Assembly: GCA_002270565.1 (NCBI GenBank)
Contig: NQMI01000001.1
Coordinates: 506,917-570,916, forward strand
Direction: 5' to 3'
DNA from: Stenocarpella maydis
Taxonomy: Eukaryota; Ascomycota; Sordariomycetes; Diaporthales; Diaporthaceae
DNA: 64,000 nt
Part shown: positions 1 to 64,000 of the stretch, piece after piece
How the letters are laid out: every line of letters begins with the position of its first letter
Numbering within the stretch: position 1 is the stretch's first letter
Made by a program: the position numbers and the translations under genes
Notes under the pieces: generated by a model
Told to the model about the DNA's origin: nothing
What the model saw: only the letters and a program-made list of their open reading frames with translations
The model's database searches: none

Positions 1-74
1 TCGAGATACTGTCCATTCTGTGACAAAAGATATAAATTATCCCCATCGCTCATCGCTAACACTGCCAATAACAG

Positions 75-170
75 TTTAACACCTGCTGTGCCGACGAGAA
101 GAAGGCCATTGCCTTCGACAACGAGGAGGATTTCCTCACGGCTGTTGCCGTCGGCTTCACTCACGACTAA
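75..170 (+). CDS. Possible last exon of a gene cut off at the left edge
   Basis: A 32-codon open frame ends in TAA at 168-170 and follows a good 3' splice site: a GCTAAC branch-like site near 55-60 and CAG at 72-74. It would encode a short acidic tail beginning F-N-T-C-C-A-D-E and ending V-G-F-T-H-D. The Cys pair could belong to a small secreted protein, but no family is recognisable. The upstream donor may be the GTGACA near 20, leaving too little sequence to judge the rest. It could be a chance open frame. Confidence 0.3.
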   Translation, partial: FNTCCADEKKAIAFDNEEDFLTAVAVGFTHD

Positions 171-2051
171 CAACGGGGCCCCGGGGGCGAGGGCCAACCT
201 TCAGCAAGGAGAAACTTTTGGGTGGAGGCTTCAAGAGATCTACGATGGACATTCGTCTTTCACACGAACCAAGGACACAGCACTTGTAGCTGAGGAACAA
301 AACCTAACGTAGAGCCAAGCAATACAGACTCTCGGGCCGACAGTCTTCCAAGGCTATTTGCACATCGCGTGATATTCGGTAATTTATCAATGGCCAAGAT
401 GAATCCCGTATTCTCGTCATAATTCTTTCATCAATATCCCATGCTCACCAAAAAAAAAGCCCTCAATGCTATTTTTACCCTTCATATATCTACCAAACAG
501 AGAAGCTTGCTAAACAACCCGTCAAGCACAAGAAAATTGTCGAAGCTCAAAGGAAATCCATTTGCCGCCTTGACTACTTCAGGCCAGTAGTCTTTAATAG
601 TACAGAACGCACGTTTCAGCCCTTACGACCAATTATCGACGTGGCTCCGCAGATTTTCAGAACAGTCTTTTCATGACAGTGACTTTCGCTAAATAGTAAG
701 TTAAGACCAAATCCCAACACGCTATACTAGACCAAAAGCCCTGACATGTCATCTCAATCGAATCATTACGAGACGAAGGATAGCCCACGCCTAAGGACCC
801 GCGGGAGGTAATGTCTGACTGTGAGAAGTGCCAGGAACGGCACTTCGGTATCGGTGGAGCTGGGTGGATGTCCTCGTGCGCCGGGATGAGAAGAAGTCTA
901 GCTATTATGTTACCCACATGGTCCGTTAACGTCGATCATGCACGACTATGACATGGACCCTGCCAGGTAGAGCCTTGAATGGGCGAGAGAACCTGCGTAA
1001 GACAGCTATTCGCCAGGCTTCCGACGAGCTAGGTCTACCGCTGAGCTGCGTGGATGGAATCGATCCCATCATACTTGTCTGGAGCGAATATGCCATTTCA
1101 GATGACGGAGATTGGAGGCACACTCACTATCCTAATTTCTGACGTCGTGAACCTCTGAAACCGTTCCAGCCTACAATTCCAACAAGAGACATCGAGCACT
1201 TGCCGAAGGGCCGCAATCGAACAAGCTGGCAGGCTCTACTTGCATCCTGCATTCCGAAACGCCTGGCAAAGATGAAGACCCCTCCACCCCGCGAGTTGTG
1301 GGTTATGATGTGGTGTAGTGCACAGGTCACAATTCGACTTCTCCGGTGAGTGACACCGATTACCGGGCTAAGTTACTGGTAGCGGTAAAGTCACCTGTTT
1401 GCATCTCCCTGCTTGTGGTGTAGCTGAATTGTAAGAGCACCTAAGAATCTAAAAACAGACAGTCTGGCATTCCCCAGCAACTAGTGAACACTGGCAATAC
1501 CTAGACCTAAAACATACAATTTGACCCACGGACCATTTCATAGCCACCGATGGTATGCGCAGATGAATCTCGTGGGAGCCCAGTCAAAACTTCAGCTCTA
1601 CTGTGGCCGTGCAACAGACATATAAGTCAGTTGATTTACTGAACGCAAACGGATACCCAACGAAGGGTCTAGGCGAAAGCCAGTAAAGCCGATGCCGATC
1701 TGTGGCTGCATTATTGTGGTAGGCTGTGCTAGCTTCGGATTACCATGTGTATTCCACCCTCTTCTGCCGTGTGGTACTGGAATGCAGCCCTCGGGAAGGC
1801 CCGAGCAGTGAACAAAACATTGTCTCAGGACTCGAGGCATTGTGGGGTGTTGCTGCTTCCGGTGCCAATCTGTTCTCGTATTATTTCTGGGTCATGAGGC
1901 CTCACATACAGCATTATAAATATACGCTCCTTATGTTGCTCATGGCTACTTGGTTCAGCCACTCCTCACATTCATTGCATCCCTTGGCCGCACAACCGAA
2001 GAATTCTACTCTCCATTCGGACTTTGACCAGGCTCATAGATAAGAGGCACC
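171..2051. other. Intergenic, no supported gene
   Basis: Only short overlapping open frames without start context, introns or recognisable families. The right end is the promoter of the GPI-protein gene. Confidence 0.5.
1915..1924 (+). promoter_or_regulatory. TATA box upstream of the GPI-protein gene
   Basis: TATAAATATA lies 128 bp before the ATG at 2052, a usual spacing for a fungal TATA promoter. Confidence 0.45.
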
Positions 2052-3215
2052 ATGCATTCACTCAAATCCATCATTATCCTTCTCGGGGCCGCGGCCTTAA
2101 CGGCGGCCCAAAACTCTACTATTATCACTGTCTCAACCACGTCTTTCGGGCCGTCTACTGGGGGGCCCGTTCCTGTGCCCACCACTGTTGTTCCACCTGG
2201 AGGCTACTTCAATGAGACCACAATCATGGTTGACAAGTCCTATACTCTTTATTGCCCTGAGCCCACGGAAATTGTTGTCAAGGACAAGACGTATACCGCC
2301 ACCGAGCCCACTACGCTCACCATCACCAATTGCCCCTGCATTGTTACTAAGGGAGGGGCACCTGCTCCGACGCATGCCCCTGGACTCCCCTTTATTCCCA
2401 CCATCCCCACCGTGCATCATAATACAACCGTAACTATGGTTGTCAAGTCCTACACTACCTGGTGTCCTCGACCTATGGAACACGTTGAGAAGGACGAGAC
2501 ATATACCGTCACCAAGCCTACTATGCTCACCATCACTAATTGCCCTTGCACTATCACTACGGTAGGAATTCCTGTCTCTGTCTCGAAACGTGCTCGATGC
2601 TGCCTATCCGATGTCTGCCTACCCACGGTATTATGGCCAAGTTGAGCTAACACACAACCATAATCACAGACATCCAATGAAAAGCCAACTGCGATTCCTC
2701 CACCAGTTGTCCAACCACCTCCTCAACAACCTCCTCCGGCCATCCCTGCCCCAGAGGTTCCTCCTCCAGCAGTTTCTCAGCCGGCCTTTACGGCAGAGGC
2801 TCCTCCCCAAGAAGTCGCACCCTCGGTCAACCCTCATCCTGAGGTTCCATCTCCAGAAGTCGCCCCATCGGCCAACCCTCATCCTGAGGTTCCATCTCCA
2901 GAAGTCGCCCCATCGGCCAACCCTCATCCTGAGGTTCCTCCTCCAGAGGTTGTCCCCTCGGCCAACCCTCCTCCTGAGGTTCCTTCTTCAGAAGTCGCAC
3001 CGACTGCTGAAGTTCCGCAGTCAGCTGTCCCAACCCCAGAGGCTCCTCCCTCAGCATTTAACTCGTCGGCCGCTTCTGTACCCACTACGCCAGGGACAGA
3101 AACCGCGAAGAGCCCTGAACCCACTTCTCACTCAGATGCGCCCGGGAGAACTGTCGGAATCCTCGCCGGTACTATGATGGCCATGGTCTCGTTCTTCTTC
3201 ACAGTCATATTATAA
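2052..3215 (+). CDS. GPI-anchored cell-wall protein with two CPxP modules and a Pro-rich repeat stalk
   Basis: Predicted exons are 2052-2561 and 2670-3215 (351 aa); the intron has donor GTAGGA, a GCTAAC branch and CAG acceptor, and both sides are phase 0. Residues 1-19 are a signal peptide ending A-L-T-A-A-Q. Two modules of about 50 residues follow, each with a CPxP motif, K-D-x-T-Y-T and T-I-T-N-C-P-C, resembling the Cys-containing units of CCG-6/Sed1-type fungal wall proteins. The second exon is a Pro/Glu/Val stalk with four 15-residue repeats (45-bp DNA units, 2829-3008). The end is a hydrophobic tail after a small-residue region, as expected of a GPI signal. The role is structural, on the outer wall. 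The donor choice is the weakest point; phase-0 alternatives exist at 2574, 2580 and 2613. Confidence 0.8.
2829..3008 (+). repeat. Four tandem 45-bp coding repeats
   Basis: Units start at 2829, 2874, 2919 and 2964, each beginning AAC-CCT and encoding N-P-(H/P)-P-E-V-P-(S/P)-(P/S)-E-V-(A/V)-P-(S/T)-A. Units 1 and 2 are almost identical, while 3 and 4 differ by a few substitutions. Slippage or recombination can change the stalk length of the encoded wall protein. Confidence 0.85.
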
Positions 3216-5057
3216 ACAGGGACAAAGAGTTCCGAGCCTGGTCGTCACGTTCCTTTCTCGTTTCATTCTTAACATGATCACAATACTCTTTTGGGACAGA
3301 GAGAAAGATAGAAAGATAGGGCCACTGGCAGTCCCTCCATACACTTGGGCAGTCACACAAAGGCTTCAAGGACCCATCGTTAGATAATAAGCGCATGTTT
3401 CTTTCATTGGTTTGGGTCAAGAGTCGATTCCAAACTCAATTTTCCTTTGTTCAAATCGGGGAGGTACAGCTCAGTATCTAATTCCTCCATAGTATCGTTA
3501 AATTGAGATTGTAAGAGTCCGAATCCGATGCTGACGGTCGAAAACCTATTATTGCCAAGATCTCTCATAACCGCCTGCTTCTTCCTTCTCCAATCAACTC
3601 ATTTTCACTGTGCTCTGATTCATCTGATAGGTACATGTAGAATATTGATAGTTAAATGATTGGACAGAACCCTCACTCTGGTGGTTGGCAGTGACAACGG
3701 CATCATGTGATGGCTCGTAGATGTTGTGGGCAACGAAATCCGGCATGAGCATGTTACAGGGTCCATGGCTGAACAAGACGACCAAGCGAATGTGCAGTAG
3801 TCAATTGTGTGTAAGGTGACAAACATTTCATTTCTGTATGTACCCATGTCTTTGTGCGCTTGGTGTACTCATGACTATGGACAAACCAATTCACACATAT
3901 TGCGACCTTTCAGTCTACCACGTCCAGTGCCCGAAAGACCGCCTCGCAGTCCTCAGATTTCAAATGCTTGCCGCTCCAAGCTTATCCTAAAGACATGTGG
4001 GTCGCACGTAGTCAAGCAGCATAATTCACCCATTTCGTGTATTAAACCTGAACACGACATATGATGGCTATTTTTTTTATTTTATTTTTTAAGCTACTGA
4101 ATAGCAGACCCAACGGAATCTGTAAATCGAACCCTCGAAGCGCTCATGACCTTCCGAGCGGCCCACGACTTGGCGATATCAGTCTAAACATAATCCGCTT
4201 CCATGGATGTTGGGCCGCAGGGGACCTAGACCACCTGTAGCGAATAACTTAGCACAATCAACGGTCCTCATAACACCTTGAAAAGGAGAATCTACTATGC
4301 CGTCTTATTTGCTGCGGATACTGCGGAATCGTCCAGCGGACGGGTGCCATGCATGTTACCTAGGTATTGGAGCTATCACCACATGCTACGGCAAACAGGG
4401 CTGATTTTCCGTGGCAGCAATCAGCGTTGGCCATGTGCAGCAGCTCCAAGGCGATCAGGACAGGTTTGGCAGAACAGTACAATCTGTTCAGGAATCCATG
4501 CTGGAGTCATGATGATAGAAAGATGTCCAAAATGACAAGTGACAATCTCCCACACAGTCGGAACTCGAGCCGTCAAAATTGCTTTGTACGAATATGCAAC
4601 CTCAGCATTCTTCAACATTGACCCAAAGACAAGTGAAATCCTCAGCCAGTTCTGTAGCTCGCACAGCCAGTCAGCATATCGCTAGATTGCTCCATGGAAA
4701 GTGTTTGTGAGATCCTGTTTGTCGTCTCTGAGTCACTTCCGATTCTCAGGAATATGAAATGGAGGCGGCTGATACAACAAGAAACTTGAGCCAGTCCTGA
4801 CGACCTCGGTTTTTTTNNNNNNNNNNNNNNNNNNNGGGGTTTTTTTTGGGGGGGGGGGGTTGAGGCGAAGATACCTAGATACCTGCCTATAGTTGAGCTA
4901 CTTAACGTTAGGTATGCTCGCCAGCAAGCAAGACACAGTCTCCCGCAAACATATGTAAAGTGATGTCAAAGATGTATTCAGTATTCAACGCTTGAAAGCT
5001 CTATTGGACCGGGGAACAACAGCACCAATGTAGCCTTTGCAAGGTCAGCCTGGACTA
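3216..5057. other. Intergenic with an assembly gap
   Basis: No supported gene. It carries one TACCTAGGTA palindrome (4357-4366) and the N-run at 4817-4835. Confidence 0.5.
4817..4835. other. Assembly gap of 19 N, flanked by homopolymers
   Basis: Nineteen Ns sit between a T-run and G/T/G homopolymer runs (4836-4859). The flanks are low quality or hard to assemble, and the true gap size is unknown. Confidence 0.98.
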
Positions 5058-5895
5058 GGATGCGAAGTCTTTCGCCAGGAAAGATGGCCCGATTGCGTTG
5101 GGTCTCAAGCGGAAGGCTCAGGCGTGGGCCGGTGGACCGGGAAGCCTTGAGCGCTTCCTTGGCACCATCGACCGGGAGATGTTTGTTGGTCAGGATAGGG
5201 AGCTCCTGGCCGATGCTCGTGCTGTTTGCGACGAGTGGCGCCGTTCTGACGCCACCGCCGCGGCGAACACGAATTACTAATGCTGTCCGAGAGCTTCGTC
5301 TGGACGCCTGACCTCCAGGAGCTTCTTGGAGTCTTCAAGGTACGGGGCGTCAGGTATCAGACATCTCAATCAGTTCAGAACAGCCATTTCCATCTTCATG
5401 GTTTTTGGAACGAGATTGCAGTCGGGCTCCATAATGTAGCACTTGATATAGCAATTATGACGCATTCTCGAAGGGAAATTTGTTCTCATGTCAACGGTGA
5501 TACCAGAGACAATTTGCAAGTTGTGTGAATTGTGGGAACAGCGGCATTAACTAAAGCCAAGAGCGGTAGGACGATCTGGACGTCCTTGCAGAACCCACGA
5601 TTCCTACTGTGAGATATGTCTCATGTTGTTGTCCTGGCTCCTAGAGAACTTACTTCTCTTCCTCGATACAGTGAACAAGTACTGTTTGTCAGCGAGGACG
5701 GGCAGCCCTCGGATGAGGCGCGTGCCTACTTCCGATCTCGAGTCCCGCTGGCGCTGGCAACAACAACAAGAAGGCTTAACACATTCAAAGGCCGCCTTCT
5801 GGATATTTATCCCGCTGGACTCCTACAGAGACTTCACGATCGTCGATACGGCCTGCGCAGAGTCATAACAAAATCAGGGAGATCGTGGTAACTTT
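5058..5895 (+). pseudogene. Possible gene remnant, coding-like fragments in several frames
   Basis: Three coding-like stretches lie close together but cannot be joined into one frame. The first (5058-5280) follows a CTAG acceptor and encodes D-A-K-S-F-A-R-K then a hydrophilic stretch ending A-N-T-N-Y-stop. The second (5280-5339) encodes a fragment with S-F-V-W-T-P-D-L-Q-E-L-L before a possible GTACGG donor. The third (about 5660-5891) encodes D-G-Q-P-S-D-E-A-R-A-Y-F and onward. No start codon with an upstream exon is visible and no family is recognised. It may be a decayed gene, or a real gene whose first exons fall near the assembly gap. Confidence 0.3.
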
Positions 5896-6106
5896 TATGG
5901 TCACTCTCATTGTTATAGGAATGAGGATACAGTTAGACTATGGACCTGAGATCTCGAAATGGCACATTGGAACGAGGTTTCAGGTAAAGGGATAATAATC
6001 ATCACATATTAAAAATTGACTATGGCATTCAGGACAAATCAATATAGTACAGAAGAATAATAACAGAAAATACTATATAGTTCATAGTTTTTGTCATGTT
6101 CAACAA

Positions 6107-6178
6107 GCGGATTTGGTGTAATGGTTATCATTCAACCCTTCCAAGGTTGAGACAGGGGTTCGATTCCCTTAATCCGCA
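6107..6178 (+). tRNA. tRNA-Gly (anticodon UCC)
   Basis: The 72-nt sequence folds as a complete cloverleaf. The 7-bp acceptor GCGGATT pairs with AATCCGC, with discriminator A. The D arm is standard, the anticodon stem CAACC/GGTTG encloses loop CTTCCAA (TCC at 34-36, reads GGA), and the T loop is TTCGATT. There is no intron. The anticodon arm and T arm closely follow yeast tRNA-Gly(UCC). Confidence 0.95.
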
Positions 6179-7713
6179 TTGGTTTTCGCCCGTCCATTAG
6201 GAATTATTTTGAATGCGTGCATTTTGTTAATTTTGGCTATATCGAATTATGATAGGTCCTATGATAATCCACGAGGAAGAGTTGCAAAAATGGAATGCCA
6301 TGGCTGGATGAGAAATCTGGGACTGAACTTGGTCTAAATGTGGGTATGCGGCTGTGCTATGCCGAGGTTAACTTAAAATGTTCAGCACATTTTGCATTTT
6401 CTCCCACCCCGAAACATGCCTCCTGCTCGTGAACTCAACAGGCCGTCGCGTGTTAAGATAATCTGAGTCGTGCCGCCTACGCGAAGGATAAGCTTCTACA
6501 CTGGCTATTTAAGTACCTGGGTACCAAGTTTTCAGCACAATGGGTCATCTGGTTATGGACCAAGCCGAGGTCTGCATCGTCATGCATCATAGCTTCATTC
6601 AGACACATTGCACTGCACCTCAGCTTGGAAACATTGTCATTGCCAGCATAGGCACATGTTCTGTTAGGTCTCGCATATAGGATCGAGGCAAGGTCACGAG
6701 AACATCTCCGAAACCATGCAATCGGCCCGGTTTTTTGGGTCCATCTCGACCCCCTGTGCTTTGGTGCTGCCCGCAAAGGGGAAGGGGTACCTGGGTACTA
6801 TTTCTGGGCAGAATGCTTTGCCTTGCAGCCAGCTGACGGCGCATCTTTTAGTGAGACCAATTCGGGCCTCGTTCGCCGATTCGTTCCATTGCTGGGAACC
6901 ACAGCCGACGGGACGACTTGCCTGTCATGCCTATGGGCCTCCACAATGACGATGGGGCTGTCCCTGTCGGCTGGACCCTCTCAAAGTTCCCTCCCCTAGC
7001 CTCGGCGTCTACACTAGATCACGGGGCTTCTTGTCGTTTGTTGTCGGTGGAGCGGTACTTTGGCCACCAATTCCTCAGACGACGGTGGCAATTATTGAAC
7101 TCTCGTTGAACCCCTCATAGCCGCCAGTACTAAGTAATTCGCATCGACTGGGACGGATATCGCGCGTGAATATGCTGTGTCAGGCGCCTAGAATGGGCCC
7201 CCACCCACAAAAAAAATGTGGCTTTCCGGGACGTGCGGCTCAGGCGCTGCGGAAGCGTCCGAGCTTCAACAGGCCAGGATGCTCCTCTCCAAGACTGGGC
7301 TTTATTATGGGGAGACAGGCCAGTCAGGATACCCCCCCGGATTCTCCGTATTTTCCCCAAACTCTGTGGGGACCCAACCTGGAGCCGGCCGGGGAGGTCT
7401 CAACCAAGAAACAGCTTCGTGCTAGGCGCACAAATTACAAGACGCCGTTGCAGATATGATGCTCGTTTACTATGGATCTATGGAGGCCACTGCGGGCTAA
7501 GCCTGACCATGACAGGCCCGGGATATCTCGCGCTCCCATGTAGTTGTGGGGCGGCATTCCTGGAAAATAAGAGGGATCACTTGCCCATTGTTTCTGGGCC
7601 ATCTGCCCAGTCTCCTTGGCCTTTTCGTGTATCCCCTTGCTTCTTCTTCTTCTTCTTCTTCTTCCTCCTTCATCCACCGCGTTGGCGTCGACAGAAGCAC
7701 GCACAGCGCAAAC
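6179..7713. other. Intergenic, tRNA-Gly to sugar-transporter promoter
   Basis: No supported gene. A CTT microsatellite (7640-7664) lies about 50 bp before the transporter ATG, a pyrimidine-rich leader typical of fungal promoters. Confidence 0.5.
7640..7664. repeat. (CTT)n microsatellite
   Basis: About eight perfect CTT units lie in the likely 5' UTR of the transporter gene at 7714. Confidence 0.85.
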
Positions 7714-9663
7714 ATGTCGTCTCAAGCCAAAATCGAGCCGGCCAAGGAGTCGTTGAGTCAGAGCGAACATGTCGACGTTCCGGAGGACCTCGAGAAGAAG
7801 GACATCCTCAACTCAGATGTCCTGGTCAACCCGGACCTGATGCACGATGCCTTCGACGGTGAGAAACGCGAGCATGAGATGGGCGTGTGGGAGGCTGTCC
7901 AGACCTATCCTTGGGGTTGCTTCTGGGCTTTTATAATGTGCTTCACCATTGTAAGTGCCACTCCCGCCGCGCTGCCAAGTGGACCGACCAATGCCCAGAA
8001 GAGCTTGGTATTGGCGGGTGATGATCTTGGCTGATGCGCCGTTGCTTGCGACAGGTCATGGAGTCGTTCGATATGTTCCTTAACGGCAACTTCGTCGCCC
8101 TCCCCGCCTTCAAGGAGAGATATGGTGTTGCGGTCGCTGGATCTGCTCAAAAGGCCATCGAGACCAAATGGCAGAGTTCCCTCTTCCAGGCCGGCCAATG
8201 TGGTGCGTTCGTTGGAGTCTTGTTGGCCGGTCCCATCACCAATCGGATCGGCTACCGCTGGACTACTATCTTGGCACTGGTGCTTATGAACGCCACAATC
8301 TTCATCTCCTTCTTCGTGAGTCCGCCTGCAACCGGTCCCGCTGCTCGCCGCTGAGCCTTTTGTCTGACCTTGTTCACTTAGGCCAATTCGCTCGAGGTTC
8401 TCGTCATTGGACAGGCCTTCGAAGGCATCCCTTGGGGATTCTTCATTGCAAACTCACCCGCCTACGCCAGTGAGATTGTGCCAATGTCCCTTCGTGGAAC
8501 CTGCGCGGCTACTCTCCAGATGAGTTGGTCCATAGGCAGCATTATTGTCGGCGGTGCTACCTACGCCCTCAACCAGCGAAACGACGAATGGTCTTGGAGA
8601 ATCCCCCTTGCCCTACAGTGGATCTTCCCAGTGAGCGCAAGACCCCTGCTTACACACACAAAATGTTTCCCTAGACGTCCAGATAGCTGACATGTGCAGA
8701 CCCCCCTTTTGGTCATCCTGTTCTTCGCACCCGAGTCTCCGTATTGGCTCGTGCGCCACGGGCGTAAGGAGGAGGCCCTGAAGTCCATCGGGCGCCTCGG
8801 TCGCAAGTCCAAAATAAATGCCCAAAACGAGCTCGCCATGATCGAGCGGACAGTGGAAATCGAAGCAAAGCATGGCGGCGATCCGAGCCTGCTCGACCTT
8901 GTCAAGGGCACCGATCTGAGGAGGACACTCATCACCTGCTTGATCTACACATCACAGATTTTCGCGGGCAACCTGATCGCCAACAGGGGCAATTCTTCTT
9001 CGAGGTACGTGACATTGTTCAACCCCCCCCCCCCAAAAAAAAAGCTAAGTTTTTTTTCAGACCAATACTAAACTACAGCTATAGAGCGGGATGTCAACCA
9101 ACTTCTCCTTCCAGCTGGGCCTCATCAACTCGTGCCTCCAGCTCGTCGGCAACATCTGCTCCTGGTTCATTACCGCCTCGTTTGGCCGTCGCACCATCTA
9201 CCTCTGGGGCACAGGAGTCAACATAACCTTCCTCATGACCCTCGGCATATGCGCCTCTGTCGCACAGAACAGCGCGACCAACTACGCGCAGGCCGTCTTC
9301 GGCATCCTGATCTCCTTCGTGTACGCCGGCTCCCTGGGCCCCATCACATACTCCATCATCTCGGAGACATCCGCGGTGCGGCTCCGCGCCCTGAGCACCG
9401 GCGTGGGCCGCGGTGCCTACTACGTCTCCGAGATCCCCATGATCTACCTCGCCTCCCAGCTGCTCAACCCGACGGGCTGGAACGTCGCTGGCAAGTGCGG
9501 CTACGTGTGGGGCGGCACCGCCTGCGTGTGCTGGGTCATGGCGTTCTTTTTCCTGCCCGAGCTCAAGGACCGCTCGTACCGCGAGATCGATATCCTGTTC
9601 AACCGGAAGGTCCCGGCCAGGAAGTTCAAGTCGACCGTCATCGAAGTGCAAGAGAATGAGTAG
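7714..9663 (+). CDS. MFS sugar transporter, maltose/alpha-glucoside permease type
   Basis: Predicted exons: 7714-7950, 8055-8315, 8382-8630, 8700-9004 and 9087-9663 (542 aa), with donors GTAAGT, GTGAGT, GTGAGC and GTACGT. It is a plasma-membrane sugar:proton symporter with about 12 membrane segments. Family marks include E-S-F-D-M-F-L in TM1, G-Y-R-W after TM2-3, G-I-P-W-G and S-E-I-V-P in TM4-5, P-E-S-P-Y-W-L-V-R near residue 260, and G-R-R in the second half. This signature fits the MAL-type group of the sugar porter family. Residues just before intron 4 (R-G-N-S-S-S) do not match the expected F-F-E-x-x-G-M; a one-base loss in the GGGG run at 8986-8989 would restore it. Intron 4 contains long C and A runs. 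Confidence 0.88.
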
Positions 9664-10393
9664 GGCCCTCACGCGAGGTTTCATGTATATTTTTTGGAAT
9701 ACAATGGCGATACTATACATCTCTATACGCCCAGGAGGCCGAGGCTACGATGGTATTTAGACCCTTGTTCTGGTATGTGCATTTCAGTCGCGGCGAAAGC
9801 ACTTCTGTATACCGGGCTACGGGACCGAAGTGTTTGTCTCTGATGGTGTAGTTAGACCGTATTAGTTCTTCATACCTCATGACTTAGCATTATATGCAAT
9901 AGACGAAGTGCATGGTAACGCCCCCGGCTTCACTTGCCCAGATTTTGTTACATCTGCAACTGTTCAACTGGAATACGTCTAATCAGTTATTAACTTGAAC
10001 ATCTTGATACTGGCCAAACGCGCAACTGTACCGCATCGACCTCGCGCCAAGACCAGGGCTGGTTTTACCTTGGATTCCCATTTCAAATTTTAATTGTAGA
10101 ACAACGCTCAACAATGGTAGGGTGGCACATTGGTATTGAGAAGTGCTTCTCTGTTGGAATGGTTGGATACGTGAGATTAGCCACGGGACTTGTAGGATGG
10201 CAAGAGCTTTAAGGAGATCTCACATTCCGCTTCCAGAGGACTTTATCCAAGTTCCGCTATGAGTAAATGCTAGCTACCTGACACTGGCCACACCCTCTTT
10301 AGGAATCAGAATCAAGCCCACAGGTGATACCTAGGTATATATGACGCGGATTTTTGGAGCATACGTCACGAGCTGGGGTAGAAAGAGCCCTTT
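9664..10393. other. Convergent intergenic region
   Basis: 3' ends of the sugar transporter (+) and the FAD oxidoreductase (-) face each other. No gene seen; one TACCTAGGTA palindrome at 10328-10337. Confidence 0.5.
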
Positions 10394-11965
10394 TTATAAA
10401 TGATAATCTCCCAGGTTCGTGACTTTGAGGCCCCGCCTCTCCCAGACAGCATCAATGTTCATGTCAGCACTGCCGTCATCCTTCAGGTTGACGAAGGGTT
10501 GCGCATCTCCCGATTTGGGGTCTGGATTCCTGAAAATGGTGTTCTTGGTCTGCACCCCATCCTGTCAGCCAATGTCAAACATGTACCGGGGCATCTTGGT
10601 GGGACCTACCAGGCCCAGGGTCAGGTGAATCCCAGCTGGCCCGACCACAATCTCCTCGCTGGGCTGCCTGCCCTCGACCATGGCTTGGATATTCTTCGCC
10701 ACGGCGGCCGCCTGGGCGGCGCCAGGCCGGGCAGCCTTGTGCGCGCCCGAGTCGGCGACGTCCCCGACCGCATAAAGGTGAGGATACGCCGGGTCCAGGA
10801 ACTGCAGCGTCGGCCTGACCCTGATGAACCCGTTCTTCGGGTTGATGAGCGAGTCGCTCGAGGAGGGCGCCAGGTCGCTGAGGAACTGGGTGTTGGGGGT
10901 CTGCCCCGTCGCCTGGACGACGAAATCGGCGGTGAGGGTCCGCCCGCCCTGGAGGCTCACGGTGATGGGCTCGCCCGTCCCGCCCAGCGGGTATCCTCCG
11001 GCCGGGATATTGACCCTCGACCCGCCCACAAACACGACGCCCAGCTCCGCGAACCTCTCCTTGATCATGTCGCTCAGCTTCTCGTGGTAGACCGGCATGA
11101 TGTGCTCTCGCGAGTGCACCAGCGTCACCTCTTTGTCCGGGTAGATCTCCTTGAGATCGCAGGCCATCTGCACGCCGACCGCACCGCCCCCGATAAGAAT
11201 AACCGACCTGGAGTTCTTGATGCCCTGGTTGTACTTCTTGAGGTACTCGACTCCCGACGCCTTCTCATCCGAGGGCATTGAACCGGGAGGAGCGAGGCGC
11301 GTTCCTGTCGCGGCGACGAGATATTCGAACGGGAGGTTCTTTGAGCCCTTCCATTCTCTGTCTAGGGTTAATTCCTTGGGCTTGATTGACACGACTCTGG
11401 CCTGCACGATTTCGTGCAGGTCTTTATTTGGTGATGTGTTGAAGAGGCTCGTGTATGGGATGAATGCCTTGTGCTCGTGACCTGGTAGGATGGCGAATCG
11501 TGGCTTGTATTGTTAGCATGGACCCGCAACAGGGCAATACGGAATGGTTCTGCTGCGGCTGAAGGCCATCTGAAAAGAGCTCGCGTTATGAAGCGATTCA
11601 GTACGCACGGAGGGTTCTTGCTGCTGGGAGCGCTCCGATCACGGAACTATGAAGTGCAAAGGGGCCGGGGCGTCGACTTACAAAAGCGAAAAGGTGGTTA
11701 AAGTGGCTGTGGGGATCAATGAGGAGTACCTGAAGTATGTGTTTAGTAGATTGGAATCCAGGAGGGCTAATAGAGATGGAGTGTACGTACACGATGAGTT
11801 GGGGGCAGCAGGTTGGCGAGTTCCTTGGCTGCATTCTATCTCATCATTCTTGTTAGTGACATGAAGCTCGGCGCAGACCAGCACGCATGGGGGATCTGCT
11901 CGCTCGCTTACCGTGCCAACATATGATCCGCCAACTACCACGACGTTCCTTAGTCCTGAAGCCAT
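10394..11965 (-). CDS. AIF/AMID-like FAD-dependent NAD(P)H oxidoreductase
   Basis: Predicted exons, in transcript order: 11965-11912, 11835-11791, 11729-11682, 11503-10610, 10561-10394 (402 aa), all phase 0. The N-terminal V-V-V-V-G-G-S-Y-V-G (12-17) is the FAD Rossmann motif. It is followed by A-K-E-L-A and D-P-H-S-H-F-N-H-L-F-A-F-P-R-F, typical of AMID/FSP1-like enzymes. The NAD(P)H motif L-I-G-G-G-A-V-G is near residue 154 and the second FAD motif Y-A-V-G-D-V-A-D near 297. The family passes electrons from NAD(P)H to quinones or similar acceptors. The last 48-nt intron (donor GTAGGT, branch GGCTGAC) carries an in-frame TGA, so reading through it would lose the true last 55 residues. The long plus-strand frame opposite it is a shadow. 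Confidence 0.9.
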
Positions 11966-12556
11966 GTTTGACGGTGTTTCGGTTTTTTTTTTAAAAAAAA
12001 ATAGTCCAGAAGATACCACGCGAATGTTCTGAGAGCAAGGAACGAAATCGGTAGCTTATGTAGTCAAGCGACCTGTCTCGTACTTACAAATGCGGGGCCG
12101 GCGTTAATTGCGGAAACAAGCGAGGGCTGATCAGATTGATAAGATGATGGATTCCGGAGAAGCTGTCCATCCGCAAGACATGGGGAGAGAAGAGAAGAGA
12201 CTCCAGGAGAAAACGGCCCGGCCGTCACCTCGGGCCCCGGCCTCGGAGATGTCGCCGCTAAGACGTGTCCCGGAAAGGTGGAGGTTAGTGCCACGCACAG
12301 AGGTACGTATTTCCAGCTCGGCTCGGATTAAAATCCTCGAAACTGCTTTCATTCTCTGCACGGAGCTTGACTCACTCGTCTAAGCTTGGGCCTTGGGCCG
12401 GGGCTATTTTCATCCGATGCGCTCCAGTTCTCTGGCGCTCATGCCGGACAGAGGGAGATCTTCAACCTTTGGTATTTCACTGACTCATAAATCATATCAT
12501 TTCGTTAGTCCGGGTGATTCCTTTCCCGCGTCGACTAGCCTTGCACTTGCGCATCT
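11966..12556. other. Intergenic, promoter of the FAD oxidoreductase
   Basis: It lies between two minus-strand genes. A T10/A9 palindromic run sits at 11981-12001 just before the ATG. No gene seen. Confidence 0.5.
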
Positions 12557-14016
12557 TTAACAGGCCTGCTCTTGTAGTATGCCGCCTCGTTCACATCCTC
12601 TGCCGGGGTCTGAGCCTCGCCGTTCCTCTGTATTATCAACGTCGGGCTGTCTATACTGCCCCCCCCCCCCCGGGCCTCGCTCCTGTTTCCTGTCCCCGCT
12701 AACTTCGGATGGCGCGTCGCGGTCCTTCGGACTGTGGTGAGATTGCATCTCGACGTCGTTTACCTCGAAGATATGCTCTGAACTGTCGGAGTCGTGGTGG
12801 CGCCTCGGCATCGCCAGTTTGAGCCCTGAGCCCCTGGGATCTCGGCTCCTGCATTTTGTCGCCCGGCTGCTCGCCCCTGCGGTGCATTGGTTCGTGTTGC
12901 CGCCTGAGCTCGTCTCGAGTCTTCCCAGCCAGGGCGAGAGCCATTTTCTGAAGAGCGGGATGGTAGGTGCCAAATTGGTTGTCACCATGCCCACAAAGCA
13001 CTCTCGCAAGGCCCACGCGCCGTCGCCGTTGCTGTTAGAGTTCTGGGAAACGTCAGCGACGGAACACCTCTGGCGGCCTCGGGGAACATCTTACCGCGAC
13101 AAGAACAACGACCCTCACGATCGCCATGGCTGTGATGAGGCTGCTGCAGCTGAAGAGGCTGATAAGAGAGATCTTCTGCACCCTCCCGAGCGAGGCTCGC
13201 AGCAAAGCTGGAACAGGTATGGAAATCAGGTAGAAATCCGTCAAGATGTTGCCAGCCAGTGTAACACCAATCAGGACCGGCGACACCCCGGCGTAGCAGA
13301 CAGGTCCAGGATCGGGAAAGATTTGCCACATCTTGTTGAGCGGCCGGCAGCTCGCGAGGACAGTAATGACGATCGAAACCCAGGTACTGACTAGGAGGAT
13401 CGTCCCAATCCATGCCCTCGTTCTTGCCCAAGTAATACCCTCCTGTGCCCAAATTAGTCTCTTCATCCGGGTGAACAGCTAGCTCATGACAGACGCGGGA
13501 CAGGGACTGCATGTGGCGCAAAGTCGACAGCTTACCGTGAGCCGGACCACAAAGAAACACAGGAGCGATCCTTTTAGCAGCCACAGGACCACCGAGTACG
13601 ATATCCACCCAGCTAACTGCAGCTTGGATCCCAAGACGCGCAGCCCAAACTCCTGGCTATCAGGCCCGTCCTGGGCCAGCCTAGCACGGTATTCGGCTGA
13701 CATCGAGTCGTTCGCAATACCGATCGCTGTGACGCCAATGACATAGACCTCGGCGGTGAGGATAACATACCAGACCTGGAGGCTGTCAGCAGAATCCCAA
13801 GGCTTGCGGGGGGTAGATACTCACCACTGCGAGCCAGACGAGGTAGTCATCCCAGCCGAACCCACTCCTGCCGGGGATGCTAGCACGCGCGTAGGTGCGC
13901 AAGGCCGTGATGATTATTATTATCACGAGATACACGACCCACTCGACTGCCAGCTCGATGGTGGCTGCCCCGGAAGCGGCGCCCACTGCATCCAGTGTCG
14001 CATTCCCGGTGCTCAT
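12557..14016 (-). CDS. PTH11-like integral membrane protein (fungal rhodopsin domain)
   Basis: Predicted exons: 14016-13825, 13775-13536, 13478-13095 and 13042-12557 (433 aa), all phase 0 with GTGAGT/GTAAGC/GTAAGA donors. The first four exons' hydrophobic segments give about seven transmembrane helices. G-W-D-D-Y near residue 54 is the family mark between TM1 and TM2, and the R-P-L-x-x-x-W between TM3 and TM4 is also typical. The cytosolic tail is hydrophilic, Ser/Arg/Asp-rich and low in predicted structure. Members are orphan fungal GPCR-like proteins at the plasma membrane, some needed for surface sensing, but no ligand can be inferred here. The last exon crosses a run of 13 C (12659-12671), so the final ~45 residues depend on the exact run length. 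Confidence 0.85.
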
Positions 14017-16363
14017 GACGGCGGAAGCCCCTTATACGGGGTTTGCGTCTTGGGGGAAGGAGGAATGAAGATTATGAAGACATCAAGTATGATTAGACGA
14101 GGGCTGTGCAAGAGCGCGGGGCGGGAGAAGCCAACCTCTCCCCAAGGATTCTGGGGCAGCAGCACCCGTTGTTTATCAAGCATGTCGAAAACGGACGATG
14201 GGCGCTCGGTGGGGTTGCAAGTAGAAGAAGTATTCCGCAATGTAACCCTGGGAAGGATAAGAGAAGCATCCGAGACGAGGTTGCCTCTCTGGCAAAAACT
14301 GCCGACGGCCAGGGCCCAGGGCCGTAAACGCAGGTAAGGGAACAGGTTTCCAGTCATGCGCAGGGCCAAAGGCGCGCCTCCATTTGGCACTGCGCACCTC
14401 CAACCCCCCAGGCGCCGATCACAGCACTCCTCGCACGGCCGGGGAGCTTATCTTCTCTGCCTGTCCTCCTCCTCCTGCCCCTGCTCCTGCTCCTGATCCT
14501 TCTGCTGCTCGCTTGCCAGGACGGGACGGCGAGCGGCGATGCGTCAATGCAATGCCTGCGGGCGCTCAGACGTTGGCTGCCGCGACGCCAGACGTGCAAT
14601 CAGTGCTTGGCGGGTGCCGCCGGTACGGAGTACGCAGGCTCGGTGCCCCAAACTAAAGAATTCGTGCGGCGCGAATGAGGCATCCAACTATCGTTTCTGG
14701 TGCCATCAATGGTGGAAATGCGGTGATACTTGAGAGTATAAACCAGCGATATGTCTTGAGCCCATTGTCACTCTGGACTTCAGTATAAGACATGCCGCCG
14801 TCCCTCCCATCGAAGAGAGGGTGTGAGAGTGCTGCTGCGAGACCCATGGCGCTGGCTGCAACTCTATCTGACACCAACCGACAACACGGATACCCATGCG
14901 GGTGACAGGGCTACGGCCCCGGGGCCCCGGAAGGGATGCAGGTGGGTGTCCAATCCCGGACCTCGAGGCGGCCCTGGCAGCCCCTGGCTGCCACTCTGCT
15001 AGGAACTGCCCGCAGGCAAGCTCAAACATTAGCGCGCGATGTGGTGCCCGCGACTCTCCGTATAGGATTACCTCCCGCGATACGGCATCTCGAGCACTGA
15101 CAGGCGGCCGGCGAGAAGAGTACCTAACCCCACCGTCGGCTCAGTACCAGAATCGGGACTTTAGGGTGATTTCCTTATCTTTTCACGACGACCCCAGATT
15201 TCATTAAAGACTCTTGTATTTTTTGAATAAGAGTTTACATCCAAATGGATATTTTGACGTAATATTTCAGGCACATATTGGTTTTTATTGTTTGGTGATC
15301 TAAGCCTCGTTGAAAAGGGATTTTGAACTCTCGCTGGGCTGACAGGCTGGAGCAGTACGGGGTACACCTGCCATGATACCCAGACTGCTGTCCCCTATAG
15401 GACTTGCAGCTATAGCGCGGGGCCTAAGCCCTATACGTGAGTGTCCGGGATATCATAATCTGATACCAGCCACTGATGTTTTAAATCAGTCATTCAGATT
15501 GCCAGATCCGGCCTACAGTTCGAATGCGTAAGGGATCCCCGGCACTCAAAAAAGACCAATCGCCCTTAAATCTCGCCTGGTTTCGAGTGAAGAGGCGACA
15601 ATCGCAATTAGATCCAGAGGCATCCCTTTGGGGACCAGAAGAGGACTGCAATATCATAGTCAGGGATATGGGCCGGGCCAATCATATTACATAGATTCAT
15701 AGGAACGGAGTGACTTAATTTTGGTAAGTTTTCTAACTATTATAATTGTACCACCCGTTAACTAAGGTACACTCCAAGAATGATCTAGGTATATAATGCG
15801 TGATGGAGATATCCAGGGTCAAAAGCGGAAAACTGGGGTCGTGGCCAAGTCGCGGTGCTCTTCTGGTCCCCAGAGGGATGCAATACCGAGAAGCTTCATC
15901 GACGGTTGCCCAGCCGCACCAAGCCTCAAGATAAGGAAAACGTTTCCCCGGTTTATGCATGGCACGCCCCTGCTGCAGCGGACTTGCGTATTAATAGCAG
16001 CATGAACCCTGTCGTCCTGCCCACCACGGTCAAGGGGTTTCCCCGAAGCTGGACCACTGGGTTCGAGATCAGGTCCTCGAATCAGCATTGTCCCCTGGAC
16101 GAACCACATACACACATCCATCCACAGGGCAAACCGACTCGGTGGGTGTTCCCGTGAACAAGCACGGTGATTCTGAAAGGCTCCGTGACAAAAGTTAAAT
16201 ACCATGGCCACCGGCGCAAAAATGCGGCGCGCGCAACTCTCCGTCCGAATGGACCAGGATTCCGGCTTCGTCTGAACTTCCCACCCCCGGCGAGCACAAA
16301 AAATGGTTCCCCCCAGCCGAGGAGCTGCACTGCTCACTCGCCGGCGACGATATCTAGGCCTGA
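14017..16363. other. Gene-poor stretch
   Basis: No supported gene over 2.3 kb. It holds the promoter of the PTH11-like gene, a CTCCTG-type low-complexity stretch near 14460-14500, and a 27-bp inverted repeat (15620-15646 with 15855-15881). Confidence 0.45.
15620..15881. repeat. 27-bp inverted repeat with 208-bp spacer
   Basis: The arm starting GCATCCCTTTGGGG at 15620-15646 matches the reverse complement of 15855-15881 at 25 of 27 positions. The spacer is AT-rich. It may be a remnant of a small TIR element or of an inverted duplicate; no target duplication is evident. Confidence 0.6.
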
Positions 16364-16465
16364 TGGACGACCACGGGATCGAACCGTGCACCTCGCGCAT
16401 TGACTATCTCCTCAGATGAGGCGGTTGGTGCTAAGCGCGCGCTCTACCATATGAGCTAGACGCAC
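16364..16465 (-). tRNA. tRNA-Ala (anticodon AGC) with a 29-nt intron
   Basis: The mature 73-nt tRNA is 16465-16429 joined to 16399-16364; the intron is 16428-16400, one base 3' of the anticodon as in eukaryotic nuclear tRNAs. D stem GCTC/GAGC, anticodon stem CGCGC/GCGCG, loop TTAGCAT and T arm CACGG-TTCGATC-CCGTG are all intact. The acceptor has the G3-U70 wobble pair that marks alanine tRNAs, with discriminator A. The T6-T67 mismatch also occurs in yeast tRNA-Ala. A further mismatch, T2 against C71, is unusual. It could be a harmless variant, a sequencing error, or a sign of a poorly used copy. Confidence 0.88.
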
Positions 16466-18595
16466 AGTGATGTTGGGTGGCCTCGATGGGGTGCCCGAGA
16501 ACAAGAAGGTTTGAAAATTTGCTTGGTTGTGGGTATAATGGGTGGACCGTGGATGGTGTTGGTGCGCACAAATGTGGGGGTTGCGGCTTGGGAGGCGGTT
16601 GGATCGGGCGCACCGAGGTACGGACCGGCCCCGCGTACTGGGCCGAACGGGCCAAGGGGTTTTTGCTCCGTCCCATTGTCTTTTTCTCTAAACAGGTATA
16701 TAGGTAGGTCAAGTGGTGCATTTTGAGAACCCTGAGGCAGACCGTAAATCTGAAATGCCTTTGAGCTGTTGAGAACTTGGAACGCAAGGGGTCTTGGGCT
16801 ATAATAATGGCTTGGAGACGTGCCCCTCAGCAACCCTTGAGTGGGTTCTGGCGCATGTGCGAGAAATATTCACGACCTCGCAAGCAGGTTTCTACATCCT
16901 TTGGAATCATGCTCATGGAAAGATTAGGTTTGAAACCCGACGTCAAATGATTTGCATCTCGGTGATTTATAAGCTTAATTACTGTGAAGACCCTGAGCAG
17001 TTGCAGAAATTCTCCAGGCCAGTTCATACTCCGGTCCGAAACGCCAGGGTCGCTTGGCTGATTCCAACGGCCAGCATGTCTCAGCTGGCTTACTAAGTAC
17101 CTAGTTTCCATGTGGATTGGAGTGTTGAGTTGTTGGTTCTTGTAGCGGATTTGTGGCTTGAGATTCCGTATCTGATGGAGAGATGGCCCCGGGCTAGTAT
17201 TAAATACCTACCTGTTATAGGTAAGCTCACAGTCACCATGGAGTTTACGCGCTCGGGCGATACACAACTCCTGTTCCAGTTGTGCAGTGGGGTATGTGAC
17301 ATCATATACCTCCTCCGAGTACGCGCATGGTGGTTGTGGCACATTGAGCTCGCTCAAACTCGAAATGCGATTGATGGCACGATAGCAATGTCACAGTTCT
17401 GAGCCCCAGATCACCGGGGAATCCAAGTTTTGGCCCCAGTACGTGACTCGGAGGGCGGGGAATGGCACCACTGTTTTTGGCTACGGTGGCGCGAGCGACC
17501 TTGCCTCGTGATCCTTTGGCTGTCACAGCTGGGTATTATACTGCGTGAGCTGGTGCCGTAATCCTCAAAGCAAGGAACTGTGACATCTTCACACTGCCAA
17601 GAGCAGTCGTACAAAGAATCAAACAAAGGTTACGACAGGGCTGGGCCGGTCAGTGGGTTCTCCTGGCACATCATGGCACCCCGGCAGATCCTTGTACCAT
17701 TTGGGTTGCTGCATGGAATTCTACAACACCTGAACCGATATCCTGGAAATTACTATAGTATTGATGATTATAACCTGGGATGATGGCCATGGCGCTGGCA
17801 CGATTCATTGAGAAGGCTGGGGGGCTAACAACTACACATGATTCTGACAAGTGAAATACGAAGAGTTCCACCGTGGCCATCGTCCTTAAAGACATCATAT
17901 CAAGCAATACACCCATGGAAGTAACGTTGAACCTATGGTGTGCTGTCTACATTTGTATGCGAACGAGGAACACTTCATGTACTTGTTGAAAACTCTGGTT
18001 TCTGCCTCTATAAAACTATACACGCGCCCTGGGGAATTTGTGCTGACGCCCAAGGCTGGAACTTTAGGCTCATGACCGCACGCTCGCTGGATCCTCACCG
18101 CAATTATGGTAACCACGGCACAACATACTTAACGAACAGCTCGCTAATATATCCGGTCGCCCGAACTATGGCAAGGCAAGGAATTGAGATTGCACATGTA
18201 TTTTCTATCATGGTGAACATTCCCCAGAGATACCATGACCCCCAATCGCGGAATGCTGTTACGATATAAAAGCAAGGATACTGTACAGTGGTCTAATTGG
18301 AGACAAATTCTTCCTTTGAGCAGGCTGACTCTCTCAATATTCAATGCAAATGTGACCTAGAATGGTTCCTGTTTACCGTTTTCGCGCCGGTTCTGGACAC
18401 ATCCGCTAATTTGCTTAGGGGCCAAGTTAAATAAATCCAAGCCAAGTCTCAGCTTTACCTAGGTATATAATCTCAATCCCTTCCAAGACACACATATCTG
18501 GAAATTAAAACATACTACGGCGTGTATTACTACAGCCTTTTTTACACTCATATTCCGGCAAGGTGGTTTTAAATTCATGATCATGTCTTACGCCA
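16466..18595. other. Intergenic, no supported gene
   Basis: Short open frames only. AT-rich patches are present, with one TACCTAGGTA palindrome (18456-18465). Confidence 0.45.
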
Positions 18596-19447
18596 TCAAG
18601 GTAAACGTTCACCCTTGCGTGTGGCCTGCCCAACCATTGACCCGGTCGTGTCCTCCGCATACCGTCTATAAGCCTCGATGTACTGCTCGTCATCGCTCCA
18701 CGTTTCCTTGACACTCTGCCTGGCGGTAATGGCATCAAACCACTCCTGCCACCTGTCCCAGGTTCCCGGGTCCTCTGCCCTTGCCTCTTTGATCCCCACG
18801 CCCCCGGGCTTGTAGTGGTCAATCAGGAACAGCCTCTTGGCCCAGGGCGCGAGCATGGCGTCGACAAGGCTGAAGCGCCCGCCGAGGAACCAGGGCCCGC
18901 CGCCGTCCATCTCCCTCACGAACGTCGCGATGTTTCGCAGGAACTCGCCCCTCGCATCCCCGATGCTGTACGCCTTGTCCGGCGTGTGCTGGATGAGCTT
19001 GTAGAAGCCCGGGACGATCTTTGTGCTGACGTGGTCGATCCACAGGCGGCACCTCGCGCGCTCGTACGCGTCCCCGGGGAGCAGCCTGGGCCCGAAGCTG
19101 CCCTCGTCGGCGTAGGCCTCGTCCAGGTACTCGCACACGACCTGGCTCTCATACAGCGGCCTCTGCTCCTTGGCCCCCCCGCCGGCGGCGGCAGCGGGCA
19201 CGGCAAGGGTGGGGACGAGGCCGCGCGGGTTGAGGGCGAGGAACTCGGGGGCCTTGTGGTAGGGGTTGATCTCTATATACTGGTGGGGGATCCTCTTCTC
19301 GTGCAGGACGATCCAGGAGCGCTGGACAAAGGGGCAGAACCAGCTGCCGTACAGCTTGAGGGGGTGCTCTTGCGAGTGGGTGGCGGCGAATTTGGCTGCG
19401 AGCCCGGATGTGTGTGGCTCTAGGCTGATGTCGACTGGGTTGGGCAT
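18596..19447 (-). CDS. Glutathione S-transferase, omega-like
   Basis: A single exon of 283 aa; the ATG at 19447 is chosen because the thioredoxin fold starts about 30 residues on. An in-frame ATG at 19513 would add 22 basic residues. The thioredoxin-like N-terminal domain has L-Y-G-S-W-F-C-P-F-V-Q-R with the active-site Cys at residue 38, the C-P-F signature of omega-class GSTs. N-P-x-G-L-V-P-T (cis-Pro) and the glutathione-binding E-S-x-V-V-C-E-Y-L motif follow. The helical C-terminal domain contains F-S-L-V-D-A-M-L-A-P-W. Likely reactions are glutathione-dependent thiol transfer or reduction in the cytosol. It is transcribed divergently from the RRP41 gene. Confidence 0.9.
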   Translation of the reverse strand: MPNPVDISLEPHTSGLAAKFAATHSQEHPLKLYGSWFCPFVQRSWIVLHEKRIPHQYIEINPYHKAPEFLALNPRGLVPTLAVPAAAAGGGAKEQRPLYESQVVCEYLDEAYADEGSFGPRLLPGDAYERARCRLWIDHVSTKIVPGFYKLIQHTPDKAYSIGDARGEFLRNIATFVREMDGGGPWFLGGRFSLVDAMLAPWAKRLFLIDHYKPGGVGIKEARAEDPGTWDRWQEWFDAITARQSVKETWSDDEQYIEAYRRYAEDTTGSMVGQATRKGERLP

Positions 19448-19905
19448 CTTGGGCAGTGTGAGTTTGCGGGGTTGAGTCAAGTTTCGTGGGGGAAATATCC
19501 TGGAGAGTATCATGAGAGACAGGCGGTATGAGGAGAATATGCTGAGAGGAAAATTAGATGTGAGATGAGAGATGAGAGACCATCATCACCTGCCTCATCC
19601 ATGGTTTGTCTCCCCACGTCATGTCGATGCTATAAGAGATCACACCCCTGCCACTGCAACGCTACGACGGGGGTTCCCTGCACCTAAGAAAGCCCCACCA
19701 AAATTTCCATCGAGCTTCCAGAGCTTCAATCGTCCTCGGTTCGTCTGCTTGCATCCCCTCGACAACCCACAACCAACCTCCCACCACACATAGATACAGC
19801 CCCCGTCCCCTCTCTCTCACGCCCTCTTTTTAATATTCGCAAGGCTACTCTCACTAATCTTCATCGACCAAAAAAAGAAAAAAAAATCAAAGGGCACCCG
19901 ACGCA
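19448..19905. promoter_or_regulatory. Bidirectional promoter, GST / RRP41
   Basis: A 458-bp divergent spacer. The RRP41 side is strongly pyrimidine-rich (19780-19860), as in many fungal 5' leaders. No clear TATA box on either side. Confidence 0.5.
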
Positions 19906-20875
19906 ATGCCCCTCGACACATCCTCCTACTCCCTCGCCCTGCTGCGCGTCGACGGCCGGCGGTGGAACGAGCTCCGGAGGTGCCACGCCCAGATCCGCAC
20001 CCAGGCCGCCGCCGACGGGTCCAGCTACCTCGAGATGGGCAATACCAAGGTCATGTGCGTCGTCAACGGGCCGACCGACCAACAATCCGCACGGCGCGCC
20101 GGGGGAGGAGGCGGCGGCGGTGGCCAGCGGTCCGAGCAAGACAAGGAGGCCGAGGTGGCCGTGAGCATAGTAATCGCGGGGTTCAGCAGCGTGGACCGGA
20201 AGCGGAGGGGCCGGGGTGACAAGTACGTGTGCCGGTGTGCCCTTACGAAAGAAACAAAACCACACAGCAGCAACACCCAGAGAGGACGGGGAGTAGTTGG
20301 ATGAATCATGATTAGAGGAACCGTATACGCTGACAACGTCCCAACCATAACCAAACAGGCGGATCTCCGAGATGCAGACGACCCTCTCTCACGCCCTCTC
20401 CTCGACCCTCCACACCCACCTCTACCCGCACAGCACCATCTCCTTCTCCCTGCACGTCCTCTCGCAGGACGGCTCCCTCCTCGCCTGCCTCATCAACGCC
20501 GCCGCCCTCGCCGCCGCCGACGCAGGCATCCCCATGACCGACTACCTCGCCGCCTGCACGGCGGGCTCGACCTCGTCGCACGCCGCCGGCGACGACGGCG
20601 CCGACCCGCTGCTGGACCTCAACCAGCAGGAGGAGCAGGAGCTGCCGGGCCTGACGGTCGCGACGCTGGGCGGCAGCGACCGCGTCGTGGTCCTGGTGTG
20701 CGAGAGCCGGCTGCAGGTCTCGAGGCTCGAGGGGATGCTTGCCGTGGGCGTGGACGGGTGCAAGCAGGTGCGGCAGATACTGGATGCGTGCGTGAGGGAG
20801 AGGGGCGCGACGATGATCCGGGAGGGGGCGGTGGACAAGGGCGTTGGTTTTGACGATATGGACATTGATGGCTGA
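19906..20875 (+). CDS. RRP41: Exosome core subunit RRP41 (RNase PH fold)
   Basis: Exons 19906-20222 and 20359-20875 (277 aa); donor GTACGT, acceptor AACAG, and the joint codon AAG gives K-R-I-S-E-M. The RNase PH-like N-terminal part starts L-R-x-D-G-R-R-W-N-E-L-R-R, then D-G-S-S-Y-L-E-M-G-N-T-K-V and V-N-G-P. The C-terminal half has S-F-S-L-H-V-L-S-Q-D-G-S-L-L and I-N-A-A, then I-P-M-T-D-Y, as in Rrp41/Ski6. The protein forms part of the six-subunit ring of the nuclear and cytoplasmic RNA exosome and is essential in yeast. It carries an insertion of eight glycines near residue 67 and a second acidic insertion near residue 185, which make it longer than the usual ~245 aa. Confidence 0.93.
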
Positions 20876-21164
20876 TTTTCGCATTGGAAAGGACACTGGT
20901 TAAGGGGCCGCTTGAGGGATAGTTTTGCGGTACGAGGGGCTGCTGTTTACAATGTCAGGCTATGATACCCCAGGAAAGCATGGATAGGACGTGAGGTAAG
21001 AGAAGCTTCCCATTCCTTTACAACTGGAAATATCATCTCATGCAACCAACCCCGTTCAGGCTACGAGGCATTTTGCCCGACGAATTTCAAAATAAAACAG
21101 ATATCGATCCCAAACCAAAACGCCGGCTAACATTACATTCACCCCATCAGTGATATCGACCTCC
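20876..21164. other. Convergent spacer RRP41 / PDI
   Basis: 289 bp between two 3' ends. AT-rich polyadenylation-type sequence, no gene. Confidence 0.5.
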
Positions 21165-22808
21165 TCAAAGCTCGTCATGAGCAGCCTCGGTCGGCTTCTC
21201 CCCCGCAGTCTCCTCCTGAACAGTAGGGTCCGCACCCTTCCACGACGTCTGTTCCTCAGTGCTGCTGCTCTCCGAGATCTCCTCCGCATCTGGGGTCACC
21301 TCCGGCTCAGCCGTCGCACTGCTCTCGGCAGACTCGCCGTCGGTGGCCTCGGGCGTGGGTTTCGATGAGGGCTCCGGCGTAGCCTCTGAAGCAGCTTCCG
21401 TCTCCTCGGCAGCGGCAGCGACGACACTCTCGGGCAGCTTCCGCTTGACGCCCTCGCCCAGGCGTATCTGGTCAACCCAGCCCTCGATGCTCTCGTGGCT
21501 GAAATCCTCGCCCTCGTACACCCGCCACCAGCCGCGGCGGGCGTTGATTGCTAGGACCTGGACATCCCCCCCCGGCAACCCCAAGGCCTTGAGGAGGTCC
21601 TTGGAGTGCTCGTCGTCGGTGTGCACCTCGTACATGGGGAACAGGTTGCGTTTGCTCAGGGCGAGCTTGTAGGCGACCTGCGCGAGCGCGGACAGGGCCT
21701 TTTCGGCGGGCTCGCCGCGGTTCTCGTTGGGGACAAAGGCCAGGACGCAGGTGTGCGACTTGGGGCTGAGGCAGTTGGATGCCAGCTTGTCGGCCGAGTG
21801 GATGATGGGGAGGGGGAGGGGCCCCTCGAAGATGACGGGCTTCTCGATATTCTCATCGCCGCCCGCTGGCTCGGCAATCTTCTCCTCGGCCTCGGCGGAG
21901 GGCTCCGCGTCTGCGCTGGTGGCTGCCTTCTTAGGTGTGGAGGAGGACTTGGCCTTGCTCTTCTTGGGTGCGGGGTCTGGGTTAGGAGTTCCGGCCTGGG
22001 ACAGGAACTTGACCATGGCCTCCTTCTTGAGCTCGCCGTCGTATACGATCCCGTCCTTGTCGCCGCCCGCGAGGAGAACCAGTGTTGGGAACTTTTCAAT
22101 GCCAAACATCTCGACCGCCTTGTTCTGTGTGTTGCGGACCTGTGCCACCGTGATGACGTCGAGGAAGTCGATGGCGAGGCTCTTCAGGAGCGCGCTCGTA
22201 GTGCCCTTCTCGGTAAAAAGGATGGCCTTTGCGGACTCGTTCTTGGTGGACAGGAAGGCGTCGATGTCCTTGTCTGAGACGCGCTGGACGTGATTGTTAA
22301 TCTTGTCGACGACGGCGTCGACAATGTCCTTTGCGGTGCGGGGCCCCTGGTAGTCCTCGACGACGGGCTTGCCCTTCTTGGGCCCCGGGCGGACGATCTT
22401 GAGGGTGGGGAAGCCCTGGACGCCCATGGTGCCGCAAAAGGGCTTGTTGGCGTCATCATCGCAGTTGACGGCGGCGACCTTGGCGAGGCCCTGGAGGTTC
22501 TTGGCGACCTTCTCGTAGGCAGGCTGGAGGTTCTTGCAGTGGCCGCACCAGGGGGCGTAGAACTCAACGATCTGCAGGACGACGGGGGGTCAGCTGGTGG
22601 GGATGGATCTAGGGCCATGCAATTTTGGGGGGGGGAGCCGCGGGGTGGGGTTTCTAACGGATGTGTGGTTGGACTTTGCGATCAGGTTTTCATAGTTCTT
22701 CGCGTCGACCGAGAGCACGGCGGAGCTCTTTGGGTAGAGGCCTGCATTGGCAGCGGGCAGGGCGGCCAGGAGGGCGACGGCTGCGGTCGAGAGAGTGGGG
22801 TGATGCAT
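21165..22808 (-). CDS. Protein disulfide isomerase, ER-resident, one CGHC active site
   Basis: Exons 22808-22659 and 22571-21165 (518 aa), both phase 0; the intron starts GTTAGA and ends CTGCAG. Residues 1-22 are a signal peptide. The first thioredoxin domain contains F-Y-A-P-W-C-G-H-C-K (Cys59/Cys62) and cis-Pro in G-F-P-T-L. A second thioredoxin-like domain has F-G-I-E-K-F-P-T-L-V-L-L but no CxxC. A Lys/Ser/Ala linker leads to a third, redox-inactive region. An acidic, Glu/Ser/Thr-rich tail ends in the HDEL retention signal. The enzyme forms and shuffles disulfides in secretory proteins. The layout is closest to the P5/MPD1-like PDIs, with an unusually long acidic tail. The PDI promoter faces that of vta1. 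Confidence 0.93.
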
Positions 22809-24076
22809 GTTGGACTGCTCGACGTCGACTCGTGCGTGGAGCTCGAGCTGGGCGGGGCAGAGGATTGTGTATGTAATGCTATGCGGCTGCGGGAGGGAGT
22901 TCAGATCCAAGGCAGCTAGCTGACCTTGACTGTGTGTGTTTGTGTGTGTTTCGACCTTGAAAGCTAAAAGAAAGGCATGCCAAGGTGGAGGGTTGAGGAG
23001 GAGCCGATTGCCATCTGGGATTTAGCAGGCAACAGGCGATGTGGTGTGGTGGCACGTTTATTAATTGAGGCCAGGAAAAGTGAAAGGTGTCACGTTGAGT
23101 ATGTCTTTGCCTATTTGTGAAAAGGCCACGGTGGAGGAAATCGCAATTGCAGGGCGACTTATACGAGAGGGGTGGTGTGAGACGGCGAGGGCTTCTAGAA
23201 GCGACGGTAGCGACATCAGAGAATCCGGGGTACGGAGTACTGTAAATTAATCCTCGACATCTTCAGCCAGACCTGCTCTTGGGTTTAGCTGTGGCTCAAG
23301 CTTGATCCATATACTGTACGTCCGTAGGTACGTATCTGCGGGGATGACCATCGCCATAACAGGGGACGATGCACCCAATCAAACGACTAGGCCACGCTCA
23401 GCTGTTCTGCTAACAAACCTACTCGGCAGGTTGCTCTGTTTACATCCCGAGGCACTCCATAACCACGTTTAGTTTCCTAATATTTAACTATTCCCTCTGT
23501 TTAATTTCCAATCTCCACTGCCAGATCTCAACTGCTCTCGTCACGGATGGGGACTGTATGGACTTCGCAAGTAGATTCGTAGGCCGTAATCAAGTAGTAA
23601 TTTCGCAAATCTTGAATAGGACCTTCTCTAAGGACCTTATAGTATATACTTCTTCTTTGGTTACTATGACCTTAATCATATCTAAAATAATTGGTATAAT
23701 CGGAGGTATAATCTGGTTCTGAGAACATAGATGTGGTTCTAGTTAAGTTTCAGAAGGTGAGAAGGCGCTGGCTCCTGCTGACACACACGGCTCCGTTTTG
23801 TTCTCCAACGGCCTGCCTGGGCCCCGGCCTGCCCCGCCGTCCACATTTACACTACGTACTACGTTACGGAGTGCAGATTACGTCCCTGCCAAGCCGACCG
23901 AGTGCAGAGCTCACCATCTTTGTTGCCTTGCCGTCACGAGCACAGTCACCGGCTCCCAACCCACTACTATACGCCGCTGCCCCCTTGCTCGGCCGGGGAT
24001 ATTGATATACATCAACTAACTCACCCAACAGCACCACGCACAGGTGTAGCGCGCGGCAAGAACCCATTCCCAGGCC
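22809..24076. promoter_or_regulatory. Divergent promoter region, PDI / Vta1
   Basis: 1.27 kb between two outward-facing genes, with no supported gene. It has a TG-rich run (22927-22952) near the PDI side and AT-rich sequence at 23450-23730. Confidence 0.45.
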
Positions 24077-25560
24077 ATGGCGGACGAAATACCCCAGGCC
24101 CTCAAGCAGGCCGACATCAACCTCTACAAGACGGCCACCAGGGCTGCTCAGTTATCCACTGTGAAGCCCATCGTCGCCTACTGGTGTATGTCCTCCCCAT
24201 CGCTCCATCCCGCAGGCACTCACGTGGGTATCCAGAACAACGATGCTGACTGTTGGTAGGCGAGTACTGGGTCGTCAACCAGATCCTGGCCAGGAATCTC
24301 CACAGCGCGGATGCAGAGACTCTCAACTACACAACCACCCTGATGGACAAGCTGGAGCAGGTGCGTGCCGGCTGATGCGGCTCCAGCCCCTCTTTTAAGA
24401 GCTGACGATGAACACGGGCTGACAGACGAGCTGCTTTACAGACCAAGAACGAATATGCAAACGAGGACGCCATCATGGACGACGCCACCGCCCAGGCATA
24501 CATTGAGCAGTTCGCGCAGGAGACGTTAGACCGTGCGGAGCGTGTAATCAGGGCAAACAAGGTAACACAGCAGACAGCTAGCACCTTCGACGCTGCCCTG
24601 ACCTTTTTCAACCTGGTCAACATCTGGGGCGCGCCCGACACAGAGACACAGCAGAAGATCAAGTATGCCAAGTGGAATGCCGCGCGCATCACGAGGGCCA
24701 TAAAAGAGGGCAAGGACCCCAACGAGACAAACCCGAAGAAAGAGGACCTACCACCACAGCAGCCGTCCCTCGACACTAAAGATCCTGACGTGCAGGCGCT
24801 CGGCAGTCCGTCTGGGCCAGGACAGGAGCAGTCGCATGGTCAGGGCCAGCGGCAGGATCAGGTGTCGAGGGCGGCGACAGTAGAGGATGCGCCAGATCCA
24901 GACCTCAAGAGGGACTCGGCAGGTGTCTCCTTGCCACACACCCCGGTGCTGCCAGATCCGCCCGCTTCTGTCCCCGACGATGACGAACTCCGGCTCCCAA
25001 GCGCGCCGGGCTATGGCGAGCAGGGAAACTCAGCTCCCGCGCCAGACTACTTCGACCCTCCCCCGACCCTGCCATCTCCTATTTCACCCCCATCAAACCA
25101 CCCAGCCAGCGACAAACCCGATGGCGCCGCCCCTTCAGCCCCTCAAAAGTGGACGCCAACACCACCGCCCGCCGCGTCATCATTCGCACCACCGTCTATC
25201 CCATCTGCCCCATCCGGCCCGCCTACCTTCGTCCCGACTCAGTCCTCGACCGCGGCCGTCGCACCACCCCCTGCCTTTTCCCCACCACCAGCAACCCCCA
25301 CCCCGAAAAAAATACCACCACCGGCGTCCGTCTCGCGACCCGTTGTCCCTGCTCCAACGAGCTTCGGCAACTCGGGCGCGGCCCCCACGGCACCAGCCGC
25401 ATTTGGCCAGCAGGCCCCGGCCACATTTACCACCGACGATGCGGCCATGGCCCAGGCGCAGAAGCACGCAAAGTGGGCAATCTCGGCCCTCAACTTTGAG
25501 GATGTGCCGACAGCCGTGCGCGAACTGAGACGGGCTCTCGAGACTCTGGGTGCGAGCTGA
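24077..25560 (+). CDS. vta1: Vta1/LIP5, cofactor of the ESCRT ATPase Vps4
   Basis: Exons 24077-24185, 24260-24360 and 24442-25560 (442 aa); donors GTATGT and GTGCGT, and the split codon TGC gives the expected C-E-Y-W. The N-terminal Vta1 domain (about 10-160) holds two MIT-like helical bundles that bind ESCRT-III tails: A-D-I-N-L-Y-K-T-A-T-R-A, V-A-Y-W-C-E-Y-W, and F-N-L-V-N-I-W-G. The middle ~200 residues are Pro/Ser-rich and likely disordered. The C-terminal helix pair, from A-M-A-Q-A-Q-K-H-A-K-W-A-I-S-A-L to L-R-R-A-L-E-T-L, is the Vta1-C domain that dimerises and stimulates Vps4. It acts in multivesicular-body sorting at endosomes. Confidence 0.95.
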
Positions 25561-26778
25561 AGGAATATAGACTTTGGCGGTGAACCCAGTTGTTATATCA
25601 ACGACTAAGCGCTGCCGAAACCTGCTACGTCCGACTTCCTGTCTAATTCTTTCTACCCCACTAGAGCATCGTATGGCGTTGGGGATATTGTGCGGTCGCC
25701 CGTCCGACTTTGAATACCAGTAACCTCGTCCCACCGTGTTTGCCGTCTTCCGAACTCGCCGAGACCGTGTGGTAGAGATACAGCCCTGGGCGTTGCTGAT
25801 GTGGACCCTGGCCGATCCTCCCAGTTTCATGGTTGGGTGCCCCTCCTTTGCGTGATAGGGTTTTCATTCGCGGAGAGTGGTGGCCTCGCCGGCCTTGTCC
25901 CTGGGCTACTCAAGCCATCGGGCCTCCTTCTGGGGGCTCCAGATCCCAGATGTGGCTTGCTGACGAGGGGTTGGGTCGTCGGAATAGGCCGACTGCGCCG
26001 GCACTGCACGTGCATGCAAGGCGTCTATGGCGGGTGCGGCGCACGTGCTCGAATTGTCTTGGGAAGGTTCAAGCTGACGTGCGTGTGGGCTCGTTCTCTT
26101 GCATTCCCTTTACCGCACCTCGTTGGAGATTCGATGCGTACAACCTCCATTACATGTGAGACATTCCGCAGGGGGCAATCTATGTCCAACACACCTAGCC
26201 CTCGAATCGGTCGGATGGCTTCTACTATCTACTGCGCTGAACCCACATCGCGCTCTAGGTATTTACTGCCTGTCGCGAATGGCCGCCCCGAACACCTCGC
26301 CTCCTGTTCTGGGCCTACCCCCGTGGCTTACACTAGGCCGTGTCGTGCGGCCCCCGACCATCCCCTATCTGCGCTGCGTGCTGAATTTTCAACTTGTTTG
26401 GTCTTGGCAAATCCTCGCTGGACAAAGAAATCGGTCGCAGACTTATTCAGTGGATCATAGTGCCTTGTTGCCATCAAGCTAGCATTATGACGGCCGTCTC
26501 CCTGAGCCAAAATGCCGGCCGGTGTCAAGAACGCTGTGCCATCTCACGACTTCTTAAACCACGTTGCATCTGCTCATATCACAGAGAGCAAACATGCGTC
26601 GACTCACCAAGCCTCTCCTTTTTAAATAAAACCACTGCTCTTCTCCAGTCTCTCCTTCAGGCCTCGAAGTTCGAGATCACAAGCAGGCTCTTTCTCTCTC
26701 CCCCCCTCCTACAGTCTCTTTCACTTTGCTCCCAGCGAGCTACATCCCACTCCTTGATTATATCAGAAATAGACCACA
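25561..26778. other. Intergenic, promoter of the thaumatin-like gene
   Basis: No supported gene. The last 140 bp before the ATG are a strong CT-rich tract (26630-26740) preceded by TTTTTAAATAAA at 26619-26630, as in highly expressed fungal secretory genes. Confidence 0.5.
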
Positions 26779-27640
26779 ATGATCGTGAACATGAACACCA
26801 CACTCCTTTCTCTCCTGGGCTTACTCGCCCTCACCAATGCTCTCCCAAGCGGCCCCAAGGAAACTCCTCCACCCTCCCGGGAGCAGCGCCAAGATGCCTT
26901 CCAAAGGTTCCGTGCCAATCATGCCCAGATGCCTCGACAAGCCAGCGTCACCGCGGGCCCGGACCAGCTGACCATCACGGTCGTGAACAAGATGGCTGAC
27001 CCCGTGAGTACCTCATATGTCCACAATGACGGAGTGCCAGCCCCTGTCTCAGGCGCAACTGGCACCGGCACTTTGACGTCGGGCCAGACTGCCACCCTTG
27101 TGGCTCCGCATGACTGGGCGGGCAACGTCGCTGTCAACCTTGCCAAGTACCCGATGAACGGCGACGTCTCGCTCCTTGAGGGGTCCCTGATGTCGTGGGG
27201 GGATGTTGGGTACCGCGTGGACATTGACGTCTCATACGTGTGAGTATCATCACTCAACCCCCTCCCAAAGACAGAAAGAAACACCCACTGACAGCAAGGC
27301 TTACAGCAATGGCTTCTCCGTCCCGATAACCTGCTCCTGCAACGCCGACAAGGCCGTCCTCTCGGGCTGCTCGCTCGACCTCTGGAGCATGGGCAACAGC
27401 TGCTCGGGGGACGCTGGCACCAACAACGGCAAGGGCGCCTGCGCTAACCCGCTGCGCCCGGTCGACAAGGACGCGCTGAGCGCGACGAGCTTCTTCGCCC
27501 CCTGCGAGGGCGCCGCGTTCACGTGGCCGCGCGACGACGCCAACTCCGAGGGGAAGTGCCAGTCCGCAGGGGTGACGTGCTGCATAGGAGACACCGAGGA
27601 CGGCTGTCCGGCGAACCCTAAGCAGCAGGGCGCTTCCTAG
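26779..27640 (+). CDS. Secreted thaumatin-like protein
   Basis: Exons 26779-27239 and 27307-27640 (264 aa); donor GTGAGT, acceptor TACAG, split codon GT|C. The signal peptide ends near T-N-A-L-P-S; a Pro/Arg/Gln-rich propeptide ends at R-Q-A-S. The mature part begins with a beta-rich region, D-Q-L-T-I-T-V-V-N-K-M and A-T-L-V-A-P-x-x-W-A-G-N, like the first strands of the thaumatin barrel. The second exon is Cys-rich (eight Cys), including C-S-C-N and G-C-S-L-D-L-W, followed by N-P-L-R-P and F-A-P-C-x-x-A. Fungal thaumatin-like proteins are often beta-glucan binding or beta-1,3-glucanases of the wall, but the substrate here is not shown. A second ATG at 26791 gives an equally good signal peptide. 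Confidence 0.8.
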
Positions 27641-29379
27641 ATGTTTCTAAGGATTTCAGGGACGGTTTCCTGTGTGACGTGTGGTTGATGCTTGATGATG
27701 TTTATGAGTTATGCCCCCCGTCTTGATCTGCAGGCAACCTGGTCCCAGTACACGACGTGAAGTCTCACTGCCGGGGCAGCGCCCCCATGACGGTCACTTT
27801 CACGTTGTTGACCACGGACGGTCCTTTTCTCTCTTCTATACGCTCACTTCAGCCCTCTGCCGGGGACATTCCATTCGTTTCTGGGCGGATGCCTCACTGG
27901 GAGGAGGGCCCAGCACTTTGTACATTTAACGCCGGTGCGAGGAACATGGTCTATCAACATCAACAGGTTTAGATCCCAAGACAAAAATGTTACATGTCTT
28001 GCAGTACGTGTGAGATGTTAGAACAAAACCTTGCCCCTCATCTTCTTACGACATTCTCAGACCCTTTTCTCTGTCGTCCCTCCATATAACCCCACCCCCC
28101 CCCAATACTCTAGCCCTCAATGTGCTCATTGTCCATTCTTCCCTGCTATAACGTTTTGGGTCGCGTCCATTGAACCATGGACAAAATAGTGAATTGGTAC
28201 GCGACCCCCCGAGCACCCGAGCACCCGACACAACGGTGCGAGGCGATACCCTCCCCCGTCAGTCTCTGCCTCCACCCCCCCCTCCGAACTGATCGCCGCC
28301 CTGGTGCTGGACCCGCCTTGGCAGCCCGCGAGCCTCGTGGGCCCCGACGGCCTAGGCAGTGGGCGTGGGCTTGGGGTACGCGTCAGGGGTGGCGGTATGG
28401 CGGGCCTCAAGGCCAGCTACATTAGGGAGCAGCAGTCTGCCGGGCTTCCAGGTTGACGGGCATGAGGGGCGCGGATGGCATGCGCGTTCGCGACGGCCGC
28501 GACTGAGACGGTCTCTACGTCGAAGTGACACACAGGCACAAGTCAACTGTTAACTCGTTGATTTTCGTTTAGAGTTGCCTAGAGAAAAAGAAAGAAAATT
28601 ATTGCTAGGTGTATTAGCTGCAGGAGGGCTATTTGAAGATGGCAGGGGCTGTTGGGTGCCTTATCGATAAGGGCCACACAGTCTAGCAGCTAACAACCCC
28701 TATGAACTGATAGTGACGGCATAGAGGATGAGGGCTGTCTTTATTGATGTTGGTGTTATAGTAGATATTTAGAAAATACTTGTAAAGAGAGATAGCTGAG
28801 TTAAGCTTAGATATAATATAAAGCTTAAGATAATTACCTATTATACTTACTTATTAAAACTATAGCATAAGGCAGGATCTAACCTCTGCCTATGCCTAAA
28901 GGGCGTTGTGCTTAGGCGTTGAGTACTGGGCACTTGGTGGCCCGTGTGCTTATTGGTAGCACCCCTGGGCACCTACAGCTAGATCCTGAGGGGGCTGTGG
29001 CTTCGCTGTAACCCTCCCCTTAGCAATCAGAATCAACTGAAACAACCTTATTGAGATAAACAACCTTATTGAGACCCTACGTTTGATGATGTGATAACCC
29101 GTACGGGAAAGCCAAACCTATAAATTTTCATATATCAAACCCAACTCGCTAAAATCCTAAGAGACTAATTCTCAACCCTACTAGCACCTGGCCACTACGG
29201 CGCGGCGCGCGATAGCTTTTCCTCGTCAACCTCGCACCACCAGGCTCTCGCGTCCCAGCGAGCTCCGAACAAGCCGAGGAGGAAAACAACAAAACCAACG
29301 TGTCTCTGCTCTGCCAGCGCCAGACGAGCCCTGGGAGCTCGTCGCGCTCGACGACCCGGCGGGTGTCCTAGGAGGTATC
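27641..29379. other. Intergenic with an AT-rich repeat relic
   Basis: No supported gene. The right half (28556-29180) differs in composition and is listed separately. Confidence 0.45.
28556..29180. repeat. AT-rich relic, possible decayed transposable element
   Basis: About 625 bp rich in TA/TTA with no open frame, bounded sharply by GC-rich unique DNA. It contains a perfect direct duplication of AACAACCTTATTGAGA at 29041-29056 and 29059-29074. Composition resembles the RIP-affected elements at 57-64 kb, but no coding trace identifies the class. Confidence 0.4.
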
Positions 29380-30696
29380 CTAGTTGCCGATGGTGCCGCC
29401 GCCGACCCCGTGGTTGGGGATGTCGATGGGCCCGACGTCCTGACGGGCCTTGGGCGGCGTCTTGCTCTTGCGCAGGGCACGGCGGGCCCTCGTCGTGCTC
29501 CTCCTGCCGACGCTGCCGCCGCTGTTGCTGCTGCCGGGGTTGTCACCATTGCCGCCGCCGCCGCCTCCGATCACGATGCCGCCTGCGTTCCCGGCACTCC
29601 CGCCCGAGTTGCTGCCGCTGCCGCTAACGGCGCCGTTCTGGCGGGCCTCCACGCCGGGGCCCTGGGCGCGGGGTGGCGCCTCGCCGGTGTTCTGGCCCTG
29701 GCGCTGCTGGCCGTCCTGCCGGGCCTCGAGGTTGTCCCGCTTGCCCGGGTTGCCCGGGTTGGGGAGAACGACCGTCTGGATGATCACCTGGCGGGCATCC
29801 AGGGCAGCGGCGGTAGGAACCGGACCGGGGGCCTCCGTCACGGCGGCCTCGCGGCCCTGGATGGTATCGCCTGGCGGGGATTGGCCGACCTGCGTGGCGC
29901 GGGCGGCGACGGTGACGAAGACAGTCTCGTGAGGGGCGACGTCGGGCTCCTGGCGGGCCTCGTTGCCGCCACCTGGAGCGGCCAATATGGTAGCTTCCTG
30001 GCGGGCCTCGATGGTACCGCCTGGCTCCGTGGCGCGGGCGGCGACGGTGACGAAGACAGTCTCGCGAGGGGCGACGCCGGGCTCCTCTCGGGCCCAGTTG
30101 TTGTTGCCGCCACCTGGAGGGGCAACGGTGATAACTTCCAGCTGGCGGGCCTTGTTCCCGCCGCCTGGAGGGGCCACGGTAATAACTTCCAGCTGGCGGG
30201 CCTTGTTGGCACCTGAAGGGGCCAAGGTGATAGTTTCCTGGCGGGCGGAGACCGTCACGAAGACAGTCTGGCGAGTGGGGGCGACGGCGGCGTTGACAAG
30301 GCTAGTATCCTGCTGGCGGGCGGCGATGGGAGGGTTATTCTCCCGGCGGTCGACGTTGGGAGGGCCCCCGCCGCCCCCCCCGATAGGAGGCGCATTACCG
30401 ATGATGGGGTTATTCTGCCGGCGGCCGAAGTTGGGAGGGGGCCCCCCGAATCCAGGCGCAGTACCGATGATACCGCTGGGGGAACCCTCCTGGCGGGCGC
30501 CGATGGGAGAGGGAGGGGCCCCCCCGAAAGGAGGCGCATTACCGCTGCTACCGCCGCTGGGGGAACCGAGGTCCTGGCGGGCGGCGACGGGAGCGGGCCC
30601 GAAAGAGGGCGCATTACCGATGATGGGGTTATCTGACAGCTGCGCGGTCGCGACGGCCGCGACGGCGGAGAGGGCCACGGCGAGGGTTGCCTTCAT
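29380..30696 (-). CDS. Secreted Gly/Pro-rich repeat protein punctuated by Arg-Gln/Glu sites
   Basis: A single exon of 438 aa. Residues 1-18 form a clear signal peptide (M-K-A-T-L-A-V-A-L-S...A-T-A). The rest is segmented by about 20 sites of the form (A/E/K/R)-(A/x)-R-(Q/E/D/N), mostly ARQ, every 8-30 residues. Segments between sites fall into sets: N-P-I-I-G-N-A-P-x-x-G (twice, with looser relatives), L-E-V-I-T-V-A-P-P-G-G-G-N (twice, a 51-bp tandem duplication) and T-V-F-V-T-V-x-A-R (three times). True dibasic RR and KR sites also occur. Cysteine is absent, and there is no GPI signal. Propeptides of many fungal secreted proteins end in EARQ or similar, so the layout suggests a multi-peptide precursor; a low-complexity wall protein is the alternative. 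No known family is recognised. Confidence 0.75.
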   Translation of the reverse strand: MKATLAVALSAVAAVATAQLSDNPIIGNAPSFGPAPVAARQDLGSPSGGSSGNAPPFGGAPPSPIGARQEGSPSGIIGTAPGFGGPPPNFGRRQNNPIIGNAPPIGGGGGGPPNVDRRENNPPIAARQQDTSLVNAAVAPTRQTVFVTVSARQETITLAPSGANKARQLEVITVAPPGGGNKARQLEVITVAPPGGGNNNWAREEPGVAPRETVFVTVAARATEPGGTIEARQEATILAAPGGGNEARQEPDVAPHETVFVTVAARATQVGQSPPGDTIQGREAAVTEAPGPVPTAAALDARQVIIQTVVLPNPGNPGKRDNLEARQDGQQRQGQNTGEAPPRAQGPGVEARQNGAVSGSGSNSGGSAGNAGGIVIGGGGGGNGDNPGSSNSGGSVGRRSTTRARRALRKSKTPPKARQDVGPIDIPNHGVGGGTIGN

Positions 30697-32856
30697 GTTG
30701 GATTTGGCGCTCCAGGCGGCCTATTAATTTACTTGTTGGTGGGTGATTTAGGAGTGGAATTATAAATATTTGAAAGAGACGGCCCAGTCCAGCTGGCGTG
30801 TGGTGCAGGGCTAAAGATGTTTGTGCTGTCTGTTGCACTTTCTCGACATCTAGACGGCAGACTCGATTGATACTTATACTCGTGGCACGATGGCAGACGC
30901 CATCCTCGAAGACGGCACTCTCTAACTAGACTTGTCCCAGGTCTCGTGATCCTCTGATGCAGACACTCGCTCTCGATCACGACCGACTTGATGCCATACC
31001 GACTGACTCGCAGAGAGGGCTCATACCTCCACAGCTGTGTGTTTTGGATGTTCTTGGTAGTCGCATTGGCATGAAGCCGCGCTGGCGTGTCGATACAAGG
31101 ACGCCGATGTCAAGTCGTGGGACGCTAGCGTGTCTCCTCGCCTAAAGTCATTGTCTAGTTCCCGCCGACTATGTCAGTCATATTGTCATGGGATGGTATC
31201 GTCCTGGAAATCAGGATGGAGTCCCACGGCTGCTGGTTTCGAGTCTGGTCAACTACCTAGGTAGATATGAATAGCTCTCTCTTTTGATGCCTCCCTCGGA
31301 TAGGTACCTAGGTAGTGACCGAGCCAGCGCGGCTTGTGTGGGCCCTCTCGCTCGTTGTCGAGTTCCTACTATGTAATGTCCCGTCGGGATGGTCCTGCTA
31401 GCCGACGTCTGAGCGATGTCGGCACGCGTCTCACCACTCCCAGTTCGGCCAATAGGTCCCACGATCCCACGTTTTTGCCAGGGTTGGCACCCGCAAGCCA
31501 GCCATGCCGGACACCTAATCCACCCCGACTATGCGTGCTGCACTATGAGACTAACGAGTTACGAATAGTCGATCCGGCCACGCCGGACCGCTGTTCGCGT
31601 CCTCTATATGCTCGGGTGGTGCCTTGGTAGAGTAATAATTCCTACCTAGGTAATGATAAACCCTCTGGGTTATAGTCTGTCGCTGCATCGATTAATGCTA
31701 TTGTCTCCAATATGACGTAGAAGGTGCATCGATTGGCCGTTTCTTAGCCGGCTACCCAGTGATAATGAGTCATTGCATCCAACACGCAGCACGAGATGAA
31801 TCATGAGATGCATCGTCATTAGTCGAATACCTAGCACACGTAATCAAGCGTGGAGCTGCTATCAAGTATGAAGAGACTGCCTGTAGATATTCTTCCTGTT
31901 TCAAAAAATAGTCGGATTATCAAGAGCGAAACCAGCTATTGCTACCCGTCTATGCTATAGAGCGAGCACCTCTATGCTGTTAGTATACATTGTGTTTAAC
32001 ATGCAATCCGAGACTCTGGGCATTTATAACTGTATGAGGGCAATCCAGCGTCAGAGGTGTTTGTGCCGTAACTAGGCCATACATAGTAGGCGCATCCCCC
32101 AGCTAACGTGGGAGGCCCGTCATGGCTTGGTCTTATGTGGAATGCATGTGTGTAGTGTGGCTACTACGGAGGGCAGCCCCTGACAGCTTCCAGAGACGAC
32201 TCTTTGCTTTCTTTGAGAAAAGTAATATATGGTAATCGGGCGATCAAGAACGAAACCAGCTGTGCTATAGAGCCCCTCTGTGCTATATGGTGTCAGGACT
32301 TATATCCCACTATCATAGTAGCCCCACTATTATAGCAAGTTTTGCGAGTCAAAGCCCTAGGCCCTACTCTCGCGTCTGGAAGGAGCAGTGAATACGTGAC
32401 ACAAGTTATATCTATCTCTGCGAATTGGAACATGCTGCTCATGTGCTACTCTCTGGCTGGTTGGCAGCTGCGTATACCTATTCACCCTGCTTGTTATCAG
32501 CCTCCCTTACATATAGCTCCTCTATGCTATAGAGCCCATCTACGTTTTAGGCGGTGGTGATGTCAGGGAAGGGTTTCGGTCCAAGAAGTTAGCAGATCAA
32601 GACCAGCCTGTTTTACCTAGCTAGCCCCGCAAGAGACTAGTCTCTTTGTAATCTGATGCTGCTAACTTCTACCGTCTTCCTTGGTCAAGGCTCATCAAAT
32701 TCCTTGTCTCCTCTGTCCCAGACTTCGTTACGGACTCCCGACCGCGCGCTGGCAGGTATATTGGAGCTGGTATACACAGCTCAGAGAGTACTAAGGATTG
32801 CCAGCTAGTTCAGTTACACCATCGTATGTTTTTCCAGTTCCCTTGACCTTGACGAT
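30697..32856. other. Gene-poor spacer with dispersed short repeats and palindromes
   Basis: No supported gene over 2.1 kb. It holds three of the window's seven TACCTAGGTA palindromes (31254, 31305, 31643) and three diverged copies of a repeat with the core TATGCTATAGAGC (near 31913-31980, 32237-32290 and 32515-32540). Confidence 0.5.
31913..32540. repeat. Three dispersed copies of a short non-coding repeat
   Basis: Copies at 31913-31980 and 32237-32290 share ATCAAGARCGAAACCAGCT followed by TGCTATAGAGC. A shorter copy at 32515-32540 keeps CTATGCTATAGAGC. Spacings of about 320 and 280 bp suggest an old, decayed tandem or dispersed repeat. Confidence 0.55.
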
Positions 32857-34315
32857 TCAGAAACCTCCTACGTCACGACATGCGTTGGCCATCCTGCTCA
32901 ACAACCAGAGCTTGACCGGGTCATAATACTCCTCCGAGAACCCGAATCGCACCTTGCCTCCCTGTGGATGAGTCCGCCCGGGCTCAGCCCCTCAAGCCCC
33001 GAGAACCTGGCACCCGTACTGCTTCTGCTGCTCCAGGGACCTGTCCGAGTCCATCTGGCTCAGTTCGTACTCCTGGATGCAAGATGGCTCGCTGCCGGGC
33101 GCGTGCGGCGGCGGCGCGACGGACGGGCCCCCCAACCCGCCCGCGGCGCCGAGGGGATCGCTGGAGGCGCTCCTCGCGGCGGGGGCGCCGTCCTCGGGCG
33201 GCGTCTTGGTGCTGCTGCCCCGCTCTGGGGGCGGTGGCGGACCCGAGCCGCGGGCAGCGCCGGAGGGGGCCGCGGCGCGCGCGGAGAAGATGGTGAGGAC
33301 GAGCTCGGCGATGGCCCACGTGAGGAGCTGGTAGTGGAGGATGTTCTGCGCCTCGCCCCTTGCGGACGGGAGGTGCGCGATGATGACCAGCTTGGCGATC
33401 GTCGCTGCGCTCGCGCTGTCCATCTCACGTCCGGTGTCAGCCCTCGAGGAACCCAGGTTTGGGCGGGAAACCGTTGACGTTCTTTGGTTGGGTAAGGGTG
33501 AAAGGGGGGGGGGGGAGACATAGCACTCACAACAGGCCTAGCCCCAGCAGGATGCAGACCGAGACCTTGGTCCTGGTGTTCATCTTGGCGTTCCTCACGA
33601 TGAAGACTGGCAGGACGGCGTAGAAATAGTCGACGAAGACGTTGGAGATGGTGCGGAACAGGCCGACGGCGTTGCACGTGGAGCTGTTGGCCCAGTTGGA
33701 AGAGCCATGGTCGTTGCAGAGCCAGGAGGCAAAGATTGTGGTGGTCAAGGCCCAGAGGACCACAAACACCATTGATGCCATGAGCATGGCCTTGAAATAC
33801 TTGTTGATGGCGAGGCGGTAGAGGACGAGGGCGACTGCGAGCTTGGCGAGGCCATTCCCGATGTACAGCATCACCTGGCTGCCATAGAGATACTACCGCC
33901 CCGTGGAGAATGTCAGCATGTGCAGCAGTGCTGTCTGGTTGTATTTGCCCTGCGATCGCGCCAGCAGTAAACTGACCTTTGCAGCCTTTTCGCGGTCAAA
34001 GTCTGGCCAGGCCTCTGGCGGGCCGTCGTAGGCGTATCCAAAATGGACGGCCGTGAAGCCCAAGATACATGCAATGACGAACCCAAGCTTTCGACGAATA
34101 TCAGAATGGGGCAATCCTCGCGGTCTCTTGGCTGATGGGGAGGGGATGGTGGCACGCACAAATGAAACGCACAGGGTGGCGTCGTCCCAGCCAAACGCCT
34201 TGATCATGAAGGTTCGGACGTAAACGCGCGCGGCGATGGTGACCGTATTCAAGGCCAACAGGATCGTCATAGCCGTGATGAGGCTCGCCCTGGCCTGCTC
34301 AGACTCGTCGTACAT
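32857..34315 (-). CDS. PTH11-like integral membrane protein (fungal rhodopsin domain), second copy
   Basis: Predicted exons: 34315-34160, 34087-33977, 33892-33531, 33415-33007 and 32961-32857 (380 aa). It starts M-Y-D-E-S-E and has about seven membrane helices. The family mark F-G-W-D-D-A-T lies before TM2, and the TM6 region reads G-L-G-L-F-A-S-A-A-T-I-A-K, restored only by using the CAG acceptor at 33416-33418. Acceptor GGTAG at 33893 and branch GCTGAC support intron 2. If the last 45-nt intron is not spliced, the protein stops at 32992. The downstream exon encodes an orderly tail with F-G-F-S-E-E-Y-Y-D-P and is likely real, though its donor (GTTCTC) is weak. The C-terminal loop is Gly/Pro/Ala-rich. 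The ligand is unknown. Confidence 0.82.
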
Positions 34316-35918
34316 TGTTGAGGTAGTATGGGGTGCTAAACACGAAACCCTGGGGGGTTTCGGCCGAGATGGTGCAGAGAGAGTGTGTGGGCAAGGCCCA
34401 ATTCGTCAAGACTGCAAGGACGAGGAAGGATGGGTTGGCAGCGAGTGTTGAGAAGTGGAAGTCAAGTCGTTTGATAGAACAGCGGGTGTGCAGCAGGATT
34501 GGCCGGGGCGAGCTTTGAAAAGAGGCAAACAGGATGGATTGACGCAGGCGAACGCTTCAAAAGTGGTGTGAGGTTGATTAAGTCGAACCACCCTTGTCGG
34601 CGATTTGTTGTGGCAGCACTTGGGAGTTGAGGGTTTGGCAAGGAGACGAAAGATGAAGTCACCCAGTTTTGGTTATCGAGGCTTCACTTTCACTGTGCAT
34701 AACTTTTCACCTCGGGCACGTCTGATGATAAAAGCTAAGTAACCCCCGCACTCGATCCCTAAGATGAATTTCTTGAGCTTTTTGCGCAGAAACCTACATC
34801 TCATGGCCGTTGTCACACTTGGTGTGAACTCAAATTCAACATCCTTGATGTAGACTCAATGTCTCTGGCTTCTCGTAGGCCTCACATTCCTTGCTGACTA
34901 CAACTTGGTGACTGAGAGAGTTCCACGAAGGGTGGTAGGCGGGAAGTCCAGTATGTGACCAAGACCGGTTGACAGTTAACTACTGGAACCCAGTCACTGA
35001 TGGACCTAGCTTTCTGTTTTTCACCCGTTTGCATACTAAAATCAGAAAATGATTTGCACTTCCTGAAACCTCTGTACGGTTTAACAGTCTGGCTACATCC
35101 CAGCACTTTCTGATGCAAGTGCCTCTTCCAGTGGGCATCCAGGTCTTTCTCAAGTCTTGAGATACTTCAAATGTTAGCAGAAGGACATTGACCACTTTAC
35201 AGCGGATATTTGTTGCAAGGAAAGTCGAATTTACTATGAAAAGGTTCCTCATGAATTGCTAGTGAGCAACGAGAGAAAACGTGGACGCCAACTACGGCAA
35301 GACCGTAGAGGCTCATGATGCTGTCCCAACTTTGGTAAGAGAAAGTAAGCTCTCATCAGCACTCCATAGCTTTCGCCCGGTGTATCCAAGCAGTCAGAGA
35401 AGTTCCAATCCGATCAACCATAACAGCACAAGTTGATCGAGGTCTAGACAAGTACCCAGGTAGCTAAGCCGTGCACATGTGTAGCTTTGACCCAAACACC
35501 TCAGCCAGGTCAGGCTGAAGATTTTTCAAAGCTTGTCAGGATATGCAAGAAGACATATCAGCACCTCACCTCAGGCGCAAATAATTGCTCGTGAGGTTTC
35601 CCCCCCGTTTCACATGGACCCGGCTCACACGCCTACTTCGCACGTTACCAAGACTTGGTCAGTATTACTCGGTACACTTCTGCATGCCATCCACACGACG
35701 TCCACATCAAGCGAACTGTGTGACCACTCGAGCAACGACCTGCCTCACATTTCCACTCGCCTCCTGCCTTGGCTCCCTCACAACCGCAATTCGCTGGCCA
35801 GCCCATGAAGCTTCGCGGCTTTCCCCTACCGTCTCCCTCCCACGACAGCCAGGCTTTGCAAAACACACCCTCTCTTCTAGACCGCCTCCGAAACCCTTTC
35901 AGAGACAACAGCAGGAAG
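34316..35918. promoter_or_regulatory. Divergent promoter region, PTH11-like / GH105-like
   Basis: 1.6 kb between outward-facing genes, no supported gene. Mixed AT-rich sequence; no strong element identified. Confidence 0.4.
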
Positions 35919-37450
35919 ATGAGACAGACAGTATTTGCCGCGCTGCTGCTGCTCGCCTTCTCCGCAGCCGGCGTCACCTCAGGCGTCGCCAGCCAGAGGC
36001 ACAGCAGCGACAGCCACGACAGCCACGACAACCACGGCGACGAGCCCGAGCCCGACACGGCCGGCAGCGCGCCGCCCGCCTGCGTGCACAACTCGACCTG
36101 CATGGCCCTCGGCATCATCGCCCGCCGGCAGGGCCTCATGTCGGACGACGAGGGCCCCAGCGCCGCGCTGCAGGCGGGCATCGTCCAGAAGGCCCTCGCC
36201 GCCCACAGCGCCCTCCACGGCGCCGCCGACGGCCTGACCCAAAGGTACATGGACGCGAGCACCCTGTTCGCGGCGCAGCACATGGCCGGGGCGGCGGCCG
36301 AGGACGCCCGCCGCTGGCCCCTTGACCGCCTCTCCACGGGAGACGCCATGCTCCGCGGCGGCGACCCGCTCTGCCGGCCCGCCCTGCGCGCCCTGCGCGA
36401 CAGCCTGTGGCGCAACCCGCGCAACGCCGAGGCCGGGCTGTGGTACTGGGACAGCTACCCGGGGTGGAGCGTCCTCGACGGCATGTACTCCCTGGGGCCC
36501 TTCGTCGCGCTCAGCAGCCTCATGTCAGAACAAGAAGGAGGAGGAGGAGGAGGAGGAGGGGCAGGCCCGCAGGCGCAGAAGCCGGCAAACGCCACCGCCG
36601 CCGCGGCGGGGAGGGAGGCAGGCGGCGCCTCCAGCCCTGCCGCCGTCTACAACCTCGACGATATGCGCAGGCAGTTCGCCCTCCTCTGGGACAAGTGCCT
36701 CGACCGCGCGACGGGCCTTCCCGTGCACGGCTACGACTCGAGCAGGCGCGCGAGCTGGGCGAGCCCGGGGACCGGCGCCTCGCCCGTCGTCTGGGGCCGC
36801 GGCGTGGGCTGGTACATGATGGCGCTCGTCGACACCATCGAGGTCCTGCATGGGAGCATGTCGCCGCCGTCGCCGCCCCCGGACGAAGGCGCAGAGCCCC
36901 TCCTGGGCATGTACCGCCTCCTGTCGGCGTCGGTCATGGCCCACGCCGCCGCGGGCGGCTCGGGGGGCTGGTACCAGGTCGTCGACATGGCCGGGCGCGA
37001 GGGCAACTACGTCGAGTCGAGCGCCACCGCCATGCTCAGCTACGCGCTGCTCAAGGGCGCGCGCCTGGGCTACCTGGGCGGGGACGAGCTCGCCGGCCCC
37101 GCGCGCGACATCGGCCTCGCCGCGCATGGCCTGCTCGTGCGCGACTTTGTCCACTGGGGGGACGACGGCGCCATGGGGTGGAACGGCACCGTGGGCGTGT
37201 GCAGCCTCAACTCGAGCGCGACGTACGATGTGAGTTTTGTTGCGCCTGGTGAATCATGGCCCCCCCAGGCTGTCGCCTGGTTACTGCCGGCAGGTTTATT
37301 GCGTGGTAGATATCGTGTGCTGACACTGCATCCTGACAGTACTACGTCAGTCGCCCCATCGTTCCCAACCATGTCTACGGATCCGCTCCGTTCATCATGG
37401 CATCGCTCGAGGTCGAACGCCTCGCCGCTGGCCCTGGTATGCCGCAGTGA
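35919..37450 (+). CDS. Secreted GH105-like glycoside hydrolase (YteR/unsaturated glycuronidase type)
   Basis: Exons 35919-37229 and 37340-37450 (473 aa), phase 0; donor GTGAGT, branch CTGACA, acceptor GACAG. The ATG at 35919 gives a strong signal peptide (M-R-Q-T-V-F-A-A-L-L-L-L-A); an upstream in-frame ATG at 35769 would bury it. Family marks of the six-hairpin (alpha/alpha)6 fold are W-Y-W-D-S-Y-P-G-W-S-V-L-D-G-M-Y-S near 180, W-G-R-G-V-G-W-Y-M-M-A-L near 310, Y-V-E-S-S-A-T-A-M, and the second-exon end Y-Y-V-S-R-P-I-V-P-N. Such enzymes remove unsaturated uronic acid residues left by pectin/rhamnogalacturonan lyases. It carries a poly-Gly/Ala insertion near 210-240. Substrate specificity is not shown by sequence alone. 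Confidence 0.85.
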
Positions 37451-38323
37451 GGCACACAGCACCAGGGACCGGGGAGAAGTAAAGACGGGAGCTGTAAGGT
37501 TCTGAGTTCGCAGTCAGCCAGCAACACCGTCCGCGAGGCTACCTATCCAAGGCAAGGGAGAGGCGAGCGGTGCTACCAAAACCTACACGCATCCGTGTCA
37601 TGTACACCACGATGGGCGCTGCGCATTGTTCGGGCCACAGGTCAAGTTCGGTATGCCTCAGGCTGGGTTGGTCGATAAGAAGCAAAAAGTACGCACGTAG
37701 CTAGAGGAAAAGCCACAGCGAGGCGTTATCTGAGGGAGTGATGGAACCTACCGGATTCGTGTAATAAGGAAGAGACCCGTGAAAGGATGGAGATGCGTTG
37801 CTTTCTCTGTCTTGCGCTCTATGCCAGAACCAGCGCGGCCACAATCGGGGCCCAGGTAATCGATGGCTTAATACTACATGGAAGAATAAGGAGCTACGAC
37901 TTGTCCACCCGGCCCGCTTCGGCCGCAACGCGGTTTTCACGGTGAACTTGTACTGAAACCCCCTGCTCCCCCGGCGTACCATGGCTGTGTTCTCGTCGGG
38001 AACCGAGTCCTGGGCTGCTGGCATCGGTGGAGTCGCACGTTGGGAAGTGCCGTGCCGAGTCGGTTACCACCGTCACACACACGCAGCGCAACCGTGCGAG
38101 GTTCCCCCAGACCTGGTCAGAAATGCCGGCAAGTTAAGCGAGAGAGCAACACGTGCAAGGGACCCGGACGCGCTGTCATCCACACGCGTAGGTGACGGCG
38201 TGTCTCTGCATAGGTCCCCAGATAGGCACCTAGGTATTTCCAAGGTGTCTATGCCGGGTGTGCTTGCTCGTACACAGTGCCGGTATGCTATAGCACAAAA
38301 AAGCCTCTCCGGAGGCCACTGGT
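37451..38323. other. Convergent intergenic region
   Basis: 3' ends of the GH105-like (+) and LipB-like (-) genes. No supported gene; an imperfect copy of the palindrome (CACCTAGGTA) at 38227-38236. Confidence 0.45.
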
Positions 38324-40675
38324 TCAGTACCCGCCTATCTGGTGCGTCTTCGGTAGATACGGCGAGGTTCTCGGGGCCTCCAGGGCACTCGCACCCCCGT
38401 CGGCCTCCTTGAGCATCGACCTCTCTTGTCGCTCGGGCTCATCGCTGTCCTCTAGGCCCTCGTCTCGCAGTTCAGCCAACTGTGCCAGTCTGCGATTCTC
38501 AATTTGTTCCAAATTTCGCTTTTTGCGCGCTTCCGCCTTTTCTCGTTCCCTCTCGGGCCTTGTCTTGGTAAACTCAAAATAGGGCCTCGGTCTCAGGCGG
38601 TACTGTAGGCGGTCCTCGCGCTCTTTAATGCGCTCCTGGTGTTTCTTTTTTCTGTCCGAAGGAGCCACTGGTTTCTCCTGGCCAGAAGGCTTTGGGCGTG
38701 TCTCTTCCTCGACCGAAGGCGTAGGCGTACCGCGTGCAGTTTTAGTCGTGTCAGAGATGTCTTCCATAGCAGCAAAAGAGTCCTTCTGCTCAGGCAACGG
38801 GTCGCTCTTCCCAGGCAAATCGTCACCCTGCTCAGGCTCCGTAATGCCTGCGCCCCTGCTGAAGGGGCCAGCAAAGCGCGTCTCGATGATCCTCCGGATC
38901 TGGATGATGCTGTCGAGCAGCTTGACCGACTTGCTGCCCACGCGCACCGTCTTTAGTATCTCCTCCATCTCGCGCGACCGCCTCGCCAGCTCCCTGATGA
39001 GCTCGTCGGTCAGGGGTCGCCGCACGAGGTGCGGCATGCGCGCGCGCCACTCCTCCTCGACCTCCTTGGCGCCGCGGAGCTCGTTCCTCCGGCGCTGCAG
39101 CCTCGCCGATACCTCCCTCTGCCACGCGTAGGCCCTCAGGCGCGTGTCGCTCGGCCCGCCACAGATGGCCTCGTCGAGCTTGCGGAGGAGGACCTCCCTC
39201 CACAGCGGCCACGACAGCAGCCAGCCGTCGTGCTCGCCGGCGTCGATCCTCCCGTCTTTTCTCTCGATGCGTATCGATTCCTCCGCTATGGCTCGGGCCG
39301 TCTTTGCGCGCTTGCCGACCAGGATATGCGGGACGTCTACCTGTCGGTACGAGCTGTTCATCACGTCCTCAGAGAAGACCCCACTTGACCTGAAACCCGC
39401 CCCAGAGCTCTTGGTGGGCACGTTAGTGGCATACTGGTCGTCTGCTTCGACCATGCCGTAGTGGTCCACGGTGCCGTCCTTCATTCCAAGCTGTCTGGCA
39501 AACTCGTACGTCCACGCGGTGGATATATCGCGGTTGTCCATGCCCAACGGCGCCGTCCGAACCGAACCTGACTTTATGAGGCTGTAAGGTATGGCGCCTT
39601 GTCCAGCTCTATCAGTCCTGGAACCCTGGCTGAAGTATGTAAAGAGGTACTTGCCCGGGCCAAGAGGGCCCGTGGACATTTTCATGTGGGAGAGCTCTGT
39701 CGCTATACTAGTTGTGGTATTTTGCTGACGGATAGGAGTCCACGGATTTGAGGGGCTCGTCCATAAATCTAGCATCGGATTAGGTTGGCCGACATGGATC
39801 GACACGCCCCATTGGGTGATTCCGTCTTTGAAGGATGTATGGATGGTGGCTATACGTCGCACGTTTGTGCGTCGGTTGGAGGCGGAAAGAATATTTGACT
39901 GGACCGGTACATCTAGCCCTTCAAATTGCCCCCCGTCGACCTCTGGAGGTGGGATTCTGGACTCCACCCAGACGCCGTCGGACCCAGGGATGGAAAACCC
40001 GTGGAGTCCAAACTCCCGCCTCAGTAACTCAATAGTCGTATCTTCTAGAATCCTCGCAAACTCGTACTTTGTCTTCATCGCCGCGGAACCCCGTTGAATC
40101 TCGTCCTCGAGATCGATGATGGGCCAAATAGAGACCTGCCCAGGCCCCAGGAACATTGGTTCCGCGCAGGGCATGATTAGCACGCCAACCTCGGGCCATG
40201 TGTGATTTAGAGGGTTGTGTTTCCACGCGGCTTCGGCCATGTCCCGCTCCCAGAACGGCCTCCACGGACGCGATGACCACTGCGGGGGCTCGGGGAAGCG
40301 GAGGTTCATCCTGCTCTTGAGGGCCTTTGTGAGGTATTCGACCTGCCATGGCTCCTGCTTTTCCGTCTGGTGTTTTGGGAGGATATAAGTAGGGCGGCGG
40401 GTAAAGGACAGGACGGTGGGCGGTGGACCAGCCCGCCCGACCCACGAGGTAAAGGATTGGACGCCGGAGGTGAGGTAGCCCAGGCCATGCTCAACTTTCT
40501 CAGGCGGTGGCGGCTCTTGTTGAACAGCGCGCTGGCGGGTGATCTGGCCCTCGATGTGATCACGTATGGCACCGGGGAGGCTCCGTGGGGCATATAATGG
40601 TGGGAGGTCAGGGATATGGACGTGGCGAACGCAACGTCGCATGAAAAGGACCTCCGGGCTCAGTGCCGTGGCCAT
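38324..40675 (-). CDS. 783-aa protein with degenerate LipB (octanoyltransferase)-like domain and long charged extension
   Basis: A single exon. Residues ~85-330 resemble the LipB/BPL catalytic fold: S-F-T-R-R-P-T-Y-I-L-P-K-H-Q (cf. F-T-P-x-P-T-Y-T-L-G-R-R-Q), L-G-P-G-Q-V-S-I-W-P-I-I-D-L at 176-189 (cf. H-G-P-G-Q), G-V-W-V at 234, and R-R-I-A-T-I then W-G-V-S-I-H-V (cf. R-K-I-A-x-I and H-G-x-A-L-N-V). The RGG-TYH stretch before GPGQ is replaced, the catalytic Lys position reads Arg, and no P-C-G Cys is present. The remaining ~440 residues hold a basic helical region and an Arg/Glu-rich C-terminal coiled coil (670-755). The N-terminus is basic enough for a mitochondrial presequence. It is probably not an active octanoyltransferase; a mitochondrial structural or regulatory role is a guess. 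Confidence 0.6.
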   Translation of the reverse strand: MATALSPEVLFMRRCVRHVHIPDLPPLYAPRSLPGAIRDHIEGQITRQRAVQQEPPPPEKVEHGLGYLTSGVQSFTSWVGRAGPPPTVLSFTRRPTYILPKHQTEKQEPWQVEYLTKALKSRMNLRFPEPPQWSSRPWRPFWERDMAEAAWKHNPLNHTWPEVGVLIMPCAEPMFLGPGQVSIWPIIDLEDEIQRGSAAMKTKYEFARILEDTTIELLRREFGLHGFSIPGSDGVWVESRIPPPEVDGGQFEGLDVPVQSNILSASNRRTNVRRIATIHTSFKDGITQWGVSIHVGQPNPMLDLWTSPSNPWTPIRQQNTTTSIATELSHMKMSTGPLGPGKYLFTYFSQGSRTDRAGQGAIPYSLIKSGSVRTAPLGMDNRDISTAWTYEFARQLGMKDGTVDHYGMVEADDQYATNVPTKSSGAGFRSSGVFSEDVMNSSYRQVDVPHILVGKRAKTARAIAEESIRIERKDGRIDAGEHDGWLLSWPLWREVLLRKLDEAICGGPSDTRLRAYAWQREVSARLQRRRNELRGAKEVEEEWRARMPHLVRRPLTDELIRELARRSREMEEILKTVRVGSKSVKLLDSIIQIRRIIETRFAGPFSRGAGITEPEQGDDLPGKSDPLPEQKDSFAAMEDISDTTKTARGTPTPSVEEETRPKPSGQEKPVAPSDRKKKHQERIKEREDRLQYRLRPRPYFEFTKTRPEREREKAEARKKRNLEQIENRRLAQLAELRDEGLEDSDEPERQERSMLKEADGGASALEAPRTSPYLPKTHQIGGY

Positions 40676-42433
40676 TGCTCACTCACGCCTGGCCAGGGTT
40701 GGAGCCGGGCTTTGCTTCCTGTGAGCAGTCCAACTCTGTGAGAATGTCGATGCAGATAATGCCAACATGTCTCACGTCGACGTGTGCCTGGCGCTGTGTT
40801 GCATCAGTGGGACGGCCTCGACTGGCACGAATCATAATCATGGAGTTTGCAAGAATTGATCTTGACGTCTGGATGCCCCACCTAAAGTTATGTAAGCAAT
40901 AATTTGGGGAAAAGAAATGGCACCACTTTCCACTCGACTGTCTCCCCTAACCCTTGCTAATGTTTGGCTGGCAAATGAGATCAGGCACGTCCACTTACAC
41001 TGACATGCAGAACATTACTCCGTAATCTTTCCCCCGCCCACAGAAAGACCGACCGCCCTGCCAGAAAGCTTAAACAGGATGCATGCCATCCATGACCGAG
41101 GGCAACTTGCAAACTCCAGGTCTTATTCGGTGCGATGTTCCAAGGTCTCTGCGTGGACACATGACCCCGCCCCCCCTGGACGTCAACATTGAAACTCAAA
41201 TAGTCGCCTACGGCCGCACTGTAATTCCGCCGTGCAAAGGAAGGGATCTGCACCGCGTCGAGCCGTGGCTCCGAAACCTTCTTGCGATTCTATCTTGGCC
41301 TGCCGGCCGCGCCAATCGGTGACCAGATTCTTGGAACCTACCCTAGGGTACTTACACACCGATCCCTGGATATTTCGGACCGCCCCGTAACTTCTGAGGG
41401 CGTTAGGAGTGGATCCCATGCGTAGAAGAAGGTATATATACGAAGTTGCAGAATAAGTATTCATTTTTTTTTCTAACAAATTCAGCGACACTTTAGTCCT
41501 CATCGTTGTATTTTGGGGGTAAGGTTTTGCTTAATCTTTTTAGATTTTAGCAACGGCTAATAGATAGAACAGCGTCACATCATCGGGCTTGGCTGTCCTG
41601 ACATGAATAAAGATTCATGATGTGCAGTGTACTGACTGATTTTAAACCACTCAAATGTGCCATGACAAAGTTATACGGGCGGCCTGGAGCCACCTGTCGC
41701 AGTACTTCACCGGGCTCGATCGATGCCGGAGACGGGAAGGTCGCAGTGCATAACGGCCAAGTACCAGCATATCCGTCCACCAATGCGGTTCCTTGCAAGG
41801 ATATACCAGGCAACACGGACTAAAACATCTCAGTTGGCCAAAACCTTGACAAAAAAAGCAAGTAAGCCGCTGGACTGCTCTGGGCGCACGTCGAATGCAA
41901 CCGGCTAACACTTTATTCTTCTTGGGTGCGTTTCTCGTATCATTGGGCGCACAACCCCACCACACGCAGGAACCAGAAACAGGCTAATCTCCAGTTATGT
42001 TTACTTCAATGGAGAAAGGGGGTACCTGCCTGTGAATGCCGTCCGTAGTGTTGGAGCCCCAAGAGCTACATGAACTCTGTCCAAACCATACCGGCCGCAC
42101 CGTCGTCTCGCAGCGGCCAATGCCATGATTCTTTAGATTCTAAGGACTGCATAACTGTAATAGAGAGAAATGTCAAAAACACTCGCTGCCAAATCACCTG
42201 CATACGATCTACCGGATATTCCCTCGCAAGTGTTGGAATGAGCATTTGGATACCCCCGGCCCTCCTGGTGCGTTTAACTCGTAACCAAGCCTCGGGCAAA
42301 ACTATAAGGGGGGAAGTCTCTCTCCTAACTCAAGATGGATTTTTGACCGCCCTTCTATATCTTGTCAATGTAGATGCTACCAGGAGACGTATAGAGAACT
42401 CTTTTGCCCGGCAATACTCCATCTGACGAAGCC
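40676..42433. promoter_or_regulatory. Divergent promoter region, LipB-like / DAL5-type permease
   Basis: 1.76 kb without a supported gene. ACTATAAGG at 42301-42309 is a plausible TATA element about 130 bp before the permease ATG. Confidence 0.4.
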
Positions 42434-44212
42434 ATGCCTGAGCAGACAAACAAAGACCTCGAGCTCGAGCTCACGAAGACTCACGTTTTCACCACTGTCA
42501 GCAACGAAAAGACACTACGGGAAGCTGAGTCTCTCGACAGTCTCCACCAAGACGGTGCTGCGAAGATTGTGGCCGAATACATTGCCGCAGGAGGGCCTGA
42601 AGAATGGAGCCAACAGGAGGAGAAAAACCTGGTCCGTAAGATCGACCGGAGGCTGCTGCCAGTGTTGGTCTTCACATTCTTTTTGACATGGTATGACAAG
42701 GGGATTCTGGCACAAGCAGTGAGTAACAATCTCCCCTCTCTCATCTAAGCTGGCTTCGCCGGCGTCTCACCCCCCCGTTGAGACTCGATGGCTGATATTA
42801 TCATTGGTGCCAGGCCATCTTCGGTCTGCGAGACGACCTGAAGCTTGAAGTGGGCAGCCGTTACTCGTTCGCGTCTTCGATATTCTATATTGGCTATCTC
42901 ATCGGGTGTTATCCTCTCACTGTGCTTGCCCAGAAGTTTCCTACGAGGCTAGTGGTCTCGGCGTTGGTCACGATCTGGGGCATATGCGTCCTCATGACTG
43001 CTGTGTGTGTCAATTACCAAGGACTTTATACCCAACGATTCTTTCTTGGGTTCCTTGAGAGTGCAGTCTCCCCAATCTTCGTCCTCATCGTGGTAGGTCC
43101 CCATGCATCTAGCCCCCTCCACCCGAGAGCCCGTCACTGAGCCTTTTTACAGGGAGGCTGGTATACGAAGGTGGAACAACCGATGCGGATAGGCACATTT
43201 GCCGGGTTCCTCGGCCCCGCCGCCATCATCGCCTCGCTCATCAACTACGGCTTCGGCAAAGCCGGGGGGAGTCTTGCGCCATGGAAGAGCATGTTCTTGT
43301 TCGCCGGGGGAGTCACCACCGTATGGGGCCTGCTGATCCCATTTATCCTGCACGCCGACCCGATCAGCGCCCGCAGCCTGACAGCGAGGGAGCGCTACAT
43401 CGCCGTGGCCCGCATCCGGTCGAACAATGCTGGCGTCCGCAACACGCACGTCAAGTTCGACCAGATCAAGGAGACATTCACCGACATCAAGTTCTGGCTC
43501 TGCTTCTTCTTCACCATGTGCGCACTCATCCCCAACGGGCCGACCTCGTCCTTCATCCCGATCATCATCAAGGGCTTCGGGTACAGCACCTTCGAGGCCC
43601 TGCTTCTCGGCATACCCGGCGGCATCCTAGGCCTCATCCAGCTCCTGGCTGTATCCTACCTCGCAATGAAGCGGCCAATGTGGCGCTGCTGGATCTCCAT
43701 CGGATGCCAGCTTGGCTCCACCCTCGCCGCCCTGCTGATGATGATGCTCCCCTTGTCCGACAAGGCGGGTCTGCTCGTGGGCTGCCTCACCATCGGCAGC
43801 GGCCTCGCGGGCTACTTTATCATGGTAGGCACGCAGCTAGCAAACACGGCGGGCTACACCAAGCGCGCGACCTCCTCGGCGGGGCTGTACGTCGCCTACT
43901 GCGTCGGCAACATCATCGGGCCGATGGTGTTCCGGACTCAGGACGCGCCCCGGTATAAGCCGGGCTTCATTGTGGTGCTCGCGTCGACCGTCCTCGGCAT
44001 ACTGCTGCTGCTGGCCTACCGCTACGTGTGCGTGCGGCACAACCGGAAGAGGGATAGGGCGGGCCTTATGGAGAGCTTCGAGCATGCGTATGAAGATGAC
44101 GTGACTGACCTCAAGGTAAGCTTCATTCCCGAGTTCCATTTCCCCCCACGTTTTGGTCCAATTCAGCTCACGCTGTGCATGACAGAACCCTCACTTCAGA
44201 TATGTGGTTTGA
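42434..44212 (+). CDS. MFS permease, DAL5 (allantoate/anion:cation symporter) type
   Basis: Exons 42434-42718, 42814-43092, 43153-44115 and 44186-44212 (517 aa), all phase 0; donors GTGAGT, GTAGGT, GTAAGC. The N-terminal cytosolic part leads to R-K-I-D-R-R-L-L-P (typical DAL5-family entry to TM1) and W-Y-D-K-G-I-L. The TM2-TM4 region has S-S-I-F-Y-I-G-Y-L and R-F-F-L-G-F-L-E-S-A-V-S-P-I-F, then G-G-W-Y-T. The last tiny exon gives the usual E/L-K-N-P-x-F-R-Y-V-V end. Relatives import allantoate, ureidosuccinate, nicotinate, vitamins or similar organic anions across the plasma membrane. Closeness to a hydantoinase and an FAD hydroxylase favours a nitrogen heterocycle or its breakdown product, by inference. 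Confidence 0.92.
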
Positions 44213-45381
44213 GACTTCACTATCTATTCCCCATTCCGGACCTTCTTTACATCAGTTCTGTTTGGTATGCTAGCTATGCACTTGCTCTTGTTGATCTGGC
44301 TACCTAGCCATACTGGTGCTGTTTGCTGTGCATTTGTTTTCAAAGTCAACAAGTAGATTTAGTCTACCAAGTTAATGACTCCGACCTGGACCTCAAATGC
44401 TTCGATAGATCCCTTGGCCCTCATCTTGGCGGCCATAGGATGCCACGGCAGGCTCGACAGGCATTAATATAACACCGGTCACAATAGAAGAGATCCTTAC
44501 CCCGTGTCACACCGACCGCTGGTGAAATCAAGAGCTTGAGACTCGTGTGGGAAGTGCTGTTGGTTCATTACCTCTTGTATATTATAATCAGGTTTTGGGG
44601 CGGGGATCCCGAAATCTTAGCAGAAAGTGGCACGGCCAGTGTTATCCTACATGCATGAATGTTGTCAACAGATACTATTACAGTGTCTGCTTAAGGAACT
44701 TGTTACGAATCCCGGCACAATCGCCGGGCGCTCACCTACATGTCTATAACAGTATGACGACGTTTCCACTCTGTTGCTCTCTCGACCTTCCGGAGCTCAA
44801 GGTCTTCTGACGCGCCTTGCTTATCACACACTCCACTGTCACAAACACCCTGCTCTAGGGTTATTTACCTTTTCCTTGAACGGTATTTCTCATAATAAAT
44901 CTCCTGGCAACGAGTCCTTCAACTCTCAGAAGTGTGGTATCTTTGACAGCTACTGAGGTGAGTACCTTAGAAGTTCCTGGAGGAGACATACCTATTAAGT
45001 AATCTGTATGGATCATACTACATTCACTTCGATGAACTCTGTTCGGGCTCTAGCTGTGAATAGGTCACCTCAATAATATACTTCTTCAGAGGGTGCTTAT
45101 CGTTACCCAACAAGAGTAAGTGAGTGATGTCAATGTACCTACCTGGGTATGCATTAATACCGATGGGGATGTCCGACCGGCCTTCACCAAGAATGTCGGC
45201 TTCACCCTTACCTAATCCGAAGACGAACTAACAACACACTTCCGAATTGTCCCCCAACCGAACGAATTCCACTCCGATATAAATAGAAGGTTCCCCAATT
45301 GCCAGGTTCGGTCCTGGGTTTGAGTTCAGCCAGCATGTTCTCGAATCTGTACTTCATCGACTATGAAGTAAATTGTGCATC
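44213..45381. other. Intergenic, promoter of the FAD monooxygenase
   Basis: No supported gene. TATA box listed separately. Confidence 0.45.
45278..45285 (+). promoter_or_regulatory. TATA box of the FAD monooxygenase gene
   Basis: TATAAATA lies 97 bp before the ATG at 45382. Confidence 0.5.
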
Positions 45382-46695
45382 ATGGGTTCTAAGGACACAG
45401 TTACACCAACAGAGCTCCAGATTGGTGTCGTCGGGTGCGGTATTGCCGGGCTTTCAGCGACCATCGCCTTAGCCAGAGCAGGCCACGCGGTCGAGGTGTT
45501 TGAACGGTCTCGTTTCACACGTGAAAACGGGGCTGCGCTCGTGATCGGGGTGAATGCTACCCGTGTCCTATCCGGCTGGGGTTTCGACGTTGACAAGTAC
45601 GGGGCCGTGGACTATTATCAGCTTCGACGCTTCGACGCGAAAACGGGTGAACTGCTCTCAACGGAGAAATTCGGTGGGGTTGAGCAAAAGTATGGCTCAC
45701 GGTGGTTGATCTTCCATCGCGCTGATCTCCACGCAGGCCTGCTCGAGTTGGTGCGAAGGCCAGCGGTGCCGTACGCCATTACACCGAAGATAAATCTCGG
45801 CACAGCTGTATCTGAAGCTGACCCCGAAGCCGGAACCGTTACCTTGGCAGACGGAAGGTACCTTCAGAAGGACGTCATCATCATCGCCGACGGTGCTCAC
45901 TCGAAGCTCATCCCACGCGTGACGGGCCGAGAGGAGCCCATAATTAAATCTCCCCTTTCAATCTATCGCTTCATGCAGCCCATCTCATCCATTCTTGACC
46001 ACCCACTGGCAAGCCACTTCTACAAAGACCAACCGTCCGGGTTCACGGCTTTCTTCGTCAATGAGGTGGGCAAGCCAGGTGTCCTGCTCAACACGTATCC
46101 GGTCAGGGGGGAGAAGCTACTATATGTTGCCTTCATGCACCCGAAAAAGCCGCAGGAACGCGATATTGGGGATAACTGGAACGCAGAGGCAAGTTACGAG
46201 GACCTGGTGTCGGATATGCAGGAGTTCCACTCCAGTGTCAAGTTCATCTGCGAAGGCGCCGAGGACATCAAGGTCTTCACCATCATGAAGCGTGATCCAG
46301 TGCCAAACCTCACCAGAGGCCGGGCAATTCTTGTGGGAGACGCAGGGCACTTGATGCTATCTACTCATGGACAGGGAGCATCGCAATCGATAGAGGATGC
46401 CGCTGCTCTGGAGGTCCTGTTCAATATCCAGCGGAGCAGCCCATCACCAGAGCAGGTGGTATTGGAACGGGTTCAGATGTTTGATGACCTTCGAGGCCCT
46501 CGCATCAAAGCAACACAGACGCTCTCCAATAAAATGATGGGCCCACCTGAAGCCATGATGGAAGAATGCAGGAAGTACTACGACGGGCCATTGCCAAGCC
46601 TGGAAGCGCAGGTCTTCTCGGATGAATACAATGACTGGTTCTTCAATTATGACGTTGCGGCCAAGGCCCTAGAATTGCTGGAAAGAACAGACTGA
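45382..46695 (+). CDS. FAD-dependent aromatic-ring monooxygenase (salicylate hydroxylase-like)
   Basis: A single exon of 437 aa, starting M-G-S-K-D. The FAD Rossmann motif is G-V-V-G-C-G-I-A-G-L at 15-24 with E-V-F-E-R at the end of strand 2. The DG motif is I-I-I-A-D-G-A-H-S-K-L near 170, and the second FAD motif is L-V-G-D-A-G-H-L-M-L-S-T-H-G-Q-G-A near 320, then Q-S-I-E-D-A. This is group A flavoprotein hydroxylase architecture. The family uses NAD(P)H and O2 to hydroxylate aromatic or heteroaromatic acids (salicylate, 6-hydroxynicotinate and similar). There is no transmembrane segment or signal peptide, so it is likely cytosolic or peroxisomal. It lies between the permease and the hydantoinase, fitting a ring-activation step. 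Confidence 0.92.
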   Translation: MGSKDTVTPTELQIGVVGCGIAGLSATIALARAGHAVEVFERSRFTRENGAALVIGVNATRVLSGWGFDVDKYGAVDYYQLRRFDAKTGELLSTEKFGGVEQKYGSRWLIFHRADLHAGLLELVRRPAVPYAITPKINLGTAVSEADPEAGTVTLADGRYLQKDVIIIADGAHSKLIPRVTGREEPIIKSPLSIYRFMQPISSILDHPLASHFYKDQPSGFTAFFVNEVGKPGVLLNTYPVRGEKLLYVAFMHPKKPQERDIGDNWNAEASYEDLVSDMQEFHSSVKFICEGAEDIKVFTIMKRDPVPNLTRGRAILVGDAGHLMLSTHGQGASQSIEDAAALEVLFNIQRSSPSPEQVVLERVQMFDDLRGPRIKATQTLSNKMMGPPEAMMEECRKYYDGPLPSLEAQVFSDEYNDWFFNYDVAAKALELLERTD

Positions 46696-47400
46696 AATTT
46701 GCAAGAGATGCTGGCGAAGTCGTGCAGTCTGTGCTCATGGCTGAGCAGCTGGAAGAAATAGGTGGTCTCATCGACTTCGAACGAAGGGCACAATGTCAAC
46801 TGGGTGCAGATTTGGATGGATTCTGGCCTCTTCATTTATAAAATCATGAAGGCTGGTGGCGAGTCCTGTCACTGGGGACATAATACACGGTCTTGTGAGA
46901 GGGAATGAACTGTTCACCGCGTAATGTGAGTCTTGGGAGACCACGAAATGCGAGTCGGGGACAACAGGTCTATTTTCATTAGCTGGCTTCGTTCTTAATC
47001 CAATCACAAGATGATTAAAGAAGGAAAGGTAGGGGGAAAAAACTGCTGGTGGTCTATTCGTACAGGCATTATCACTCAATGATCCAGCGTAAGATATTAA
47101 ACATAATGCCGTTCTCTTCAGGTGATAAGTGATAGTCCAGGACGACCCAGCGGTCCGCTCTGATCAGTATGCTTAGCCGGGCTTATGCTTTCCTGGAGAA
47201 AGCCTTGGCTAGCTTTCGTAGCAGATAACTGAACACGTCAATGTTACTTAGGAGCTCCATGCCATGATAAAAACGAATAGAGGGCGATAGGCATCTCCAA
47301 GATATGGGTAATAAGTGTTAATAGGAGCTCAAATTTTATTTTGGGGGTTCTTCGGTGCTTAGGGCTCGAGGTTCTTTACCATGTGTAGCCCGATTATTAA
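46696..47400. other. Convergent intergenic region
   Basis: 705 bp between the monooxygenase and Atg22-like 3' ends, AT-rich, no supported gene. Confidence 0.45.
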
Positions 47401-49174
47401 TCATATCTCAGCTGTGAGAATCTTCCTTGTTCCCTGAGCTGACGGTTCTAGTCCTATCGCTACGTTGTGCTCAGTGGCCTCATACTGTGCACACTGCAGT
47501 TTGCTCTTTGCTTCATCCACAAAGATCAAACCGAAAGAAGATGCACCGATCAGAGCAGCCAGAAATCCATAAGACGCATTCTGGGTCCCTGTTCGGTCAA
47601 CGATCGCACTGCAAATGAGAGGCCCGATCCAGGAGCCAGCACGACCAATAAAGCCCAGTAAGGCGAAGTATCTGTTCTCCTCACCTCTAGGGATAACTTG
47701 GCCGAGGAAGACCTGTGAGTAGGACATCTGAAGACCTACGCTAGGCCCATAAAACACGCTGACAGCCCAGAATTCCCACAGGTTGTGGTAACCGATCTTT
47801 CTAGTCCACAGTCCAACCATGCCCCAGACGGCGAGGAAGAAACATGACCAGTTGGTGATGTGGAGGATAGTCTTGGTCCGCAGCGACCACCTTTTTTGAG
47901 CCCATACAGCCAGGACTGTGAATATGAACACCGATACTCCCTGGATGATGAGAAAGTAGCTGTTTTGCGTGGCAGAAAACTGGGCAACCGCTGTTTGCGA
48001 GATGATGAGCATGGTGAATAGCGTGCTGACACCGTCATTGAGCCAGAAGTAGACAAATAGGTAGAGGAAGGTCTGCGAAATCTTCCTGCAGTACTTGAAG
48101 CTATACCACGTCTGCTGGAGCCCATAGCCGACTATGCTCCGGCCTTCAGGTACCGGCAGTCTTGGTCGTCGCTTCTCGAGGAATACCCAGGGCACGGACA
48201 GGACGAGCACGATTATGCCCACCACGCCGGTGCACAGCGCGTAGCCCAGGTTATTCTTTGCCGCCGATGAGTCCGCATCGATACCTTTTAGGATCACCAC
48301 ACAGAGGCACGCGCTCACTGCAAACCCGACGTTGTTGGCCGCCCAGGCGTGGTTGGCTATCGTTGAACGAATATGCTCGATCGTGGTGTCGTACTCCGAG
48401 CCTTTGATTTCCTGATTCTGTAAGGCGAGTCTAGCTTTCTGCGACCCCGGCTGGTCTTCTGCTATTCGAGGAAACAACGCGTACCCAAAGGTGAACACGA
48501 CATAGAATCCGATGTCTGTTGCGTGTGGTTAGGTATTAATCGAGACCCGGAAGCGATGACCGCACGGGTGAGACGATGACTTACTTGTAAGCGTGTACAA
48601 TGCCATTGCTGCTGGCCAGTCATCTGGCGTCTGCAGGCCAAAAAAGCCCAGCGACAAGCCACCATAGAGCATAATCGAGATTCGCAAGATCCAAGGAGCC
48701 CACGATCCGTAGTCGGCTGTGCTTCCGATGAAGATGAACAGAATGGACTGGCCGATGAACACAAGTGCAGAAGCGATCAGCGCCACTGATTCATAGGACT
48801 TGGTACCTCCAGCCCAGGTGACATGGCAAGGCGCATCTGGGTCCTCGTCGCATGAGGCACTACCCCACGGCAGTACGTTGGGGTTAAAAGCGGCTTGGTA
48901 AATTAGGGTTTGAAAAAGAGAATAGGCGCTATTCCGTTACATTTAGCTGTCAGACTCATTTTAAGACTTAATTTGATGACTGAATGACTTTTACTCACTA
49001 TTGGTATGGACCGATGCCATTGTTCGCGGCGAAGAGGCCGTAGTACGCATACTTCTCGGCCTTGATGCCTTTTTCATGGATCGTATCATGATTTGCTTCC
49101 GGTGCGGCTCCCTCCTCGGTCGTTCGCTCAATCGCAAGAGGTGTCGGTTGTTTACTAGACATCTGGGAGCCCAT
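47401..49174 (-). CDS. Atg22-like membrane transporter
   Basis: Exons 49174-48999, 48928-48585 and 48515-47401 (544 aa); donors GTGAGT and GTAAGT, split codons TA|C and A|AC. The start M-G-S-Q-M-S-S-K is preferred because its ATG has A at -3; another ATG lies six bases upstream. About 12 membrane helices form the MFS-like Atg22 fold: Y-G-L-F-A-A-N-N-G-I-G-P near 45, a long luminal loop with P-W-G-S-A-S-C-D-E-D-P-D-A-P-C, and Y-L-F-V-Y-F-W-L-N-D-G-V-S-T in the middle. In yeast Atg22 is a vacuolar effluxer of amino acids produced by breakdown. Fungi carry several paralogues, often inside metabolic clusters, so vacuolar amino-acid efflux is not certain here. It is divergent from the hydantoinase gene. 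Confidence 0.9.
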
Positions 49175-49735
49175 TGTCATGAGAGTTTTCCACGACAGTG
49201 CGCAACATTGAGTGCAGGTATGTACGGCTGGATGGGAGAAGATAGGGGTCATTGATCTGGGGGGTTGAAGAGGAAATTTGAATGGAAGCAGCAACTGTCG
49301 ACACGATGTCACGCTGCACATGCAGGGTCCTAGCATCGTTTCAATAGCTGCACCTACCCACGCACTCATGGGCTCACGTCAGTCCGAGGTACCCAATAGT
49401 AACTCTGTAGTTGCCGAAAGAGATAAGATTTCCTGTCCACTATCGATTCAACAGGCCTGAGAGGGGCGCCGAGCATTTCATAAGTCGCCGCTTATAAGCC
49501 CCGGTCTTCCCTCAAATGGCCCATAGTTCCTTGATATTAGCCAATTGGTATTGGGCCGAACTCGGGGAGCACAACGGGTGGCAAGCCGTGGTAGACACTC
49601 AAATATCTACTCTTAACGGCAGTTGAAATCGTCCTCAAACTGACCAAACCTCTTGACTATCCGTGCTTTTGTTATCTGGCCGAGTGCTGCCAACCCGTGT
49701 TCAGCGCCTAAGTCGCCTGGGCATTCAGTGAAGCC
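49175..49735. promoter_or_regulatory. Bidirectional promoter, Atg22-like / hydantoinase, with GATA-type sites
   Basis: A 561-bp shared spacer. GATA-factor (AreA/NIT2, HGATAR) sites occur as AGATAG at 49240-49245, AGATAAG at 49421-49427, CTATCG at 49440-49445 (reverse) and TTATCT at 49672-49677 (reverse). About one to two are expected by chance, so the enrichment is modest but fits nitrogen control. Confidence 0.4.
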
Positions 49736-52700
49736 ATGACAGCCAACACAGAGGTGAGGGTAGTTGGGGTGGATGTGGGAGGGACAAACACTGATGCTGT
49801 CATCTTGGATGGGAACGAAGTCATCGGATGGCACAAAACGCCTACAACGAAAGATATTCATTCTGGTGTCACCAAGTCCATTATTGAGGCTCTCAAAATG
49901 GCTGACGTGCCCCACGAGTCAGTCACAGCTATCAAGATAGGGACAACGGTAAGCCACAAGCCTATGGTTCCATTCTGATGTGCCGATCCGCACTACTGCT
50001 ACTGCTGCTGATCATGTGAGACCAGCAATTCGTGAATGCCATCATCGAACTGGACACTACCAAATTGGACAGAGTCGCAGTATTACGCCTCTGCGGTCCA
50101 TACACGCAAAGCGTTACACCATTTGGTACGCACGGGTCTTGAGGTAGAAGGCAAAGCACCAGGCTGACTAGCTATTCCAAGATGGGTTTCCCAATGCCCT
50201 CAAGGCCGTTATGGGTGGCTACTATGCCTATCTTGATGGAGGCTACCAGAGTACGCCTTCTAAAACCGTCCCGGATGGGGGGTCATGTAAAGCTGACGCG
50301 CTTTGGAGTTGACGGACAAGAGATAACTGCTGTATCAAATTCGCAGCTGCGAGCCCAGGCGCAGAAGATCAAAGAGCTGGGTATCCATGCCATCACCATT
50401 GTGGGGGTCTACTCGACATCGTACAAGAAGCAAGAAGAAGACGCCGCCGCGTTTCTGGCCGAAGAACTGGGACCGGCTTACGATATTTCCTGCTCCCATT
50501 CCATCGGCCAAGCAGGCTTCCTGGAGCGAGAGAACGCCGCGGTCCTCAACGCCAGCATTCGCCGTTTCTCTCGCCAGGTGGTCCACAGCCTTGACAAGGC
50601 AACCGGGTTCCTCGCCAATGCCGGTCTGTACATCACCCTCAATGATGGCACACTCGCGCGTGCATCTTCTGCCGCTGCGCATCCACTCCGGTGCTTCTCC
50701 TCCGGGCCGACGAATAGTGCAAGGGGTGCTGCGTTTCTGGCACAAAATTTGGTGTCCATCAAGAAGGACGACGCGCGGGACCTCCTGGTAGTTGATGTGG
50801 GTGGTACGACCACGGATGTCTGCAGTCTCCTTCCAAACGGATACCCTCGACAGTCGGCAGCTTGCGTCAAGGTCGCCGGCGTAAAGACTAATTTCTCCAT
50901 GCCGGATGTTCACAGCATTGCCCTTGGCGCTGGGTCTGTCATTAGAGCTCACGACTCGGGAGCTTCCGTTGGTCCCGACTCTGTAGCCTTGGAAGAGTCG
51001 ACAAAGGCTCTCCGCTCCGGCGGGTCAACTCTTACAGTATGTTAAGCGCACTTTCATAGTTGTCTCGATCTTCACATTTCGGTCTTCCCTGAAGAAATAC
51101 TGATTGGGTTTCCATCCTATGCGCAGGCTGGGGATCTTGCACATCTCTCACCCGAAGAATTGCACCGACAAGGAATCAGCATGCAAACCATAGACTCAGC
51201 TAAAAGAGTAGTCCAGCAACTAATAGAAAACGCAGTGACTTCTTCCAAAACAAAAGTTGAGGATGCCACCGTCTTGCTGGTGGGTGGAGGCGGCTTCGTA
51301 CTTCCTGATCGTATTGACGGAACAGATTGTCTCGTCCGACCACCTTTCTATCAAGTAGCTAACGCAGTGGGAGCAGCGGTAAGCTCCGTCGACCTAGTTC
51401 AATACATCAAGAAAACGATATGTCTAACTTATCGCTCGAACCCAGATCGCGAAGATTAGCAGCACCTTTGATAAGACGATCATACCCGGTGACCGGAGTG
51501 TCCACGACCTTGTAGCAGACGGGAAAAAGCAGGCTGCCGCAATGTGCGTGCAAGCTGGTGGCGAACCATCGGATGTCGAGATTGTGGAACTTGAAACCAT
51601 CCCCGAGCCATACGCCATGGATGGCTCTTTTCGGCTTGTGATACGAGTCGTCTCCAGTATAAAAGATGTCACCGCTCTTGGCCGAAACCATACGGGGACT
51701 GAGGGCATTCCATATGATGGACATAATTCATCCGCGGCTTCTGGTCCTTCCTGCGATAACCCCCAAGGTAAAAATGACCAGCAAGACGTTCTCCTGGACG
51801 TGACAACATACCACCCAAACATAAAGGACGGTATTTGGACTGTCTCAGAAACAGACATCGAGTTTTTGATAGCTGGTACAGGGGTCCTCGGAGTTGGCTG
51901 CATTGGCGAAGCAACGAACTACCTCCTATCACTAAAAGCATGCCTCAGAGAAGGTCGGAAGATTCGTATCGTACCCTGCAGTTCTGTTGGAGCTCATGAG
52001 GTGATTTGTCCTCCCCTTTATATGGTAAGGACTCTTTCGAATTCCCCTTACAACAAATTCCCTCTGATGAAGTCATCATATTTGATATTCCTTTCCCTCT
52101 TCTCTTCAAGCAGAAACTGACGAGGTCACTACAAAGGGGTCGCCGTCAGTCTTCGTTGAACGTCTGCCGGGAGGAAACGAGTGGGTTTACTTCATGTCTT
52201 CTATGCATCTCCGAGACCAAAATCACATATTCAATGACCGTGGCTCGTAAATTCTGATCAACCTTTTAGAACAAAAGAGGCGATGTATGCTACGCTGGAT
52301 TGTGCCGGACTTTCCACTTTCTCCCATATTGTTCCGACAGAAATCGGGGGCATCAACGCGCTTGAAGCACTACTTTCTGGCTCGCTACTCGACAAAAAGG
52401 TCCTGGACGCAGATCTTATGGGGCGTGCTTACCCACATGTGTACATGACTGTACTGGGAGCCCAGGGCAGGAAGCTGACCCCGGTGGCTTTGTCAGATGG
52501 AAATGGCAATATCGTGGTATGCGTGATCTACCCCCTACATGACTATAATTCCGATGATCATTGTGGGAGTTGTGATCTTGACCTTACTAAGGAGATTCCT
52601 ACAGCAAATAAAGACGGCCAGGGACGATTGGCATCTGGAGAATCTGGCGCGGGCTGCTTGTGGAGCAATGAAGTCCATTGCCGGAATGTGCTTGGCGCCA

Positions 52701-53471
52701 CTGACTGGCGAGGAGAGCAAACTGTTTGTCCAGAACAGTTACTCTGTCGGTAAGCAATACCCTGGCCGAATTCCTCCACCGAGAAGTTTAGTTGTTGATT
52801 CACGAATAGCCTGGGAAATCGGCCGCACGATGCACCTTGCGCGCCAAGCCAAACAGAATGTCGCCCAGGCAATAGTCAAGCCAGCAGATGGCGATGTTTT
52901 ATTCTCTGGGAAGATTCATTCCGTGTCAAGGAAGGTAGCTGATAGCTTAACCAAGGGGATCTGTGTCATTCGATCAGAAGGATCTTCAGGTCTCGAGACA
53001 GATGATGACGATGGTTACCTCGAACTGGTCTTCACCAATGAATTCTCAGCTGCGGTCCTCAAGACACGGGATGGGGACGGTTTCGTTGATAGATACCTGG
53101 CCGCCAGCCCTGACTTAATCTGTGTACGTCGAGGTGAGCCGCAGTTGGCGTTTTCAGAACTACAGCTAACTGATTCTTTTCATTTTTAGATGCTGGATGG
53201 GGCTGACGGAATGCCGATTGGTGTCACCGAAGTGCGCTATGGCTTGCGAGTAGACATCATTGCAATGCCTGCACCAGCTGTTTGGTACACAGAGGAAGGG
53301 CTGAAGAGGGCTGGCCCTACTGTCTTCGGGTATGCCAGCTCATCCTTGAATAATACACGATGGTTCCGTGACTAATACAAGTCAATTTCATCTAGCCTCC
53401 CGGATGTACGGAGCGAGATAGGCAGAAAGGCTGCACGGCTGTGGCCCTCCGTTTTCGAAACTTACGCATAA
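49736..53471 (+). CDS. Hydantoinase/oxoprolinase fused to DUF917 (S-Me-THD-like) domain
   Basis: Twelve predicted exons: 49736-49948, 50026-50125, 50182-50250, 50309-51036, 51127-51378, 51446-52024, 52137-52180, 52270-52516, 52605-52749, 52810-53123, 53190-53329, 53396-53471 (968 aa). Every junction keeps frame. The N-terminal hydantoinase A domain begins V-G-V-D-V-G-G-T-N-T-D and continues R-L-C-G-P-Y and Y-L-D-G-G-Y-Q-I-D-G. The ASKHA-type ATPase core has V-V-D-V-G-G-T-T-T-D-V near 289 and V-G-G-G-G-F-V near 445. From ~585, F-L-I-A-G-T-G-V-L-G-V-G-C-I-G starts the DUF917 domain, with T-E-I-G-G-I-N-A-L-E-A and D-A-D-L-M-G-R-A-Y-P. The family opens five-membered cyclic imides or lactams (hydantoin, 5-oxoproline, thiohydantoins) in an ATP-dependent or related way. 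It is probably cytosolic. Confidence 0.92.
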
Positions 53472-53749
53472 AAATGAGTTGCATCTGGGCCAAAACTCAA
53501 GGCCAAGGGTTCAAGAGAGGATTTTGAATTGGAATTTTGGCAGGTATCAAGAACCCAGGTCCCCGTTCCGATGTGCAACCAGTTTTATAAATCATTTCAC
53601 AAGGCAATGCACCTCAAGGTACTGGAGTATCATTATCGGCCGGGATGTACGATGAGCAGTATAGTTATTGTCCTTTTGACTACTCCAGACTCGCATCTCT
53701 TCGCTTTCCGGATCTAAATGCTCCAAAATGGACTCCAATCTACCCTTAC
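53472..53749. other. Convergent spacer, hydantoinase / YWTD protein
   Basis: 278 bp between 3' ends; no gene. Confidence 0.5.
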
Positions 53750-54661
53750 TTAAGCCAACGCAATGCCCGTCAGGTCTCCCAACTCCGGGAACAAAACCTT
53801 TTTCGCCCTCGTCTTAATATCAATAGCATAGATGCCTCCCGCCAGGTCCGCTACATAAACAACATCGTCCTCCCTATCCAATGCCAGTCCAATGGCCTCG
53901 TGCAACCGCGTCGCCAGCACCTGCGGTACGCCTCCCATTCCAATAGCAGCCCTGTTCAGTGTGTTTCCGTTCGGAGGGTCCCCCCGGTCCGTCCAGTAGA
54001 GCGTCTGCGACTCCGTGTCCATCTCGAGGTAGATTGGCTCGGGCAGATTGTCGAAGACCACCTCGATATCCCACCGCTTGTCCGGGAAGAAGCCCGGCGG
54101 CCCCTCTATCGGCGCCCGGAGTATCCGGCCCTGCTCGCCCTTGGACGGGCCTTTCTGTATCCAGTAGATGAACCCGCGCGGCTCGTCGACTGCGATACCC
54201 ACGCACCACATGAGTTGGTCGCTCCTGTCTTCCTCTGAGTCACCGGCCGAGACGAGCACCTCGACGTCCGAGCCGTCCATATTGCTGCGCATCACTTTAA
54301 TGCCATCTCGATCGCACCAGTACAGCTTCCGGGTTGGTCTCCCGATGGTGATTTGGTTTGGCGTGAAAACACCCATCGATCCGGGGGGGATGATGACTTT
54401 CCGCTCGGAGCCATCGAGATTTGCGCGCTCGATGAATCCACATGCTCTCTTGAGACTGCGGCCCATGTTGGTCCAGTACATGTGGCCGTTCTCATAGTCG
54501 ATGGTGATCGCACCTGGCATCGCCGTCATATTATCTATAACAGTTTGTCTGTCGGTGCCATCGGTTAGGCATGATAGGATGCGACCACATCGCGGCTGGG
54601 GCTGCGATAGGCCGGTGTCCAGGATATACAGACGTCTATGGTGTTGAGGCTGGGAACCCAT
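53750..54661 (-). CDS. YWTD/LDL-receptor-like beta-propeller protein
   Basis: A single exon of 303 aa with no signal peptide. Six blade-like repeats carry the YWTD theme: M-Y-W-T-N-M-G near 62, L-Y-W-C-D-R-D-G near 113, F-I-Y-W-I-Q-K near 164 and L-Y-W-T-D-R-G-D near 218, each followed by I-x-R-A or R-S-N-M-D-G-S. The protein is therefore a cytosolic six-bladed propeller related to NHL/SMP-30 proteins. Some six-bladed propellers are lactonases or sugar-acid hydrolases, but the acidic metal ligands of SMP-30 cannot be assigned here. Close convergence with the hydantoinase gene suggests a place in the same neighbourhood. Confidence 0.88.
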   Translation of the reverse strand: MGSQPQHHRRLYILDTGLSQPQPRCGRILSCLTDGTDRQTVIDNMTAMPGAITIDYENGHMYWTNMGRSLKRACGFIERANLDGSERKVIIPPGSMGVFTPNQITIGRPTRKLYWCDRDGIKVMRSNMDGSDVEVLVSAGDSEEDRSDQLMWCVGIAVDEPRGFIYWIQKGPSKGEQGRILRAPIEGPPGFFPDKRWDIEVVFDNLPEPIYLEMDTESQTLYWTDRGDPPNGNTLNRAAIGMGGVPQVLATRLHEAIGLALDREDDVVYVADLAGGIYAIDIKTRAKKVLFPELGDLTGIALA

Positions 54662-57200
54662 ATTTTACAGTGCAACGGAAGTACGAGGAATGATCTGCTC
54701 GTAATTGCGGCGGACTTTTAAGAATCACAAAGACAAGCTATGTACAGAATGGGATGATAAGAGGGCAGGTTGTCGGCTCTAGTTTTATTCCGCCGTCGAC
54801 CTGACATCACTCAAGCGAGGACGCTTCCTTGCTGGAGACCCTTGCTCAGCCTAATTTTGGTGGGCACGGTACTATCTCACTCCGCCCAGGTCACTCTACC
54901 TCTGCGCAGGATGCAGAGTATACGTAAAAAGACCCACTGGGATGGTCTCTTCGTCCCGAAGGGCTGGAACTCAGACATCAACGAGCAAGTCAGGGCATGC
55001 CTGTCCACTTGCGCATTCCGCTGCGATGATAATTCCACGCCGGATCGGCGGGCCCGGTGTTATGACATGTTGCTGTGGGTCCTCCTGTACAGGCCGTGGC
55101 GAGCAAACTGGCAGTCCCGGGTGTCAAAAGTGCGAGAGAAAAGCGAATTGTGGGTCACCTCGCCGCCGAAGCGGCCACTTCGCTAACCTGCCGCCTGATG
55201 AAGATCTGAGACACGAACGGTCCGTTCAAACAACCACTCGCTCTTCTGAGGACCCAAAGCCATCTACTGCGCAGCTGTCTTAGAAAGCCTTCGGGCTGGC
55301 GCTCTGCCAGTAGGAAAAATTGTCTGGATATGCCTCAGCCAAGTCCAAAGTGTTCCTCAGGGCAGTGGCTGCCTCAACAAATGCTCTGCTTGCCAGTCAT
55401 ACTCCACGCATCCACTTAGCTCATTGGTACTCGGCCTGACCCCCCTCAGTTAAAGGTTGGCGCTGCCATATGGAGGCTGTGTTTTGAGAGTGCTCCGTTG
55501 CAGTATGTAACATTAAGTAAAGTAGTAGGAGCCTATGTTGGGACGCGGTTGCAAGGATTTCATGTTGGTGACAGTCAGGTAACACAGGGCGCCAGTCACT
55601 GGCAGTAGAATGGCAGATGAGAACGAAGAGTCAAGTAGAAGGCGAAGCAGGGCGAGGAGTGTAGTCCTAAGATAACTGCCTCGTGTTATGAAGATACTAC
55701 GGCTGCGATGTGCCACAAGTTCTCAAACTCTTCCCTCTTGAGGTTGACGATAACACAAACATGCCCTCAGTTCCTACCTAGGTAAAGATGGCCCGCAGGC
55801 CCTGCATGCCTGTCGACTCTGGCGCTGCTTCTTATGCCTCGACCGTCTTCCATCCTAGGACTCCCCTGTGCGCCCACTATGGAGGAGCGAGCTGATCTCA
55901 CGTATGTGCCGTAACTTTGGTGGGCGCTGTCCGCACTAGAACTAATCTGCTAACAAAATCAACTCAAAGTCTCTCCCTGCACTGCATTACATGACTCTAT
56001 CCGCGGGATGTTAGAAACAACTGATGTCCATTCGATCTCCAGCAAGACAAAGTGGCACAAGCAGCAATGGGCAACAGACGCACTAGGTTGCAAGCATATG
56101 GTCCACTTCTGCGACAATGGGTTGGGCCGCGCCAACTTCTGTGCCCAGCGTGAGCCAGAACGGGTCATCTTCTATGCTCATAAGTGCTGCTGGAAGCTCG
56201 CAAAAGTCCCTGTTCTGAACGACCCACTTGTCTTGCTCCGATTCGCATTCCAAACACGATCATTTGACAACTGTCCCCCCTTTCCCGACTCCTAAGGGTT
56301 AAGTGCTCAGGATGATCCATCAAACTTGCCAGAGCCGCCTTTATTTGACATGGGCACCAACGATTTACGACCACTCAAGCTCTTCCTTCGCAATCAACCC
56401 ATGCGGCTTCCAGCCAGGGGCAGGAGATCTCTCGTTGTCAACAAAGTGTGCTGTGCTCATCTTTCCGCGCTATCCATATGATCGAGCCAACAAATTTGTT
56501 GTTTATAGTCGGTGGTTGATACCTCTACCAGGACAAGCAGCAGCAGTCTTTCAACAAATAGATGAACACCACCACGAGGGACAAAAGAGTAGTTTTCAGA
56601 GAAATATTCAGAACAAATAGGTGTAGCGGATTCAGCCATCGAATCAGGACGAATCGATGTTACTTTCAAGGTTGTAGAGCGATAAAGAGAGGTGAAGATG
56701 TTGGCCAGGAGCTTCTAACTGTGCTGGAAGAGGACACGGCTGATTATAATTATATGTTCGGTGAACTTTCCTGACGATGTTGATGGGCCACAGAAAAAGA
56801 AGACAACAAAACGCTAAATTTAGCATGAGGCAGCGTTATAAGACGCAGCCACCTAATTTCTTAACCTGGCCGACCTGCGACCTTGAGGCACATGTAGTTA
56901 ATCCTTACCAGGACTAATAACTTCCGCATTATGGAAATGGAGATGGAGGGCCAATGTCGCCCATTGAAAGAGGAGAAATAACAATGAGAGAGGGGACAGA
57001 ATTAAGTTTAGGCTCTAAATAATATCGATACATGGATTTATTAAAGTCGCCAGTCCACTTTGGGGACTCAGGCATAGCGCTTACCGGCTCTGTGTATGCT
57101 CGCACAGCCAAGAAGGGCCTTCACTTGTCTCTTGTTACCTAGTCAATGATTGTCGTCAAGACATGATGTCCCAAAGCTAGTGCGATAAGTCAAATTTTAA
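54662..57200. other. Gene-poor spacer before the transposon block
   Basis: No supported gene over 2.5 kb; one TACCTAGGTA palindrome (55775-55784). The open frame at 54770-55186 starts at TTG and has no family match. Confidence 0.4.
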
Positions 57201-57454
57201 CGCTCCAACAGGTCTTTCACTAACGGTTTTCTAGAGATCGAGGATTCGCACCGACGAATTCGGGGGGTACACCGATACTTTGTTTACTTCATGGCTGCAA
57301 CCAATTAGAGCGCCACATTCAACCTTAATTAACCACCTACCCAGTGCCTTTTAGAACCTGCCCAACGTGCCCTACAGCTCGCCCTTCTGCCCACCAACTT
57401 CAACCACCCACCTACCACTAACGCCTTGCCTACCCTACTAAAGACTTATCGCTA

Positions 57455-58341
57455 TTGATTAATTCATTATTAAAAATACCCTCTAGCTACTTAAATTATC
57501 AATTACTGCTATTTTAGCGATGGTGTAGGTCCCAGACTACTCTGGTCTTAAATTATAGTGGCAGGCAGACTGCCTTAACTAGAACTCTAATATTACCGCT
57601 ACTAATGGCCGCCAACCAGCCCTTCTAATCCTCCTGCCTTCCTAAAACTTTTTTATAATAGATATAATACCTATATAGATTTTAAGGCTGAATTAGATAT
57701 TACTATAAAATCTACTGGATTCCTAATAGCAATCCAAAGGTTAGGGCCAACTTGGGCAGTATTGGCGTATAGCTGCAAGAGTCAGCAACCCTCAACTATT
57801 ATAATAAATAACACCATAATAATCAAAGCAGGCTGTAGGTAGCAAGCGCTTACCTATGTAATAAAAGCAATGGAAGGCAAGTGGAAGCTTCTTTTTTAGG
57901 AGGGAGAGCATACCTATTATGGTCTATAGGAAGTTAAGGGCGCCTAGCATGGCTAGGTTAAGCTAACCGACTTTTAACGAGAATTCCTTACTTATATAGC
58001 TAAAGATCCCTTAATAGCTGAGCTAAAGAAGCTTAAATAAGCGCTCTAATGGTAATTCCCAGATGTTCTATTAGGACCGAATATAATAAAGGACTGGCTA
58101 AAGGGCTGGTAGAAGGAGAAGGAAGAAATCTATACTTCAACCTAGGTATTATTAGATCTACTTAAGAAGAAGGGATATTAGTACCGCTTTACTACTAATG
58201 AGAATAATAATTTTACAAGTATCTTCTAGTATATACTGAATAGATGGTATAGATATAAGAGAATTACTTTATATAGTGCCTATTGCTCAATTATATATAC
58301 ATAATAAATAATAAGAAAATATTATACTTCTAAGGCACTTG
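57455..58341 (+). mobile_element. RIP-decayed transposable element remnant, class uncertain
   Basis: Composition turns AT-rich and stop-dense at about 57455. Plus-strand fragments still read as protein, for example F-K-A-E-L-D-I-T-I-K-S-T-G-F-L near 57680 and F-P-D-V-L-L-G-P-N-I-I-K-D-W-L near 58065, broken by TAA/TAG. The second block loosely recalls the region before MULE-type transposase domains, but this is weak. No intact frame remains. Confidence 0.5.
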
Positions 58342-58810
58342 TGTAATGATCAGAGGATTTCCGAGTACGTTAAACCTGAAAGATTAAGGGTTTATATTCA
58401 GAATACGTTGTTAGGCGGTTGTTGAGCAATATTATTGACTTGATAATGATTACTAGCTGTAAGGCTATCCAATACTAGGATTGAATACTTAGATTAATAA
58501 CTAAAAAGTCTATTCTATAAAAGCTATCTACTATGGTGATAACCATATTATGTATATATATTCCAACTCTTTAGTGGCTCGCAGGCTTGCATATTAAGCC
58601 ATCAAGCCATTATATAAGGCTTAATACTCCATCCTTCAAGCGGGCTTGCATGGCTTGCAATCAAGTGTTGCAAGCCAGACCCTAACCCTTAGTGGAGGCT
58701 GGTTGTTACTAACTCATCAGGTGCTTTAACTAGCTTAGGGATTACCCCGCTGAGGTTAGGGGTGTTTTCTATGGTAGTCAGCTGCTAATGTGTGTTGGCT
58801 TATAATACTA
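58342..58810 (-). repeat. Left arm of a ~466-bp inverted pair, LTR-like
   Basis: It begins TGTAATGATCAGAGG and ends near GGCTTATAATAC. Its reverse complement matches 59425-59890 along the whole length, with mostly transition differences, e.g. the shared blocks TTAAGGGTTTATATT, AGGCGGTTGTT and ATTGAATACTTAGATT. It is probably a solo LTR inserted opposite to the gypsy element. Confidence 0.75.
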
Positions 58811-59424
58811 TCTCCCTCCTTGCTTCTTTTATCTTTAAAAGTGCTTTATAAGTTATTTTCGCTTATTAGTGTTTTCATTTATGCGTTCCTAATCCGTTAT
58901 GTTATCTAGAGTCAAGGATTCTTGGGTTTCTAAATCATGCCATTGTTCTAAGAAGGTTAAGTAGCGCAACTCTTTATTATTTATCATTCTTTAGAATACT
59001 ATTACTATATAACCTTATTCTTTTTATAAGGCGTAAGGTATTAAGAGTTATAAAGTCTTGGAGAAGGCTTCCAGTTGTTATACTAAATGCATTTAGTAGT
59101 AGCAGTTAAAGTATAATATCCTGAAACTAAATAATTTAAAGGACCTTTTATATATCTCAGCCTAGTATTAAAAACTAGAGGATAAGATTAAAGAGTTAGA
59201 GGAGAAGCTTCTTTATTTGCATAAGAAGTAGAAGCATATATAGTATGAGAGAATGTTTTGGGCTATCCGTTAAGGTCTATTGAATTTAAACGAGTTAGAT
59301 TATATAGAAAAGGACGAGGCTGATGCTAAGCAGAGGCGGATTGCTAGGCAGTCCGCTAAGGTTGCTTACTAAAGTTCCACTAAAGAGGCTAGTAAGATAG
59401 TAGCATAGGAGGCATGGCTACATT
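58811..59424 (+). pseudogene. Decayed small ORF between the inverted arms
   Basis: Plus-strand fragments such as L-E-D-K-I-K-E-L-E-E-K-L-L-Y-L-H-K-K and L-N-E-L-D-Y-I-E-K-D-E-A-D-A-K are separated by TAG/TAA stops. They look like the coiled-coil end of repeat-associated hypothetical proteins common in Pezizomycotina genomes. An upstream C-Y-T-K-C could be a decayed Cys cluster. No function is assigned. Confidence 0.45.
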
Positions 59425-59890
59425 CTAAGTATTATGAGCCAACACGCATTGGCTGCTGACTACCGCAGAAGACAACCCCACAGGACGGAAAATGGCTCCC
59501 GAAAAGGGCATCCCGCCTAATCCAATCAGTAACGCTACCTTATCAGAGTTAGGGTCTGGCTTATAACGCTCAGTTACAAGCTATACAAGCCCGCTTAAAG
59601 GATGAAATATCAAGCCTCATATAATAGCTCAATAGCTCGGTATACAAGCCTGCAAGCTACTAAAGAATTAGAACATATATACAAATATAATCATTACCAC
59701 AATAGATAGTTTTCATAGAACAGACTCTTTAGTCATCAATCTAAGTATTCAATCCCAATATTAGATAGCCTTACAGCTAGTAATTATTATTAGTTAATAA
59801 TATTACTTAACAACCGCCTAATAATATATTTTAAATATAAACCCTTAATCTTTTAGGCTTAATATACTTAGAAACCCTCTAATTATTACA
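59425..59890 (+). repeat. Right arm of the inverted pair, probable 5' LTR of the gypsy element
   Basis: It starts TATTATGAGCC (plausibly a RIP-changed TG... end) and ends ...TTATTACA immediately upstream of the decayed gag frame. It is an inverted partner of 58342-58810. Confidence 0.65.
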
Positions 59891-60029
59891 TTTTAATAAC
59901 TCTTGTTTATACATTACTATACAGACTTTAAGTAATATTACATATAGAACCCTTTATAATATCAGACTCTAGAATAACTACCCCTACCTACAACCTTCTC
60001 TATAAGCTGGATAAACTCACTAATAATAA

Positions 60030-60939
60030 GACTATAGACCCCCGTATTCAGGAGCTGGTTAATAAGGTTAGATAGCTGCGTCTCCTTATAAAAGGTCAAG
60101 CTTAACATAATACAGAAGTTAAACAACTTTAACAGGAAATTACTACCCTCCAAGTAGGAGCTAACATTATTAATACCCCAATCCAAACGAAGGAAAATAT
60201 TAAGCTTAATACTCCAGCCCCCTACAACGGAACTACTGGACAACTTCAAGCACACCTAATACAGATGAGGGCCTATCAGTACTTCCATGGGCTAGATGCA
60301 CAGCCTAGCGGAAAAAGGGTTATACATGCATCCTCTTTCCTTAAAGGATAAGCCTTAGCTTAGTTTAAACCCTACCCAACCAACTTTATTAATGCAGAAT
60401 CATTTAAAGCCTGCAAACTCAAAACGCAGCAGATTTTCAGCAGTTATAAAGGCTACAAAGATGCCCTCAGGTCCCTATTTCAGAACCCAAATGAGGAACA
60501 ATAAGCAAAAAGAGACCTAGCGAATTACAAATAGCGCAGCTTAGCAATTAACTACACTACAGAATTCCAATAAATCTATACCAAAATCAGCTACACCAAT
60601 AACGCAAAGAAATTCATATTCTACTATAGATTAAAGGATAAAGTGAAAAATAAACTTAATGAAGTCATAAAACAACCCAATGATTTTCTATACTATATGG
60701 AAATGGCCATCCAGATTAACAATAGACTCTATAAATAACGCTTAAAAAAGAAAGGATAAACTTCTAAATAACCCCCATTCCATAAGCATAAACCAAACAC
60801 AGGAAAGAAATATCAGAAGCTAAGCACCCAGTAGGAACAGCACGCAGGCCCTATAGAGCTAGATATTGCCCAATATAAGGATAAGAAAAATATCAAATGC
60901 TATAACTACAATAAGATAGGATACTTTACTTTAGAATGC
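60030..60939 (+). pseudogene. Decayed gag with mutated CCHC zinc knuckle
   Basis: Gag capsid-like fragments (Y-K-G-Y-K-D-A-L-R-S-L-F near 60450; F-I-F-Y-Y-R-L-K-D-K near 60615) end in a knuckle at 60898-60939 reading C-Y-N-Y-N-K-I-G-Y-F-T-L-E-C. The expected second Cys and the His are both Tyr, each one transition away, consistent with RIP. Confidence 0.8.
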
Positions 60940-62210
60940 AGGGCTCTCAAGAAAAATAATGACTGGAAGTTAATACCTAAAGGAACCCAATAAGCTAATA
61001 AAGCTACCCATTAAGCTAATGCAACTACTTATAGCACACAAGGACCACCTAAATCCAAACTATAATAGGAACTTGCAAATAAGTACTACATCTATAGAAC
61101 AAACATATACAACTAATGCTAAATATATCTAGATTAAGACTTAGATAAAGGATACAACTTTTACAACCCTAATAAAGAAGACCTTTATAATAATCTACAC
61201 TTCTTATAATACACTAAGTCCTAGTACAGGAAATATTAGAAAGATAAGGCATAATAATAGCCTATCCCACTAATAAAGAATCCCTAGAAGCCCAGAATAA
61301 TACATATATTACTTGATTAGATAGCTTGCTTTAATAATAGCTGTGCTCCTCACCATAATAATAAGAAAGCCACTGGATGGTTTCCTAAGAACGCTTTAGG
61401 AAAGTAGGGAAGGACCCTAGCAATAGGGAATAGGGAGGAACTCCTATAGATTAACCCCAGGATGGAAGGAAAACCCATCTCTTAGGCTATACTTGCGCTA
61501 TAAAGTTAGTAGAAGGAATCACAAGACTACCTAGAACAAGCGCCCCTTCTAGCCCTAAGAACTAACATCACAGCGGTTATAATTACAGGAAGACCTTTTA
61601 GAGAAACTATAAGACAGCCCACCCCAGAATATAGGAGGCTAGGAGATACAGGACATATATGCCCAACGCATAATAAGCATCAGAACATCTCCTAGGTATC
61701 ATATATCTATAATAAATACAAGGAATACATAAGGGAGAAAACTAAGCATAACTAGTTTCCCCAATAATATTTAGGCAAGGATATTAAACATATATATAAG
61801 CATAATAACTTTAAGAACTAGCACCTATACTAGAAATATAATAAGACAGGATATATGCTAATAAGGCTGGACTCCCGCACACCCTTAGAATGCCTATAAA
61901 ACCCTAATGAATGAGCAGATTATAATAAACTAATCTGCAAGGTGCATATGCTTAATAAGGCTCAAGATTAACATCTACTAAAATAGTAGGGACTACTGCT
62001 CAAAACTCTAATAATGAAGGAACAGGATTACAGCATGCAATAGCTGGTTAATAACCTATAAAAATCTCAAAAATATTAAGAAGGTCCTAGTAGCAGATAA
62101 GTAGTTAAAAAACTAGGAGGGCTATCTATGAAACCTCAGGCAGCAACTAACTACATCACGAGGTACTTGTGCACAACAACAAGCAATTACAGCCACCTGA
62201 CGGTTTAGGT

Positions 62211-62275
62211 CGAGCTAGGAGTCCATACATGCTCGGCACTCATCAACAGTAGAGTACAAGGGAATTTCATATCCC
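62211..62275 (+). pseudogene. Decayed retroviral-type aspartic protease motif
   Basis: The active-site region reads A-L-I-N-S-R-V-Q-G-N-F-I-S where gypsy proteases have L-I-D-S-G-A-x-x-N-F-I. The Asp, Gly and Ala changes are each explained by G:C to A:T transitions. Confidence 0.75.
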
Positions 62276-63413
62276 CGAAGGTAATAAACGGATACTACCT
62301 ACTATAGAATAAGAAAAGGGAACCCTATAGACTTAATATAGTAAATAAAACTAAAGTATCTTATAGCAATGGAATTATTAACATAGAGACTAATCCCCTC
62401 CTAGTTTGGATTTATAACCATATGGAATTACTATTATTTAATATCACTAAGATAGCAAATCATTAGTTAATCTTAAGAATACCTTAGTTAGGAAAGAATA
62501 ACCCCTAAATCAATTAAACCGCTAGCTATATCTTTTAAGATAATACTATTCCCTAAAAGAAGGTTGCAATCAACAGTAAAGGAAGAAGTTACATTACTAA
62601 GGATAGCAAACAGGCAACTCACTTAAATAAACCTATGGATACCTCTAGGAGCAGGCAGAAGGCCAAACTTCAGGAAGATAGAGAAGAATTGAGCCACTCA
62701 AGCGCCTTATAGAAGAACTAAAGCTAATCAGGAGATCGCCACTTTAGTACAACCAGTTAGCACACAATATAGGAAATATAATAATATCTCCTTTACCTAA
62801 AAGAGAAAAAGGAAGGAGATAAGACTAATAGACTAGCATGGATACCAGAAGACTATTATAAGTTTAAAAAAGTATTCCAGGAATAACTTAATACTATATT
62901 ATTATAACACATATAATAGGACTATAAAATAGCCTTGAAACCCAGAATAATACCTTAATTCAAGCCTATTTACAGACTTAATGAAGAATAACTCAAAGCA
63001 CTTAGGGAATACCTCAATGAAAACCTCTAGAAGGGATTCATTAGGCTATCGCAATTACTAGTAGGATACCTAATCCTCTTTATACTAAAGAAAAATAGCA
63101 AGCTATGATTTTATATTAACTATTAATAATTGAATAATATTATGATTAAGGACTAATACCCTCTCCCGCTTATTAAGGAACTATAGGATTAACTTAAAAG
63201 AATAAAATAGTTTATAATACTTAACTTAAAGTATAAATATAACCTTATCTAAATAAAAGAAGGAGAAGAATGAAAGATAGCATTCAGGATATACTATAAA
63301 TATTATAAGATAATAGTTATATCTTTCGGATTAACTAATATACTTATATCATTCTAAGAAATAATTAACTAAATCCTAAGCAAGTACCTTAATATTTTCA
63401 TTATTACCTATTT

Positions 63414-63618
63414 TGTTGAATGGCCTTTGCCATATGGCTGTTGGTACGTACGTACAGTGGTTGTCGAACTGGTTCTGTTATTCGATGATCTATCTAGGTT
63501 CTGAAACGAGGGAGGGGAAGCACACGGTAGGGGCTTAAGGCCTCCGTGCGGTACCTAGGTGGCTGACTAAGCCACCTCGTCCCCATACTGATGTGCGATC
63601 CTAAGTGCTATTCCAACA
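63414..63618. mobile_element. 205-bp nested insertion, solo-LTR-like (TG...CA, 5-bp TSD)
   Basis: It starts TGTTGAATGG and ends ATTCCAACA, so termini TGTTG/CAACA are inverted. TATTT is duplicated on both sides (63409-63413 and 63619-63623). Its near 50% GC contrasts with the AT-rich host. Removing it with one TATTT copy makes the host RT frame continuous through Y-L-D-N, the mutated active-site motif. Size, termini and 5-bp TSD all fit a solo LTR of a different element. Confidence 0.8.
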
Positions 63619-64000
63619 TATTTAGATAATATTCTTATCTTCTCAGAAAACCTTAATGATTATAAAGGATATATTAAAAAGGTTCTCTAAAAACTTTAGG
63701 ATATTAATCTCCTAGTGAAACGAGAAAAATATAACTAGCATATATAAAAAGTTAACTACCTTAAGTATATAATTAAATTAAGGAAAATTAAGATGTAAGA
63801 AGGAAAAGTTAAAGTAATGAAGGAATAGCCAACCCCTATAAATGTTAAGGACGTTAGAGCATTCCTTAAATATGCTAACTTCTATTAACAATTTATTACA
63901 TGGTATAGCAATATTGCGAAACTATTAATAGACCTTATTAAGAAGGATTATGCCTTTAGATAGACAGATACTAAACAATGAGCTTTCCAGATACTTAAAG

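What the first reader, a model, noticed from the sequence alone, without database searches (positions are those of the whole stretch)
29380..30696. Secreted repeat protein with ~20 Arg-Gln/Glu processing-like sites: candidate peptide precursor
Seen: signal peptide, no Cys, no membrane anchor, 438 aa split by recurring ARQ/EARQ/RRQ/KRD sites into related short segments, including a duplicated 17-residue unit and three T-V-F-V-T-V units. Known: many fungal secreted enzymes end their propeptide in EARQ-like sites, and kexin-processed repeat precursors feed fungal cyclic-peptide (RiPP) and pheromone pathways. Inference: this may release many short Gly/Pro-rich peptides, with Gln or Glu at the new N-terminus able to form pyroglutamate. 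No DUF3328-type modifying gene is seen nearby.
Basis: partly seen in the sequence, partly recalled or inferred. Interest (0 to 1): 0.75.

Follow-up and report, generated by a model that had tools for sequence, protein, structure and literature searches.

The report
Fungal multi-peptide precursor, single-arginine sites
A fungus, probably a Diaporthe relative, encodes a secreted disordered protein that looks built to be cut at about two dozen places by its processing protease into many short linear peptides, at single-arginine sites that two published surveys of such precursors did not count.

Summary
A 438-aa ORF (29380-30696, minus) starts with a signal-peptide-like stretch (by eye) and has no Cys or Tyr. 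Its mature part holds 12 ARQ triplets; shuffles give 0.23 on average, at most 4. The next-best of 761 frames in 300 kb of the same genome has 2 AR[QE]. That is the extended Kex2 motif in print. Secreted enzymes of this genome carry LEAR|Q, LEER|Q and LTKR|Q sites; it has a kexin P-domain and a glutaminyl-cyclase-like protein. Best reading: a KEP-like precursor of linear, partly pyroglutamate-capped peptides. It is not a dikaritin RiPP: no Tyr, and no UstYa/DUF3328 match found within about 0.8 Mb on the contig. It fails the dibasic-site rule of the two KEP surveys whose rules I read, hence a variant. Processing and function are untested; no relatives were found.

The parts
29380..30696 (-). precursor ORF, 438 aa, no GTRNGT intron donor
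30643..30696 (-). signal-peptide-like N-terminus, residues 1-18, ATA|Q
   Evidence: read; no predictor run
30343..30642 (-). residues 19-118: four Gly/Pro-rich units (IIGNAP-FGG-PP type) ending in AAR, GAR, GRR, DRR
29737..30342 (-). residues 119-320: mixed array of short fragments of 8-20 aa, two recurrent types (Q..ITVAPPGGGN and [QE]TVFVTV.AR), mostly single-Arg sites
30088..30195 (-). residues 168-203: tandem LEVITVAPPGGGN units; over 14 codons 4 synonymous and 0 non-synonymous differences
30241..30270 (-). QTVFVTVSAR unit, residues 143-152
30034..30063 (-). ETVFVTVAAR unit, residues 212-221
29899..29928 (-). ETVFVTVAAR unit, residues 257-266
29383..29736 (-). residues 321-438: short fragments, a 47-residue Gly/Ser/Asn-rich fragment, a basic stretch (398-418; window 29443-29505) and a last fragment QDVGPIDIPNHGVGGGTIGN

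Best explanation
It is the precursor of many secreted linear peptides. It enters the ER by its signal peptide, stays unfolded, and in the late Golgi the fungus's kexin cuts after Arg at about 20-24 sites of the form [V/I/L]-x-(mostly A)-R|(Q/E). This would release fragments of 6-28 residues (24 of 25 fragments; one has 47). A Kex1-type carboxypeptidase may trim the C-terminal Arg, and N-terminal Gln closes to pyroglutamate, spontaneously or by glutaminyl cyclase. Shown: the ORF, the site pattern, its kexin-like P4 preference, like sites in other secreted proteins of this genome, a kexin P-domain and a glutaminyl-cyclase-like protein. Inferred: cleavage itself, trimming, pyroglutamate. Function is a guess: the beta-prone TVFVTV and ITVAPPGG peptides acting at the hyphal surface or in the medium, in the manner of Ustilago Rep1 repellents, seems likeliest (about 0.22).
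For: 12 ARQ versus 0.23 in shuffles; only such frame among 761. P4 is L/I/V at 14 of 24 sites, background 15.2%, binomial p 1.5e-6, and 12 of 20 after dropping four sites in duplicated units; shifts of -12 to +12 give at most 9. Kex2 prefers LxxR with aliphatic P4 and tolerates other P2 (PMC8528282, part 1 of 3 of its text; PMC6258133, one passage). In a study of yeast and Candida Kex2, Asp/Glu and small residues were over-represented at P1' and P2' of cleaved sites (PMC2515848, passage); here 12 of 24 sites have Asp/Glu at P1' or P2' (counted by eye on the list). In residues 19-397 the three Lys all lie within two residues of a site Arg. Own-genome secreted enzymes: of 18 readable N-termini (32 loci looked at, picked by eye) 12 have an Arg site before the domain, 6 of them R|Q, 8 of them with L or I at P4. 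One kexin P-domain match. L068 matches solved glutaminyl-peptide cyclotransferases at about 1e-47. Many KEP peptides confirmed in Coprinopsis cinerea are pyroglutamated, and several products of its KEPs made in Pichia pastoris appear cut after single Arg (PMC9769878, passages). AlphaFold2 gives pLDDT 38.8, consistent with disorder (single sequence, so weak). The LEVITVAPPGGGN pair shows 4 synonymous and 0 other changes (about 0.007 if unconstrained).
Against: P2 is Ala at 15 of 24 sites, and Ala is not among the five best alternative P2 residues named in PMC8528282; that text also calls Asp at P3 unfavourable, and two sites (R118, R302) have it. Gln, the commonest P1' here, is not among the residues named as over-represented in PMC2515848. 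Four sites have Asn at P4. A 47-residue fragment has no inner site. Repeat units share descent, so sites are not fully independent and the binomial figure is too small. One duplicate has lost a site (Arg to His) and shows 1 synonymous against 4 amino-acid changes over 23 codons. Codon usage barely supports the frame. No transcript or peptide data; no orthologue found.
Confidence: 0.68

Rival explanations
1. An intact, disordered cell-wall or matrix protein. The Arg-Gln sites are left from an ancestral repeat unit and are not cut, or only partly.
For: Gly/Pro/Asn/Ser-rich composition, low-complexity C-terminal part, DNA repeats with 51- and 78-bp periods and a 135-bp spacing; no cleavage data; one duplicate lost its site.
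Against: Sites and P4 preference persist between segments of quite different interior; Lys occurs only near sites in residues 19-397; a disordered protein with such motifs passing the Golgi would be exposed to kexin (inference).
Confidence: 0.2
2. Precursor of a modified, cyclic RiPP of the dikaritin type (ustiloxin, phomopsin, epichloecyclin).
For: Signal-like start plus repeats; the genome holds at least 62 UstYa (PF11807) matches and the host is near Diaporthe; that phomopsins come from this genus is recalled.
Against: No Tyr or Cys; no UstYa match in the window, nearest on contig C1 about 0.8 Mb away (a search that scores only the best candidates). Umemura found such genes on average 3.09 genes from the KEP gene where present, in 22% of KEPs.
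Confidence: 0.04
3. Repellent-like precursor: the released beta-prone peptides (TVFVTV, ITVAPPGGG) assemble into fibrils on hyphae, as Rep1 peptides of Ustilago maydis do. This is the best explanation with a specific function.
For: Multi-peptide architecture; alternating TVFVTV pattern; the five AlphaFold2 strands fall in these segment types (very low confidence; it also draws a helix at 320-331). Rep1 described in PMC8528282.
Against: No sequence match to anything; Gly/Pro-rich fragments are poor fibril formers (general knowledge); no expression data.
Confidence: 0.22
4. Not a gene: an open frame in GC-rich repetitive DNA.
For: Long open frames also on the other strand; codon bias hardly discriminates; no relatives.
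Against: Signal-peptide-like start, 438 codons open, site statistics, synonymous-only change in one duplicate.
Confidence: 0.06

Closest known systems
KEX2-processed repeat proteins (KEPs; Le Marquer 2019 PMC6339444, Umemura 2020 PMC7329392)
   Same: signal peptide (by eye), related short segments between protease sites, several peptide types in one precursor, no conserved domain
   Different: 20 of 24 sites are single Arg with a non-basic P2 (one search list); dibasic sites alone give no set of three related fragments, so both published rules would miss it
Kex2-processed pro-domain proteins and ordinary propeptides ending LxxR (PMC8528282)
   Same: same extended motif, aliphatic-x-x-Arg, and same LEAR|Q type ends in this genome's enzymes
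   Different: one site before a folded domain there; two dozen sites and no predicted fold here
Ustilago maydis Rep1 repellents
   Same: secreted precursor of many peptides
   Different: not compared by sequence here; fibril formation unknown
Dikaritin RiPP precursors (ustiloxin, phomopsin, epichloecyclin)
   Same: signal peptide and repeated segments
   Different: no Tyr, no UstYa neighbour, mostly single-Arg sites

Membership tests
KEP | signal peptide, not membrane-bound | tested here: inconclusive
   clear by eye, no predictor available
KEP | three or more related segments | tested here: met
   four N-terminal units, four Q..APxGG units, three TVFVTV units; 31 similar pairs versus 11.4 shuffled
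KEP | related segments separated by dibasic sites (KR, RR, KK, RK) | tested here: not met
   dibasic digestion gives 7 fragments of 75, 25, 202, 79, 7, 4, 28 aa, with no set of three alike by eye; the surveys' own pipelines were not run; rules read
KEP | kexin present in the genome | tested here: met
   one P_proprotein match at 5e-15 (positions 1-56 of 86); catalytic domain not checked
KEP | cleavage by Kex2 | not testable with these tools
   only motif evidence
dikaritin RiPP | UstYa/DUF3328 gene close by | tested here: not met
   62 matches in genome (a lower bound), none in window, two on C1 near 1.357 Mb
dikaritin RiPP | Tyr in core peptides | tested here: not met
   no Tyr in the protein
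ascomycete alpha-pheromone precursor | Cys-containing core and Ste13 XA/XP runs after sites | tested here: not met
   no Cys; only isolated Ala or Pro near N-termini, by eye; that the core holds Cys is taken from the example and recall
Rep1-type repellent | peptides form amyloid on hyphae | not testable with these tools
   only beta-prone sequence

The most novel reading that the evidence does not exclude
Filamentous ascomycetes have a class of multi-peptide precursors cut by kexin at single-Arg [V/I/L]xxR|Q sites. Most cuts leave an N-terminal Gln that becomes pyroglutamate, so that one gene yields some twenty different, mostly capped linear peptides. Because the two large surveys read here count only dibasic sites, the class may have gone uncounted.
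Probability: 0.4. Interest if true: 0.65.

Novelty: new variant of a known kind. Interest (0 to 1): 0.47.

Why it matters
If single-Arg sites of the LxxR|Q kind are used in repeat precursors, published counts of fungal peptide precursors are too low, and a simple change of the search rule would uncover more candidate secreted peptides (signals, surface peptides, effectors). The prediction is sharp: named peptides with pyroglutamate ends should be in the culture filtrate.

Tried and rejected
Homologues: two searches of the 5.8-billion protein set (about 8,000 candidates were scored in each, the cap, and low-complexity words may crowd it) and Pfam and PDB gave nothing. A neighbour gene, Atg22, as control found 33 proteins including Diaporthe ones at 73-89%, so the set holds Diaporthe proteins; the precursor is thus unannotated, fast-evolving or missing there, or was missed. 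Paralogues: none in the own genome even at E up to 10 (one candidate in the first look). RiPP and pheromone readings rejected (see membership test). Structure: AlphaFold2 uninformative beyond disorder, so no fold search was made. Codon-usage test for the frame: weak. Glutaminyl cyclase: 5 of the 12 M28 loci fetched (23 matches in the genome) were compared with PDB. L068 is cyclase-like (its best hit is a chain named 'Peptide hydrolase', 3e-62, the next are glutaminyl-peptide cyclotransferases at about 1e-47); three are like aminopeptidases or a keratinase; one gave no hit. Papers: Diaporthe plus kexin gave two irrelevant papers (listing); a search asking for three of LEARQ, EARQ, propeptide and fungal gave none; KEP plus monobasic gave PMC9769878 and a paper using the word otherwise; LxxR plus Kex2 plus repeat listed six, of which PMC6258133 and PMC8528282 were looked into. 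The first own-genome propeptide tables had the strand of minus matches wrong and were replaced.

Full report
The ORF. The window belongs to a 53.5-Mb, 312-contig genome. A neighbouring Atg22 gene is 89% identical to one of Diaporthe sp. PMI_573, 83% to D. helianthi and 73% to D. citri, so the host is Diaporthe or close to it. It begins with a hydrophobic signal-like stretch ending ATA|Q (by eye), has no Cys or Tyr, no GTRNGT donor and no Pfam or PDB relative. Codon usage is a weak witness: 0.050 for this frame against up to 0.030 antisense and 0.048 for a 124-aa ORF in another minus frame.

Are the sites more than chance? In the mature part ARQ occurs 12 times against a mean of 0.23 and a maximum of 4 in 20,000 composition shuffles. 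Among 761 frames of at least 100 aa in 299,725 bases of the same genome (window plus the loci fetched by then other than L001, overlaps between loci included), this frame has 13 AR[QE]; three have 2, 68 have 1 and 689 have none. In 24 Arg sites, P1' is Q in 15 and Q/E/D in 20; P2 is Ala in 15 and basic in 4.

The residue four before the cut (P4) is Leu, Ile or Val at 14 of 24 sites, against 15.2% in the mature protein (binomial p 1.5e-6); after removing four sites in evident duplicates it is 12 of 20. Sliding the frame by -12 to +12 residues gives at most 9. Kex2 is described as preferring Leu or another aliphatic at P4 and tolerating P2 other than Lys/Arg, and a screen of random pentapeptides showed a strong preference for -LXXR- (PMC8528282, part 1 of 3 of the text; PMC6258133, one passage). 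The binomial figure assumes independence, which repeats violate in part. Against it: Ala at P2 is not among the top five alternatives listed there, Asp at P3 (two sites, R118 and R302) is called unfavourable, four sites have Asn at P4, and Gln at P1' is not among the residues that PMC2515848 found over-represented (Asp, Glu, Ala, Val, Leu at P1'/P2'; passage), though 12 of 24 sites have Asp or Glu at P1' or P2'.

The same sites elsewhere in the genome. I looked at the upstream frames of 32 loci: 15 cutinase, 10 GH11 and 1 AA9 and 6 of 10 pectate-lyase loci. By eye an N-terminus with a signal-like start is readable in 18 (12, 6); for those continuity of the frame with the domain was not checked. 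Twelve have an Arg site between signal and domain: LEAR|Q (L035), LEER|Q (L039), PTR|Q (L044), LTKR|Q (L048), LARR|Q (L057), GRR|Q (L079), LTKR|G (L049), LVAR|D (L046), LVGR|S (L054), VSR|A (L040), VSR|D (L071), IEKR|A (L073). Eight of these 12 have L or I at P4. Six (L036, L038, L050, L077, L078, L080) show none. The other 14 loci were dropped because no start could be read.

Enzymes. One P_proprotein (kexin P-domain) match. Of 23 M28 matches, five were compared with PDB; L068 matches a chain named 'Peptide hydrolase' best (3e-62), then glutaminyl-peptide cyclotransferases at about 1e-47. Many KEP peptides confirmed in Coprinopsis cinerea were pyroglutamated, and several products of its KEPs expressed in Pichia pastoris appear to end after single Arg (PMC9769878, passages). 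These make the pathway possible, not shown.

Inner structure. Three recurrent segment types: Gly/Pro-rich IIGNAP-FGG-PP units (residues 19-118), Q..ITVAPPGGGN units, and [QE]TVFVTV.AR units. Two LEVITVAPPGGGN copies differ by 4 synonymous and 0 non-synonymous changes over 14 codons (about 0.007 under no constraint by a simple count), a hint that the peptide itself is kept. Another duplicate (23 codons compared) has 1 synonymous and 4 amino-acid changes: two E to Q (at P1' and P3'), one G to D, and one Arg to His that removes a site, so not all sites are strictly kept. AlphaFold2 on the single sequence gives mean pLDDT 38.8, consistent with disorder but weak evidence.

Membership. Both KEP surveys whose rules I read demand dibasic sites (KR/RR/KK, PMC6339444; KR/KK/RK/RR with three or more repeats of at least 8 aa, PMC7329392; abstract and passages seen of the first, passages of the second). 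Dibasic digestion here gives 7 fragments without three alike by eye, so by those rules it is not a KEP; it works like one. Le Marquer and colleagues note, for species in which they found none, that they cannot exclude unusual Kex2 sites. It is not a dikaritin: no Tyr; no UstYa match in the window; nearest on the contig near 1.357 Mb, about 0.8 Mb off.

Verdict. A likely multi-peptide precursor with mostly monobasic kexin sites (0.68). Its function is unknown in fact; surface-active or signalling linear peptides are guesses. No orthologue could be examined, which is the main gap.

Noticed in passing
G000:C240:316211-330964: Twelve UstYa (PF11807) matches (exon pieces, so fewer genes) within 15 kb, with further groups on C20, C67, C150 and C219: the genome seems rich in dikaritin-type RiPP clusters.
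   Followed up: no
L068 (G000:C268:457044-457733): Relative of solved glutaminyl-peptide cyclotransferases, a candidate pyroglutamate-forming enzyme.
   Followed up: partly
window 28500-28999: AT-richer patch (GC 0.436) just downstream of the precursor gene, against 0.526 for the window; might be a mutated repeat.
   Followed up: no
window 38324-40675 (-): 783-aa open frame without a Pfam match.
   Followed up: no
window 6107-6178 (+): tRNA-Gly(TCC).
   Followed up: no
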